From: an uncultured Bacilli bacterium
Lineage (GTDB): Bacteria > Bacillota_I > Bacilli_A > RFN20 > DUOF01
Assembly: GCA_944363575.1 (NCBI GenBank)
Contig: CALVUJ010000009.1
Coordinates: 1 to 47,483, forward strand
Length of the DNA stretch: 47,483 nucleotides
Reading direction: 5' to 3'
The notes beneath the pieces were generated by a model. It saw only the letters and a program-made list of their open reading frames with translations. It searched no databases and was not told the origin of the DNA. Shown here one piece after another: positions 1-47,483 of the stretch. Within the stretch, counting starts at the first letter, position 1; every line of letters starts with the position of its first letter. Both the position numbers and the translations under genes were made by a program.

Positions 1-36
1 TAATATTACAATACTTTTGACAAAAAGGAGATAATT

Positions 37-603
37 ATGAAAATAACGCAAGAAGATATTAATCAATATGTAGCAAACGGTGGGAGCTTGGTTCGTTTAA
101 CAAAAGAACAAATAGAAGCAGTTCCGCAAGAACTTATTAATCAACGTGCAGCAAATGGCGGTGACTTGTTTCGTATAACAAATAAACAAATAGAAGCAAT
201 TCCACAAGAGATAATTAATCAACGTGCAGCAAATGGCGGTGACTTGGAATATTTAACAAAAGAACAAATACAAGCGATCCCTGAAGAAATAAGTGAAGTT
301 TCAAAAGAAGGATTGGAAGCACTAATATTATATAGTGCAGGTAAAATAAAAAAAGAAGATTTACCAGCAAATGTTATTCTTAATTATGCTCTTAGAAAGA
401 ATTTATTAAATATTGTAAAAACTAGATTAATACAACATCAAAATCAAGTATGTAAAGAGAATGGTTATACTGATCATGTTCCTAATGAAGTTCAAGAAAA
501 ATTTAATGAAAAACTAAAAGAAATATATAAAGAAATAAATGAAAAGAAAAAAGATTTATTAAAACAATGTAATAAGAAAGAAAATAAGATAAAGAGCTGT
601 TAA
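37..603 (+). CDS. 26-residue-repeat protein, short copy (3 repeats)
   Basis: A 188-residue protein with no signal peptide or membrane segment, so probably cytoplasmic. After the leader MKITQED come three tandem 26-residue units (residues 8-85) of the form INQYVANGG-x-L-x-x-LT-KEQIEAVPQE. Then follows a C-terminal domain of about 100 residues ending in a Lys/Glu-rich probable coiled coil. The unit reads as two short helices separated by Pro, so an alpha-solenoid is likely. The residues that vary most between units flank the Leu after GG: S/VR, D/FR and D/EY. The C-terminal domain is almost identical to that of the gene at 878-2056, while repeat number differs. An AAGGAG site precedes the ATG. 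I do not recognise the family and infer no function beyond a recognition or scaffold role. Confidence 0.85.
   Translation: MKITQEDINQYVANGGSLVRLTKEQIEAVPQELINQRAANGGDLFRITNKQIEAIPQEIINQRAANGGDLEYLTKEQIQAIPEEISEVSKEGLEALILYSAGKIKKEDLPANVILNYALRKNLLNIVKTRLIQHQNQVCKENGYTDHVPNEVQEKFNEKLKEIYKEINEKKKDLLKQCNKKENKIKSC
58..291 (+). repeat. 78-bp coding tandem repeat, 3 units
   Basis: Three in-frame 78-bp units that encode the 26-residue repeats of the short copy. They differ mostly in the six bases between the Leu codon after GG and the next Leu/Ile codon (gttcgt, tttcgt, gaatat). Confidence 0.9.
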
Positions 604-610
604 TAATATA

Positions 611-693
611 ATAATTTGAGGTGGTAGGATGACACTAGCTGAATTTAAACGATTTGATTTATTAATAAAAAAGTTATGTCCTACGAAAATAAG
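611..693 (+). other. Conserved block after repeat gene, copy 1; possible structured RNA or short ORF
   Basis: This block after the first repeat gene is repeated nearly unchanged after the second (about 2075-2157). It holds a good ribosome site (GAGGTGG) and an ATG at 629 that opens a 47-codon frame (MTLAEFKRFD...) running through the terminator to 772. In copy 2 the same frame stops after 7 codons, so coding is doubtful. GTAGGA (624-629) can pair with TCCTAC (679-684). In copy 2 the partner is TCCTAT, still pairable through G-U. This favours a structured 3' UTR or small RNA. Confidence 0.4.
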
Positions 694-723
694 CACTGCA
701 TTAAATAGATGTAGTGTTTTTTT
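694..723 (+). terminator. Rho-independent terminator of repeat gene copy 1
   Basis: CACTGCAT (694-701), a 7-nt loop, then ATGTAGTG (709-716) with one G-U pair, followed by seven T. The same hairpin follows copy 2. Confidence 0.85.
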
Positions 724-877
724 ATTATATAAACTTATGATATTAAGGTTTTTATTTTTGATTTTACTTTAACAATTTGCAGATAATCATGAATCGCCAT
801 ACCTTTTTTTATCTTGATTTTGAAAATAAACATGATATCATAATATTGCAATACGTTTCATATGGGGGAGATAAATT

Positions 878-2056
878 ATGAAAATAACACAAAAAGATAT
901 TAATCAATATGTAGCAAATGGTGGGGACTTGACATATTTAACAGAAAAACAAATACAAGCAATTCCACAAGAGATAATTAATCAATATGTAGCAAATGGC
1001 GGGAACTTGGTTCATTTAACAAAAGAACAAAGACAAGTGATTTCACAAGAGTTTATTAATCAATATGTAGCAAATGGCGGTGACTTAGGGAATTTAACAA
1101 AAGAACAAATACAAGCGACTCCACAAGAGTCTATTAATAAATGTGCAGCAAAGGGTGGTAATTTAAGGTATTTTACCAATAAGCAAAGGCAAATGATTCC
1201 ACAAGAGTTTATTAATCAGTATGTATTAAATGGTGGGTTTTTGGGGTATTTAACAAAAGAACAAATACAAGCAATTCCACAAGAGATAGTTAATCAATGT
1301 GCAGTAAAAGGTAGGAACTTGGGAGGGTTAACAAAAGAACAAATGCAAGTGACTCCAAAAGAGATAGTTTGTCAATATATAGCAAATGGTGGGAGCTTGA
1401 GATATTTCACAAAAGAACAAATACAAGCAATTCCACAAAAGATAGTTAATCAATATGTAGCAAATGGTGGTTACTTGAGGGATTTAACAGAAGAACAAAT
1501 AGAAGCAGTTCCACAAGAGTTTATTAATCAACGTGCAGCAAATGGCGGGAACTTGGTTCGTTTAACAAACAAACAAATAGAAGCAGTTCCACAAGAATTT
1601 ATTAATCAACGTGCAGCAAAGGGTGGGGACTTGGGAGATTTAACAAAAAAACAAATACAAGCGATTCTACAAGATATTATTAATCAATATGCAGCAAATG
1701 ATGGGAGCTTATGGTGGTTAACAAAAGAACAAATACAAGCGATTCCTGAAGAAATAAGCAAAACTTCAAAAGAAGGATTAGAAGCACTAATATTATATAG
1801 CGCAGGTAAAATAAAGAAAGAAGATTTACCAGCAAATGTTATTCTTAATTATGCTCTTAGAAAGAATTTATTAAATATTGTAAAAACTAAATTAATACAA
1901 CATCAAAATCAAGTATGTAAAGATAATGGTTATACTGATCAAGTCCCTAATGAAGTTCAAGAAAAATTTAATGAAAAACTAAAAGAAATATATAAAGAAA
2001 TAAACGAAAAGAAAAAAGATTTATTAGAACAATGTAATAAGAAAAAAATAAGATAA
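878..2056 (+). CDS. 26-residue-repeat protein, long copy (11 repeats)
   Basis: A 392-residue paralogue of the gene at 37-603: leader MKITQKD, eleven 26-residue units (residues 8-293), then the shared C-terminal domain of about 99 residues (SKEGLEALILYSAGK...). There is no signal peptide or membrane segment. The frame INQYVANGG.L..LTKEQIQAIPQE is nearly fixed. The residue before the conserved Leu is D, N, D, N, F, N, S, Y, N, D, S. The two residues after it are TY, VH, GN, RY, GY, GG, RY, RD, VR, GD, WW. Two of these three positions are adjacent, so the pattern resembles a modular recognition surface. The C-terminal coding DNA is nearly identical to copy 1, which suggests recent duplication or gene conversion. 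A GGGGGAG ribosome site precedes the ATG. The family is not recognised. Confidence 0.88.
   Translation: MKITQKDINQYVANGGDLTYLTEKQIQAIPQEIINQYVANGGNLVHLTKEQRQVISQEFINQYVANGGDLGNLTKEQIQATPQESINKCAAKGGNLRYFTNKQRQMIPQEFINQYVLNGGFLGYLTKEQIQAIPQEIVNQCAVKGRNLGGLTKEQMQVTPKEIVCQYIANGGSLRYFTKEQIQAIPQKIVNQYVANGGYLRDLTEEQIEAVPQEFINQRAANGGNLVRLTNKQIEAVPQEFINQRAAKGGDLGDLTKKQIQAILQDIINQYAANDGSLWWLTKEQIQAIPEEISKTSKEGLEALILYSAGKIKKEDLPANVILNYALRKNLLNIVKTKLIQHQNQVCKDNGYTDQVPNEVQEKFNEKLKEIYKEINEKKKDLLEQCNKKKIR
899..1756 (+). repeat. 78-bp coding tandem repeat, 11 units
   Basis: Eleven in-frame 78-bp units without spacers. Units 8-10 (INQRAANGG type) resemble the units of the short copy most, so the short gene could be a repeat-deletion derivative, or the long one an expansion. 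Confidence 0.92.
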
Positions 2057-2074
2057 AGAGCTTTTAATAATATA

Positions 2075-2157
2075 ATAATTTGAGGTGGTAGGATGACATT
2101 AGTTGAATTTAAATGATTTGATTTATTAATAGAAAAGTTATGTCCTATAAAAATAAA
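2075..2157 (+). other. Conserved block after repeat gene, copy 2
   Basis: Second copy of the block at 611-693. The ATG at 2093 opens only MTLVEFK before TGA. GTAGGA (2088-2093) and TCCTAT (2143-2148) keep the pairing seen in copy 1 by a G-U pair. RNA structure therefore seems better conserved than the reading frame. Confidence 0.4.
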
Positions 2158-2186
2158 CACTGCATTAAATAGATGTAGTGTTTTTT
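2158..2186 (+). terminator. Rho-independent terminator of repeat gene copy 2
   Basis: Same CACTGCAT/ATGTAGTG hairpin as at 694-723, with six T after the stem. Confidence 0.85.
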
Positions 2187-2293
2187 ATTATATAAACTCA
2201 TGATATAGAGAATATATTTTAAAATTTTTCTTTTTGAGTTTACTTTTACAGGTAACATTTTTTGTTTGTTTTACGCAATTAAAAGTGATAATG

Positions 2294-2322
2294 TTGCAAG
2301 AAAAGAAAATTATAGATATAAT
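2294..2322 (+). promoter_or_regulatory. Sigma-A-type promoter for the pilin-like operon
   Basis: TTGCAA (2294-2299), 17 bp spacer, TATAAT (2317-2322), 22 bp before the ATG at 2345. The -35 and spacer match the promoter before the Asp23 gene. Confidence 0.65.
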
Positions 2323-2344
2323 TTTAATGAGAGAAGGTAGTACG

Positions 2345-3244
2345 ATGAAAAAGACATTAAAAGTGATATCTATATTTTTTAGTTTAGCGTTGTTTTTTTT
2401 GACTGTTAATCTAATCGGAAATGAAAATATTATTCGTGGAGAACCGCATATATGCGATAATAATAATGCAGATTGTACATATAGTTATGGTCAAAACAAA
2501 GTTACTATAGGAAAAGGTGGGCAAATAACAGTAAAATATTCGTATGGTTATACTGAATTGCTTGTTGATATAAATGATGGGAAAGAGATAATTCATATGT
2601 CTGGTGAAAAAGGAAGTGGGGAAAAAACACTTCATCTGAGTAATTATTTAGCAGTTGGAAAAACATACAACATTAGGTTAGTTATTGAGTTTGCTAGTTC
2701 TAATACACAAAATTTTATTCCTCTTTATTGTAATGAAACTATGGGGACAGAAGGATGTGCTGATAGTGCAGAGTATTTTCATATATCTACCAAAAATGAT
2801 CGCTCTGTATATATGAGAGTTGAAAAATATAAAACAGGTGCTGAACCTATTATGGTTGATAATAGACAAGTGGTTTATTTCAATAATCCAGGGTGCTCTA
2901 GCAGGAATAAATGTTATATAGAGGATTACACAAATAAGGAATCATTTATGTATAAAGGAGAATTACTAGTTGAAAAGACCGGTGGAGATGCTGATGCACA
3001 AGCAGTAGAAGAAGAAATTACGGATACTATAATTCCATTATTATTATCAATATTAGGAGTCGCTGCTATTACCACAACAGTTACACTAGGTTATAAAATT
3101 GTTAAATCAGCTGATGAGCCACAAGAGAGAAGGGAATATATTGCAAAATTAAGAAATATTCTTATTGGAATTGGAATAGCATTTTTGCTAGTGGCACTGT
3201 ATACTCCGGTTACTGAACTTGTATCAACATGGTTGGAGGAGTAG
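2345..3244 (+). CDS. Secreted protein with VirB2/pilin-like two-helix C-terminus
   Basis: 299 residues from the ATG at 2345, chosen for its GAGAAGG ribosome site and because a signal peptide follows at once (MKKTLKVISIFFSLALFFLT); the open frame itself begins further upstream at 2234. Then comes an extracytoplasmic region of about 190 residues with several Cys (CDNNNADC, CNETMGTEGC, CSSRNKC) and predicted beta character. The C-terminal 75 residues hold two membrane helices around the loop GYKIVKSADEPQERR. This is the layout of VirB2/TrbC and Mbov_0395-type conjugal pilin subunits. The next gene repeats the arrangement with the loop motif IVKSADNPDIR. Family assignment rests on topology and that loop; the large ectodomain is atypical for a pilin. 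A surface role in a type IV secretion apparatus is inferred. Confidence 0.7.
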   Translation: MKKTLKVISIFFSLALFFLTVNLIGNENIIRGEPHICDNNNADCTYSYGQNKVTIGKGGQITVKYSYGYTELLVDINDGKEIIHMSGEKGSGEKTLHLSNYLAVGKTYNIRLVIEFASSNTQNFIPLYCNETMGTEGCADSAEYFHISTKNDRSVYMRVEKYKTGAEPIMVDNRQVVYFNNPGCSSRNKCYIEDYTNKESFMYKGELLVEKTGGDADAQAVEEEITDTIIPLLLSILGVAAITTTVTLGYKIVKSADEPQERREYIAKLRNILIGIGIAFLLVALYTPVTELVSTWLEE

Positions 3245-3251
3245 ATTTATC

Positions 3252-4007
3252 ATGGCATTTAAAAGGGTGAATATTTTATTTTTAATATATTTTACCTTCA
3301 TGAGTTTTATCTTATTTGGGCAATCTATTTCAGCTAGTGAATTAATGACAAATTATACAGATATCTTTGGGAATGTATTAGGTACAATTAAGATAGAGAA
3401 TGAAAATAAACTTGTAATAGAATATAAGTATGGGTTAAGGCAAGTAGATCTTTATTATTGTAGTAAAGGTGAAGGATGTGACATGAATAATTATTCTCAT
3501 ATTAGTGTTATGCAATCAAGTGAGGCAGAACCATATAAAAATACTAGTCAAGAGTTGGCTACTTATACATACGAATTTAATTTAGATGAGGGATTTGAAT
3601 ATAGAGTAAGAGTAGAGGCTTATTTTGGTACAGGTAGTGGGTATAGTGGAGTAGAAACTATCCCTTCATATACGATTAGTTCTAAACAAGTGCTGGATAC
3701 AAATGATTATTATTTGAAAGGTGTTCAAGGAAATTATCATCATGAAAGCATGAATAGTTTAATGTCTAAAATTAAAAATATTATTAATACGATTTTCTTG
3801 CCAATCATGTATTCTTTAATTGGTATAGTATTAGTTATAAAAGGTGCTATTTTGGGTGTTCAAATAGTTAAAAGTGCTGATAATCCAGATATTCGTATGG
3901 AAAAAATTAAATCATTAAAATGGCTAGTAATTGGAGTAGCTGTAACTGCTTTAGCTAGTAGTATAGTAGGTGTTTTAACAGGTTTCTTTAGTAATGCTTT
4001 TAATTAA
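3252..4007 (+). CDS. Secreted protein with VirB2/pilin-like two-helix C-terminus (paralogue)
   Basis: 251 residues from the ATG at 3252 (GGAGGAG site overlapping the end of the upstream gene). It has a signal peptide (residues 1-29, cut near SISAS), an ectodomain of about 150 residues and two C-terminal membrane helices joined by a polar loop with IVKSADNPDIRMEKI. The loop and second helix align with the upstream gene, while the ectodomains are weakly similar at most (short YKYG/YSYG match). It lies 7 bp after its partner, so the two are co-transcribed and may form a heteromeric structure. The last 33 bp overlap the 3' end of the convergent yigZ gene. Confidence 0.7.
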   Translation: MAFKRVNILFLIYFTFMSFILFGQSISASELMTNYTDIFGNVLGTIKIENENKLVIEYKYGLRQVDLYYCSKGEGCDMNNYSHISVMQSSEAEPYKNTSQELATYTYEFNLDEGFEYRVRVEAYFGTGSGYSGVETIPSYTISSKQVLDTNDYYLKGVQGNYHHESMNSLMSKIKNIINTIFLPIMYSLIGIVLVIKGAILGVQIVKSADNPDIRMEKIKSLKWLVIGVAVTALASSIVGVLTGFFSNAFN

Positions 4008-4562
4008 AGATCCGTATTGTTCTTGAAGCAAAGTTAATTTATCACTAGAAGTTTCAATAGTTAAGATAACCTGTTCTGAAAACTTTTTATTAATAATCCA
4101 AATATCATTTATTTTTAAAAAATATTCAATTTGATCGTAAACATTATAATTTAAAGCAATGGTTACGATTTCTTTTTTCTCATAAGCAATAATTTCTGCT
4201 TTATTTAAACATTCTAAGCAACTATTAGTGTATGCTTTTATAAGTCCTCCTACTCCTAGTTTAGTTCCTCCAAAATAACGAATAACAACGCACATTGAAT
4301 ACACTATATCATTATTTTTTAACACTTGATAAATAGGAGCACCAGCAGTAGAACTAGGCTCACCATCATCATAATATTTAAAAGTATTACAATCTAAAAT
4401 ATAAGCATAACAAACATGTGTAGCATCCTTATATTTTTCTTTAAAATATTTTAATTTTTCTTTAATTTCATCTATCGATGAAACAGGAAAAAGAAAAGTA
4501 ATAAATTTAGATTTTGTTACTATAAGTTCATTATAAACTTCTTTTTTTACTTGTTTTTCCAT
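3975..4562 (-). CDS. yigZ: YigZ/IMPACT (UPF0029) family protein
   Basis: 195 residues, the usual family length. The N-terminal IMPACT domain shows the family signatures THVCYAY, DGEPSSTAGAP and RYFGGTKLGVGGLIKAY, followed by a smaller C-terminal domain of the DUF1949 type. The family is a conserved translation-associated or nucleic-acid-binding protein whose biochemical role is unsettled. The start ATG has a GGTGAG site. It is convergent with the pilin-like gene (33-bp overlap) and divergent from ldh. Confidence 0.9.
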   Translation of the reverse strand: MEKQVKKEVYNELIVTKSKFITFLFPVSSIDEIKEKLKYFKEKYKDATHVCYAYILDCNTFKYYDDGEPSSTAGAPIYQVLKNNDIVYSMCVVIRYFGGTKLGVGGLIKAYTNSCLECLNKAEIIAYEKKEIVTIALNYNVYDQIEYFLKINDIWIINKKFSEQVILTIETSSDKLTLLQEQYGSLIKSITKETC

Positions 4563-4643
4563 AATCTCACCAAAAATATTATATAAAAAGATGGTTTAAA
4601 TAAAAAGTAAAAGATATAATTAGATTTGAAGTGGGGGACCTAT

Positions 4644-5546
4644 ATGAATAAAGTTGTTATTGTTGGATGTGGTAATGTAGGGATGAGTTATGCATATTCG
4701 ATTGTGACTAGTGATAATTCTGTTAGAGAATTAGTTTTAATTGATATAAAGAAAGAAAAGGCAGAAGGTGAAGCTTTAGATTTGATACATGCTTCAGCTT
4801 ATAGTAATGCGAGTATTAAAATAAAAGCAGGTGATTATAAAGATTGTGATGATGCTTCAATTGTGTGTTTGTGTGCAGGAAGTAATCAAAATGTTAATGA
4901 AACAAGGATGGATTTAGTAGATAAAAATATTAAAGTTTTTTCTTCAATTATTAATGAAATTAATAAAACAAATTTTAAGGGTATTTATTTAGTAGCAACT
5001 AATCCACTAGATATTATGACTTATGTTACTTACAAGTTATCGGGGTTTGCTCCTAATAGAGTAATTGGTAGTGGAACAACCTTAGATAGTGCTAGACTTC
5101 GTAGTATTTTAGGTAAAAAGTTTGATGTTAGTCCTAAAAGTGTTCATGCTTACGTGATAGGGGAACATGGTGATAGTGAATTGATTCCATGGAGTAATGC
5201 GACTATTGGGTTAAATAAAATTGATATAACAGAAGAAGAAAAAAAAGATGTTTTGAATGAAGTTCGTAATAGTGCATATGAGATTATTAATAAAAAAGGG
5301 AATACTTGTTATGGAATTGGTGTTTGTCTTATGAAAATAACGAATGCTATTTTTAATGATTCCAAAGAAGTTATGACTACTTCTTCATACAATAAAGACC
5401 ATGATTGTTATTTTGCTATACCATCTGTAGTAGGGAAAAAAGGGATAATAAAATCTTATTATTTGGAGTTAAGTGAAGAAGAAAAAGAACAGTTATCTTA
5501 TTCTATAAAATGCTTAAAAAATGTTTTAAATAGATTGAATTTATAA
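4644..5546 (+). CDS. ldh: L-lactate dehydrogenase
   Basis: 300 residues from ATG 4644 (GTGGGGG site), preferred to the in-frame TTG at 4626. It interconverts pyruvate and L-lactate with NAD(H). The Rossmann motif GCGNVG (9-14) and an Asp near residue 34 indicate NAD preference. Gln82 in SNQNVNETR is the substrate-specificity residue that marks LDH rather than malate dehydrogenase. Arg88, Arg151 (TTLDSAR) and His175 (GEHGD) are the expected catalytic set. It probably closes fermentative glycolysis. A TATAAT at 4615-4620 may be its -10 box, with no good -35. Confidence 0.93.
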   Translation: MNKVVIVGCGNVGMSYAYSIVTSDNSVRELVLIDIKKEKAEGEALDLIHASAYSNASIKIKAGDYKDCDDASIVCLCAGSNQNVNETRMDLVDKNIKVFSSIINEINKTNFKGIYLVATNPLDIMTYVTYKLSGFAPNRVIGSGTTLDSARLRSILGKKFDVSPKSVHAYVIGEHGDSELIPWSNATIGLNKIDITEEEKKDVLNEVRNSAYEIINKKGNTCYGIGVCLMKITNAIFNDSKEVMTTSSYNKDHDCYFAIPSVVGKKGIIKSYYLELSEEEKEQLSYSIKCLKNVLNRLNL

Positions 5547-5558
5547 GGGGCGAGTAGT

Positions 5559-6680
5559 ATGAGTATTAAGATTAAAGAAGTAAAAAGCAAAAAAGATTTA
5601 AAAAAGTTTGCTGCGTTTCCGGATTTGTTATATAAAGATAATAAGTATTATGTTCCTGTTTTGCATAGTGATGTTAAAAATATGTTTAATAGGAAGTTAA
5701 ATGGAGCCTATGAATATTGTGATTCGATAGAGATTTTAGCTTATAAAGATAAAAAAATTGTTGGAAGATTAGCGGGCATCATTAACTATAATTATAACGA
5801 AAAAGTTAATTCTAAACATTTAAGGTTTACTTGCTATGATGTGATTGATGATCTTGAAGTTAGTAGAGCTATGTTTGATTATATTGGTAAATGGGGTAAA
5901 GAAAAAGGAATGGAAGAGTTTAATGGCCCATTAGGATTTAGTGATATTGATAAACAAGGGATGCTAATTGAGGGTTTTGATCGTATTGGAATGTCCATTA
6001 CTACTTATAATTATCCTTATTATGTAGAGCATATGGAAAAATTAGGGTTTGTAAAAGATGTTGATCATGTTGAATATTTAGTTAAGGTTCCTGAAGTTAT
6101 TGATGAAAGAATAGAGAGAGTAAAAAATGCTTTACTAAATAAATTAAATTTTAAATTAATTAAGTTTAATAATGTTAAAGAGGTGTATCCATATATTTAT
6201 AAAGCTTTTGATGTATATAATGAGGCCTTTTATGCTTTGCATGGTACAGTGTGGTTAAACAAAAAACAGATTGATTCTACTGTTAAGCAATTTATTCCTT
6301 TCATTAATTTAGAGTATGTGCCTTTTATTGTTGATTATAAAGATGATGTGGTAGGTTTTGCTATTTTAGCGCCTTCAATTGCTAAAGCTTTACAAAAAGC
6401 TAAAGGGAAGTTACTTCCTTTTGGGTGGTATCCTTTGCTAAAAGCATTAAAAAAGAATGATTTATTAGAGATGTATTTAGTGGCTATAAAGCCAAAATAT
6501 CAAGGGTATGGCTTAAATTCTCTTTTAATGTATGATGTTACTAAATGTGCGATTAAAAATAATATAAAGTATGCTGAAACAGGGCCTGAATTAGAAGATA
6601 ATTACAAGATTAGAAGCCAATGGGATAATTATGAAGCAGAGATTGTTCGTAAAAGAAGATGTTATTTAAGAAAAATTTAA
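5559..6680 (+). CDS. GNAT-like N-acetyltransferase family protein
   Basis: 373 residues, larger than a single GNAT domain. The C-terminal half has an acetyl-CoA-binding-like segment (LVAIKPKYQGYGLNSLLMYD, about residues 307-326) in which QGYG takes the place of the usual Q/RxxGxG/A loop. The N-terminal half resembles large YghO-like proteins annotated as N-acetyltransferases. The substrate cannot be read from sequence. It sits 12 bp after ldh and is probably co-transcribed with it; the hairpin at 6697-6738 ends the unit. Confidence 0.65.
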   Translation: MSIKIKEVKSKKDLKKFAAFPDLLYKDNKYYVPVLHSDVKNMFNRKLNGAYEYCDSIEILAYKDKKIVGRLAGIINYNYNEKVNSKHLRFTCYDVIDDLEVSRAMFDYIGKWGKEKGMEEFNGPLGFSDIDKQGMLIEGFDRIGMSITTYNYPYYVEHMEKLGFVKDVDHVEYLVKVPEVIDERIERVKNALLNKLNFKLIKFNNVKEVYPYIYKAFDVYNEAFYALHGTVWLNKKQIDSTVKQFIPFINLEYVPFIVDYKDDVVGFAILAPSIAKALQKAKGKLLPFGWYPLLKALKKNDLLEMYLVAIKPKYQGYGLNSLLMYDVTKCAIKNNIKYAETGPELEDNYKIRSQWDNYEAEIVRKRRCYLRKI

Positions 6681-6696
6681 AAAAAGTGTTACAAAT

Positions 6697-6738
6697 AAAA
6701 AAATCTCCTTATAGATAATAATGAAAGGAGGTTTTTTT
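6697..6738 (+). terminator. Long hairpin: terminator overlapping the comFA ribosome site
   Basis: A7-TCTCCTT (6697-6710) pairs with AAGGAGG-T7 (6725-6738) over 14 bp around a 14-nt loop. It is T-tailed on both strands, so it can terminate either way. The 3' arm is also the only strong ribosome-binding site for comFA, and the ATG at 6721 lies in the loop. Folding would both end the upstream transcript and mask comFA initiation. Confidence 0.7.
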
Positions 6739-7830
6739 ATTAGTTATACTTGTCCAAACTGTAGCAATCAAGATAAACGTTATTTTTTTAAACTAAATGG
6801 CAAAGTGTATTGTCGCAAGTGTTTAAAGTATCGTGGGGAAACGAGTGATAATACTTATAAAGTTAATTCAGGAAAATTTACTCTTAACTATTCACTTACT
6901 GAAGAGCAAAAAAAAGCTAGTAATTTTCTTTTAAATAACGTTATTAAAGGAAAAGATTGTGCAATAAACGCAGTTTGTGGAGCAGGTAAAACGGAGATTA
7001 TTTATGAAACAATAGAGTATTGTCTTACAAATCATTTGAAAGTTGGTTTAGCAATTCCACGAAAAGATGTTGTAATTGAGTTAGAAAAAAGAATTAGTCA
7101 AGATTTTAATGTTAATGTAGTAGGAGTATATGGGGATCATCATCAAGTAATTGAAGGTGATATTATTATATTTACTACCCATCAAGCTTTTCGTTATAAA
7201 GATTACTTTGATGTTTTAATCATAGACGAAATAGATGCTTTTCCTTATATGAACAATGAAACTTTAAAAAACATTATAAATAAATGTAGTAAGACCTTTG
7301 TTTATATGAGTGCGACAATGCCTAAATACATTTTAAAAGATCCTAATATTGCTATGTATTATTTAAATAGGAGATATCATAATCATGATTTGATAGTTCC
7401 TAGTAGTGTTTGTTCTAGTTTTATGGTGCTTAAGTTAAAAAAGTATTTAAAAAAGTTTGTTAATAAAGTTGTGTTAGTGTATTTTCCCACGATTAAAATA
7501 CAAATGAAAATTAGTAAAAAAATTAAATATAATTATTTAATAAATTCTAAGGTTATCAATAGGGATTATCTTTTAAAAAAGATAAAAGAAATGAAAAGTG
7601 GGGTTATTTTAACGACAACAGTTTTAGAAAGAGGAATTACTATTAAAGATGTGCAAGTCATTGTTTATGATGCGAGTCATTCTTTGTTTACAAAAGATAC
7701 TTTAATTCAAATAGCGGGAAGAGTTGGAAGGCATAAAGATTATTATAAGGGGGAAGTGATTTTTATTAGCAAGTATAAAAATAAAAGTATTAAGGAAGCT
7801 ATAAAGGATATAAAAAAATATAATGAATAA
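6721..7830 (+). CDS. comFA: ComFA-like DNA-uptake helicase/ATPase
   Basis: Up to 369 residues, a little short for ComFA. An N-terminal four-Cys zinc site (CPNC, CRKC) precedes a superfamily 2 helicase core with Walker A (CGAGKT), DEAD-like box IIDEIDAFPY and motif III SATMP. The C-terminal helicase lobe carries VLERGITIKDVQ and QIAGRVGRH. ComFA drives single-stranded DNA through the competence channel and works with ComFC, whose gene overlaps this one by 8 bp. The start is uncertain: ATG 6721 lacks an upstream ribosome site, whereas AAAGGAGG (6724-6731) is ideally placed for an ATT codon at 6739. The zinc finger begins just after, so the real start must lie at or before residue 10. Confidence 0.88.
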   Translation: MKGGFFISYTCPNCSNQDKRYFFKLNGKVYCRKCLKYRGETSDNTYKVNSGKFTLNYSLTEEQKKASNFLLNNVIKGKDCAINAVCGAGKTEIIYETIEYCLTNHLKVGLAIPRKDVVIELEKRISQDFNVNVVGVYGDHHQVIEGDIIIFTTHQAFRYKDYFDVLIIDEIDAFPYMNNETLKNIINKCSKTFVYMSATMPKYILKDPNIAMYYLNRRYHNHDLIVPSSVCSSFMVLKLKKYLKKFVNKVVLVYFPTIKIQMKISKKIKYNYLINSKVINRDYLLKKIKEMKSGVILTTTVLERGITIKDVQVIVYDASHSLFTKDTLIQIAGRVGRHKDYYKGEVIFISKYKNKSIKEAIKDIKKYNE

Positions 7831-8440
7831 ATGTGTTTTATGTGATAAAACGATTGAAGATAATTTTAGTAGTTTATTTTTAGAAAAAAATTCTTTTTGT
7901 TATAAGTGTTTTGCTAAGTTTAAAAGAAGAGAGGAAAAGTTTGAAATAGATGGGGTTAAGGGAATTGTTTTATATTGGTATGATGAGTTTTTTAAAGATG
8001 TTTTGTATCAATATAAGGGCTGTTATGATTATTTGTTAAAAGATGTTTTTTTGGGATATTTGTATGAAGATATTAAAAGAAAATATCGTAAATATGTGAT
8101 TGTTTTAGCTCCTTCAAATGAGAATGAAGAAGAAAAAAGAGGGTTTAATCATTTAGAAAATATTTTTTTAGGTGTTAGATTACCGATTGTTAAGTGTTTT
8201 AGTAAGAATAAAAAATGGAAACAGAGTTCTAAAAAAATTGAAGAAAGAAAGGAGGTTCAAAATATTATAAAAATCGACAAAACGTTGTTAAATGGGGTAA
8301 AAAAGGTTTTAATTGTGGATGATGTTATGACTAGTGGTTCGACAATAAAAGCAATGATTAGACAAATACCTTCAAATATTGATAAAAAAGTGCTTGTTTT
8401 GGCTAGCAATTGTCGATTTTTGGCGAACGATTTTAATTGA
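7823..8440 (+). CDS. comFC: ComFC-like phosphoribosyltransferase-fold protein
   Basis: 205 residues. An N-terminal Cys pair set (CVLC, CYKC) suggests zinc binding. The C-terminal PRTase fold shows the PRPP-type motif VLIVDDVMTSGST. ComFC binds ComFA and is needed for DNA uptake in transformable Firmicutes. It overlaps comFA by 8 bp, which indicates translational coupling. It ends in TGA, which supports UGA as a stop in this organism. Confidence 0.9.
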   Translation: MNKCVLCDKTIEDNFSSLFLEKNSFCYKCFAKFKRREEKFEIDGVKGIVLYWYDEFFKDVLYQYKGCYDYLLKDVFLGYLYEDIKRKYRKYVIVLAPSNENEEEKRGFNHLENIFLGVRLPIVKCFSKNKKWKQSSKKIEERKEVQNIIKIDKTLLNGVKKVLIVDDVMTSGSTIKAMIRQIPSNIDKKVLVLASNCRFLANDFN

Positions 8441-8508
8441 ATTTTAGTTTTTAAAATATTAATATTTTTTTGTTGGCATGACCTAAATGGCAGGAAAGGA
8501 TGTATAGT

Positions 8509-8712
8509 ATGACAGGTAAAGTAAAATGGTTTAATGCAAACAAAGGTTATGGTTTTATTAACCGTGGGGAGGGCAATGATATTTTTGTTCATTATAGTCA
8601 AATTGTTCTAGATGGTTATAAAACATTACAAGAAGGTCAAGAAGTAGAGTTTGATGTTCTTGAAACAGACCATGGTTTGCAAGCACAAAATGTTGTAATG
8701 TTAACAAGGTAA
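8509..8712 (+). CDS. Cold-shock domain protein (CspA family)
   Basis: 67 residues from the second ATG (8509), which gives proper spacing from AGGAAAGG (8492-8499) and the normal family start MTGKVKWFN. The RNP1 motif KGYGFI and RNP2-like DIFVHY are present. It is a single-stranded nucleic-acid chaperone. It is a short monocistronic unit closed by a perfect terminator. Confidence 0.95.
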
Positions 8713-8718
8713 GAATAT

Positions 8719-8741
8719 AAGGAGTACTTAGTACTCCTTTT
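8719..8741 (+). terminator. Terminator of csp
   Basis: Perfect AAGGAGTAC / GTACTCCTT stem with loop TTA and a short T run. Confidence 0.85.
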
Positions 8742-8824
8742 AAAATACAAAAGTATTAAAAATATTATAATAAGTTAGTAAATGTTATAAAAAATGTTAA
8801 AATAATAAAGTGAGGAGTGAATTT

Positions 8825-11182
8825 ATGGGTAGTTGGTTAAATAAATTGTTTAGAGTAGATAAAAGGCATATAGCAAGGATAGAGAAAGATTCTTTGGGTG
8901 TTTTGGCATATGAAGAAGAGATGGCTAAGTTAAGCGATGAAGAATTACAAAATAAAACACCTTATTTTCGTAAATTATTAGAAGAAGGAAAAACAATTGA
9001 AGATATTAAATATGAAGCTTATGCCGTAGCGAGAGAAGCTGCAAAAAGAGTTATTGGAGAATTTCCTTATAAAGTTCAAGTTATGGGTGCTCTTGTTTTA
9101 AATGAGGGTGATGTTGCAGAGATGAAAACAGGTGAGGGTAAGACTCTTACGGCAACAATGGCTGTCTACTTAAATGCTTTAGAGGGAAAGGGAGTTCATA
9201 TTATTACTGTTAATGAATACTTAGCAAAACGTGATGCTGAGTGGATGGGTAAAATCTATCGCTTTTTAGGTTTAACTGTAGGAGTTAACTTAAGAGAATT
9301 AACTCCTAGTGAAAAACGTGAAGTTTATAAATGTGATGTAACGTATACGACTAGTAGTGAAGTGGGATTTGATTATTTAAGAGATAACATGGTTCTTTCT
9401 TTAGATAATAAGGTTTTAAGAGGACTTAATTTTGCTTTAGTAGATGAATGCGATTCAATTTTGATTGATGAAGGTAGGACACCTTTAATCATTTCTGGTG
9501 GGAGCAAAGATGTTCATAATTTTTATGTGCAAGCAGATAAGTTTGTTAAGAGTTTAAGGGGTACAGGCCATTATACACTTGATGAAAAAACTAAAAGTGT
9601 TGTGTTAAGTGATTCAGGGGTTCAGTACGCTGAAAGATGTTTTAAATTAGATAACTTATATGCCTTAGAAAATACAGCTTTAGTGCATCATATTAACCAA
9701 GCTTTAAGAGCTAATTACATTATGAAAAGAGATGTTGATTATACGGTAGTTAAAGGTGAAATAATTATTATCGACCAATTTACAGGACGTTTATTACAAG
9801 GAAGAACTTACTCTGATGGTTTACATCAAGCTATTGAAGCTAAGGAAGGTGTTCGCATCAAGCAAGAAACTATTACAATAGCTACCATAACGTATCAAAA
9901 CTTCTTTAGATTGTATACTAAACTTTCAGGTATGACAGGTACTGCTAAAACGGAAGAAGAAGAACTAAAAGAAATATACAATATGAAAGTAGTAGAAATA
10001 CCTACGAATAAACCAATTCAAAGAATTGATGATAATGATTTAGTTTATAATTCGATGGAAGCGAAGTTTAAAGCTCTTATTGAAGAAGTTGTAAGAAGAC
10101 ATGAACTAGGGCAACCAATTCTAGTAGGTACGGCTTCTGTTGAGGTTAGTGAAATTTTATCGGAAAGATTAAAAAGAAAGGGTATTAAACATGAAGTTTT
10201 AAATGCAAAAAATCATGAAAGAGAAGCTGAAATAGTTGCTAAAGCAGGGCAAATGGGTGCTGTTACGATAGCTACTAATATGGCGGGTCGTGGTACTGAT
10301 ATTAAGCTTGGTGAAGGTGTAAAAGAATTAGGTGGATTAGCGGTTCTAGGTAGTGAAAGAAATGATTCAAGGCGTGTTGATAACCAATTAAGAGGTCGTT
10401 CTGGTAGACAAGGCGATCCAGGATATTCTAGATTTTACGTTTCTTTAGAAGATGATTTAATGCGTAGATTTGGCAATTTAAAAGATAATAAAATATTTGC
10501 ATCATTAGGAGATGAGGCAATTGATTCAGGATTAGTTACTAAATTAATATCTAGTGCCCAAGTAAGAGTAGAGGGAGCAGCTTTCGATAATCGTAAGTAT
10601 GTTTTAAAATACGATGAAGTTTTAAGACAACAAAGAGAAATTATGTATAAACAAAGAGATGATATTTTAGGAAGTGAAAATCCTGAGCAAATTATTCATA
10701 ATTTATATAAGAAAACTGCTAGTTATTTAATTGATAATGCCGTTTATTATGTAGATAGTGATCCTACGATTGATTTTGATAAGTTAAAAGAGTTAATAAA
10801 GAAATATTTAAGAATTGATTTAATAGTTAATGAAAGTGAGTATAAAGATTGTTCATTAGAGGAAAATAAAGAAAAATTAAAAGATACTTTATTTAATATG
10901 TTAGTAGAAAAGCATAAAGATATACCTAATGAGCATTTAACTGATATAGAAAGAAAAGTTGCTATTTCTATTGTTGATAAATATTGGACACAACATATTG
11001 ATAATATGTATAAATTACGAGATGGGGTTAACTATATGGCTTATGCACAAGTAGATCCTTTAAATGTATATATAAATGATGGTTATAAAATGTTTGAAAC
11101 GATGGCTAATAATATTGCTTTAGAAGTTACGATGTATACTTTAAATATGAAAATTGTTAAGGTAGAAGAGAGTAAGGTTTAA
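8825..11182 (+). CDS. secA: Preprotein translocase ATPase SecA
   Basis: 785 residues from ATG 8825 (GAGGAGTG site; the frame stays open a few codons further up). SecA powers Sec-dependent export through SecYEG. Visible are the DEAD-motor signature MKTGEGKTLTA, the DECDSILIDEGRTPL box, TNMAGRGTDIKLG and QLRGRSGRQGD. The helical wing and scaffold domains follow. It is shorter than Bacillus SecA because the C-terminal linker and Cys-rich zinc domain that binds SecB or lipids are missing; the protein ends KVEESKV. It starts a housekeeping run, with prfB 1 bp downstream. Confidence 0.98.
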   Translation: MGSWLNKLFRVDKRHIARIEKDSLGVLAYEEEMAKLSDEELQNKTPYFRKLLEEGKTIEDIKYEAYAVAREAAKRVIGEFPYKVQVMGALVLNEGDVAEMKTGEGKTLTATMAVYLNALEGKGVHIITVNEYLAKRDAEWMGKIYRFLGLTVGVNLRELTPSEKREVYKCDVTYTTSSEVGFDYLRDNMVLSLDNKVLRGLNFALVDECDSILIDEGRTPLIISGGSKDVHNFYVQADKFVKSLRGTGHYTLDEKTKSVVLSDSGVQYAERCFKLDNLYALENTALVHHINQALRANYIMKRDVDYTVVKGEIIIIDQFTGRLLQGRTYSDGLHQAIEAKEGVRIKQETITIATITYQNFFRLYTKLSGMTGTAKTEEEELKEIYNMKVVEIPTNKPIQRIDDNDLVYNSMEAKFKALIEEVVRRHELGQPILVGTASVEVSEILSERLKRKGIKHEVLNAKNHEREAEIVAKAGQMGAVTIATNMAGRGTDIKLGEGVKELGGLAVLGSERNDSRRVDNQLRGRSGRQGDPGYSRFYVSLEDDLMRRFGNLKDNKIFASLGDEAIDSGLVTKLISSAQVRVEGAAFDNRKYVLKYDEVLRQQREIMYKQRDDILGSENPEQIIHNLYKKTASYLIDNAVYYVDSDPTIDFDKLKELIKKYLRIDLIVNESEYKDCSLEENKEKLKDTLFNMLVEKHKDIPNEHLTDIERKVAISIVDKYWTQHIDNMYKLRDGVNYMAYAQVDPLNVYINDGYKMFETMANNIALEVTMYTLNMKIVKVEESKV

Positions 11183-11183
11183 G

Positions 11184-12275
11184 ATGGCTAGAGAAGTTTA
11201 TGAATTAAGAGTAAATTATAATTCATCTTTAAAAAGAGTGAATGATTTAAAAGATTGTTTAAAGATCGATTTTCTTTTATGTGAAATTCAAAGACTTGAG
11301 GAAGAAACAAATAAAGAAGATTTTTGGTTAGATAACAAAAAAGCTAAAAAGATTTTAAAGCAAATAAATAAAGATCGCGATAATATAAATTTAATTACTA
11401 GATTAGATAAATGGTATAGTGACATTAAAGAACTATTAGATAGCAATGATCAAGAAATGTTAGAGATGGCAGATGATGAACTTGTTAAAGCTGATGAATT
11501 ACTAGAAAAAATGGAGTTAGAAATTTTACTTAATGGGCCATTTGATAGTAGTCATGCTATTTTAGAGATTCATCCAGGAGCAGGGGGAACAGAGTCACAT
11601 GATTGGGCTGATATGCTTTTTAGAATGTATATAAGATGGTGTGAGAAAAATAATTATAAAGCCGAAATATTAGATTATCTAGCAGGTGAAGAAGCAGGCA
11701 TTAAAAGTGTTACTTTTGAAGTGAGAGGAGAAAATACATATGGCTTATTAAAAGGAGAAAAGGGTGTTCATCGTTTAGTAAGAATATCGCCATTTGATGC
11801 TTCTAAAAGGAGACATACTTCTTTTGCTTCAATAGATGTATCTCCTAAATTTGAAGAAGATATAGAAATTGAAATAAAAGAAGAAGATTTAAGAATTGAT
11901 ACCTATCGAGCAAGTGGAGCAGGAGGGCAACACATCAACAAAACCGATTCAGCCGTTAGAATAACTCATCTTCCTACAGGTATTGTTGTTAGTTGTCAAA
12001 ATCAAAGATCACAAATTCAAAATAAAGAATATTGTATGAATATGTTAAAAGGTAAGTTATATCAAAAAATGCTTTTAGAAAAGAAACAAGAATTAGATAA
12101 AATTAAGGGAGAAAATATGGCTAATGAATGGGGTTCGCAAATTAGATCTTATATTTTTTGCCCATATACGATGGTTAAAGATCATCGAAGTAATTATGAG
12201 GTAAGTGATGTAAAGAAAGTTATGGATGGTGATCTCGATGGGTTCATTAGTGCATATTTGAAAATGAGGGATTAA
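11184..12275 (+). CDS. prfB: Peptide chain release factor 2
   Basis: 363 residues. RF2 releases peptides at UAA and UGA. The stop-codon recognition tripeptide SPF (in RISPFDASKRRHTSF) and the catalytic GGQ (247-249, in SGAGGQHINKTDS) are intact. The N-terminus runs without interruption through the position where most prfB genes carry the CUU-UGA-C programmed +1 frameshift (here KDCLKIDF), so that autoregulation is absent. The gene follows secA by 1 bp, as in many Firmicutes. Confidence 0.97.
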   Translation: MAREVYELRVNYNSSLKRVNDLKDCLKIDFLLCEIQRLEEETNKEDFWLDNKKAKKILKQINKDRDNINLITRLDKWYSDIKELLDSNDQEMLEMADDELVKADELLEKMELEILLNGPFDSSHAILEIHPGAGGTESHDWADMLFRMYIRWCEKNNYKAEILDYLAGEEAGIKSVTFEVRGENTYGLLKGEKGVHRLVRISPFDASKRRHTSFASIDVSPKFEEDIEIEIKEEDLRIDTYRASGAGGQHINKTDSAVRITHLPTGIVVSCQNQRSQIQNKEYCMNMLKGKLYQKMLLEKKQELDKIKGENMANEWGSQIRSYIFCPYTMVKDHRSNYEVSDVKKVMDGDLDGFISAYLKMRD

Positions 12276-12276
12276 A

Positions 12277-13134
12277 ATGAAATTAAAAAATATTTTTCTT
12301 CTTATACTAGGTAATTTTTCTTTAGCATTAGGGACATTTTTGTTTATTTTCCCACATAATATCGTTAATGGAGGCACTAGTGGCATTGCTTTAATTTTGG
12401 AAAACCTTTTTAATTTTGATCCTACTTTAGTTGTTACTATTTTAGTTTGGAGTTTATTTTTTATTGGTTTGTTTACCCTAGGTAAAAAGTTTGCTTTAAA
12501 AACACTTTTATCTACTTTTTTATATCCTTTATTTTTAAATATCTTTAATTATTTACCTTATTTTGAAAGACTTAGTAATGAAGTAAGTAATCCTTTACTT
12601 GCTATTTTTGCTGCAGCTTTTTTAACTGGTTTTGGGATAGGTGTAGCTTATCGAGTAGGAGCATCTACAGGAGGACTAGATGTTATAAGTTTATTATTAA
12701 AAAAATATTTTAATATAAAGTTATCCTTTTCTACTTTAGTAATTGATAGCATTATTATTTTATTTGCTTTATTTAGTCTATCTTTAGAAAGTGCTTTATA
12801 TGGTTTATTATGTGTTATCGTAACTTCGTATATTATTGAAAAAATCACTATTAGTGGCTCATCTAGTTATATGGCACATATCATTAGTGAAAAAGTTTAT
12901 GAGATTAATGATTATTTAAATAATGAATTAGAAAGGGGGACAACTTTAATTGAAGTTAAAGGAGGGCTTACTAAACAAGATAAAATAATGATTGAAGTTG
13001 TTTTTAATGAAAAAGAATATTATGATATTAAACAAAGGATTCATTTAATAGATGATAAGGCTTTTATAAGTATTTATAAGTCAATAAATACTTATGGAGA
13101 AGGATTTGAAAAGATTTTTGTTAGGAGGAAGTAA
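12277..13134 (+). CDS. YitT family membrane protein (DUF161/DUF2179)
   Basis: 285 residues. Five to six hydrophobic helices with the YitT signature IVNGGTSGIALI near residue 30 and the repeat-like GASTGGLDVISLLL near residue 128 form the DUF161 part. The last 90 or so residues are the soluble DUF2179 domain (RGTTLIEVKGGLTKQDKIMI). The family is abundant in Firmicutes and its transported substrate is unknown. It starts 1 bp after prfB and ends 1 bp before the ctpA-like start. Confidence 0.9.
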   Translation: MKLKNIFLLILGNFSLALGTFLFIFPHNIVNGGTSGIALILENLFNFDPTLVVTILVWSLFFIGLFTLGKKFALKTLLSTFLYPLFLNIFNYLPYFERLSNEVSNPLLAIFAAAFLTGFGIGVAYRVGASTGGLDVISLLLKKYFNIKLSFSTLVIDSIIILFALFSLSLESALYGLLCVIVTSYIIEKITISGSSSYMAHIISEKVYEINDYLNNELERGTTLIEVKGGLTKQDKIMIEVVFNEKEYYDIKQRIHLIDDKAFISIYKSINTYGEGFEKIFVRRK

Positions 13135-13135
13135 T

Positions 13136-14551
13136 ATGGAGGATATTGTTGATTATTCTAAAAAATTAAAGGAAGAAAGTAAGAAGTTTAAAAAGATTTT
13201 GATAATTGCGATAGTAGTAGTAACTATTTTTGCTTTTTCATTTGGCTTTTATGTTTCGTATAGTATTAAGGATAATGAAGATAGTGATTATTCTAGTAAA
13301 TTAGATACGATTTATGAGATTTTAAAAGATGAATGGTATTATGGAAAAGAAGATGAAAACATTGAAAAAACACTTATTGATAGAGCTATATATGGTATGT
13401 TAGACACTGATAAAGATCCACATACTAGATATCTTACTTCTCTAGGATCATTAGCAAGTTCTTATGAGGGGTTAGGAATTTCTGTTAGTGAATACAAAGA
13501 ATATTTTGTTATTAAAGAAGTTTCTTCAAAAGTTAATATAGATTCAGGATTTAAAATAGGGGATATTTTAAAGTCGATTGATGGAGTGGATTTGGCTAAT
13601 AAAAGTAGTGAAGATATTAAATCTTTGATTGAGAACAAAAACCAAGTAGCGGTTGTTGTAGAAAGAGATGGTAGTGAAGTAAATCTAACAGGATACGTTA
13701 CAACATATACCCCAGTGACAGTATTTAAAGATTTTTCTTATAGTAATGAACTGGCTTATATTCAAATAACGGAATTTGCTAGAGACACTAGTTTATTCCT
13801 AGATGAATATTTAAAGGAAGCAAAAGAAAAAGGATACAATAAACTTATTTTGGATTTAAGGGATAATCCAGGTGGGTATATTAGTAGTGTAGTAGAATGT
13901 GCGGATTTATTTTTAGAAAAAGATAAATCTGTTATAACTACTAAAGATAAAGAAGATAATAGCTATACATATAAAACTAGTAGTAATGATAAGTATCAAT
14001 TTTCTAAAATTATTATTTTAATCAACAATAATAGTGCGAGTGGAGCAGAAGCATTATCAGCAGCCCTTAATGAGCAACTAGGAGATATTGTTGATTTAGT
14101 GGGGGTAACTACTTATGGCAAAGGTAGTGCTCAAAAAATGATCTATTTTACTGATGGGACATATTTCAATTATACATATGCTTTATGGTTTACTCCAAAT
14201 AATAATTCAATTAATAAAGTGGGAGTAACACCAGAAGTTGCTTATACAGGCACAGGCATTCATCTATTATCTTTTTCTAAAACAACTTTAAAGAAAAATG
14301 ATTACGGAGCAAACGTTGCTAATTTACAAAACATTTTAAAAGAGCTAGGTTACTATAATGGAGAAGTGCATAGTTTCTATAGCGAAGAAGTAGAAACTGC
14401 TGTGAAAGCTTTTCAACATGATCAAGGAATAAGCGAAACGGGAGAATTAGATGCTTTAACAATTCGTTATATTTTAGCTTTATATCATGATAGTCAAGTA
14501 CTAGATTATCTTAATGAAGTCAATTGGGTTATAAACAATTATAGAAATTAG
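13136..14551 (+). CDS. S41 family carboxyl-terminal processing protease
   Basis: 471 residues from ATG 13136 (AGGAGGAAG site inside yitT). A cytoplasmic tail is followed by one membrane helix (about 20-42), a PDZ domain (about 100-190), the S41 serine protease domain and a C-terminal peptidoglycan-binding domain ([27 protein letters not shown]). The catalytic Ser in NSASGAEAL and the Lys in TYGKGSAQ form the Ser-Lys dyad. CtpA/CtpB proteases cleave extracytoplasmic proteins; in Bacillus CtpB acts in sporulation signalling, which would fit the cotJ genes here. Confidence 0.93.
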
Positions 14552-14559
14552 GTGAGTTT

Positions 14560-16533
14560 ATGTTTGAATTAGAATCGAAATATTCACCTTCTATTGATCA
14601 AAGAAAGGCTATTGATAAATTAGTAGAAGGAATTAAGGAAAATAAGAGATATCAAGTGCTACTAGGGGCTACCGGTACAGGGAAAACATTTACGATGTGC
14701 AATGTTATTCAAAAAGTAAACAAACCGACGATTGTTATGGCTCACAATAAAACTCTAGCAGGGCAATTATATGCTGAAATTAAAGAGTTTTTTCCTCATA
14801 ATAGAGTAGAGTACTTTATCTCAAACTTTGATTTTTATCAACCAGAAGCTTATCTTCCTAAAACCGACACATATATTGATAAAAATGCTTTAACTAATCA
14901 AGAAATTGAAATGATGAGAAGTAGTGCGATTAACTCTGCTCTTTCTAGAAAAGATACCATCATTGTTGCTTCGGTAGCAGCCATCTATGGGTTAAATGAT
15001 CCTGAGGAATATAATGCTTTAATCTTTGATTTAGTACAAGGAGAAACAATTAACCGTCAAGAGTTATTTGCTAAACTTGTAGAAGCACAATATACTAGAA
15101 ATGATATTGAACTAGCACCTGGAACTTTTCGAGCAAGAGGAGATAACATTGAAATAGCACCAGCTTCAACAACAGATTTTATTATACGTGTAGAACTTTT
15201 TGAAGATGAAGTAGAAAGAATATGTGAAGTAGATTCTCTTACTGGGAAAGTACAAAATGCCTATAAAAGATATCCAATATATCCAGCTTACACTTATTCA
15301 TCAAGAAAAGAAAGAATCTTAAAAGCTATTGAGCCGATTAAAGAAGAATTAAAAGAAAGATTAAAATACTTTAAAGATAACAATAAACTATTAGAAGCTG
15401 AAAGATTAGAGCAAAGAACAAATCACGATTTAGAGTCTTTAAAAGAATTAGGCATATGCCCAGGAATCGAAAACTACAGTGCTCAAATTGATGGTAGAAA
15501 GCCAGGGGAAACGCCATATACCTTATTTGATTATATTGGTGATGATTATATGATTATTATAGATGAGTCGCATGTTTCTTTACCACAAATAAGAGGAATG
15601 TATAATGGTGATCGTTCTAGAAAAGAAACTTTAGTCGAATATGGGTTCAGATTACCAAGTGCTTTAGATAATCGTCCTTTAAAATTTAATGAGTTTGAGA
15701 AGAAGGGAAATAATATTATTTTTGTAAGTGCTACTCCTGGTGATTATGAACTTGAGAAGGTAAATGGGGAAGTAGTAGAGCAAATTATTAGGCCAACAGG
15801 TTTAATTGATCCAGAAGTAATTGTTAAACCAAGAAAAAATCAAATTGATGATATTATAAATCAAATTAATAAACGACTTCATGATAATGAAAGAGTATTA
15901 ATTACTACTTTAACGATTAGAATGGCGGAAGATTTAACTAGTTATTTAAAAGATAAAGGTTATAAAGTAGCTTATCTTCATAGTGAAACCAAGACCTTAG
16001 AAAGAACTCAAATAATTTATGAATTAAGAAAGGGAAAGTATGATATTTTAGTAGGAATTAATCTTTTAAGAGAAGGGTTGGATATTCCTGAAGTTTCTCT
16101 TATTTTAATTTTAGATGCGGATAAAGAAGGTTTTTTAAGATCAAGTAGATCTTTAATTCAAATTATTGGTAGAGCTTCTAGAAACGAACATGGGCAAGTT
16201 ATCATGTATGCCGATAGTGTTACGGAGTCTATGAAAGAAGCAATTGAAGAAACTAATCGTCGAAGAACTATTCAAATGCAATATAATGAGGAAAACAATA
16301 TAATTCCTAAAACAATTATTAAAGAAATAAAAGAACCAATTAAAATTAAAGAGGACTATAAGGAATATGTTAATTCTAAGAGTAATAGAATAAATAAAAA
16401 ACAAAAAGAACAATTTATAAAAGATTTAGAAAAGGAAATGAAAGAAGCTGCAAAATCTTTAGATTTTGAAAGAGCAGCAGAACTAAGAGATATTATTTTA
16501 GAGTTGAAGAGTGAAATAAGTCCTAATTACTAG
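14560..16533 (+). CDS. uvrB: Excinuclease ABC subunit B
   Basis: 657 residues, full length. UvrB is the damage-verification helicase of nucleotide excision repair. Walker [11 protein letters not shown], the beta-hairpin region [14 protein letters not shown], the DESH box ([12 protein letters not shown]), SATPGDYEL, and the C-terminal UVR motif that binds UvrC ([20 protein letters not shown]) are all visible. It is 8 bp after the protease gene. uvrA is not in the window. Confidence 0.98.
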
Positions 16534-16551
16534 TTTGTAAATATAAAGTGA

Positions 16552-16560
16552 TGTTATAAT
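16552..16560 (+). promoter_or_regulatory. Extended -10 promoter for the redox lipoprotein operon
   Basis: TG-T-TATAAT, an extended -10 element just after uvrB and 20 bp before the YcxB-like start. No clear -35. The same TGTTATAAT sequence precedes secG. Confidence 0.5.
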
Positions 16561-16579
16561 TAGGTAGGAGGGGTATACG

Positions 16580-17062
16580 ATGAAACTAAATAAACATGAG
16601 TATGAGAAAATGCTTAGAGAATTAAATGTTAATAAAAATAAATGGGTTATCATTATTGGTTCGTTGCTTGCTGGTCTGCTTTGTTTTTCTATTAATTTTA
16701 TGATTGTTAAAGAAATGTACATTTCTATTACAATTGGCTTTTTTGGTTTAATTATATTTGCATGGACCTTTATTAATATTGTAGAAAATAATGCAAAAAA
16801 AGCATATTTAGTTAATAGAGTAAAATCAGTAGAGATATTGATTGAAGAAGATAAAATAATTGAAAAAGTTATTAGGGAAAATGGTGAAGAAAGTGTTGGA
16901 GAGTATAAATACGAAGACATTATAAAAATAAGAAATGATAGGAATAATTTTTATTTATATATTGATAAAAAGTCAGCACTTGTCATTGATAAGAAAAAGC
17001 TAGATAATATAATTGAGTTTAAGAAAACATTAAAGACAAAATGTACTTCTATAAAAAGATAA
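16580..17062 (+). CDS. YcxB-like two-helix membrane protein
   Basis: 160 residues. A short basic N-terminus, two adjacent membrane helices (about 23-43 and 50-68), then a soluble C-terminal domain with EYKYEDIIKIRNDRNNFYLY and SALVIDKKKL. That domain is the usual YcxB-like C-terminal signature of unknown function. It has an AGGAGGGG ribosome site and is the first gene of a tight run with three redox lipoproteins. Confidence 0.7.
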   Translation: MKLNKHEYEKMLRELNVNKNKWVIIIGSLLAGLLCFSINFMIVKEMYISITIGFFGLIIFAWTFINIVENNAKKAYLVNRVKSVEILIEEDKIIEKVIRENGEESVGEYKYEDIIKIRNDRNNFYLYIDKKSALVIDKKKLDNIIEFKKTLKTKCTSIKR

Positions 17063-17073
17063 GAGGTGATATG

Positions 17074-17580
17074 ATGAAAAAATTTATTAGTGCTTTTTTA
17101 ATGTGTTTATGTTTGTTTGGGTGTGGGTGTAAAAATGTTAAAGTAAAAATTGATTATGTAGGAATGCCAACGGCGAGCGAAAGTTCTACTTATTTGTATG
17201 AGAATTATGGATTGTTATCACATGAATTAAAGGACACTAGTGAGTATGATATAAAAATTGAAAATAAAGATAATTTTTTGTTATTCGTTTATAGTGAAGA
17301 ATGTTATGGTTGTAGTTTGTTAGCACCAGCTTTAAAAGAATATGTTAATGAAAATTCATTAGCTATTTACACTATTAGTAGTCAAAAGATTAATAATCAT
17401 TCTTTATATAAAGAATATGGTATAAGAGATACCCCTTATTTAGTTTTAATAGATGAAGGAGAACTTGTTTATAAAGAACTTGTTTTATTAGAAAATAAAC
17501 CAGAAGAAAATATCAAATGGGTTGAAAAATGGATGGAAAATCATATAGAATGGAGTGTTAAAAATGAAGAAAATAATTAG
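17074..17580 (+). CDS. Thioredoxin-like lipoprotein with CYGC motif
   Basis: 168 residues from the second of two adjacent ATGs, which better fits the AGAGGTG site. A lipoprotein signal peptide ends in a LFGC lipobox (Cys17), so the protein should be tethered outside the membrane. Residues 65-135 look like a thioredoxin fold: NFLLFVYSEECYGC with the CxxC at 77-80, and the cis-Pro segment RDTPYLVLI. The active-site pair CYGC differs from thioredoxin CGPC, so reducing or oxidising preference cannot be inferred. Its 3' end overlaps the next lipoprotein gene by 17 bp. Confidence 0.8.
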   Translation: MKKFISAFLMCLCLFGCGCKNVKVKIDYVGMPTASESSTYLYENYGLLSHELKDTSEYDIKIENKDNFLLFVYSEECYGCSLLAPALKEYVNENSLAIYTISSQKINNHSLYKEYGIRDTPYLVLIDEGELVYKELVLLENKPEENIKWVEKWMENHIEWSVKNEENN

Positions 17581-18292
17581 TTTATTAAGTGTATGTGTTA
17601 TAGCTGCTATTTTGTGTTGTTCATGTGGGAAAGTAAAAGTTCCAAGTGCAAGTGATGGTTCTTTTGATATGGTAAGTCAATCTTTTGGGGTGGACAAAAA
17701 TGTCAATATTGAAACAATTGATAAATATTTGAATTTAGATAACGTAGTGTATCGTGATATGCGTTTATTAGTTGACTCACAAGGTTATGATGGGTTAACT
17801 GCTACTAGTAGTGGAATGCTTACTGCTACAATTGAAGGGTTTAGAGTTTCTCCTCTACCATATATTGCTAACTTATGGGAAGGCATGTTACCTCCACCAG
17901 TTTTAGAAAACCCTATCACTATAGATTATACTCCTTTATATAATATTGAATGGGAAAATGATGGAACAATTGCTAGCATTACAGCGAACTATGAAGAATC
18001 CAATTATGTTTTAGAAGAAGTCTTCCCTAAAGATAAATTAATCTTCTTAATGTGTGGTGGTGGAGGATATGCTTGGATGACTAAACAAATTTTAGTTAAA
18101 CTAGGCTATGATTCTACAAAAATATATAACATTGGCGGATATTGGGCTTATACAGGAGATCATAAAGTAGAGTTAGTTTCTTACTATGATAAAAATAATA
18201 ATGGAGCATATGAGGGAAATTACTATTCTTTTTATAAAGCAGACTATATGGCTATTGATAGTGTTTTACCTTTATTAACAAAGAAAGGTTAA
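17564..18292 (+). CDS. Rhodanese-like lipoprotein
   Basis: 242 residues from ATG 17564. A lipoprotein signal peptide ends in a Cys cluster (CCSC; Cys21 likely lipidated). The rest resembles a rhodanese domain with a large insertion: VVYRDMRL at 61-68 stands where the usual Y-x-D-x-R begins. The active-site loop is FLMCGGGGYA (Cys164), followed by GYDSTKIYNIGGYW. Cys164 could carry a persulfide or other oxidised sulfur. It overlaps the upstream thioredoxin-like gene and lies 2 bp before the FMN-binding gene, so the three are almost certainly co-expressed. Confidence 0.75.
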   Translation: MKKIISLLSVCVIAAILCCSCGKVKVPSASDGSFDMVSQSFGVDKNVNIETIDKYLNLDNVVYRDMRLLVDSQGYDGLTATSSGMLTATIEGFRVSPLPYIANLWEGMLPPPVLENPITIDYTPLYNIEWENDGTIASITANYEESNYVLEEVFPKDKLIFLMCGGGGYAWMTKQILVKLGYDSTKIYNIGGYWAYTGDHKVELVSYYDKNNNGAYEGNYYSFYKADYMAIDSVLPLLTKKG

Positions 18293-18294
18293 TT

Positions 18295-18864
18295 ATGAAA
18301 AAAGTTATCAGTTTATTATTTTGTTTTTTACTAGTAGGTTGTTCTTGTAATAAAGAAAATAAAAAAATTGAATATACGCATTATTTAAGAGGTGGAGGTA
18401 ACGAGAAGTTAGAGGCATCTATTTTGTGGGAATACTCTAATGAGGCATATACTAAGTATCAAGTTGCGTATACTTCTTATGTATGTAGTGATCCATCAGT
18501 TAATTACATCAATGTAATTTATTTAGAACTAACTAATAAAGGTAGTAAAGAAGACTCTCTTATTAGAAACATCTCTTTTTCTACTTTAGAAGAAAATGGG
18601 GTAACCTTTAATGTAGGGTTGTGGGGAGATTATCAAAAAACAGGTTCATATGAAATTTATTCATCAATAGAAAACAATTTATTACCTAACTTAAAATATT
18701 CTAAATATGAAACGATTGATAGTATTGCTATTGAAGGATATGATGGTTATACAAGTATTGAAGGAATAGATGCCGATAGTGTTACTGGTGCGACTGTATC
18801 TGCGAGCAATGTGATTTCTATCGTTAAAGCTATTTTTGAATATCATCTTAATAAATATTATTAA
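18295..18864 (+). CDS. Lipoprotein with FMN-attachment motif
   Basis: 189 residues with a lipobox LLVGC near residue 16. The C-terminal part has DSVTGATVSASN, the D-x-x-T/S-G-A-T signature in which the last Thr (Thr167) receives FMN from the flavin transferase ApbE in RnfG, NqrC and extracellular flavoprotein reductases. That makes it a probable membrane-anchored extracytoplasmic flavoprotein. It forms one unit with the thioredoxin-like and rhodanese-like lipoproteins. No apbE gene lies in the window. Confidence 0.75.
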   Translation: MKKVISLLFCFLLVGCSCNKENKKIEYTHYLRGGGNEKLEASILWEYSNEAYTKYQVAYTSYVCSDPSVNYINVIYLELTNKGSKEDSLIRNISFSTLEENGVTFNVGLWGDYQKTGSYEIYSSIENNLLPNLKYSKYETIDSIAIEGYDGYTSIEGIDADSVTGATVSASNVISIVKAIFEYHLNKYY

Positions 18865-18893
18865 TTATTTTTCTACACTTTTTATCATTTGTT

Positions 18894-18902
18894 TGTTATA
18901 AT
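18894..18902 (+). promoter_or_regulatory. Extended -10 promoter for secG
   Basis: TG-T-TATAAT 31 bp before the secG start, in the 69-bp gap after the lipoprotein operon. The -35 is not recognisable. Confidence 0.5.
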
Positions 18903-18933
18903 GCTTATGTTTGGTATTGAAGGAGGAGTTTAA

Positions 18934-19167
18934 ATGACATTTTTAAATGTGATATTTCTAATTATTTCTGTTTTGCTAATTGTTATTTGCTTGTTACAAA
19001 GTGGTAAATCAGATGGAGCAAGTGGAGCTATTACAGGTGGTAATTTAAATGTTTTTGTGGATAATAAAGATCGAGGGCCAGAAGTTATTTTAGCAAGGGT
19101 AACGATGATATTAGGAGTTTTATTTTTCTTGTTATCACTTATTATTCACTATTTAATAGTAAAGTAA
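18934..19167 (+). CDS. secG: Protein-export membrane protein SecG
   Basis: 77 residues, the usual size. Two membrane helices flank the conserved cytoplasmic loop LLQSGKSDGASGAITGG. SecG is the accessory subunit of the SecYEG channel and pairs functionally with the SecA encoded at 8825. AGGAGG ribosome site. A short terminator follows. Confidence 0.93.
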   Translation: MTFLNVIFLIISVLLIVICLLQSGKSDGASGAITGGNLNVFVDNKDRGPEVILARVTMILGVLFFLLSLIIHYLIVK

Positions 19168-19185
19168 AAGCCATAAGGCTTTTTT
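19167..19185 (+). terminator. Short terminator after secG
   Basis: AAAAGCC ATA AGGCTTTT hairpin with a T run directly after the stop codon. Confidence 0.6.
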
Positions 19186-19201
19186 ATTTTTAAGGAGTAT
19201 T

Positions 19202-20038
19202 ATGAAAGAAGAAATAATTAAAGAAGAAAGTAAACTGCTAGATTATTTACTAAAAAAATTTAATCATCTATCAAGAAATAGTGTTAAACATTTACTAACG
19301 AATAAACAAATAATTGTTAATAACAAAGTAGTAACTAAACATGATTATTTATTAAAAGAAGGAGATAAAATAAGTTTTAACGGTAAAGAAAAAAAAGCAC
19401 CTTTAAAAATTATTTATGAAGATGATTTGTTTTTAGCTGTAGATAAACCTAATGGTCTTTTAACAGTTGCAACAGATAAAGAAAAAGAAAAAACAGCTTA
19501 TGTAGAAATAAATAAATATTTAAAAGAAAAAGGATTGAAGAAAGTATATGTTTTACATAGGTTAGATAAAGATACTTCAGGGGTATTAGTTTTTTGTAAG
19601 GATGAAAAAGTCAAAAATGAATTACAGGAAAAATGGAATGAGATAATAAATGAAAGAAGATATATAGCGGTAATCGAAGGAAAATTAAATAAAAAAGAAG
19701 GAGTTATTAAATCATTTTTAAAAGAAAGTAAAACAAAAATGGTTTATTCTAGTAATAAAAAAGATGGTAAGTTGAGTGTTACTGAATATCGAGTGTTAAA
19801 AGAAAGCGATAAATATAGTTTGGTAGATATTAATTTGTTAACTGGAAGAAAAAATCAAATAAGGGTTCATTTTAAGGATATAGGTCATCCTTTAGTAGGG
19901 GATAAAAAATATGAGAGTAATTATAATCCTTTAAATAGGTTGTGCTTACATGCTTATCTTTTATCATTTAATTATCTTAATAATAAATATGTTTTTAAAA
20001 GTGAGATTCCACAAGAGTTAACTTTATTATTAAAATAA
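19202..20038 (+). CDS. RluA-family RNA pseudouridine synthase
   Basis: 278 residues. An N-terminal S4 RNA-binding domain (SRNSVKHLLTNKQIIVNNK) precedes the catalytic domain with HRLDKDTSG (119-127), whose Asp122 is the catalytic residue, and the motifs AVDKPNGLLT, GRKNQIRVHF and HPLVGDKKY. It converts uridine to pseudouridine in RNA. Whether it is RluD-like or another paralogue cannot be fixed from sequence alone. Confidence 0.92.
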   Translation: MKEEIIKEESKLLDYLLKKFNHLSRNSVKHLLTNKQIIVNNKVVTKHDYLLKEGDKISFNGKEKKAPLKIIYEDDLFLAVDKPNGLLTVATDKEKEKTAYVEINKYLKEKGLKKVYVLHRLDKDTSGVLVFCKDEKVKNELQEKWNEIINERRYIAVIEGKLNKKEGVIKSFLKESKTKMVYSSNKKDGKLSVTEYRVLKESDKYSLVDINLLTGRKNQIRVHFKDIGHPLVGDKKYESNYNPLNRLCLHAYLLSFNYLNNKYVFKSEIPQELTLLLK

Positions 20039-20121
20039 TTATCTTCCTTTTAATAGTTTAAAGCCTATACCAAAATGGTTGGGCAAAATATACTATTAGC
20101 GATAGGAAGAGAGGAAAAGAA

Positions 20122-20616
20122 ATGAATAATATATATTATGATGATTATTTTAATATGGGTTATGAGAAGCCTGTTAATAATCAAAATTTATATTATGGTT
20201 ATGTAGGACAAATGGATTATCGAAATATTAGTCCATTAAACTATTCACCTAATAATGTAAGAGAAAATGCTTTTTATACTCCGAATGAAGGATTTGCAAA
20301 GGGCAATATGCAAACTAATACTTATTCTCCATATAAATTAGTGAATCCTAAGATGCCTGTAGCAAATAGTGAAAGGCAAAAATTACTACTAGAAGTACAA
20401 GAATATAGTTTTGCTATGTGGGATTTAAACTTATATTTAAATACGCATCCAACAGATACTAAAGCAATGAGTTTATTTGAACAATATCGCACTTTATATA
20501 ATAAAGCACTTAGTGATTATGAAAATAAATATGGATCATTAAATGTTGGACAAACAAACACTAATAGTAGTTATTGGCCTTGGAATAAAGAACCATGGCC
20601 TTGGGAGGTGGAGTAA
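20122..20616 (+). CDS. Fused CotJA-like/CotJB spore-coat protein
   Basis: 164 residues. The C-terminal 80 or so are clear CotJB: ERQKLLLEVQEYSFAMWDLN, then LYLNTHPTDTKAM, and the Trp/Pro-rich tail YWPWNKEPWPWEVE. The N-terminal half is Tyr/Asn-rich and ends in NEGFAKGNMQTNTYSPYK, which resembles the CotJA motif (G-x-x-x-G-x-[LM]-x-x-x-x-Y-x-PY). CotJA and CotJB are separate genes in Bacillus, so this may be a fusion. It abuts cotJC directly (stop at 20616, start at 20617). An ATATACTA element at about 20088 weakly resembles a mother-cell sigma-K/E -10 box. Confidence 0.8.
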   Translation: MNNIYYDDYFNMGYEKPVNNQNLYYGYVGQMDYRNISPLNYSPNNVRENAFYTPNEGFAKGNMQTNTYSPYKLVNPKMPVANSERQKLLLEVQEYSFAMWDLNLYLNTHPTDTKAMSLFEQYRTLYNKALSDYENKYGSLNVGQTNTNSSYWPWNKEPWPWEVE

Positions 20617-21180
20617 ATGTTTGCTTATACAAAAAGATTACAATATCCCATTAATATTAAAAACAAAGATTTAAAGTTTGCTAAAGTTTTAGTTACTCAA
20701 TATGGTGGGCCAGAAGGTGAATTAGGTGCTGCGATTAGATACTTAAATCAAAGATATACAATGCCAGATGATAAAGGAAAAGCTCTTTTAACAGATATAG
20801 GAACGGAAGAATTAGCGCATGTTGAAATGATCTCAGCAATGGTATATCAATTAATGAAAGGTGCGACAATTGATGAATTAAAAGAAGCAGGATTAGCGGG
20901 ACATTATGCTGATCATGGTAGAGGTCTTTATCCAGTGAGTGCAACAGGTATCCCATGGAGTGTTAGTTATTTTTCTACAACAGGAGATCCTTTAGCAGAC
21001 CTTAGTGAAGATATGGCAGCAGAAGAAAAAGCCCGAGCAGTTTATGAAAATTTAATGAATTTAACAAACGACCCAGATGTTTTAATGCCACTTGAATGGT
21101 TAAGACAAAGAGAAATAGTGCACTTTGAAAGATTCAAAGAGTTATATGAAGAGTATAAGAAAAAAGGCTATGATAAATAG
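20617..21180 (+). CDS. cotJC: CotJC spore-coat manganese-catalase-like protein
   Basis: 187 residues, full CotJC length. A di-manganese catalase four-helix bundle is indicated by EGELGAAIRYLNQRY, IGTEELAHVEMI (Glu and His ligands), AEEKARAVYENL and QREIVHFERF (second Glu/His pair). CotJC is an inner spore-coat protein made in the mother cell and may remove peroxide. It starts one base after cotJB, so the two are translated together. Its last codons are part of a bidirectional terminator shared with hsp20. Confidence 0.93.
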   Translation: MFAYTKRLQYPINIKNKDLKFAKVLVTQYGGPEGELGAAIRYLNQRYTMPDDKGKALLTDIGTEELAHVEMISAMVYQLMKGATIDELKEAGLAGHYADHGRGLYPVSATGIPWSVSYFSTTGDPLADLSEDMAAEEKARAVYENLMNLTNDPDVLMPLEWLRQREIVHFERFKELYEEYKKKGYDK

Positions 21181-21186
21181 CCTTTT
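21162..21186. terminator. Bidirectional terminator between cotJC and hsp20
   Basis: AAAAGGCTA (21162-21170), a 7-nt loop, then TAGCCTTTT (21178-21186). The stem includes the cotJC stop codon and the last codon of hsp20. It is T-rich on both strands. Confidence 0.8.
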
Positions 21187-21625
21187 ACTTTATTTCAATT
21201 TTTTTCTTAGTTATTTCATATGATTTATTTTTAGGAACAATAATATGCAAAATGCCATCATCCAACTTAGCTTCTACATCTTCTTCTTTAAGTTCTCCTA
21301 CATAATAAGACCTTGAATAAGAACCATAAAATCTTTCTTTACGAAGATAATTCTCTTTTTTATCAGATTCGTTATTTTCATATTTGTTATGTGCTGTAAT
21401 TGTTAGATATCCATCGCTAAGTTCAAGATTAATATTTTCCTTTTTAATGCCAGGAACTTCAATATCTAATTCATAACTATCATCCGTTTCCTTAACATCA
21501 GTTTTCATGAACCCTTCTGTTTTTTTGTAAGTAGGTTCAAAGAAGTAATCTAAGAATGGATCAAACAAACTAAAATTGTCCCTATTACTTTTAATAATCA
21601 TATTGTGTCTATCATTATCTCTCAT
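21185..21625 (-). CDS. Hsp20/alpha-crystallin small heat-shock protein
   Basis: 146 residues. The alpha-crystallin domain spans about residues 40-140: DIEVPGIKKENINLELSDGY, LTITAHN, FYGSYSRSYYV and the C-terminal DDGILHIIVPK. It is an ATP-independent holdase that binds unfolding proteins. It has an AAGGAGGATG ribosome site, a consensus sigma-A promoter and a CIRCE operator, so it is probably repressed by HrcA. It is monocistronic. Confidence 0.95.
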   Translation of the reverse strand: MRDNDRHNMIIKSNRDNFSLFDPFLDYFFEPTYKKTEGFMKTDVKETDDSYELDIEVPGIKKENINLELSDGYLTITAHNKYENNESDKKENYLRKERFYGSYSRSYYVGELKEEDVEAKLDDGILHIIVPKNKSYEITKKKIEIK

Positions 21626-21649
21626 AATATCATCCTCCTTAAATTTATG

Positions 21650-21679
21650 GTCAAATAACTAGACGCTTAATCATTTGAC
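21650..21679. promoter_or_regulatory. Inverted repeat GTCAAAT-N16-ATTTGAC in the hsp20 leader
   Basis: Perfect 7-bp arms (21650-21656 and 21673-21679) lie between the hsp20 promoter and its ribosome site. It could be a second operator or an mRNA hairpin. The half-site on the plus strand (GGTCAAATA) resembles a CtsR half-site, but the arrangement here is inverted rather than direct. Confidence 0.35.
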
Positions 21680-21685
21680 AAGTAT

Positions 21686-21714
21686 ATTATATAGCGACAT
21701 TTTAGCACTGTCAA
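21686..21714 (-). promoter_or_regulatory. Consensus sigma-A promoter of hsp20
   Basis: On the minus strand: TTGACA (21714-21709), exactly 17 bp, TATAAT (21691-21686). A perfect consensus, with the -35 box inside the CIRCE element. Confidence 0.85.
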
Positions 21715-21728
21715 TAAAAGAGTGCTAA
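21702..21728. promoter_or_regulatory. CIRCE (HrcA operator)
   Basis: TTAGCACTG-N9-GAGTGCTAA, one mismatch from the consensus TTAGCACTC-N9-GAGTGCTAA. It overlaps the hsp20 -35 box, so HrcA binding should block RNA polymerase. Confidence 0.9.
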
Positions 21729-21810
21729 TTTTTTAGGGGGTTTCCCACATTGGAAAAGGTTACCATACAAATTAATAAGTCTATACTTTAAAATATGCTA
21801 GGGTGATAAA

Positions 21811-22539
21811 ATGAAAGAAAAATTTAAAATGATTTTAGTTAGTTGTTTACTTATTGGGGGATGCGGGACTAGTGATGTTGAAATAGATAAAAAAGAAGAG
21901 ATCGTGGAAGAAGTAGAAACAGAAGAAAAGGTAGAGGATTTAGAAAATGAAGTAGAAATAGAAGAGGATGTAGAAACAGAAGAGAAGGAAGAAGATTTAG
22001 AAAATGAAAAAGTTTATACTAATATAGAAGATGGGTTATTGAGTAATGATAATCGCTTTTCTTTGAATGCTTATTATATGCTTTTAGATGAGAGTAATAA
22101 AAAAGTAGGAAGTACTATGACTCCTACTTATATAGTTATTCATAACACTGCTAATAGTGCACCAGCAATTAATGAAGTGAAATACTTAAATTCAAGTAGT
22201 AATACTTCTTCAACTTCCTTTCATTTTGCAGTAGATGACACAAGTGTATATCAAGCTATTAATTTAAAGTATAATGCTTGGCATGCAGGTGATATATCAA
22301 TGAATAAAAAATCAATTGGAATAGAAGTTGCTAAGTCTACTATCACAGATACAGAAGTTAAAGATAAAGCTATAGAAAATGCTGCTAAATTAACAGCGGT
22401 GTTAATGGAATATTATGATATACCATTAAGCAGAGTTATTACTCATCAAGATGTGACAGGGAAAAATTGTCCACATGATATTTTAGAAAGATATGGATGG
22501 GATAACTTTAAAACTTTAGTTTCTAGTTATTTGAACTAA
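21811..22539 (+). CDS. Lipoprotein N-acetylmuramoyl-L-alanine amidase (Amidase_2)
   Basis: 242 residues. A signal peptide ends in the lipobox LIGGC (about residue 18). Residues 22-70 form a Glu-rich linker with an imperfect 19-residue tandem duplication (VETEEKVEDLENE / VETEEKEEDLENE). The rest is a type 2 amidase domain: YIVIHNTANSA, SFHFAVDD, NAWHAGD, SIGIEV and THQDVTGKNCPHD. The His residues of IHNTA and THQD and the Cys of NCP are the expected zinc ligands. It should cut the peptide from MurNAc in peptidoglycan on the outer face. It overlaps the convergent lipoprotein gene by 17 bp. Confidence 0.9.
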   Translation: MKEKFKMILVSCLLIGGCGTSDVEIDKKEEIVEEVETEEKVEDLENEVEIEEDVETEEKEEDLENEKVYTNIEDGLLSNDNRFSLNAYYMLLDESNKKVGSTMTPTYIVIHNTANSAPAINEVKYLNSSSNTSSTSFHFAVDDTSVYQAINLKYNAWHAGDISMNKKSIGIEVAKSTITDTEVKDKAIENAAKLTAVLMEYYDIPLSRVITHQDVTGKNCPHDILERYGWDNFKTLVSSYLN

Positions 22540-23182
22540 CCGTTAAAGGATATTCACTAAGTGTAGGAAGAGTAATGTCATCGACATTATAATTATAAGT
22601 GTAAGTCACTTTAATAGAATCGTTAGCGGTACTACTATTTTTCACAAGTTTAGTTATCTTGTTATCTTTAATATTAAAAGTATAAACATCATTTTCGTTA
22701 CTGATTTCAATGGTATAAGTATCTCCTTTTTTACTAGCTACTAATGTATACGTATCTAGAAAATTATTGTTTTCATCAAAAAAAACAGAGATAACATTCG
22801 TCGGTTGCTTTAAAGCAGAATCTAATTGTGATTGCTCTATCTTCGTAGAATTTTTATGCTCCTCATTATTAGCATTTTTAGTATAATAAAAAGCATATAA
22901 AACATCATCTACATAGCCATACCATGTTTTAGTCGTAACACTATTTATTTCACTTGAATGATAGTATTTATCATCGTAGTAAATATCCGTTTGAGTAGAA
23001 GAACTTTTTACTCCACTAACGGTAGTTTCTGTAACAGTAGTAATTTCTACATTATTTTTTACATTAGCTTCTTTTAAAACATTTAACGCTTCCTCTTTAT
23101 CTACCTCTTTTTCACAAGCACAACCAAATAAAACCAATACAAACATCAATACAATAGTTAATAAAAAACCTTTTTTCTTCAT
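22523..23182 (-). CDS. Lipoprotein of unknown function
   Basis: 219 residues with a long signal peptide and lipobox LFGC (about residue 21). The rest is beta-rich and full of Thr, Ser and Asn (TTVTETTVSG, YYDDKYYHSS, DTYTIEISNENDVYTFNIKDN), resembling LppX/LolA-like or other small surface lipoproteins in general form only. I do not recognise a family. AAGGGG ribosome site. It is convergent with the amidase gene and divergent from rubrerythrin. Confidence 0.75.
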   Translation of the reverse strand: MKKKGFLLTIVLMFVLVLFGCACEKEVDKEEALNVLKEANVKNNVEITTVTETTVSGVKSSSTQTDIYYDDKYYHSSEINSVTTKTWYGYVDDVLYAFYYTKNANNEEHKNSTKIEQSQLDSALKQPTNVISVFFDENNNFLDTYTLVASKKGDTYTIEISNENDVYTFNIKDNKITKLVKNSSTANDSIKVTYTYNYNVDDITLPTLSEYPLTVSSNN

Positions 23183-23254
23183 TTTTAAAACCCCTTCTTA
23201 TTACTATGATTATTATTTGCTAGAATGGAAAAAATATAATTAATTTGTAAAATA

Positions 23255-23283
23255 TTGATAATAAAAACAAAATATATTATTAT
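23255..23283 (+). promoter_or_regulatory. Promoter of rubrerythrin gene
   Basis: TTGATA (23255-23260), 17 bp, TATTAT (23278-23283), 27 bp before the ATG. Confidence 0.55.
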
Positions 23284-23310
23284 CTAATAATAGAAAGAGG
23301 AGGAAAAAAT

Positions 23311-23844
23311 ATGGAATTAAAAGGATCAAGAACAGAAGCAAATTTATTAGCAGCTTTTGCTGGGGAATCACAAGCACGCAACAAATATACTTATTTCGCT
23401 AGCAAAGCAAAAAAAGAAGGATATGAACAAATAGCTGCTCTTTTTGAAGAAACTGCAAACAATGAAAAAGAACATGCTAAAATGTGGTTTAAAGAATTAG
23501 GAGAATTAAAAGATACTGCTAGCAATTTACTATCAGCTGCTGAAGGTGAAAACTATGAATGGACTGAAATGTACGAAGAGTTTGCTAGAGTAGCAGAAGA
23601 AGAAGGTTTTAAAGCTATTGCTGCTAAATTTAGAGGAGTAGCAGCTGTTGAAAAAATGCATGAAGAACGTTATCGTGCATTGTTAAAAAATGTTGAAACT
23701 AAGAAAGTGTTTGAAAAAGCAGGAGTAGTTGTATGGGAGTGCCGTAACTGCGGACACATTCATGTTGGAGAAAAAGCACCAGAGGTTTGCCCTGTATGTG
23801 CACATCCACAAGCTTATTTTGAAATACATAAAGCAAATTATTAA
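23311..23844 (+). CDS. Rubrerythrin
   Basis: 177 residues. An N-terminal ferritin-like di-iron domain ([44 protein letters not shown]) supplies the Glu/His ligands, and a C-terminal rubredoxin domain has two CxxC knuckles (CRNCGH, CPVCAH). It reduces hydrogen peroxide in anaerobes. It is a single-gene unit with its own promoter and terminator. Confidence 0.97.
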
Positions 23845-23881
23845 TTATCTATTTCAACTGAACTATAAATTTATTTAGAGG

Positions 23882-23908
23882 AGCAATAGTTGTACTATTG
23901 CTTTTTTT
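23882..23908 (+). terminator. Terminator of rubrerythrin
   Basis: Perfect AGCAATAGT / ACTATTGCT stem, loop TGT, then seven T. It overlaps the next promoter. Confidence 0.9.
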
Positions 23909-23918
23909 ATAGTATAAT
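23890..23918 (+). promoter_or_regulatory. Promoter of the glycosyltransferase operon, nested in the terminator
   Basis: TTGTAC (23890-23895, inside the terminator loop and arm), 17 bp, TATAAT (23913-23918). The GT2 start is 26 bp further on. Confidence 0.65.
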
Positions 23919-23944
23919 TACTATGAATTTTAGAGGTGTTTGTA

Positions 23945-25210
23945 ATGGATTGCAGTGTATTATTAAATTTATATCAAAACGCATTAATTGGTATATTACT
24001 AGCCTGTGCTCTTTTAGGTAGTTTTAGAATTAAAAATTTTATCAAGGCCTTTTTTAAAAAAACACCATTGCCTGATACTAATATCAAAGGTAAATATGCT
24101 ATTGTTATACCCGCTAGAAATGAATCGAAAGTTATTGAAGGTCTTTTAAAAAGTATTAAAAGACAGGATTATGATCAAGAATTATTAGATGTATATGTTA
24201 TTGTAAGAGAAGAAAAAGATCCTACCATTGAAATAGCTAAAAGATATGGTGCTATTACTAAAAGTGTATATGCTAATAATAAATCGCAAGTTTTAAATTA
24301 TACTTTTAAATATATGTTAGAAAGTAAAAAAGAATATGATGCTCTTTTTATTGTTGATGCTGATAATATTTTAAAAGAAAATTATATAAGTGAAATGAAT
24401 AAAGCATATCAAGCAGGTTATCCAATAGGAGTAGGCTATCGTAATAATAAAGAATGGAATAATGGGAGTGTATCTGCTTGTAGTGCCCTTACCTTTTTCA
24501 TGACTAATACTTTACAAAATAGACCAAATAATGAAACAAACTTAAATATGGTAGTGTCTGGAACAGGTTATTACATTTCTTATAAATTAATTAAAGAGTT
24601 TGAAGGGTGGCCATTTAATACTTTAACTGAAGATTATGAACTAAGTGTGTATTGCACAATAAATAATATAAAAATTAAATATGTTGAGAGTGCTGAGTTT
24701 TTAGATGAGCAACCTACAAGTTTTAAAGTTTCTTGTATTCAGAGATTAAGATGGGTAAAGGGATATTTAGAAGTGCAAAAAAAATATCGAAAAGAGTTAT
24801 CTGAAGTAGATGATCAATCTAACGCTACTACTTTAGGAAAGATTAAAACAAAGATTGGTATTTGGCCTTTTTTGTTAGCTATTATTGGAATAATTGTGTA
24901 TTTATTTTTCTTGATAGTTACGGTTTGTTTAGGACCTTTTGCTGGTTTAACTAATGAAGTTGTTATAGGAAAAGAAATATTAAAATTATTTTTAATTATA
25001 TACATAAGTTTAGTAATCTTCACTTTAGTTTTATTTTTATTAGAAATAAAAAGAATCAATATCACCTTTATAAATTTGATAAAAGCATGTTTATTTAATC
25101 CTATCTTCTTATTTGCGTACGTTCCACTTATTATAAGAGCTTTCAAAAGCAAGGAAATAGAATGGGTACCTATTGCTCATACAATTAATAAGGACGATGA
25201 AGATGAATAA
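23945..25210 (+). CDS. Membrane glycosyltransferase, family 2 (processive type)
   Basis: 421 residues from ATG 23945 (AGAGGTG site). An N-terminal membrane helix, a GT2 domain (about 45-280) and three to four C-terminal helices. Motifs are AIVIPARNES, the DxD-like FIVDADN, TEDYELS and the Q-x-x-R-W motif IQRLRWVKGY, as in BcsA/HasA/IcaA-type synthases and related lipid glycosyltransferases. The donor and acceptor are unknown. It overlaps the PlsC-like gene by 8 bp, which suggests a joint role in envelope glycolipid or polymer synthesis. Confidence 0.85.
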   Translation: MDCSVLLNLYQNALIGILLACALLGSFRIKNFIKAFFKKTPLPDTNIKGKYAIVIPARNESKVIEGLLKSIKRQDYDQELLDVYVIVREEKDPTIEIAKRYGAITKSVYANNKSQVLNYTFKYMLESKKEYDALFIVDADNILKENYISEMNKAYQAGYPIGVGYRNNKEWNNGSVSACSALTFFMTNTLQNRPNNETNLNMVVSGTGYYISYKLIKEFEGWPFNTLTEDYELSVYCTINNIKIKYVESAEFLDEQPTSFKVSCIQRLRWVKGYLEVQKKYRKELSEVDDQSNATTLGKIKTKIGIWPFLLAIIGIIVYLFFLIVTVCLGPFAGLTNEVVIGKEILKLFLIIYISLVIFTLVLFLLEIKRINITFINLIKACLFNPIFLFAYVPLIIRAFKSKEIEWVPIAHTINKDDEDE

Positions 25211-26003
25211 GAGGAAACAAAAAAGTATTAATTATGAAATACCAGAAAATACAGATGATAATGTTATTCATAATTGGGAACCATTAAAAAGAACGATTGA
25301 TTCTAGTTTTAAATATGAACATAATATCGTTTATCGTTTTTTTTCAAGAATTTTATGGTGGGTAGCGGTAATTGTTTTGGTTCCTGTTAACTATATAATG
25401 TTTGGTACTAAAGTAAAAGGAAGAAAGAATTGTCGTAAAGTTAAAACAGGCGCCGTAATAGTAGCAAACCATAATCATATAATGGATATGACAATGCTTT
25501 TAACTAGGGTTAATTTTCCTAGTAAAAGCTATATACTTGCTAATAAAAGTTCTTTTCAAATACCAGTTGTTAGAAGATTAGTGGGTCCTTTAGGAGCTAT
25601 TCCAATTGCCGATACTTTAGATGGTCAAAGAAAATGTTTTGCTTATGTTAATAAATTATTACAAAATAATAAAAAAATAGTAGTATATCCTGAAGGTTCA
25701 ATGTGGCCGTATTATACCCAATTAAGGCCTTTTAAAGATGGAGCATTTAAATTTGCTAGTGATAATAACGTTCCTATTATTCCTCTTAGCATAACTTTTA
25801 GAAAGCCTACAGGATTATTTAAACTATATAAAAGAAAACCTTTAGTTAGTATTAATGTTATGGAACCTATATATCCCTTAAAGGAGTTAACTTCGTTAGA
25901 TAATAGAAAGTATTTAAAAGAAAAAACGTTTAATATTATAGAAGAAGAACTAAAAAAAAGTTTTACACTTGCTGAAGATAAGATTGCTAATCTAGAAAAC
26001 TAA
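25203..26003 (+). CDS. PlsC-like 1-acylglycerol-3-phosphate acyltransferase
   Basis: 266 residues; ATG 25203 is chosen over ATG 25197 for spacing from AAGGA (25190-25194). A membrane helix (about 45-65) is followed by the acyltransferase motifs: NHNHIMDMT (HX4D catalytic motif) and VYPEGSMWP (the EGTRS-type phosphate-binding loop, here EGSMW), then VPIIPLSITF. It should add the second acyl chain to lysophosphatidic acid or a related lipid. Its start lies within the end of the glycosyltransferase gene. Confidence 0.85.
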   Translation: MNKRKQKSINYEIPENTDDNVIHNWEPLKRTIDSSFKYEHNIVYRFFSRILWWVAVIVLVPVNYIMFGTKVKGRKNCRKVKTGAVIVANHNHIMDMTMLLTRVNFPSKSYILANKSSFQIPVVRRLVGPLGAIPIADTLDGQRKCFAYVNKLLQNNKKIVVYPEGSMWPYYTQLRPFKDGAFKFASDNNVPIIPLSITFRKPTGLFKLYKRKPLVSINVMEPIYPLKELTSLDNRKYLKEKTFNIIEEELKKSFTLAEDKIANLEN

Positions 26004-26035
26004 TGATAAAATAATATTAAAGGGGGAAGTATAAC

Positions 26036-26428
26036 ATGGCATTAAAGGGTAAGTTTGCTTACTATAAGACTGCTAAAGGATACTATAATTACCGACTTAA
26101 GGCTTCTAATAATGAAACAATTGCCGTAAGTGGAGGAACAGGTTATTCTTCTTTGGCATCTTGTAAAGCAGGAATTGAAAGTGTACGAAAAAATAGTAGT
26201 GCACAAATTGAAGATCAAACATTAAAAACGTATGAGGAGTTGGCTAATCCAAAGTATGAAATATACATGGATAAATCTAACAAGTATCGCTTTAGATTAA
26301 AAGCAAGAAATGGCGAATTGATATGTGTCTCTGAAAACGGATATGCTTCAAAAGATAATTGTAAGAAAGGGATCGCTAGTATTGCTAAATGGTCTATTGA
26401 TGCTGATATAGTTCAAGAAGAAATTTAA
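26036..26428 (+). CDS. DUF1508 (YegP/UPF0339) tandem-repeat protein
   Basis: 130 residues, built of two DUF1508 units of about 50 residues: GKFAYYKTAKGYYNYRLKAS with GYSSLASCKAGIESV, and YEIYMDKSNKYRFRLKARNG with GYASKDNCKKGIASI. YegP-type proteins are small beta-alpha proteins of unknown function. AAGGGGG ribosome site; it may be the last gene of the glycosyltransferase unit, since a terminator follows directly. Confidence 0.9.
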   Translation: MALKGKFAYYKTAKGYYNYRLKASNNETIAVSGGTGYSSLASCKAGIESVRKNSSAQIEDQTLKTYEELANPKYEIYMDKSNKYRFRLKARNGELICVSENGYASKDNCKKGIASIAKWSIDADIVQEEI

Positions 26429-26440
26429 AGTTTGTAAAAC

Positions 26441-26473
26441 AAAAAAGCAGCACATTTAAAGTGTTGCTTTTTT
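26441..26473. terminator. Bidirectional terminator between DUF1508 and ATP-grasp genes
   Basis: A6-GCAGCAC, 7-nt loop, GTGTTGC-T7, with one G-U pair. Serves both convergent units. Confidence 0.85.
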
Positions 26474-26494
26474 ATTTACTTTCATAGAAATAAA

Positions 26495-27682
26495 TTACTT
26501 CTTTTCTAAAACATATTCAACAAAAGATTCTAATTGTTTTAGATTTTCTACTTTAGCAGTATACATCTCATCGCCCATAGCTGCCGATAATACATCAGGT
26601 ATTCTTTCGTTCATGACAACATTATAATTTTGCAATATTTCATCACGGCTATGAGAATAGTTTTGATTATCTCTCCTACTAGCATAAACACAATAATACT
26701 TATCGCCAGGATATGTGTGCTTTAATTCATCATAAGCAATCATATCAGCCCATAATTGATAAATGTCTAAACTATTTGCAAAATTAATCATATCAGGAGT
26801 ATATCCACCAGCAGGACGCATATTAGCTTCAAGTGCTACATATCTACCAGCTTTACCCAAACCTCTCTTAGTTTCCTTTAATTTAAAAAATTCTAAATGA
26901 AAGAAACGACTTCTAACATTAAAAGCTTTAATAGCCTTTTTTCCAACAGAACTTAAACGATTAGATACTTTAATATTTGTATAATAACTAACATCACTAT
27001 TATTATTAACAACATCCATAATTGGAGGAGTAATATGACTAGCCTCTACTAGAACATCACCTTTACTGTTACAAATCCCATCATAAGTAATAATATCACC
27101 TTCAATTAATTCTTCCATAATATAAGGTCCATCTTTAGGTAAATTATCAAAGAAAGATACTAGTTCCTCTTCACATGAGATTCTATGCGTATTAGAAGCT
27201 CCAACACCAATATCAGGCTTAACAACAATTGGATAACCCACTCTTTCAATAAATAACTTAGCTTTACCTAAAGTTGAAACCATTGCATATCTAGGTGTAG
27301 GAATACGTGCTTTACGATAAAACTTTTTCATTTCAGATTTACTTTTATAATTAATTATCTCATCACTATTAATACCAGTTGTAATATTAAAATCTTTACG
27401 AATGCGTGCATCTAATGTTAGCCAATACTCATTGTTAGATTCTACCCAATTAATCTTTCCATATTTATAAGTAAAATAACCCATGGCTTTAATAAACTCA
27501 TCGTAATTATTCATATCATTTACTTTATAGTATTCTGTCAAACAACTTTTAAGTTCATTACTTAGTTCCTCATATGGTGTACTAGAAATTCCTAAAACAT
27601 TAATTCCATTTTTCTTAAGCCTATCACAAAAATTATAATAAGTTTTTGGAAACTCTGGTGAAATAAAAACAAAATTTTGCAT
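26495..27682 (-). CDS. ATP-grasp domain enzyme
   Basis: 395 residues with the pre-ATP-grasp, ATP-grasp and C-terminal layout of carboxylate-amine ligases. Visible are the region PTPRYAMVST, the phosphate-binding GYPIVVKPDIGVGASNTH (about 150-167), the hinge YIMEELIEGD, and the metal-binding ALEANMRPAGG. The enzyme should activate a carboxylate as an acyl phosphate and join it to an amine or thiol; the substrates are unknown. It follows the ADP-ribosylglycohydrolase gene by 13 bp, which implies a shared transcript. Confidence 0.85.
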   Translation of the reverse strand: MQNFVFISPEFPKTYYNFCDRLKKNGINVLGISSTPYEELSNELKSCLTEYYKVNDMNNYDEFIKAMGYFTYKYGKINWVESNNEYWLTLDARIRKDFNITTGINSDEIINYKSKSEMKKFYRKARIPTPRYAMVSTLGKAKLFIERVGYPIVVKPDIGVGASNTHRISCEEELVSFFDNLPKDGPYIMEELIEGDIITYDGICNSKGDVLVEASHITPPIMDVVNNNSDVSYYTNIKVSNRLSSVGKKAIKAFNVRSRFFHLEFFKLKETKRGLGKAGRYVALEANMRPAGGYTPDMINFANSLDIYQLWADMIAYDELKHTYPGDKYYCVYASRRDNQNYSHSRDEILQNYNVVMNERIPDVLSAAMGDEMYTAKVENLKQLESFVEYVLEKK

Positions 27683-27695
27683 ACATATCCTCTCC

Positions 27696-28496
27696 CTATT
27701 CTACAAATCGTTTAAATTCATCTAATAATATAACAAATTCTTTAGGTAAATAAGACTTAGCTTTATTTATTAAAAAATTTGGAATATCTTTATAGTAAGC
27801 ACCCGCTACTGCCCCAGTAATACTAGCAATAGTATCACTATCTCCTCCAAGTGAAACAGCATTTCTCAATGCATCTTCAAAAGAGGAAGATTCTAAAAAA
27901 GCAATCAAAGCAGGTCTAATCGTTTCTTTAGCATCATTAGTAAACTCATAAGAGTTACGTAACAAAGCTAATTTTTGGTCTAAGTAATAATCATAAGTGT
28001 AATCAAGATAATTTTTTAACTCTTCTTTATTACGACCGTTCTTCATCATAAAGATGGAAATTGCTACAACTTCTGCTCCTAATTTAGCTTCTAAAGTATC
28101 ATGAGTTGGTGAAATAGCTTTATCTACTAAATCTTTTATTTCATCTAAATCTTTTGCATACCACCCTATAACAGAAGCTCTTGTAGCACAAGCATTACTC
28201 CAAGATTTTTTAAAATCATTAGAGTTAGATAAAATCCAATTCACATAATCCTTACCATAAATAGTAGGCTCTCTATCAGGAAATCTTTGATAATATTCTC
28301 TTAAAATATCAATCATTTCCTGACTTGAATGATCAGTATGTAACAGCCATTCAATTGTAGCAAATGTCAAAATAGTATCATCTGAAAAACTACTTCTTTC
28401 GGTGAACAATTCAAAATCTTTAACTTGTTCATTAAGTTTTTCAAATTCATGGGAATAAGAACTACCAACTATGTTTCCAATATAAAACCCATCCAT
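27696..28496 (-). CDS. ADP-ribosylglycohydrolase family protein
   Basis: 266 residues. The family landmarks are in order: IGNIVGSSYSHEF near the N-terminus (normally GxxxGDxxGxxxE/H), FSDDTILT (38-41, metal-binding T/SDDT) and LGGDSDTIASITGAVAGAYY near the C-terminus (217-222, second metal motif). DraG-type enzymes remove ADP-ribose from proteins or other molecules using two Mg ions. It is paired with an ATP-grasp gene downstream. GGGGG ribosome site. Confidence 0.9.
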   Translation of the reverse strand: MDGFYIGNIVGSSYSHEFEKLNEQVKDFELFTERSSFSDDTILTFATIEWLLHTDHSSQEMIDILREYYQRFPDREPTIYGKDYVNWILSNSNDFKKSWSNACATRASVIGWYAKDLDEIKDLVDKAISPTHDTLEAKLGAEVVAISIFMMKNGRNKEELKNYLDYTYDYYLDQKLALLRNSYEFTNDAKETIRPALIAFLESSSFEDALRNAVSLGGDSDTIASITGAVAGAYYKDIPNFLINKAKSYLPKEFVILLDEFKRFVE

Positions 28497-28741
28497 GCTC
28501 TAACCCCCACATAAAAATATTAACATAAAATATAAATTTAGTTAAGAAAAATAATTTATTTTAATATTATATTACATATAATTATTAAAAATTTAGATAT
28601 ATATATATCAATAAACCGTGAATATAATTTACCTGTTTTACATAATAAGAATTTTCAAAACACATGATAAAATGATCTAATACCGCATGCAAATATTACA
28701 TTTGCATAAATTAATGTAGAGATAGTGTATTTAACTTTTAT
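28497..28741. other. AT-rich intergenic stretch with one palindrome
   Basis: No convincing reading frame. The only clear structure is a perfect inverted repeat ATGCAAAT-ATTAC-ATTTGCAT at 28687-28707. It has no T tail, so it is more like an operator or hairpin than a terminator. Confidence 0.4.
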
Positions 28742-29143
28742 TTATATAACATATAAATCAATATCAATATGTGTGCCAGTATCACAACAAAATTTCATTA
28801 TTTCCAATGATGGTGCTAAACATGGTGTATCGTCATCTACACTAATAGTAGGTACTACTTCTAAATAAAATTCTACATCATATTTCCGCTTTATCTCATT
28901 TAAAATAGGTATCTTATCAATCAGTGGTTGAATTGTTTTTTTCATCTGGTTTTCTACAAATACATCATATTCATCACATCGCCCGCAAATCTAAGAAGAA
29001 AATTCAAATCTTTGTCCATTTCTTCTTAAATCACCCTTATTAAATGAGGATTTATAAGGCTTAATATCAAGTAATTTTGTAATTTCATTTAACTCAAAAT
29101 CTCCGCGTATGTTAAAATATGTATAACAAGAATTTTTTTCCAT
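28742..29143 (-). pseudogene. DUF4279 protein interrupted by one in-frame TAG
   Basis: From ATG 29143 the frame reads MEKNSCYTYFNIRGDFELNE and continues to RFEFSS (50 codons), meets TAG at 28993-28991, then continues in the same frame ICGRCDEYDVF... to residue 133 (TGTHIDIDLYVI). The N-terminus (ITKLLDIKP, KGD) and C-terminus (SLEIMKFCCDTGTHIDIDLY) together fit the DUF4279 family. Family members often have a Trp where the TAG stands, so a TGG to TAG change is the simplest explanation. An AGGAGGAAAG ribosome site 24 bp after rlmD survives, so decay is recent. DUF4279 is of unknown function and often appears among immunity-like genes. Confidence 0.8.
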
Positions 29144-29167
29144 TTTCTTTCCTCCTCAAACACAATT

Positions 29168-30514
29168 TTAATTATCTAACCTTGTCATCGATACTACCGT
29201 CTCAACATGATAAGTATGTGGAAACATATCAACGGGTTGAACTGTTTCTACATTATATTTATTTTTTAAAATATTTAAATCCCTAGCTAAAGTAGAAGGA
29301 TTACATGATATGTAAATGATTTTGTTTGGTAATAATTTTAATAGAGAATTAAGAAAATTTTCATCGCATCCTTTTCTAGGGGGATCTAAAAATACAACGT
29401 CCATTTTCTCACTAGTTTTAGCTAAATCCACCATAAATTTACTAGCATCATCTAAAACAAAATGAATATTATTAATATTATTTAACAAAGCATTATTTTT
29501 AGCATCTTTAATAGCATCACTAACAATTTCTACTCCAATAACTTCTTTTACTTTTTTAGAAGCAATTAAACCGATTGTCCCAATACCACAATAAGTATCT
29601 AAAACTCGATCATTTTCACTTAAATTAGCTAACTCAATAGCTTTAGAATACAAAACTTTAGTTTGCTCAGGATTAACTTGATAAAAAGACTTAGAAGATA
29701 TCTTAAAACGCACACCTAACAAGACATCTTCAATATATCCTCTTCCATATAAAACGATTTCTTTTTCACCTAAAATTACATTCGTATCACGCATATTAAT
29801 ATTTTGAACAATTGTCTTAATATTAGGATATTGTTTAATTAATTCGCTAACTATTTCTTTTCTTTTAGGAAAAGATAAAACATTAGTAACCAAGACAACC
29901 ATAATTTCATTCGTAGCAAACCCTTTTTTTATTAAAACATGTCTTAAAATACCTTTTCTTTTATCTTCTTCATAAGCTTTTAATTTATATTTTTCAAATA
30001 AATTCTTAGTCGTTTTCAAGATATCATTTGCCTCTTTAAACTGAATAAAACAAGTATCCATTTGCACTATTTGATGACTATCTTGTTTATAAAAACCATA
30101 CGAAATTCTTTGTTTATTCATAGAAAAAGGAACTTGTGATTTATTCCTATAGCAAAAAGGATTTGCCATACCTAAGCAATCATTTACTTTTATATCTAGT
30201 TCAGCAAACTTATTAAGGCAATCTTTAACATGATCAGTTTTAAATTCCAATTGCTTTTCATAAGAAAGATGTTGAAAAGAACACCCTCCACAATTTTTAG
30301 CTAAAGGACAAAAAGGTTTCACCCTAAAAGGACTAGGATCAATAATTCTTATAAGTTTACCTAAAGTTTGATTTTTACTTTCATAAACAATTTCCACTTC
30401 AACTTTTTCATTTTTAACAACACCATCTACAAAAACAACTTTATTATCTTTTTTGACAATACCCTTTCCATCAAACGTATAATCAACACAAATACCTATT
30501 ATTTTTTTCTCCAC
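29168..30514 (-). CDS. rlmD: 23S rRNA (uracil-5-)-methyltransferase, RlmD/RlmCD type
   Basis: 448 residues, starting at GTG with a GAGGTGAG site. An N-terminal TRAM domain is followed by the 4Fe-4S ligands (CPLAKNCGGCSFQHL), a central domain, and a SAM-dependent domain with VLDTYCGIGTIGLIAS, FLDPPRKGCD, and the catalytic-Cys motif YISCNPSTLARD. It methylates uridine C5 in 23S rRNA. In Firmicutes one enzyme of this type often modifies both U747 and U1939, so the exact site is uncertain. Confidence 0.93.
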   Translation of the reverse strand: MEKKIIGICVDYTFDGKGIVKKDNKVVFVDGVVKNEKVEVEIVYESKNQTLGKLIRIIDPSPFRVKPFCPLAKNCGGCSFQHLSYEKQLEFKTDHVKDCLNKFAELDIKVNDCLGMANPFCYRNKSQVPFSMNKQRISYGFYKQDSHQIVQMDTCFIQFKEANDILKTTKNLFEKYKLKAYEEDKRKGILRHVLIKKGFATNEIMVVLVTNVLSFPKRKEIVSELIKQYPNIKTIVQNINMRDTNVILGEKEIVLYGRGYIEDVLLGVRFKISSKSFYQVNPEQTKVLYSKAIELANLSENDRVLDTYCGIGTIGLIASKKVKEVIGVEIVSDAIKDAKNNALLNNINNIHFVLDDASKFMVDLAKTSEKMDVVFLDPPRKGCDENFLNSLLKLLPNKIIYISCNPSTLARDLNILKNKYNVETVQPVDMFPHTYHVETVVSMTRLDN

Positions 30515-30607
30515 AAACTCACCTCATTAATAAAAAATTGCCTACTAATTATTTATAATTATTGACATAAATATTATAATATAAAAAGAGTAAGGGATGT
30601 GCTGAAA

Positions 30608-32935
30608 ATGCAAGAAAAGAAAAAAAAGAGTTTTTTATTTTATTTAATAATTATAGTTATACTCGCAATATTATGCTTGATAGGTGGAGCAATTGTTGCT
30701 ATGTTTTTAAGTGAAGGGGAAGTAGAGTTTAGTGTTGAAGCTGTTAGAAGCGCAATGAAGGATTCACAATATTGGACATATGTAGGAGCATGTGCTTTGT
30801 TAGTCTTAGGGTTTTGTATGATTGCATGGACAAAAAACGATGGGAAAGCACCCAAACTAGTAACTGATCCAAGATATGATGTTAAATCTGATAAAAAAGG
30901 GTCTGCTAGATGGTTAACCAAAAATGAAATTAACACTTATTTTCCTAGATGTGCATACGATGAAGTTAGTAAACACAAAATAAATGGTTTTGTAATTCAA
31001 ACAGAAGAAATAGGATCAAGAACATTTGCTAATTATAAGGATGGAGTACATTGCCTTATTATAGGTACTACTGGTTCAGGTAAAACTATTAGATTTGTTA
31101 TTCCTACAATGCAATTTTTAGCTAGGAGTGCTTTAAAACCTAGTATTGTGGTAACCGATCCTAAAGGGGAACTATATTCAAGTCAATCTAAGTTATATCA
31201 AGAAAGAGGATATAATGTATTGACTTTAAATCTACGTGAACCCTTAAAAAAATCAAGTTGTTGGAATCCCTGCTATATTGCGTTTCAAGAATATCAAGAA
31301 GGATTAAAGCAAAAAGAATTAATTAAGTTTCATACAGATAAAGTAGAAAATTATAAAGGTAAACTACAATTAGCGGAAAGTAAATCTTCTTTTTGTGAGC
31401 AATGGTACGAATTTAATGGATATGCTTTTGCTAATTTAAAATCTGCTATGACAGAAGCTGAAAGAAAAGAAGGGTCTTTAAAATCTAAAGCACAAGAATC
31501 AATTTCAGATTTAGTTCAAACGATATATGCTGAGTCATCAAAAAAGGCAAGTGACCCATTCTGGACAAAATCGGCATCAAGTTTTGTTGAAGGATTGCTT
31601 TTAGCTATGTTAGAAGATAGTGAGATACCAAGTCTTGGAATAACAGCAGAAAAATTTAACTTAGGAACGATATCTTCAACCTTATCTTTAAGAGTAGAAC
31701 AATTAAAATCCTATTTTGCTGTTCGTGATGTGTCTTCCAATGCTAAAAGAAAAGCCCAAGGAACACTAGGGGCACCAACAGGAGGAACTCAAGAATCTAT
31801 TTTTGCTACAGCTCTAGCGGACCTAAGCCCTTTCTCAGATCCTGATATTCAATATATAACTTGTAACAACGATATTGATTTTAAAGATATAGGTAGAAAG
31901 CCAACTGTTGTTTTCTTAATTATTCCTGATGAAAAAGAAAATAGACATATCTTTGCTTCATTATTTATAACCCAAGCCTATAAGTCTCTAGTAGAACTTG
32001 CAAGTGGTCCAGAAGGGATTCGTGGATCGTGTCCACATCCAGTTAACTTTATTATAGATGAGTTTGCAAATATGCCAATGATTCCAGGTATGGATAATAA
32101 GATTACCGTTGCAAGGTCGAGAGGTATATCATTTATGATTATTATTCAAGCACTTAGCCAATTAAGAGCAAAGTATGGACAAGATGTGGCAGAAATTATT
32201 AGAACAAACTGTAATTTACAAGTTTTCTTGGCTACTAATGATAATGAAACGGCTGAATATTTTTCTAAGTTATGTGGTGAAAAGACGATTAAAGAAACTA
32301 ATGTTCAAATTAATGAACAAGGAAAACAAACAGAAAGTTATTCTTTAGGTTCTAGAGCCTTGATTCAACCAAGTGAATTATTAACTTTAGAAGAGGGTGT
32401 ATCAATAGCTAAGTTATTAAGAACTCAACCTGCTAAAGTAAAACAAATAGCTTATTGGAAATCTAAGTCTTATTATAAAGGTGAGCAAGTCGTGGAAACA
32501 AAATGGAATCCTAATTTATTCGTTTTTGATAAAGATGGTTTTTACGATATTATTGAAAGAAATAGAAGCGAAACAGATTATGTGGTAAATGATATTAATA
32601 ATTATAATCTTGATAGTATAACGAAAAAGGAAGAAGAAAATGAGAAAGTAGACTTTGATGATGTGACAGAGTACGATTTTGTTGAAAAAGAGGAAAAGAC
32701 TATAAAGGATGATGAAAAGAAAGAGAATACTGAAGAAGATTTTAAATTAGACTTTAATTTTGATGATGTATTAAATGAAATAGATTCTAAAGAAATAGCA
32801 GAACCTTCCGTTATAACTGATGTAGCTTATAAAGATAGTGCTAAAGAAGCAGGGGTTAAAATAGATGAAAATGAATTTTCTAGAGATTTTATGGATGCTA
32901 TGCAAATACTTAAAGAAAGAGATGTTAGTGAATAA
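30608..32935 (+). CDS. VirD4/TraG-type IV secretion coupling protein
   Basis: 775 residues from ATG 30608. Two N-terminal membrane helices (about 9-34 and 56-75) are followed by a large cytoplasmic ATPase: Walker A IIGTTGSGKT (about 151-160), TDPKGELY, NPC (in CWNPC), and Walker B VNFIIDEFANMPMIPGMD. The C-terminal 110 residues are strongly acidic and look disordered. Coupling proteins pump relaxase-bound DNA or effector proteins into a type IV channel. No relaxase, VirB4 or VirB6 lies nearby; the only possible partners in the window are the pilin-like genes at 2345-4007. Confidence 0.92.
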   Translation: MQEKKKKSFLFYLIIIVILAILCLIGGAIVAMFLSEGEVEFSVEAVRSAMKDSQYWTYVGACALLVLGFCMIAWTKNDGKAPKLVTDPRYDVKSDKKGSARWLTKNEINTYFPRCAYDEVSKHKINGFVIQTEEIGSRTFANYKDGVHCLIIGTTGSGKTIRFVIPTMQFLARSALKPSIVVTDPKGELYSSQSKLYQERGYNVLTLNLREPLKKSSCWNPCYIAFQEYQEGLKQKELIKFHTDKVENYKGKLQLAESKSSFCEQWYEFNGYAFANLKSAMTEAERKEGSLKSKAQESISDLVQTIYAESSKKASDPFWTKSASSFVEGLLLAMLEDSEIPSLGITAEKFNLGTISSTLSLRVEQLKSYFAVRDVSSNAKRKAQGTLGAPTGGTQESIFATALADLSPFSDPDIQYITCNNDIDFKDIGRKPTVVFLIIPDEKENRHIFASLFITQAYKSLVELASGPEGIRGSCPHPVNFIIDEFANMPMIPGMDNKITVARSRGISFMIIIQALSQLRAKYGQDVAEIIRTNCNLQVFLATNDNETAEYFSKLCGEKTIKETNVQINEQGKQTESYSLGSRALIQPSELLTLEEGVSIAKLLRTQPAKVKQIAYWKSKSYYKGEQVVETKWNPNLFVFDKDGFYDIIERNRSETDYVVNDINNYNLDSITKKEEENEKVDFDDVTEYDFVEKEEKTIKDDEKKENTEEDFKLDFNFDDVLNEIDSKEIAEPSVITDVAYKDSAKEAGVKIDENEFSRDFMDAMQILKERDVSE

Positions 32936-32977
32936 TAAAATAAATAAAAGTTGGTTATTAATCAAGGTAAATTAAAT

Positions 32978-33005
32978 AAAAAAAGCACTCGTTAGTGCTT
33001 TTTTA
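32978..33005. terminator. Bidirectional terminator after the coupling-protein gene
   Basis: A7-GCACT, short CGTT loop, AGTGC-T7. It serves both this gene and the convergent CYTH-like gene. Confidence 0.85.
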
Positions 33006-33009
33006 TTTA

Positions 33010-33600
33010 CTACTTTCTATTTGGCTTGTAATCTACATTTTGATCTTTGGAAAATACTAACTTTCCATAATATAAGGAACTCAATTTATCAATACCATAT
33101 TCATATTCCAATTCAAAACCCATTTCTAAAAGATTATTTTTAAGAATATTAAATTGCTCATCACTCGGTAGATCAGTTATATCCTGATCAAAATGATAAT
33201 TCAGTAAACCAATATCCTTAATATCTTGCAATTGGCATCCCTTGCTACCTTTTGTATAAACCCAGTCTGTTTTATAAGTGTCAAACACAACATCAAATCC
33301 ATTATCATACAATTCATTTAGATAATCTCTTAAATCTTTAAAAGTTATATGAACTTTTCGATCATATTTCTCATTTAACAAGTGCATGTTTTCAAAATAG
33401 AAAAATTTACCACTGTGACGAAGCCGTATACAATTTTCTTTCATTTGTCTTTCAGTTAATCCTTCCATACTTACCTTAGAATAGTAAATATCGTGAGTTT
33501 GAGTCTTAAAATATTCTTCGTAACCATTATCAAGCAAAATCTTTTCACTTTCTAACAATGAATTCTTAATCTTAAAGCCTACTTCTACCATATGAGACAT
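33010..33600 (-). CDS. CYTH-like protein (divergent)
   Basis: 196 residues from ATG 33600, chosen because AGAGGTGA is well spaced; an in-frame GTG at 33609 lies inside the ribosome site. The start MVEVGFKI stands where CYTH proteins have the E-x-E-x-K motif, followed by LLDNGYEE, HDIYYS and CIRLRHSGK. This order resembles CYTH/triphosphate-tunnel enzymes of the class IV adenylate cyclase type. The ExExK is incomplete (one Glu replaced by Gly), so catalysis is doubtful. I hold the assignment as moderate. Confidence 0.6.
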   Translation of the reverse strand: MSHMVEVGFKIKNSLLESEKILLDNGYEEYFKTQTHDIYYSKVSMEGLTERQMKENCIRLRHSGKFFYFENMHLLNEKYDRKVHITFKDLRDYLNELYDNGFDVVFDTYKTDWVYTKGSKGCQLQDIKDIGLLNYHFDQDITDLPSDEQFNILKNNLLEMGFELEYEYGIDKLSSLYYGKLVFSKDQNVDYKPNRK

Positions 33601-33633
33601 AACCTTCACCTCTTCTATTAATTACACATAAAT

Positions 33634-33684
33634 AAAAAAGGAGCTTTTGAAGTGAACCCTAAATAGTTCACATTCTCCTTTTTT
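33634..33684. terminator. Compound hairpin terminator of ppdK
   Basis: Outer stem AAAAAAGGAG / CTCCTTTTTT (33634-33643 with 33675-33684), inner stem GTGAAC / GTTCAC (33652-33657 with 33666-33671). T-tailed on the minus strand below ppdK, and symmetric. Confidence 0.8.
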
Positions 33685-33701
33685 ATTGCGTAAACTTTAT
33701 A

Positions 33702-36326
33702 TTACTTATTTCTAATTGCAGCTTGAGCAGCAGCTAATCTAGCAATAGGAACTCTAAATGGAGAACAAGAAACGTAACTTAATCCAGTACGATGGAAGAA
33801 ATCAATTGAAGAAGGATCTCCACCATGTTCACCACATACTCCAAGTTTAATATCAGGACGAGTTGTTTTTCCTTTATTAACAGCTATTTCTACTAATTTA
33901 CCAGTACCCTCTTGATCAAATCTTTGGAAAGGATCATTTAAATAAATTTTCTTATCATAATAATCTTTTAAGAATTTACCTGCATCATCTCTAGAAAAAC
34001 CGAATGTCATTTGTGTTAAGTCGTTAGTACCAAATGAGAAGAATTCTGCTTCTTTAGCAATTTCATCAGCATTTACACAAGCACGAGGTAACTCAATCAT
34101 CGTACCAACCTTATACTTCATATTTAAACCACTATTTTTAATTAATTCATCAGCAGTGCTTACTACAATTTTCTTAACATATTCTAATTCTTTTAATTCT
34201 CCTACTAAAGGAATCATAATTTCAGGAACAATGTTATACCCACATTCTTTAGTTACATTAATAGCAGCTTCAATAACAGCCTTCGTTTGCATTACAGCAA
34301 TTTCTGGATAAGAAACAGCTAAACGACAACCTCTATGTCCCATCATTGGGTTAAATTCATGTAAAGAAGCAATTACTTCTTTTAATTCATCAGTAGTTAT
34401 ATTTAATTCTTTAGCAATAGCTATAATATCTTTTTCTTCTGTTGGTAAAAATTCATGAAGAGGAGGATCCAAATATCTAATAGTAACTGGAGCACCTTCC
34501 ATTGCTTTAAACAAACCTTCAAAATCACTTCTTTGCATTGGAAGCAATTTAGCTAAAGCCTTTTCTCTTTGCTCAACTGTTTTAGCAACAATCATCTCTC
34601 TCATTGATTTGATACGATCTGCATCAAAGAACATATGTTCAGTTCTACATAAACCGATACCTTCTGCACCAAAGTCTTTTGCTTGTTTAGCATCTCTAGG
34701 AGTATCAGCATTAGTTCTAACACCTAGCTTTTTAAACTCATTAGACCAAGTCATAATTCTTTCAAAGTTACCACTAATAGTAGCAGGAACTGTTGCAATT
34801 TGTCCTAAATAAATATTACCAGTAGAACCATCTAAAGAAATATAATCTCCTTCTTTAATAGTTTCTCCATGTAATGTAAAGTATTTTTTATCTTCATGCA
34901 TAGCAATGTCACCACAACCTGCAACACAACAAGTACCCATACCTCTAGCTACAACGGCAGCATGTGAAGTCATACCACCACGAACAGTAAGAACGCCTTC
35001 AGCAACATGCATACCTTCAATATCTTCAGGTGAAGTTTCAAGTCTTACTAAAACAACTTTATGGCCTTTATTTTTCCATTCAACAGCAGATTCAGCTGTA
35101 AATACTACTTGACCACAAGCAGCCCCAGGAGAAGCAGGCAAAGCAGTAGCTAAAGGTTTTGTTGATTTTAGAAGTTTAGCATCAAAAGTTGGATGAAGTA
35201 AATTGTCTAATTGTTTAGGTTCAATTTGCATCAAAGCTTCTTCTTTAGTAACTAAACCTTCATCATACATATCACATGCTACCTGTAAAGCAGCTTGTGC
35301 TGTTCTTTTACCATTTCTAGTTTGTAACATATAAAGTTTATTCTTTTCAATAGTAAACTCCATATCTTGCATATTCTTATAATGTTTTTCTAACTTCTTA
35401 GCAGTATCTATAAATTGTGCATAAACATCAGGCATTACATCTTTAAGTTGAGACATATTCATAGGAGTACGAACACCTGCTACAACATCTTCACCTTGAG
35501 CATTAATTAAGAACTCACCATATATTTTATTTTCACCAGTTGATGGGTTTCTTGAAAAAGCAACACCAGTAGCACAATCATTACCCATGTTACCAAACAC
35601 CATCATTTGAACATTAACAGCAGTACCCCATTCATGAGGAATTTCATTCATTTGACGATAATAAATAGCACGTGGATTATTCCATGACCTAAATACAGCT
35701 TCAGCTGCAGTTAACAATTGTTTCTTAGGATCAGTTGGGAAATCTTCCCTTTTAGCTTCTTTATAATAAGCCTTAAACTTAGCAACTAATTCCTTCAAAT
35801 CTTCAGCAGTTAATTCATTGTCCAATTTAACGCCTCTATTTTCTTTCATTTCATCAATAATTCTTTCAAAACTACTCTTAGGCAAATTGATAACAACATC
35901 ACTGTACATTTGAATAAATCTTCTATATGAATCATAAGCAAATTTTTCATTTCCAGTTAACTTAATCAAAGATTGTACAATTTCATCGTTAATACCTAAA
36001 TTTAAAACAGTATCCATCATACCAGGCATAGATACTCTAGCACCACTTCTAACAGACAATAGAAGAGGATTATTAGGATCTCCTAATTTTTTACCTACAC
36101 TTTTTTCAAATTTTTCTAATGTATCAAAAATTTCTTTTTGAATATCAGGATGTAAAGTTTCGTTATCTTCATAATAACGCAAACAAGCCTCTGTAGTAAC
36201 TGTAAAGCCACCAGGAACAGGTAAGCCTAAATTAGTCATTTCAGCAAGGCCAGCACCTTTACCCCCTAGAAGATTACGCATTGAAGCATTACCTTCATTA
36301 AATAAATATACATACTTCTTACTCAT
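33702..36326 (-). CDS. ppdK: Pyruvate, phosphate dikinase
   Basis: 874 residues from ATG 36326 (GAAAGGGG site); the frame stays open 26 codons further upstream but without a matching start context. It converts PEP, AMP and PPi to pyruvate, ATP and Pi, reversibly. The N-terminal ATP-grasp part begins LFNEGNASMRNLLGGKGAGL. The swivelling phosphohistidine domain has GGMTSHAAVVARGMG with the catalytic His. The C-terminal PEP-binding TIM barrel carries GIGLCRTEHMF, FGTNDLTQMTFGFSRDD and GVCGEHGG. PPDK suits a PPi-based anaerobic glycolysis. Confidence 0.98.
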   Translation of the reverse strand: MSKKYVYLFNEGNASMRNLLGGKGAGLAEMTNLGLPVPGGFTVTTEACLRYYEDNETLHPDIQKEIFDTLEKFEKSVGKKLGDPNNPLLLSVRSGARVSMPGMMDTVLNLGINDEIVQSLIKLTGNEKFAYDSYRRFIQMYSDVVINLPKSSFERIIDEMKENRGVKLDNELTAEDLKELVAKFKAYYKEAKREDFPTDPKKQLLTAAEAVFRSWNNPRAIYYRQMNEIPHEWGTAVNVQMMVFGNMGNDCATGVAFSRNPSTGENKIYGEFLINAQGEDVVAGVRTPMNMSQLKDVMPDVYAQFIDTAKKLEKHYKNMQDMEFTIEKNKLYMLQTRNGKRTAQAALQVACDMYDEGLVTKEEALMQIEPKQLDNLLHPTFDAKLLKSTKPLATALPASPGAACGQVVFTAESAVEWKNKGHKVVLVRLETSPEDIEGMHVAEGVLTVRGGMTSHAAVVARGMGTCCVAGCGDIAMHEDKKYFTLHGETIKEGDYISLDGSTGNIYLGQIATVPATISGNFERIMTWSNEFKKLGVRTNADTPRDAKQAKDFGAEGIGLCRTEHMFFDADRIKSMREMIVAKTVEQREKALAKLLPMQRSDFEGLFKAMEGAPVTIRYLDPPLHEFLPTEEKDIIAIAKELNITTDELKEVIASLHEFNPMMGHRGCRLAVSYPEIAVMQTKAVIEAAINVTKECGYNIVPEIMIPLVGELKELEYVKKIVVSTADELIKNSGLNMKYKVGTMIELPRACVNADEIAKEAEFFSFGTNDLTQMTFGFSRDDAGKFLKDYYDKKIYLNDPFQRFDQEGTGKLVEIAVNKGKTTRPDIKLGVCGEHGGDPSSIDFFHRTGLSYVSCSPFRVPIARLAAAQAAIRNK

Positions 36327-36546
36327 ATTTTTCCCCTTTCGTACCCACATATTATATATTTTATTCCATTTTTTAACAATAAAACGCATAAGAAATAAAT
36401 ACATATAATCAAAAAAAATCCAAATTCTAAAATAACAGAATTATAACCTAATCAAATAAAGTTAATTATAAATTAAAAAGTTCAAAATTTACAATTATAA
36501 AAACCTTTTAATCTGCGAATAATAATTAATGGAAAGGAGAAAAAAT

Positions 36547-37881
36547 ATGAAAAAAATAAAAGCATTATTATGTGCAATGTTTCTAGTAATTAGTAGTGTT
36601 ATTATTAGTGCATGTGGGAAAGACACAAAAACGTTTGATTCTAGTAAATTTACTATTACAAATACAGAACATGACTATGATGGAGAAAATCATAAATTTA
36701 ATGTTGGGTATGAAGACTTAGAAATTAATGTTGCATATTCACTTGATGGTAAAACTTTTACAAATGATTTTGGTGTAAAAGAAGTTGGAGAATATCAAAT
36801 TTACTATAAAGTAACTTATGAAGGATATGAAGAATATACGGGTAATGCTAAGTTTATAGTTAGAGGCGTTTCTTTAACAAATGAAACAACTACTACGTCA
36901 TATGCGGATTTTAAAGCAGCTTATGACAATGTTAAAAGTTCAAATATAGAAACTTTAATTACTATTAAATTATATGAAAATTCTACATATGATCAAAATA
37001 TGAGTATTACAAATAAAAATGTAGTAGTAGATTTAAACAACTATGAATTAAATGTTGATGGAACAACAACTGAAATTGTTGAAGAAGAAAATAAATCAGC
37101 AAGTTTAACAATTAAAAATGGTAATTTAAATTACAATTTGGGATTAGCTCAAGGAACAATCACTGAAGGAATAATCGCAGCATATCACATTAATGAAGGA
37201 GCATCTATGACTCTAGAATCAGTTAATATGGTAACGGATTCAACTGCTTTATATCCAGAAGGAAATGCTGAAAAATTAAAGGTTGTTAGTTCTAAAATTG
37301 AAGCAAACGTATATGCAGTTACAACAAATGCTAATCAACTTCAAAATATTGAATATCCAGCAGTAATTGAACTTGTAAACTCGGAGTTTGTTACAAACGG
37401 ACGTATTTATGACTCTACAGACGGAGTTGTTATAGATAACGATGATGCTACAATTTTAATTAACGTTCCTATAACAGTAACAATCACAAACAGTAAAATT
37501 AGTGGAAACAGACAAGCTGTTATTGCTAGAAGTGGAACGATAACTATTACTGATAGTGAAATTACTTTCTCAGGAAAGTGGCTAACAGATAAAACCGATA
37601 GTTATTTAACCAAAAAATGGGATTCAGGAAATGAAGTTGTCAGTGCTGCTGTTGTCGTAGGAGATAGGTCTGAAGGTGTATATGTGTATGATAAAACCAC
37701 AACCTTAAAGATTACAAATAGTAAAATCTCTGCAGAAGGTTATATGGCGGTTTATGCTTACTATGAAGGAGCAGATGCAGATTCTGTAGTAGTAACCATG
37801 GATAACACACAATATACCGGATCTTTAATAAACAAAAATGCCGACTTTAAAAAAGACAATGTCGCAGTAACAACTGATTAA
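36547..37881 (+). CDS. Envelope lipoprotein with beta-helix-like repeats
   Basis: 444 residues from ATG 36547 (GGAAAGGAG site). The lipobox IISAC is near residue 22. Residues 30-110 look like an immunoglobulin-like beta domain (DYDGENHKFNVGYEDLEINV, YQIYYKVTYEGYEEYTGNAKF). The remainder has short beta-rich repeats such as SASLTIKNGNLNY, LKVVSSKIEANVYAV, TVTITNSKISGNRQAV, TITITDSEITFS and LKITNSKISAEGYMA, typical of a right-handed parallel beta-helix. Such folds bind carbohydrate or act as adhesins; the ligand is not readable. It stands alone between ppdK and malQ. Confidence 0.75.
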   Translation: MKKIKALLCAMFLVISSVIISACGKDTKTFDSSKFTITNTEHDYDGENHKFNVGYEDLEINVAYSLDGKTFTNDFGVKEVGEYQIYYKVTYEGYEEYTGNAKFIVRGVSLTNETTTTSYADFKAAYDNVKSSNIETLITIKLYENSTYDQNMSITNKNVVVDLNNYELNVDGTTTEIVEEENKSASLTIKNGNLNYNLGLAQGTITEGIIAAYHINEGASMTLESVNMVTDSTALYPEGNAEKLKVVSSKIEANVYAVTTNANQLQNIEYPAVIELVNSEFVTNGRIYDSTDGVVIDNDDATILINVPITVTITNSKISGNRQAVIARSGTITITDSEITFSGKWLTDKTDSYLTKKWDSGNEVVSAAVVVGDRSEGVYVYDKTTTLKITNSKISAEGYMAVYAYYEGADADSVVVTMDNTQYTGSLINKNADFKKDNVAVTTD

Positions 37882-37913
37882 GTAAACAAAATTATCTTAA
37901 TTAAATAGAAAAT

Positions 37914-37947
37914 AAAAAAGAGAAAGTTCGTTTTTTTTCTCTTTTTT
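37914..37947. terminator. Bidirectional terminator between lipoprotein and malQ
   Basis: AAAAAAGAGAAA ... TTTCTCTTTTTT hairpin around GTTCGTT. Serves both convergent genes. Confidence 0.75.
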
Positions 37948-37959
37948 CATGTTAATAAA

Positions 37960-39435
37960 TTAAACCCTATTATTTTTCTTATTTAACTTATAATATTTAT
38001 TTTTTAATTTAAATAATTCTTTAAAAGAAACAAGCCTAAAAGACCAATTTTTATCATTTGTTTTAGAAGGAATATTTAATCTATATTCATCATTCAACTT
38101 TAACATATCACATGCATTTATTACAACTAAATTAGATTTTGAATTAAAGAGTCCTCTAATCAAAAGATTCTCTACTTTTTCTTCTTTAAATCTAAAACAA
38201 TGCCTAATATAATCAATATCCGTTTCATCTAAAGAATCTACAAAACCTTTAAGCGTTTGATTATCATGTGTACCAATATAACAAACACTATTAGGAATAT
38301 GATTTTTAGGTAAATAAGGATTACTTTTTTTACCATTGAAAGCAAACTGTAAAATTTTCATCCCAGGATAGCCACACTCTTCAATTAAAAGTTTTACTTT
38401 TTTAGTAATAATTCCTAAATCTTCAGCAATAATCTCAACATCAGGACATTTCCCTTTAATCACCTTAAAAAAATCAACCCCTGGGCCCTCTATCCATTTT
38501 CCTTTCATAGCATCATTTTTACCATATTTAATTGCATAAAACGACTCAAAGCCCCTAAAATGATCTATCCTAACAATCTTACAATATTTACTAATGTGTT
38601 TAACTCTTTGAACCCACCACGCATAATTATCTTTTTTCATCTCATCATAATTATAAAGTGGATTACCCCATAATTGCCCAGTTTTACTAAAATAATCAGG
38701 AGGAACACCTGCTACCAATTTAGGATTATATTCACCATCAAACAAAAATAAATTAACATTAGACCATACATCACTACTATCCATGGAAACATAAATTGGT
38801 AAATCACCAATAAACTTAATTTCTTTACTATCCATATATTTTATCAAATTATTAAGTTGCTTATAAAAAACATACTGAATAAAACGATAAAACTCAACTT
38901 TATCTTTTAATAAATTACGATAATGAACTAAAGCTTTTTCTTCTCTCCTTTTAATATCTTCAGGCCAATATAAAAAACTACATCCATTTAAATAATCTTT
39001 AATAGCCATAAATAAACAATAATCATCTAACCAATAACTATTCTCTTCACTAAATTTATTAATTTCTTTTTCTAAAGAAAAATATCCCTTTTTATAAGCT
39101 TTATATAATATTTTAAACTTCTCTTGATATAGTAGCCCATAATCTACAAAATCATTATCAACATACTTATATTTACTTAAATCATAACTAGATAACAAGC
39201 CTTCCTTTTTTAATTCTTTTAAATCAATAAAATAAGGATTGCCTGCGAAAGTAGAAAAAGATTGATATGGAGAGTTACCAAACCCAGTAGGATTAAAAGG
39301 CAAAATTTGCCAATAAGAAAAACCACAATCCTTTAAAAAATCAACAAATTTATAAGCCTCTTTTCCTAAAGTGCCAATTCCATATTTAGATGGTAAGGAA
39401 GAGATACTAAGAAAAATAGCACTACTCCGTTTCAT
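37960..39435 (-). CDS. malQ: 4-alpha-glucanotransferase (GH77, amylomaltase)
   Basis: 491 residues. The N-terminus (LPSKYGIGTLGKEAYKFVDF, YWQILPFNPTGFGNSPYQS) and the catalytic landmarks IVRIDHFRGF (nucleophile Asp), IIAEDLGII (acid/base Glu) and GTHDNQTLKGF are typical GH77. The enzyme transfers maltodextrin segments in glycogen or maltodextrin use. Its start lies inside the 3' end of whiA (14-bp overlap), with the AGGAGG ribosome site in whiA. Confidence 0.95.
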   Translation of the reverse strand: MKRSSAIFLSISSLPSKYGIGTLGKEAYKFVDFLKDCGFSYWQILPFNPTGFGNSPYQSFSTFAGNPYFIDLKELKKEGLLSSYDLSKYKYVDNDFVDYGLLYQEKFKILYKAYKKGYFSLEKEINKFSEENSYWLDDYCLFMAIKDYLNGCSFLYWPEDIKRREEKALVHYRNLLKDKVEFYRFIQYVFYKQLNNLIKYMDSKEIKFIGDLPIYVSMDSSDVWSNVNLFLFDGEYNPKLVAGVPPDYFSKTGQLWGNPLYNYDEMKKDNYAWWVQRVKHISKYCKIVRIDHFRGFESFYAIKYGKNDAMKGKWIEGPGVDFFKVIKGKCPDVEIIAEDLGIITKKVKLLIEECGYPGMKILQFAFNGKKSNPYLPKNHIPNSVCYIGTHDNQTLKGFVDSLDETDIDYIRHCFRFKEEKVENLLIRGLFNSKSNLVVINACDMLKLNDEYRLNIPSKTNDKNWSFRLVSFKELFKLKNKYYKLNKKNNRV

Positions 39436-40375
39436 TTTTTTCCTCCTTTATTTCACTAGCAATTTGCTTAATTTTTCTAATACGATGATTAACCCCAGAT
39501 TTACTAATAGGTTTATTATATTTTTGCATATATAAATCAGCAATTTCTTGTAAATTAATTTCAGGATTATTTAATCTAATATCAATAATTTTTTTATCCT
39601 TATCATCTAATAAATATTCTTTATTGTTTTTAATAATTAGATTAATAGCTTCTAATTGCTCTTTTGCAGAATTTAAAGTTTTTACTTCATTAGATATTTC
39701 ACAAATATTTAACCTATTATTAGAATTCCAATAATCTTTATTAATTCTCTCTTCTTCAAACTCTAAAACACCAACTTGTGAATTAATAATTCTCAAAAAG
39801 TCTGATATTTCTTCAGATCGTTTTAAGTAGACAACATATTTGTTTCTTCTTTTTATTATTTTAGGATTAAGGTTGAATTTTATAATAAGTTTTTGTAAAA
39901 ATTCGGCATGTTTCAATGTGTTAGTAGATATTTCTAAATGATAGTTCTTTGATGAAGGATTGTTAATACTTCCATTAGCTAAAAAGCATCCTGCTAAATA
40001 TGCTCTTTTTTCATTTTCTTTAACTAATATTTTACTAGATGGCAAACAATCTAAATTACCTTCTTTAAATATTTCTAAATCATTTAAAATGTTTAATCCA
40101 TTGTTTCTAATTTGAGCGATATAAACATTATTTTTATTTAATTTATTTTTCTTAGAAACTAAAAGTCTACAATCAATATGATACATCTCTTGAATAATCA
40201 AAAATATCAATTTAGCAATTTTAGCATTCTCTGTACGCACATTAATAACAAAACTATCTTTAGTAACACTAAGAGTGCCATTTACTTTTATTAATGAAGA
40301 AAGTAAAGCTTTCTTTTCACTCAAAGAGTATTCATAACGAACAATTTCATTTTTAATATCCATCGAAAAAGACAT
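39422..40375 (-). CDS. whiA: WhiA sporulation/cell-division regulator
   Basis: 317 residues. The N-terminal LAGLIDADG-like fold includes AYLAGCFLANGSINNPSSKNYHLEI, followed by the C-terminal helix-turn-helix domain (INLQEIADLYMQKYNKPISKSGVNHRIRKI). WhiA is a DNA-binding protein conserved in Gram-positives, including those that do not sporulate. The usual partners yvcJ and yvcK are not adjacent; malQ follows instead. AGGGGTG ribosome site. Confidence 0.95.
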   Translation of the reverse strand: MSFSMDIKNEIVRYEYSLSEKKALLSSLIKVNGTLSVTKDSFVINVRTENAKIAKLIFLIIQEMYHIDCRLLVSKKNKLNKNNVYIAQIRNNGLNILNDLEIFKEGNLDCLPSSKILVKENEKRAYLAGCFLANGSINNPSSKNYHLEISTNTLKHAEFLQKLIIKFNLNPKIIKRRNKYVVYLKRSEEISDFLRIINSQVGVLEFEEERINKDYWNSNNRLNICEISNEVKTLNSAKEQLEAINLIIKNNKEYLLDDKDKKIIDIRLNNPEINLQEIADLYMQKYNKPISKSGVNHRIRKIKQIASEIKEEKNETE

Positions 40376-40487
40376 ACAAACACCCCTTTAATACTTACAA
40401 TTTTAACATAAAACAAAAAAATAAACTTCAAATAGTGTAAAAACTAATTAAATAATTTATAATCAAAGTATATTAGGAGGAATAATT

Positions 40488-41024
40488 ATGGAAAGAATTG
40501 AAATACAAGAGATTATAGATGTGTGTGAAGAGGGAAATTCTGAATATTTAAAGTTGTATAGGCCTTTATTAGGCTATGATGATGAAGTAATTTTATATAG
40601 AGGTATAGACGATAGTATGGAAGGGACATTAAATGAGATAGAAGCTAAAGTTGGTATTGTCACTCCTGCAGATTTTTTGCAAATTTATTTACTTGCTAAT
40701 GGAGGAAGATATTTTGATGTTACTCTATATTATTTAACAAATGATAAAGAAGATAAAAAAGGTTTATATTATAATAACTTTAATAGTAGTTTAAGGAGTG
40801 AATATAATATACCTGATAATACGATAATAATTGGAGAGACTACCGATAATGAACTTATTTTAGTAGGAATAGATGAGGAAAATTATTACTATTATTTTAC
40901 ATGGGATAAAGAAACTAAAGAAATGAATGTAGATTATAATTATTTGGTAGAAATTCTTGCATATGAAATAGATTATCATACACAAGCATTTAGTATAGAT
41001 GAAAATGTAGAAGAGGAATCTTAG
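40488..41024 (+). CDS. SMI1/KNR4 (SUKH) family protein
   Basis: 178 residues. The SUKH core is visible: IEAKVGIVTPADFLQIYLLANGG (the family's ELG-PxDYxxFLxxxNGG equivalent), ending with DYHTQAF. SUKH proteins often act as immunity proteins against polymorphic toxins. No toxin gene is visible next to it. AGGAGG ribosome site, and a terminator that overlaps the stop codon. Confidence 0.85.
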   Translation: MERIEIQEIIDVCEEGNSEYLKLYRPLLGYDDEVILYRGIDDSMEGTLNEIEAKVGIVTPADFLQIYLLANGGRYFDVTLYYLTNDKEDKKGLYYNNFNSSLRSEYNIPDNTIIIGETTDNELILVGIDEENYYYYFTWDKETKEMNVDYNYLVEILAYEIDYHTQAFSIDENVEEES

Positions 41025-41041
41025 TATAAGATTCTTTTTTT
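41016..41041 (+). terminator. Terminator of SUKH gene
   Basis: GAATCTT / AAGATTC stem, loop AGTAT containing part of the stop codon, then seven T. Confidence 0.85.
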
Positions 41042-41210
41042 ATTTTGAATATTGGTATCTTGCATAGCTATAATTAAAAAGTATTTTTTTTATTTACAAA
41101 ATTGCAGAAATATACTTGATTTTATTGGTGCTTTTAATATGCTTATATTAATGTCATTAATTGTTGATGGTGCTGAGACTATGAAATTGAAGAAGGTGTA
41201 TGTGATATAA

Positions 41211-42245
41211 ATGAGTAAATATTATGATAATGTTAGTAAAGAAATAAAAGATTATTTTAAAATTTTAGAGCCTGATTTTCCAGAATGGTTAAACGACTAC
41301 ATAGATACAAAAGAATTATTATTGCAACAATATATCAGTGTTACTTGTGGTACTATATACTCTGATTTATTTGAAAGTGATTTTTTCTTTTCAAGTTTAG
41401 ACCACTCTGTAGCGGTTGCTCTAATTGTGTGGCATTTTACACATGACAAAAAACAAACTTTATCTGGGTTATTTCATGACATATCCACACCAGTATTTAA
41501 ACATTGTGTAGACTTTCTAAATGGAGATTATGTGATACAAGAGTCAACAGAAGATTTAACCACAGAAACAATTGAAAATTCTAAAGAAATAATGACCCTA
41601 TTAAAAAGAGATAAAATTAATATAGAAGAAGTAGATAATTATCACTTATATCCAATTGCAGATAATGATACTCCAAAACTATGTGCTGACAGATTAGAGT
41701 ATTCTCTTTCAAATTCTTTGTTTACGTATAAATTGTTAGATTTTGAAAGTATTAAAGAAATTTATAATGATATAGAGATTCAATTGAATGAAGAAAATGA
41801 AATAGAACTGGGTTTTAGGACTAAAAAAATAGCTAGAAATTTTGTAAAAGTTACAAGCAGATTATCTATTATATATCGTGATGATAGAACTAGATATTCT
41901 ATGCAGTTACTAGCGGATATTTTAAAAAGATTAAGTAATGAAAATAAAATATCTAAAAAAGATTTATATGAATTAAAAGAAAGTGATGTAATCAATATTA
42001 TAGAAAATTCTAAATATAATAAAATATTTAATATTTGGAAAAATGCTAAGAAAGTAAAAATATCAAAAGTAGAACCTAAAGATGTTTATTATGTACATCA
42101 CGGGGCAAAAATTAGATATATTGATCCATTATTTAATGGTAAAAGAATTTCTAAATGTTGTAAAGTTGCCAATAGATTGATAGAAAGCAATTTAGCCTAT
42201 GACATGAACAATTATGTGTATTTGGATTTTAATTTTGATGAATAG
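41211..42245 (+). CDS. HD-domain hydrolase-like protein
   Basis: 344 residues. His65 (SLDHSVAVALIVWHF), His89-Asp90 (LSGLFHDIS) and Asp160 (KLCADRLEYSL) supply the H...HD...D metal set of HD-domain phosphohydrolases. The C-terminal 130 residues match nothing I recognise. Substrate unknown; candidates are nucleotides or cyclic nucleotides. Only a weak ribosome site precedes the ATG. It stands alone in the accessory stretch after the SUKH gene, and no clear terminator follows. Confidence 0.8.
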   Translation: MSKYYDNVSKEIKDYFKILEPDFPEWLNDYIDTKELLLQQYISVTCGTIYSDLFESDFFFSSLDHSVAVALIVWHFTHDKKQTLSGLFHDISTPVFKHCVDFLNGDYVIQESTEDLTTETIENSKEIMTLLKRDKINIEEVDNYHLYPIADNDTPKLCADRLEYSLSNSLFTYKLLDFESIKEIYNDIEIQLNEENEIELGFRTKKIARNFVKVTSRLSIIYRDDRTRYSMQLLADILKRLSNENKISKKDLYELKESDVINIIENSKYNKIFNIWKNAKKVKISKVEPKDVYYVHHGAKIRYIDPLFNGKRISKCCKVANRLIESNLAYDMNNYVYLDFNFDE

Positions 42246-42545
42246 AGGAACTACGGGAATTTCCCATAACAAAATTTATAAAGAGTATAAATTCATAGTG
42301 CTGGATGTTGATAAAATTTGGTTTTGCCCATACACATTTTTAGTCGTATATTAATTTTTTTAACTTTTGAGTCGAATTTTTATCATTTTTAACATAACAA
42401 TTTATTAAAAATTCTACCTTTTCTTATGTTTCATTACCAACTGAAAAAAGATAATTATTAAGTTTATTGTCTATTAAATGTTTATTATAAAGATGTTCCT
42501 TATTTTTTTGATAACCTAATTTTAATAAATTATATAGTTTTATAC
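42246..42545. other. Non-coding AT-rich gap after the HD-domain gene
   Basis: No convincing reading frame on either strand. A small palindrome GGGAATTTCCC lies near 42256-42266 just after the stop codon; it lacks a T tail. Nothing else is recognisable until the tRNA-Gly terminator. Confidence 0.4.
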
Positions 42546-42581
42546 AAAATAAAAACTTACGAACTTTATAGGCTCGTAAGT
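42546..42581 (-). terminator. Terminator of tRNA-Gly
   Basis: On the minus strand ACTTACGA (42581-42574), an 11-nt loop, TCGTAAGT (42562-42555), then a T-rich tail. Confidence 0.8.
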
Positions 42582-42591
42582 TGTCTTCAAA

Positions 42592-42665
42592 TGGAGCAGA
42601 TGAGGGGAATCGAACCCCCATAGCAACCTTGGCAAGGTTGTGTTCTACCACTGAACTACATCTGC
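42592..42665 (-). tRNA. tRNA-Gly (GCC)
   Basis: On the minus strand GCAGATG acceptor 5' arm, D-arm TTCAGTGGTAGAA, anticodon stem CAACC-loop TTGCCAA-GGTTG with anticodon GCC, T-arm GGGGGTTCGATTCCCC, acceptor 3' arm CATCTGC-T and encoded CCA. All stems pair. Confidence 0.97.
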
Positions 42666-42700
42666 ATGCCTAGTTATTATATATGATATGCAACTTGATT

Positions 42701-43745
42701 TCAATATATTTTTCCTTTTTTTAAATTTTCTTTATTTAGACTTTCATACAAAGTATAAATAATATTATCATCTTTTTTTACATATCCACTTTTTTTAAAC
42801 ATAAAAAGATTATTAAAAAAATAATTTGGGAAATCAAAATGTTCACATAAACGTAGCCCAGTCAATAAAAATTTATTAGTAATATTAGTTTGAATGCTAT
42901 CAACTTTATTTGTATCATCGTTACGAGAAGAAAAAACACCTACTCTATTCATATAACGTAGAGGAGAATAATCATTCATAGAAAAATTACTTATTTCCGG
43001 TAAGGAAGCTATAAATAGAGTAAGGGTAGCCAAAAAATTAGGCGAAATATCTTTTATGCTTTCTGTATTATCTGTTCTTTCAATATCATTTAATCCCTTA
43101 TCTAATTTTCTAAAGTAGCGATCAAGTATTTTAGATAATTCATTTTTTTCAATGTTTTTATTATTTTGAATGGCCATAATGTGGCAAACTTTATTAGCAA
43201 TATAATAATAAATTTTTGGAGAGTTAACTTCATCATTACCCGATTTAAAAATAAAACATTTTTTTACAGGAGCTTCCATACTAGCAAGATTTTTAGAAAG
43301 TGTTTCATATATTTCAATTTCTTTTCCCTTAATATTAATCTTTCCAACAAGTTTCTTTAAACTGAAGTCATAGTTAGTGGAATATGCTTCGGTCATTTTA
43401 GATAAATATTCCAAAGGATAATTAAAATCAGTTTCATTCATGTTAGAAAACAAAGACATTAATAAATATCTCTTAAACTGATAATTATCCAAATTATAAT
43501 AATCCTTATCATTTTCATGAAACTTTTCCATTAAATCCAATAAAAGTCCTAGTCTATTTATAAATGAAGAATAATTAGATATTTTCAAAATAGGTACACT
43601 ATCATTAGCAACCATACGTTGACCTTCAATATCTTAATTTAAAGAAAAATGAAAATCTACTACCTGACCATCTTTAAACTTTATCAATAAAGAATTACTG
43701 ATGGTATCTTTGATAAATTCTTTAAAAAAAATCATCAAACTTCAT
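42701..43745 (-). pseudogene. Disrupted gene of unknown function (T8 frameshift and in-frame TAA)
   Basis: A 304-codon open frame (ATG 43615 to 42701) has no recognised domain; it is mostly helical with KKCFIFKSGNDEVN and PLRYMNRVGVF. Upstream in the same frame lies coding-like sequence (KEFIKDTISNSLLIKFKDGQ, then VVDFHFSLN), ending in TAA at 43636-43634 and followed by DIEGQR and the 304-codon frame. The best ribosome site (AGGAAAGGTG) serves ATG 43745, whose frame MKFDDFF joins this sequence only if a run of eight T is seven. The simplest reading is one ancestral gene with two lesions. Alternatively the 304-codon frame is still translated from ATG 43615, with a weak GAAGGT site. Confidence 0.55.
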
Positions 43746-43882
43746 ATACACCTTTCCTCAACTTCAACAAAAATATTATACCTAATATTTCTAAATTTAT
43801 TTATCTTTATACATAGCAAATTAAGAAAATGATTCACACACATATATACAAATTTAGTACACCTACTATTAAAAATTAAGTA

Positions 43883-43958
43883 TGGTGGATCTTACAAGAC
43901 TCGAACTTGTGACCCCTTGCACGTCAAGCAAGTGCTCTACCAACTGAGCTAAAGATCC
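43883..43958 (-). tRNA. tRNA-Val (GAC)
   Basis: On the minus strand GGATCTT acceptor arm, D-arm AGCTCAGTTGGTAGAGC, anticodon stem CTTGC-loop TTGACGT-GCAAG with anticodon GAC, variable loop, T-arm ACAAGTTCGAGTCTTGT, AAGATCC and encoded ACCA end. All stems pair. Confidence 0.96.
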
Positions 43959-44075
43959 ATAAGAGAATTATAACTAAAAATAGTAAAAAAGGCAAATCTA
44001 ACAATGATGTTTTGGACTTTTTAAAAAATAAAGACAATATACTTTAATAAGAATAATAAAATTGATAGATAAAGT

Positions 44076-44104
44076 TTGCAAAAGATAGTTTAATATTATA
44101 TAAT
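44076..44104 (+). promoter_or_regulatory. Promoter of the Asp23-FakA-RecG unit
   Basis: TTGCAA (44076-44081), 17 bp, TATAAT (44099-44104), 24 bp before the ATG. Confidence 0.7.
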
Positions 44105-44128
44105 GAAACTGCATTTAGGAGGCATATT

Positions 44129-44485
44129 ATGACGATTGAAAAAAATAGTGCTAAAGGTAATATTTCTATAACGATGGATGCTATAGCTTCAATTGCCGGT
44201 AATGCAGCAACTGAATGTTATGGCGTAGTAGGAATGGCACCTAAAACTGGTTTCAGAGCAGGAATTGCAGAGTTACTACGTATTGAAAATTATAGTAAAG
44301 GAGTTTTTGCTAGAGAGACAAAGAGTGGAGTAGAAGTAGAAATGTACATTGTCGTAGCTTATGGGCTAAAAATGACAGAAGTAGTAAGTGAAGTGCAAAA
44401 AAAAGTAAAATATGTGTTGGAAAAAACATTGGATATAAAATTTAAATCTATTAATGTATTTGTAAAAAATATTAAAAATGTGTGA
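44129..44485 (+). CDS. Asp23/Gls24 family envelope stress protein (YloU-like)
   Basis: 118 residues, the usual size. The Asp23 fold is shown by GNISITMDAIASIAGNAATECYGVVGM, VEMYIVVAYGLKMTEVVSEVQKKV and FKSINVFVKNI. YloU-type genes sit before fakA in many Firmicutes; the protein links to envelope or alkaline stress, exact role unknown. It starts with AGGAGG and ends 18 bp before fakA, in TGA. Confidence 0.93.
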   Translation: MTIEKNSAKGNISITMDAIASIAGNAATECYGVVGMAPKTGFRAGIAELLRIENYSKGVFARETKSGVEVEMYIVVAYGLKMTEVVSEVQKKVKYVLEKTLDIKFKSINVFVKNIKNV

Positions 44486-44503
44486 TTTTATGGGGGAATA
44501 TAA

Positions 44504-46171
44504 ATGAAAACGATAAATGGTCATACCTTAAAGCAAATGATCATTTCTGGGGCTAATAATTTATTTAATTGTTATCCTGAGATAGATGCTTTAAATGTCT
44601 TCCCTGTACCAGATGGAGATACGGGAACTAATATGAATTTAACAATGACTTCTGGATCTAAAGAAGTTGCTAATATAGATACAACAAATATATATGATGT
44701 TGCGAAAACCTTTTCTAGGGGATTACTAATGGGAGCAAGGGGTAATTCAGGAGTTATTTTATCACAAATATTTAGAGGGTTTGCAGCAGGGCTAGAAGGT
44801 AAAAAAGAAGCAAATTGTTATGATTTTGCTGATGCTTTAATATCTGCAAAAGATGTGGCATATAAAGCGGTAATGAAACCAGTTGAAGGTACTATCTTAA
44901 CTGTTATTAGGGAGAGTTCAGTTGCTTTAAAACACTATGTAGATGGATTAGAAAAACCAATAACCATTAAAGAATGTATGGAGTATTTGCTTAATGAAGC
45001 TAAAGCTTCTTTGCAAAGAACACCAGATTTGTTACCTGTTTTAAAAGAAGTAGGAGTAGTGGACTCTGGAGGAGCGGGTTTAATTAAAGTCTTTGATGGT
45101 TTTTTAAGTGCTTTAAATAACAATATAATCGAAAGATTTCAAGCAACAGTGCAACAAAATGAAGAAGAAAAAGTTCAAGCATCAGCACAAAGCAAAATTG
45201 AAAATAGCGAATTTGGTTATTGTACTGAATTTATTATGAGATTATCTCCAGAAAAAGAAGGAAAAAAGAATTTTGTTCCTTCTAGATTTAAAAGTGTTTT
45301 AGAAAATCATGGGAATTCAATAGTAGTAGTGCAAGACGATGATATCGTCAAAGTACATATTCATACTTTAAAACCTGGTAATATTTTTAATTATGCTCAA
45401 CAATTTGGTGAATTTGTTACTTTAAAGGTAGAGAATATGCAACTACAACATTCAAACATTATGGAAAAAGAGCAAGAAAAGAATACGGAAGTAGAAATAG
45501 TTAAAAAAGAAAAGAAAAAATATGGAATTATTTCTGTTTCTGTAGGTGAAGGTGTAAACCAAATGTTTAAAGACTTAAGAGTAGATGAAATTGTAAGTGG
45601 GGGACAAACAATGAATCCTTCAACTGAAGATTTTGTAGAAGCTATTAATCGTCTTAATGCTGAAAATGTGTTTATTTTACCAAACAATTCTAATATCATT
45701 ATGGCTGCGAACCAAGCAAGTGAAGTAGTAGAAGGTGTAAATTGCAAGGTAATACCTACTAAAACAATACCACAAGGAATGGTAGCATGTATGATGTTCA
45801 ATCCATATTGTGAAATAGATGAAAATTACGAGCAAATGTGCGAAGCTATGGATAACATTAAAACTGGTCAAGTTACTTTTGCCATTAAGGATACTAATAT
45901 CAATGGTATTGAAATAAAAGAAAATTACTTTATGGGGCTTAATGGTAAAAATATTGTTACTTGTAAAGAAGATAAAGTAGATGCTACGATCACTTTGTTA
46001 GAATCAATGATTGATGAAACTAGTGAAATTGTAACCATTATTGCAGGAGAAGATGCTAAAGAAGATGAAACTAATAAAATAGTAGGTTATTTAAAAGATA
46101 AATATCCAGTGGAGATAGATGTAAAATTAGGGATGCAACCTGTGTATAGTTATATAATAGGAGTAGAATAG
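44504..46171 (+). CDS. fakA: Fatty acid kinase subunit A (DAK2/YloV)
   Basis: 555 residues. The N-terminal DhaK-L-like ATP-binding domain has LNVFPVPDGDTGTNMNLTM (metal-binding Asp residues) and GARGNSGVILSQIFRG. A middle domain and a C-terminal DegV-like domain follow. FakA phosphorylates fatty acids bound to a FakB partner for phospholipid synthesis. No fakB lies in the window. It precedes recG, the usual Firmicutes order. Confidence 0.95.
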   Translation: MKTINGHTLKQMIISGANNLFNCYPEIDALNVFPVPDGDTGTNMNLTMTSGSKEVANIDTTNIYDVAKTFSRGLLMGARGNSGVILSQIFRGFAAGLEGKKEANCYDFADALISAKDVAYKAVMKPVEGTILTVIRESSVALKHYVDGLEKPITIKECMEYLLNEAKASLQRTPDLLPVLKEVGVVDSGGAGLIKVFDGFLSALNNNIIERFQATVQQNEEEKVQASAQSKIENSEFGYCTEFIMRLSPEKEGKKNFVPSRFKSVLENHGNSIVVVQDDDIVKVHIHTLKPGNIFNYAQQFGEFVTLKVENMQLQHSNIMEKEQEKNTEVEIVKKEKKKYGIISVSVGEGVNQMFKDLRVDEIVSGGQTMNPSTEDFVEAINRLNAENVFILPNNSNIIMAANQASEVVEGVNCKVIPTKTIPQGMVACMMFNPYCEIDENYEQMCEAMDNIKTGQVTFAIKDTNINGIEIKENYFMGLNGKNIVTCKEDKVDATITLLESMIDETSEIVTIIAGEDAKEDETNKIVGYLKDKYPVEIDVKLGMQPVYSYIIGVE

Positions 46172-46196
46172 GGGGAGACCCCTTTTTTAAAAGGGG
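46170..46196 (+). promoter_or_regulatory. Overlapping hairpins between fakA and recG
   Basis: AGGGG-GAGA-CCCCT followed by T5 (46170-46188) forms a terminator-like hairpin with a GNRA-type loop. The same CCCCTTTT (46179-46186) can pair instead with AAAAGGGG (46189-46196), which is the recG ribosome site. The two folds exclude each other, as in attenuators. Confidence 0.5.
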
Positions 46197-46203
46197 GAAT
46201 AAA

Positions 46204-47483
46204 ATGATTACAGAAATAAAGTTTACATCAAGAAGATTAACTTATTTAAGTAAGTTAAATATTTTGTCATTAGAAGAATTAGTTAATTATTACCCTAAAA
46301 GATATGAAGACTTAAACGTTACTGTATTAAACAAAGATGCTGATAATAAAAGAGTAGTATGCCTTGCTAAAATATATAGTGAAGTGAAACTACAAAGAAT
46401 TAGAAACAAGTTATCAAGATTACAATTTTTAGTAGAAATTAATAAAGAAATATATACTATTACAATTTTTAATAGAGATTATTTAGTAAATCTTTTACAT
46501 ATTAATAAATATGTAAAAATTGTTGGTAAGTTAGATTATTATCATAAAACTATTTTAGCAAGTAATATTTATTTTGATTATTATACAAAGATGCTTTCCT
46601 TTTATAAATTAATAGAGGGTTTTAAAGATAACGAGTTTCAAAAGATAGTTAAAGAGGGATTAGAGTATTATAAAAATACAGGGCAAGCATTAGATACATT
46701 ACCAATTAGTTTAATGAAAAAATACAAATTAGATAGCAAACTAAAATCATTAGAGTTAGTGCATTTTCCTTCTAATATGCAAGATGTTAATAAAGGATAC
46801 AGGCATTTAAAATATGAAGAATTATTAGAGTTTGTTTTAACTTTAGAAATAAATAAAAGAAAAATTAAGGAGATAGATAAAAACGAAGCCAAGAAGATAG
46901 ATATTGAAAAGGTTAATGAATTTATAAATTCATTGCCATACAAATTAAGTAATGCTCAAAGTAATGCGGTAAAAGAAATACTTGATGATTTGCAAAGTTC
47001 ATCTATCATGTATAGGTTAGTACAAGGTGATGTAGGAAGCGGGAAAACATTAGTAGCTATCATTGCTTTAGTGGCATGTTGTTTAGCAAAAGAGCAAGGG
47101 GCTTTTATGGCTCCAACAGATTTACTAGCTAGGCAACATTACAAAAATATCGTTAAATTACTAGAAAAAACATCTTTAACAATAGAATTACTAGTTAGTG
47201 ATTTAAACAATAACAAAAAGAAAGAAATAAAAGAAAAATTAAAAAAAGGTGAAATAGATATTGTTATTGGTACGCATGCCTTAATTCAAAAAGATGTTGA
47301 ATTTCATAAACTGGGTTTAGCAATTATTGATGAACAACATCGTTTTGGGGTAAAACAAAGACAAGAACTAAAGAAAAAAGGGAAGAAAGTAGATTTACTT
47401 TTAATGAGTGCGCCACCTATCCCGCGTACCTTAGCACATACAATCTATGGCGAACTTGATATAACCACCATCGATGAATTTCC
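46204..47483 (+). CDS. recG: ATP-dependent DNA helicase RecG (5' part, runs off the window)
   Basis: 426 codons of the start are present. The N-terminal wedge/OB region (FTSRRLTYLSKLNILSLEEL, YYPKRYEDL) leads to the helicase core: QSNAVKEILDD, Walker A GDVGSGKT, MAPTDLLARQH, IGTHALIQ and DEQH box IIDEQHRFGVKQR. RecG remodels stalled replication forks and Holliday junctions. In motif III the invariant TATPIPRTL-type sequence reads SAPPIPRTL: a Pro replaces the conserved Thr (codon CCA in place of an expected ACN). This is either a real substitution or a base error. Confidence 0.95.
   Translation, partial: MITEIKFTSRRLTYLSKLNILSLEELVNYYPKRYEDLNVTVLNKDADNKRVVCLAKIYSEVKLQRIRNKLSRLQFLVEINKEIYTITIFNRDYLVNLLHINKYVKIVGKLDYYHKTILASNIYFDYYTKMLSFYKLIEGFKDNEFQKIVKEGLEYYKNTGQALDTLPISLMKKYKLDSKLKSLELVHFPSNMQDVNKGYRHLKYEELLEFVLTLEINKRKIKEIDKNEAKKIDIEKVNEFINSLPYKLSNAQSNAVKEILDDLQSSSIMYRLVQGDVGSGKTLVAIIALVACCLAKEQGAFMAPTDLLARQHYKNIVKLLEKTSLTIELLVSDLNNNKKKEIKEKLKKGEIDIVIGTHALIQKDVEFHKLGLAIIDEQHRFGVKQRQELKKKGKKVDLLLMSAPPIPRTLAHTIYGELDITTIDEF

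Follow-up and report, generated by a model that had tools for sequence, protein, structure and literature searches.

Two adjacent genes at the start of a contig from an uncultured Bacilli bacterium belong to a new, narrowly distributed solenoid family, in which a 26-residue unit carries a variable face centred on one spot and not a two-residue code. The window analyzed here opens contig C9 and covers its first 47,483 bases; the genome is 1.13 Mb in 26 contigs and about 91% complete. In the best explanation, to which I give about even credence, the family is a co-regulated set of cytoplasmic solenoids, each using the variable face to meet its own partner, probably a protein, and all sharing one constant C-terminal domain. 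As the preliminary description counted, the two genes (A and B) hold 14 units, three and 11, respectively. It had placed them all at 878-2056, which is true of the gene B array, while the gene A units sit at 37-603.

37..603, + strand: gene A, 188 amino acids, three repeat units and a constant C-terminal domain (ORF and translation)
55..288, + strand: gene A array, three units of 78 bp (repeat analysis)
289..600, + strand: gene A, constant helical domain at the C terminus, 104 amino acids (alignments and structure model)
878..2056, + strand: gene B, 392 amino acids, 11 repeat units and a constant C-terminal domain (ORF and translation; model pLDDT 91)
896..1753, + strand: gene B array, 11 units of 78 bp (repeat analysis and model)
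926..937, + strand: variable patch of unit 1 in the gene B array, columns 11-14, D L T Y (entropy and closest-pair analysis)
1754..2053, + strand: gene B, constant helical domain at the C terminus, 100 amino acids, basic, pI 9.4 (alignments and model)

The two proteins are 85% identical across the aligned part, and the patch comes back every 78 bp as far as the end of the gene B array. TRF detected 10.9 copies of a 78-bp period at 898-1746 (score 857) in gene B and 3.1 copies at 47-290 (score 297) in gene A. This periodicity and these scores exclude a chance origin of the repeats. The residue before the leucine and the two after it were confirmed in every unit: S-VR, D-FR, and D-EY in gene A, and D-TY, N-VH, D-GN, N-RY, F-GY, N-GG, S-RY, Y-RD, N-VR, D-GD, and S-WW in gene B. 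Since the gene B protein has no strongly hydrophobic stretch (highest 19-residue hydropathy, 0.77), it is probably cytoplasmic. The suggestion that the repeat is undescribed also held for the libraries searched: it fits no family in Pfam, NCBIfam, PHROG, or PDB, PDB sequence searches gave no usable match, and a literature search with four repeat peptides returned no paper.

The home genome has at least seven copies of the family on six contigs, including genes A and B. This number is a minimum because contigs C9 and C25 start in or beside repeats. The other copies are as follows.

L012, contig C11: 10 units
L013, contig C24: 10 units
L014, contig C10: three units
L015, contig C1: frameshifted within a run of A
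L016, contig C25: at least four units, the array running off the contig end

Every copy starts with MKITQ(E/K)DINQY or a near variant, and the complete copies end in a single constant helical C-terminal domain of 100-112 residues. The unit number (3-11) and the unit order differ between copies. The genes next to the copies vary from locus to locus, which counts against the best explanation. In the C1 copy (L015, 2344-2389), one extra base gives a run of eight A residues compared with seven in the sister unit; the copy may be a pseudogene or a slippage switch, or the extra base may be an error of assembly. The following elements flank the genes in the window.

691..719, + strand: intrinsic terminator of the gene A cassette, 12-pair stem and T tail
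814..841, + strand: sigma-70-like promoter of gene B, TTGATT-16-TATCAT with TG before the second hexamer (consensus match only)
832..854, + strand: operator-like motif ATGATATCATAATATTGCAATAC containing the palindrome ATGATATCAT (genome motif search)
2155..2183, + strand: intrinsic terminator of the gene B cassette

The terminator hairpin is kept in all copies whose 3' flank is in the data, and the upstream block seen at the gene B promoter is conserved across other copies. With up to two mismatches, the upstream motif ATGATATCATAATATTRCAATAC has five occurrences in the genome, all of them closely preceding a family copy. The C1 copy has a diverged form of it, and the contig start truncates the upstream side of gene A. 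Judged from these flanks, the copies look like independent, co-regulated expression cassettes.

The 44 countable units from the home genome formed the set for column statistics. All of them have Leu at column 12 and Gln at column 19. The highest entropies are found at columns 14 (2.62 bits), 13 (2.41), 17 (2.26), 11 (2.21), 1 (2.04), and 18 (1.65), so that the patch columns 14, 13, and 11 rank first, second, and fourth. When each unit was compared with its closest unit, the triple 11/13/14 took 80 of the 237 amino-acid changes, the most among all 2600 column triples. In the 27 closest unit pairs, which differ by 0-10% outside the patch, pN was 0.35-0.50 in the patch compared with 0.03-0.07 outside. 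Thus, the preliminary description was right that one spot dominates, but it overlooked the variation at columns 17, 1, and 18. The three patch columns hold 25% of the total positional entropy, which was counted against the best explanation.

The solenoid nature of the repeat, proposed from the sequence, is borne out by prediction. AlphaFold2 (four sequences) gave a confident alpha-solenoid for the gene B protein (pLDDT 91.2, pTM 0.81) and the same fold for the three-unit gene A protein (pLDDT 90.3). In each unit, a nine-residue helix (column 25 to column 7 of the next unit) is followed by a glycine loop (8-11), a helical turn (12-14, assigned by DSSP in most of the units read out), and a five-residue helix (17-21). 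The patch thereby occupies the inter-helix loop and the next helical turn in the model. From this secondary structure and the polar or charged residues, I infer that the patch is exposed; the secondary structure also suggests that the variable residues cluster on one face. Burial would be hard to reconcile with D, E, R, N, S, G, Y, and W at the patch, and a spectrum of D, N, S, E, R, H, G, Y, and W would fit a solvent-exposed binding face. In Foldseek, no solved structure matched at E<=0.001; the weak best matches were armadillo proteins, with ankyrin and DUF4116 proteins among the viral models.

Is the patch under diversifying selection, as had been proposed? The pN/pS ratio reaches 0.78 in the patch (95% interval 0.63-1.02) compared with 0.51 (0.44-0.60) in the rest of the unit, the intervals being indicative only since the units are not independent. 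However, the patch ratio does not exceed 1, and pS is raised as well, to 1.9-fold that of the rest (1.4-2.3), with some other columns also high. Positive selection is thus not demonstrated, and relaxed constraint or recombination may account for the difference. Since pN and pS are both raised, the codons of the patch are older than the frame around them. The pattern would fit a frame that is homogenised while patch differences are retained.

In a non-adaptive explanation, the hypervariable spot is simply where a structural repeat is least constrained on its surface: the loop and the next helical turn tolerate nearly any residue, and unequal crossing-over and gene conversion, acting between units and between copies, homogenise the rest. 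It is a serious contender, though a doubtful one. It agrees with a patch pN/pS at or below 1 and with the variation of further exposed columns (1, 17, 18, and 20). Copy and unit numbers vary freely, one copy is frameshifted, and the homologue L028 has largely lost the repeat pattern, all of which speak for it as well. However, relaxed constraint alone lifts pN and should not lift pS. In addition, codon bases 1 and 2 of column 14 have diversities of 0.70 and 0.46, far above that of base 3 (0.17), a codon pattern that favours selection on the residue.

The third codon base is nearly fixed at columns 11 and 14 (C in 35 of 44 units and T in 40 of 44, respectively), while the first two bases vary. 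Adenine mutagenesis of AAY codons would yield this pattern, as in targeted hypermutation of the patch by a diversity-generating retroelement or a similar system. Such an origin is scarcely credible here. The column 13 pattern is unlike A-specific mutagenesis, and no reverse transcriptase (PF00078) was found in the roughly 91% complete genome. Diversity-generating retroelements act on one variable region, whereas the family has 44 dispersed units. As a separate feature of the codons, third-position GC in the array of the AT-rich gene B (896-1753) is about 0.05 at most columns but rises to 0.68-0.80 at columns 10-12 (GGG GAC TTG), around the patch, and to 0.68 at column 26. The rise near the patch is possibly a DNA-level recombination feature.

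The preliminary description likened the repeat to TALE, PUF, and PPR proteins. The family does share with TALEs near-identical helical units of fixed length and variable residues in the inter-helix loop, and its C-terminal domain is basic in the home genome (pI 8.6-9.6). Nevertheless, it is very improbable that these proteins are programmable nucleic-acid binders that read one base per unit via columns 13-14. Residues 13-14 form 23 distinct pairs among 44 units with weak covariation (MI 1.007, chance level 0.788, p = 0.023); in TALEs, 4-6 residue pairs predominate (PMC5472282). Together with five or more variable columns, this makes a one-unit-one-letter code unlikely. Since the pI of the repeat regions is 4.4-6.2, neutral to acidic, and the home genome has no basic residue at column 11 (17 D/E, zero K/R), a protein or peptide ligand is likelier than a nucleic acid. 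Column 14 has 11 D/E against 7 K/R, and the C-terminal domain is non-basic in two of the three tested homologues. The TALE characters of a 33-35-residue unit, two variable residues, and few pairs were not found in the family, whose unit has 26 residues; base-specific DNA binding as in TALEs seems unlikely, judged indirectly from the charge of the repeat regions. No TALE, PUF, or PPR family in Pfam matched the gene A and B proteins (E<=1) or seven relatives (E<=0.01), and PUF proteins appeared in Foldseek at E 0.16 or worse only. The proposed TALE/PUF/PPR-like code is thus not upheld. A published TALE-inspired screen took in repeats of 30-43 residues only (PMC5472282) and could therefore not have met a 26-residue family.

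By unit length and motif, the nearest known family is DUF4116 (PF13475), a suggestive resemblance that falls short of established homology. DUF4116 has been modelled as an alpha-solenoid (PMC8078820); it has tandem units of about 25 residues, like the present family, and the two have the pattern E-I/V....V..NG..L.[YF][AL][ST] in common. Some of the viral Foldseek matches carry DUF4116 (ranks 4 and 33). The family is likewise an alpha-solenoid, but the fold alone is insufficient for membership. A profile comparison gave E 0.013-0.016 and a probability of 3% over 11 columns, beating all column shuffles; in hmmsearch, 3-4% or more of the shuffled decoys scored equally well. The unit is 26 residues long compared with 25 in DUF4116, and column 14, which is usually aromatic in the DUF4116 units examined here, is variable in the family. 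In Pfam, DUF4116 matched neither the window proteins at E<=1 nor the relatives at E<=0.01. A genuine DUF4116 protein exists in the same genome (L031, 1222-2184, contig C23) and is easily found, at 68.7 bits; among the 60 class genomes searched, only two other genomes had DUF4116 at E<=1e-6.

Ankyrin and armadillo repeats also have a consensus frame in which a small number of surface positions vary and bind proteins or peptides; ankyrin-type solenoids bind mainly proteins (PMC11514114). Their units are longer (about 33 and 42 residues, respectively), no sequence match to the family was found, and the Foldseek matches had E >0.001 and low TM-scores.

How widely is the family distributed? It was found in the home genome only, both in a single-sequence search of 279 genomes of the order and in a profile search of 395 genomes of the class. 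Phage, plasmid, and viral collections contained no relatives. Full-length homologues are encoded in two MAGs labelled Clostridia, L017 (54% identity to the gene B protein) and L018 (47%), and two further homologue-bearing genomes (L027 and L028) lie near those MAGs. This patchy distribution, with a home genome apparently of another group, suggests possible horizontal transfer. The homologue lies just downstream of rplK-rplA in L018 (6070-7407), L027 (1477-2232), and L028 (1405-2379). At this same site, the array has around ten regular units in L018 and five in L027 and is degraded in L028; therefore, the site is inherited while its array changes rapidly in length. The preliminary description took conservation of columns 13-14 in homologues as a refutation, and such conservation was not seen. 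In 26 units from three other genomes (L017, L018, and L027), these columns again have the top entropy (3.33 and 2.83), followed by columns 1 and 11, and, column by column, the entropies correlate with those of the home-genome units (Spearman 0.65, p = 4e-4). Two proteins resembling WG-type repeat proteins are encoded upstream of the L017 homologue (L017, 1921-4989).

How might the co-regulated solenoid set work? The stacked units would form a rod or a superhelix, which the conserved Leu12, Gln19, Asn3, Ala7, and Ile23 would hold together. Columns 11, 13, 14, 17, and 1 would be the exposed variable face that contacts the ligand, most likely a protein or a peptide. The differing arrays would give each copy its own partner, and the constant C-terminal helical domain would do a common job such as oligomerisation or docking. 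Duplication, loss, and recombination of units would maintain a uniform frame without erasing the differences in the patch. Partner binding, a protein ligand, and selection for diversity are inferred in this scheme. The anatomy of a near-fixed frame, a variable and presumably exposed face, a variable array, a constant tail, a shared promoter, and no strongly hydrophobic stretch would suit a family of cytoplasmic adaptors or binders.

A bolder version would make the family a modular-binder repertoire, with a reading head of 3-5 residues per unit, recombined arrays of 3-11 units, and one operator that switches every copy, contacting different partners unit by unit. I regard this as unlikely. If true, the partners could be, for example, phage or competitor proteins, all for a genome of 1.1 Mb, and the repeat would be an undescribed short-repeat scaffold open to re-engineering. 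Ankyrin (DARPin), TALE, and armadillo repeats are useful as designed binders, and a 26-residue unit with a variable face apart from a near-fixed frame has the same arrangement. If there is no ligand, the family would instead illustrate cleanly how concerted evolution can spare one loop.

Several library matches were rejected. Tudor_krimper_1st in L013 (6049-7158; 40.6 bits, cut-off 27) and CUL7_CUL9_N (up to 31.7 bits) exceed the curated Pfam cut-off but are judged artefacts, in which weak matches to brief segments of an unrelated domain are added up across the tandem units. In these summed Pfam matches, a single stretch was nearly never above the cut-off, with one exception, CUL7_CUL9_N in gene A. 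The LigA and PHROG matches are the same summed-score artefact. PADLOC matched PDC-M20B in three copies (E about 3e-6). In a genome search with PDC-M20B, the only genome found matched another part of the model (141-281) with a protein without such a repeat; a defence role was therefore not inferred.

Downstream of genes A and B, the window ORFs at 2345-3241 and 3252-4004 have a C-terminal part like a type IV secretion pilin (T4SS_pilin/VirB2), with Pfam scores just below the cut-off. No such proteins were seen in the listed ORFs around the remaining copies except the C10 copy, downstream of which a T4SS_pilin/VirB2-like protein, judged by sequence likeness, is encoded (L014, 6716-7600).
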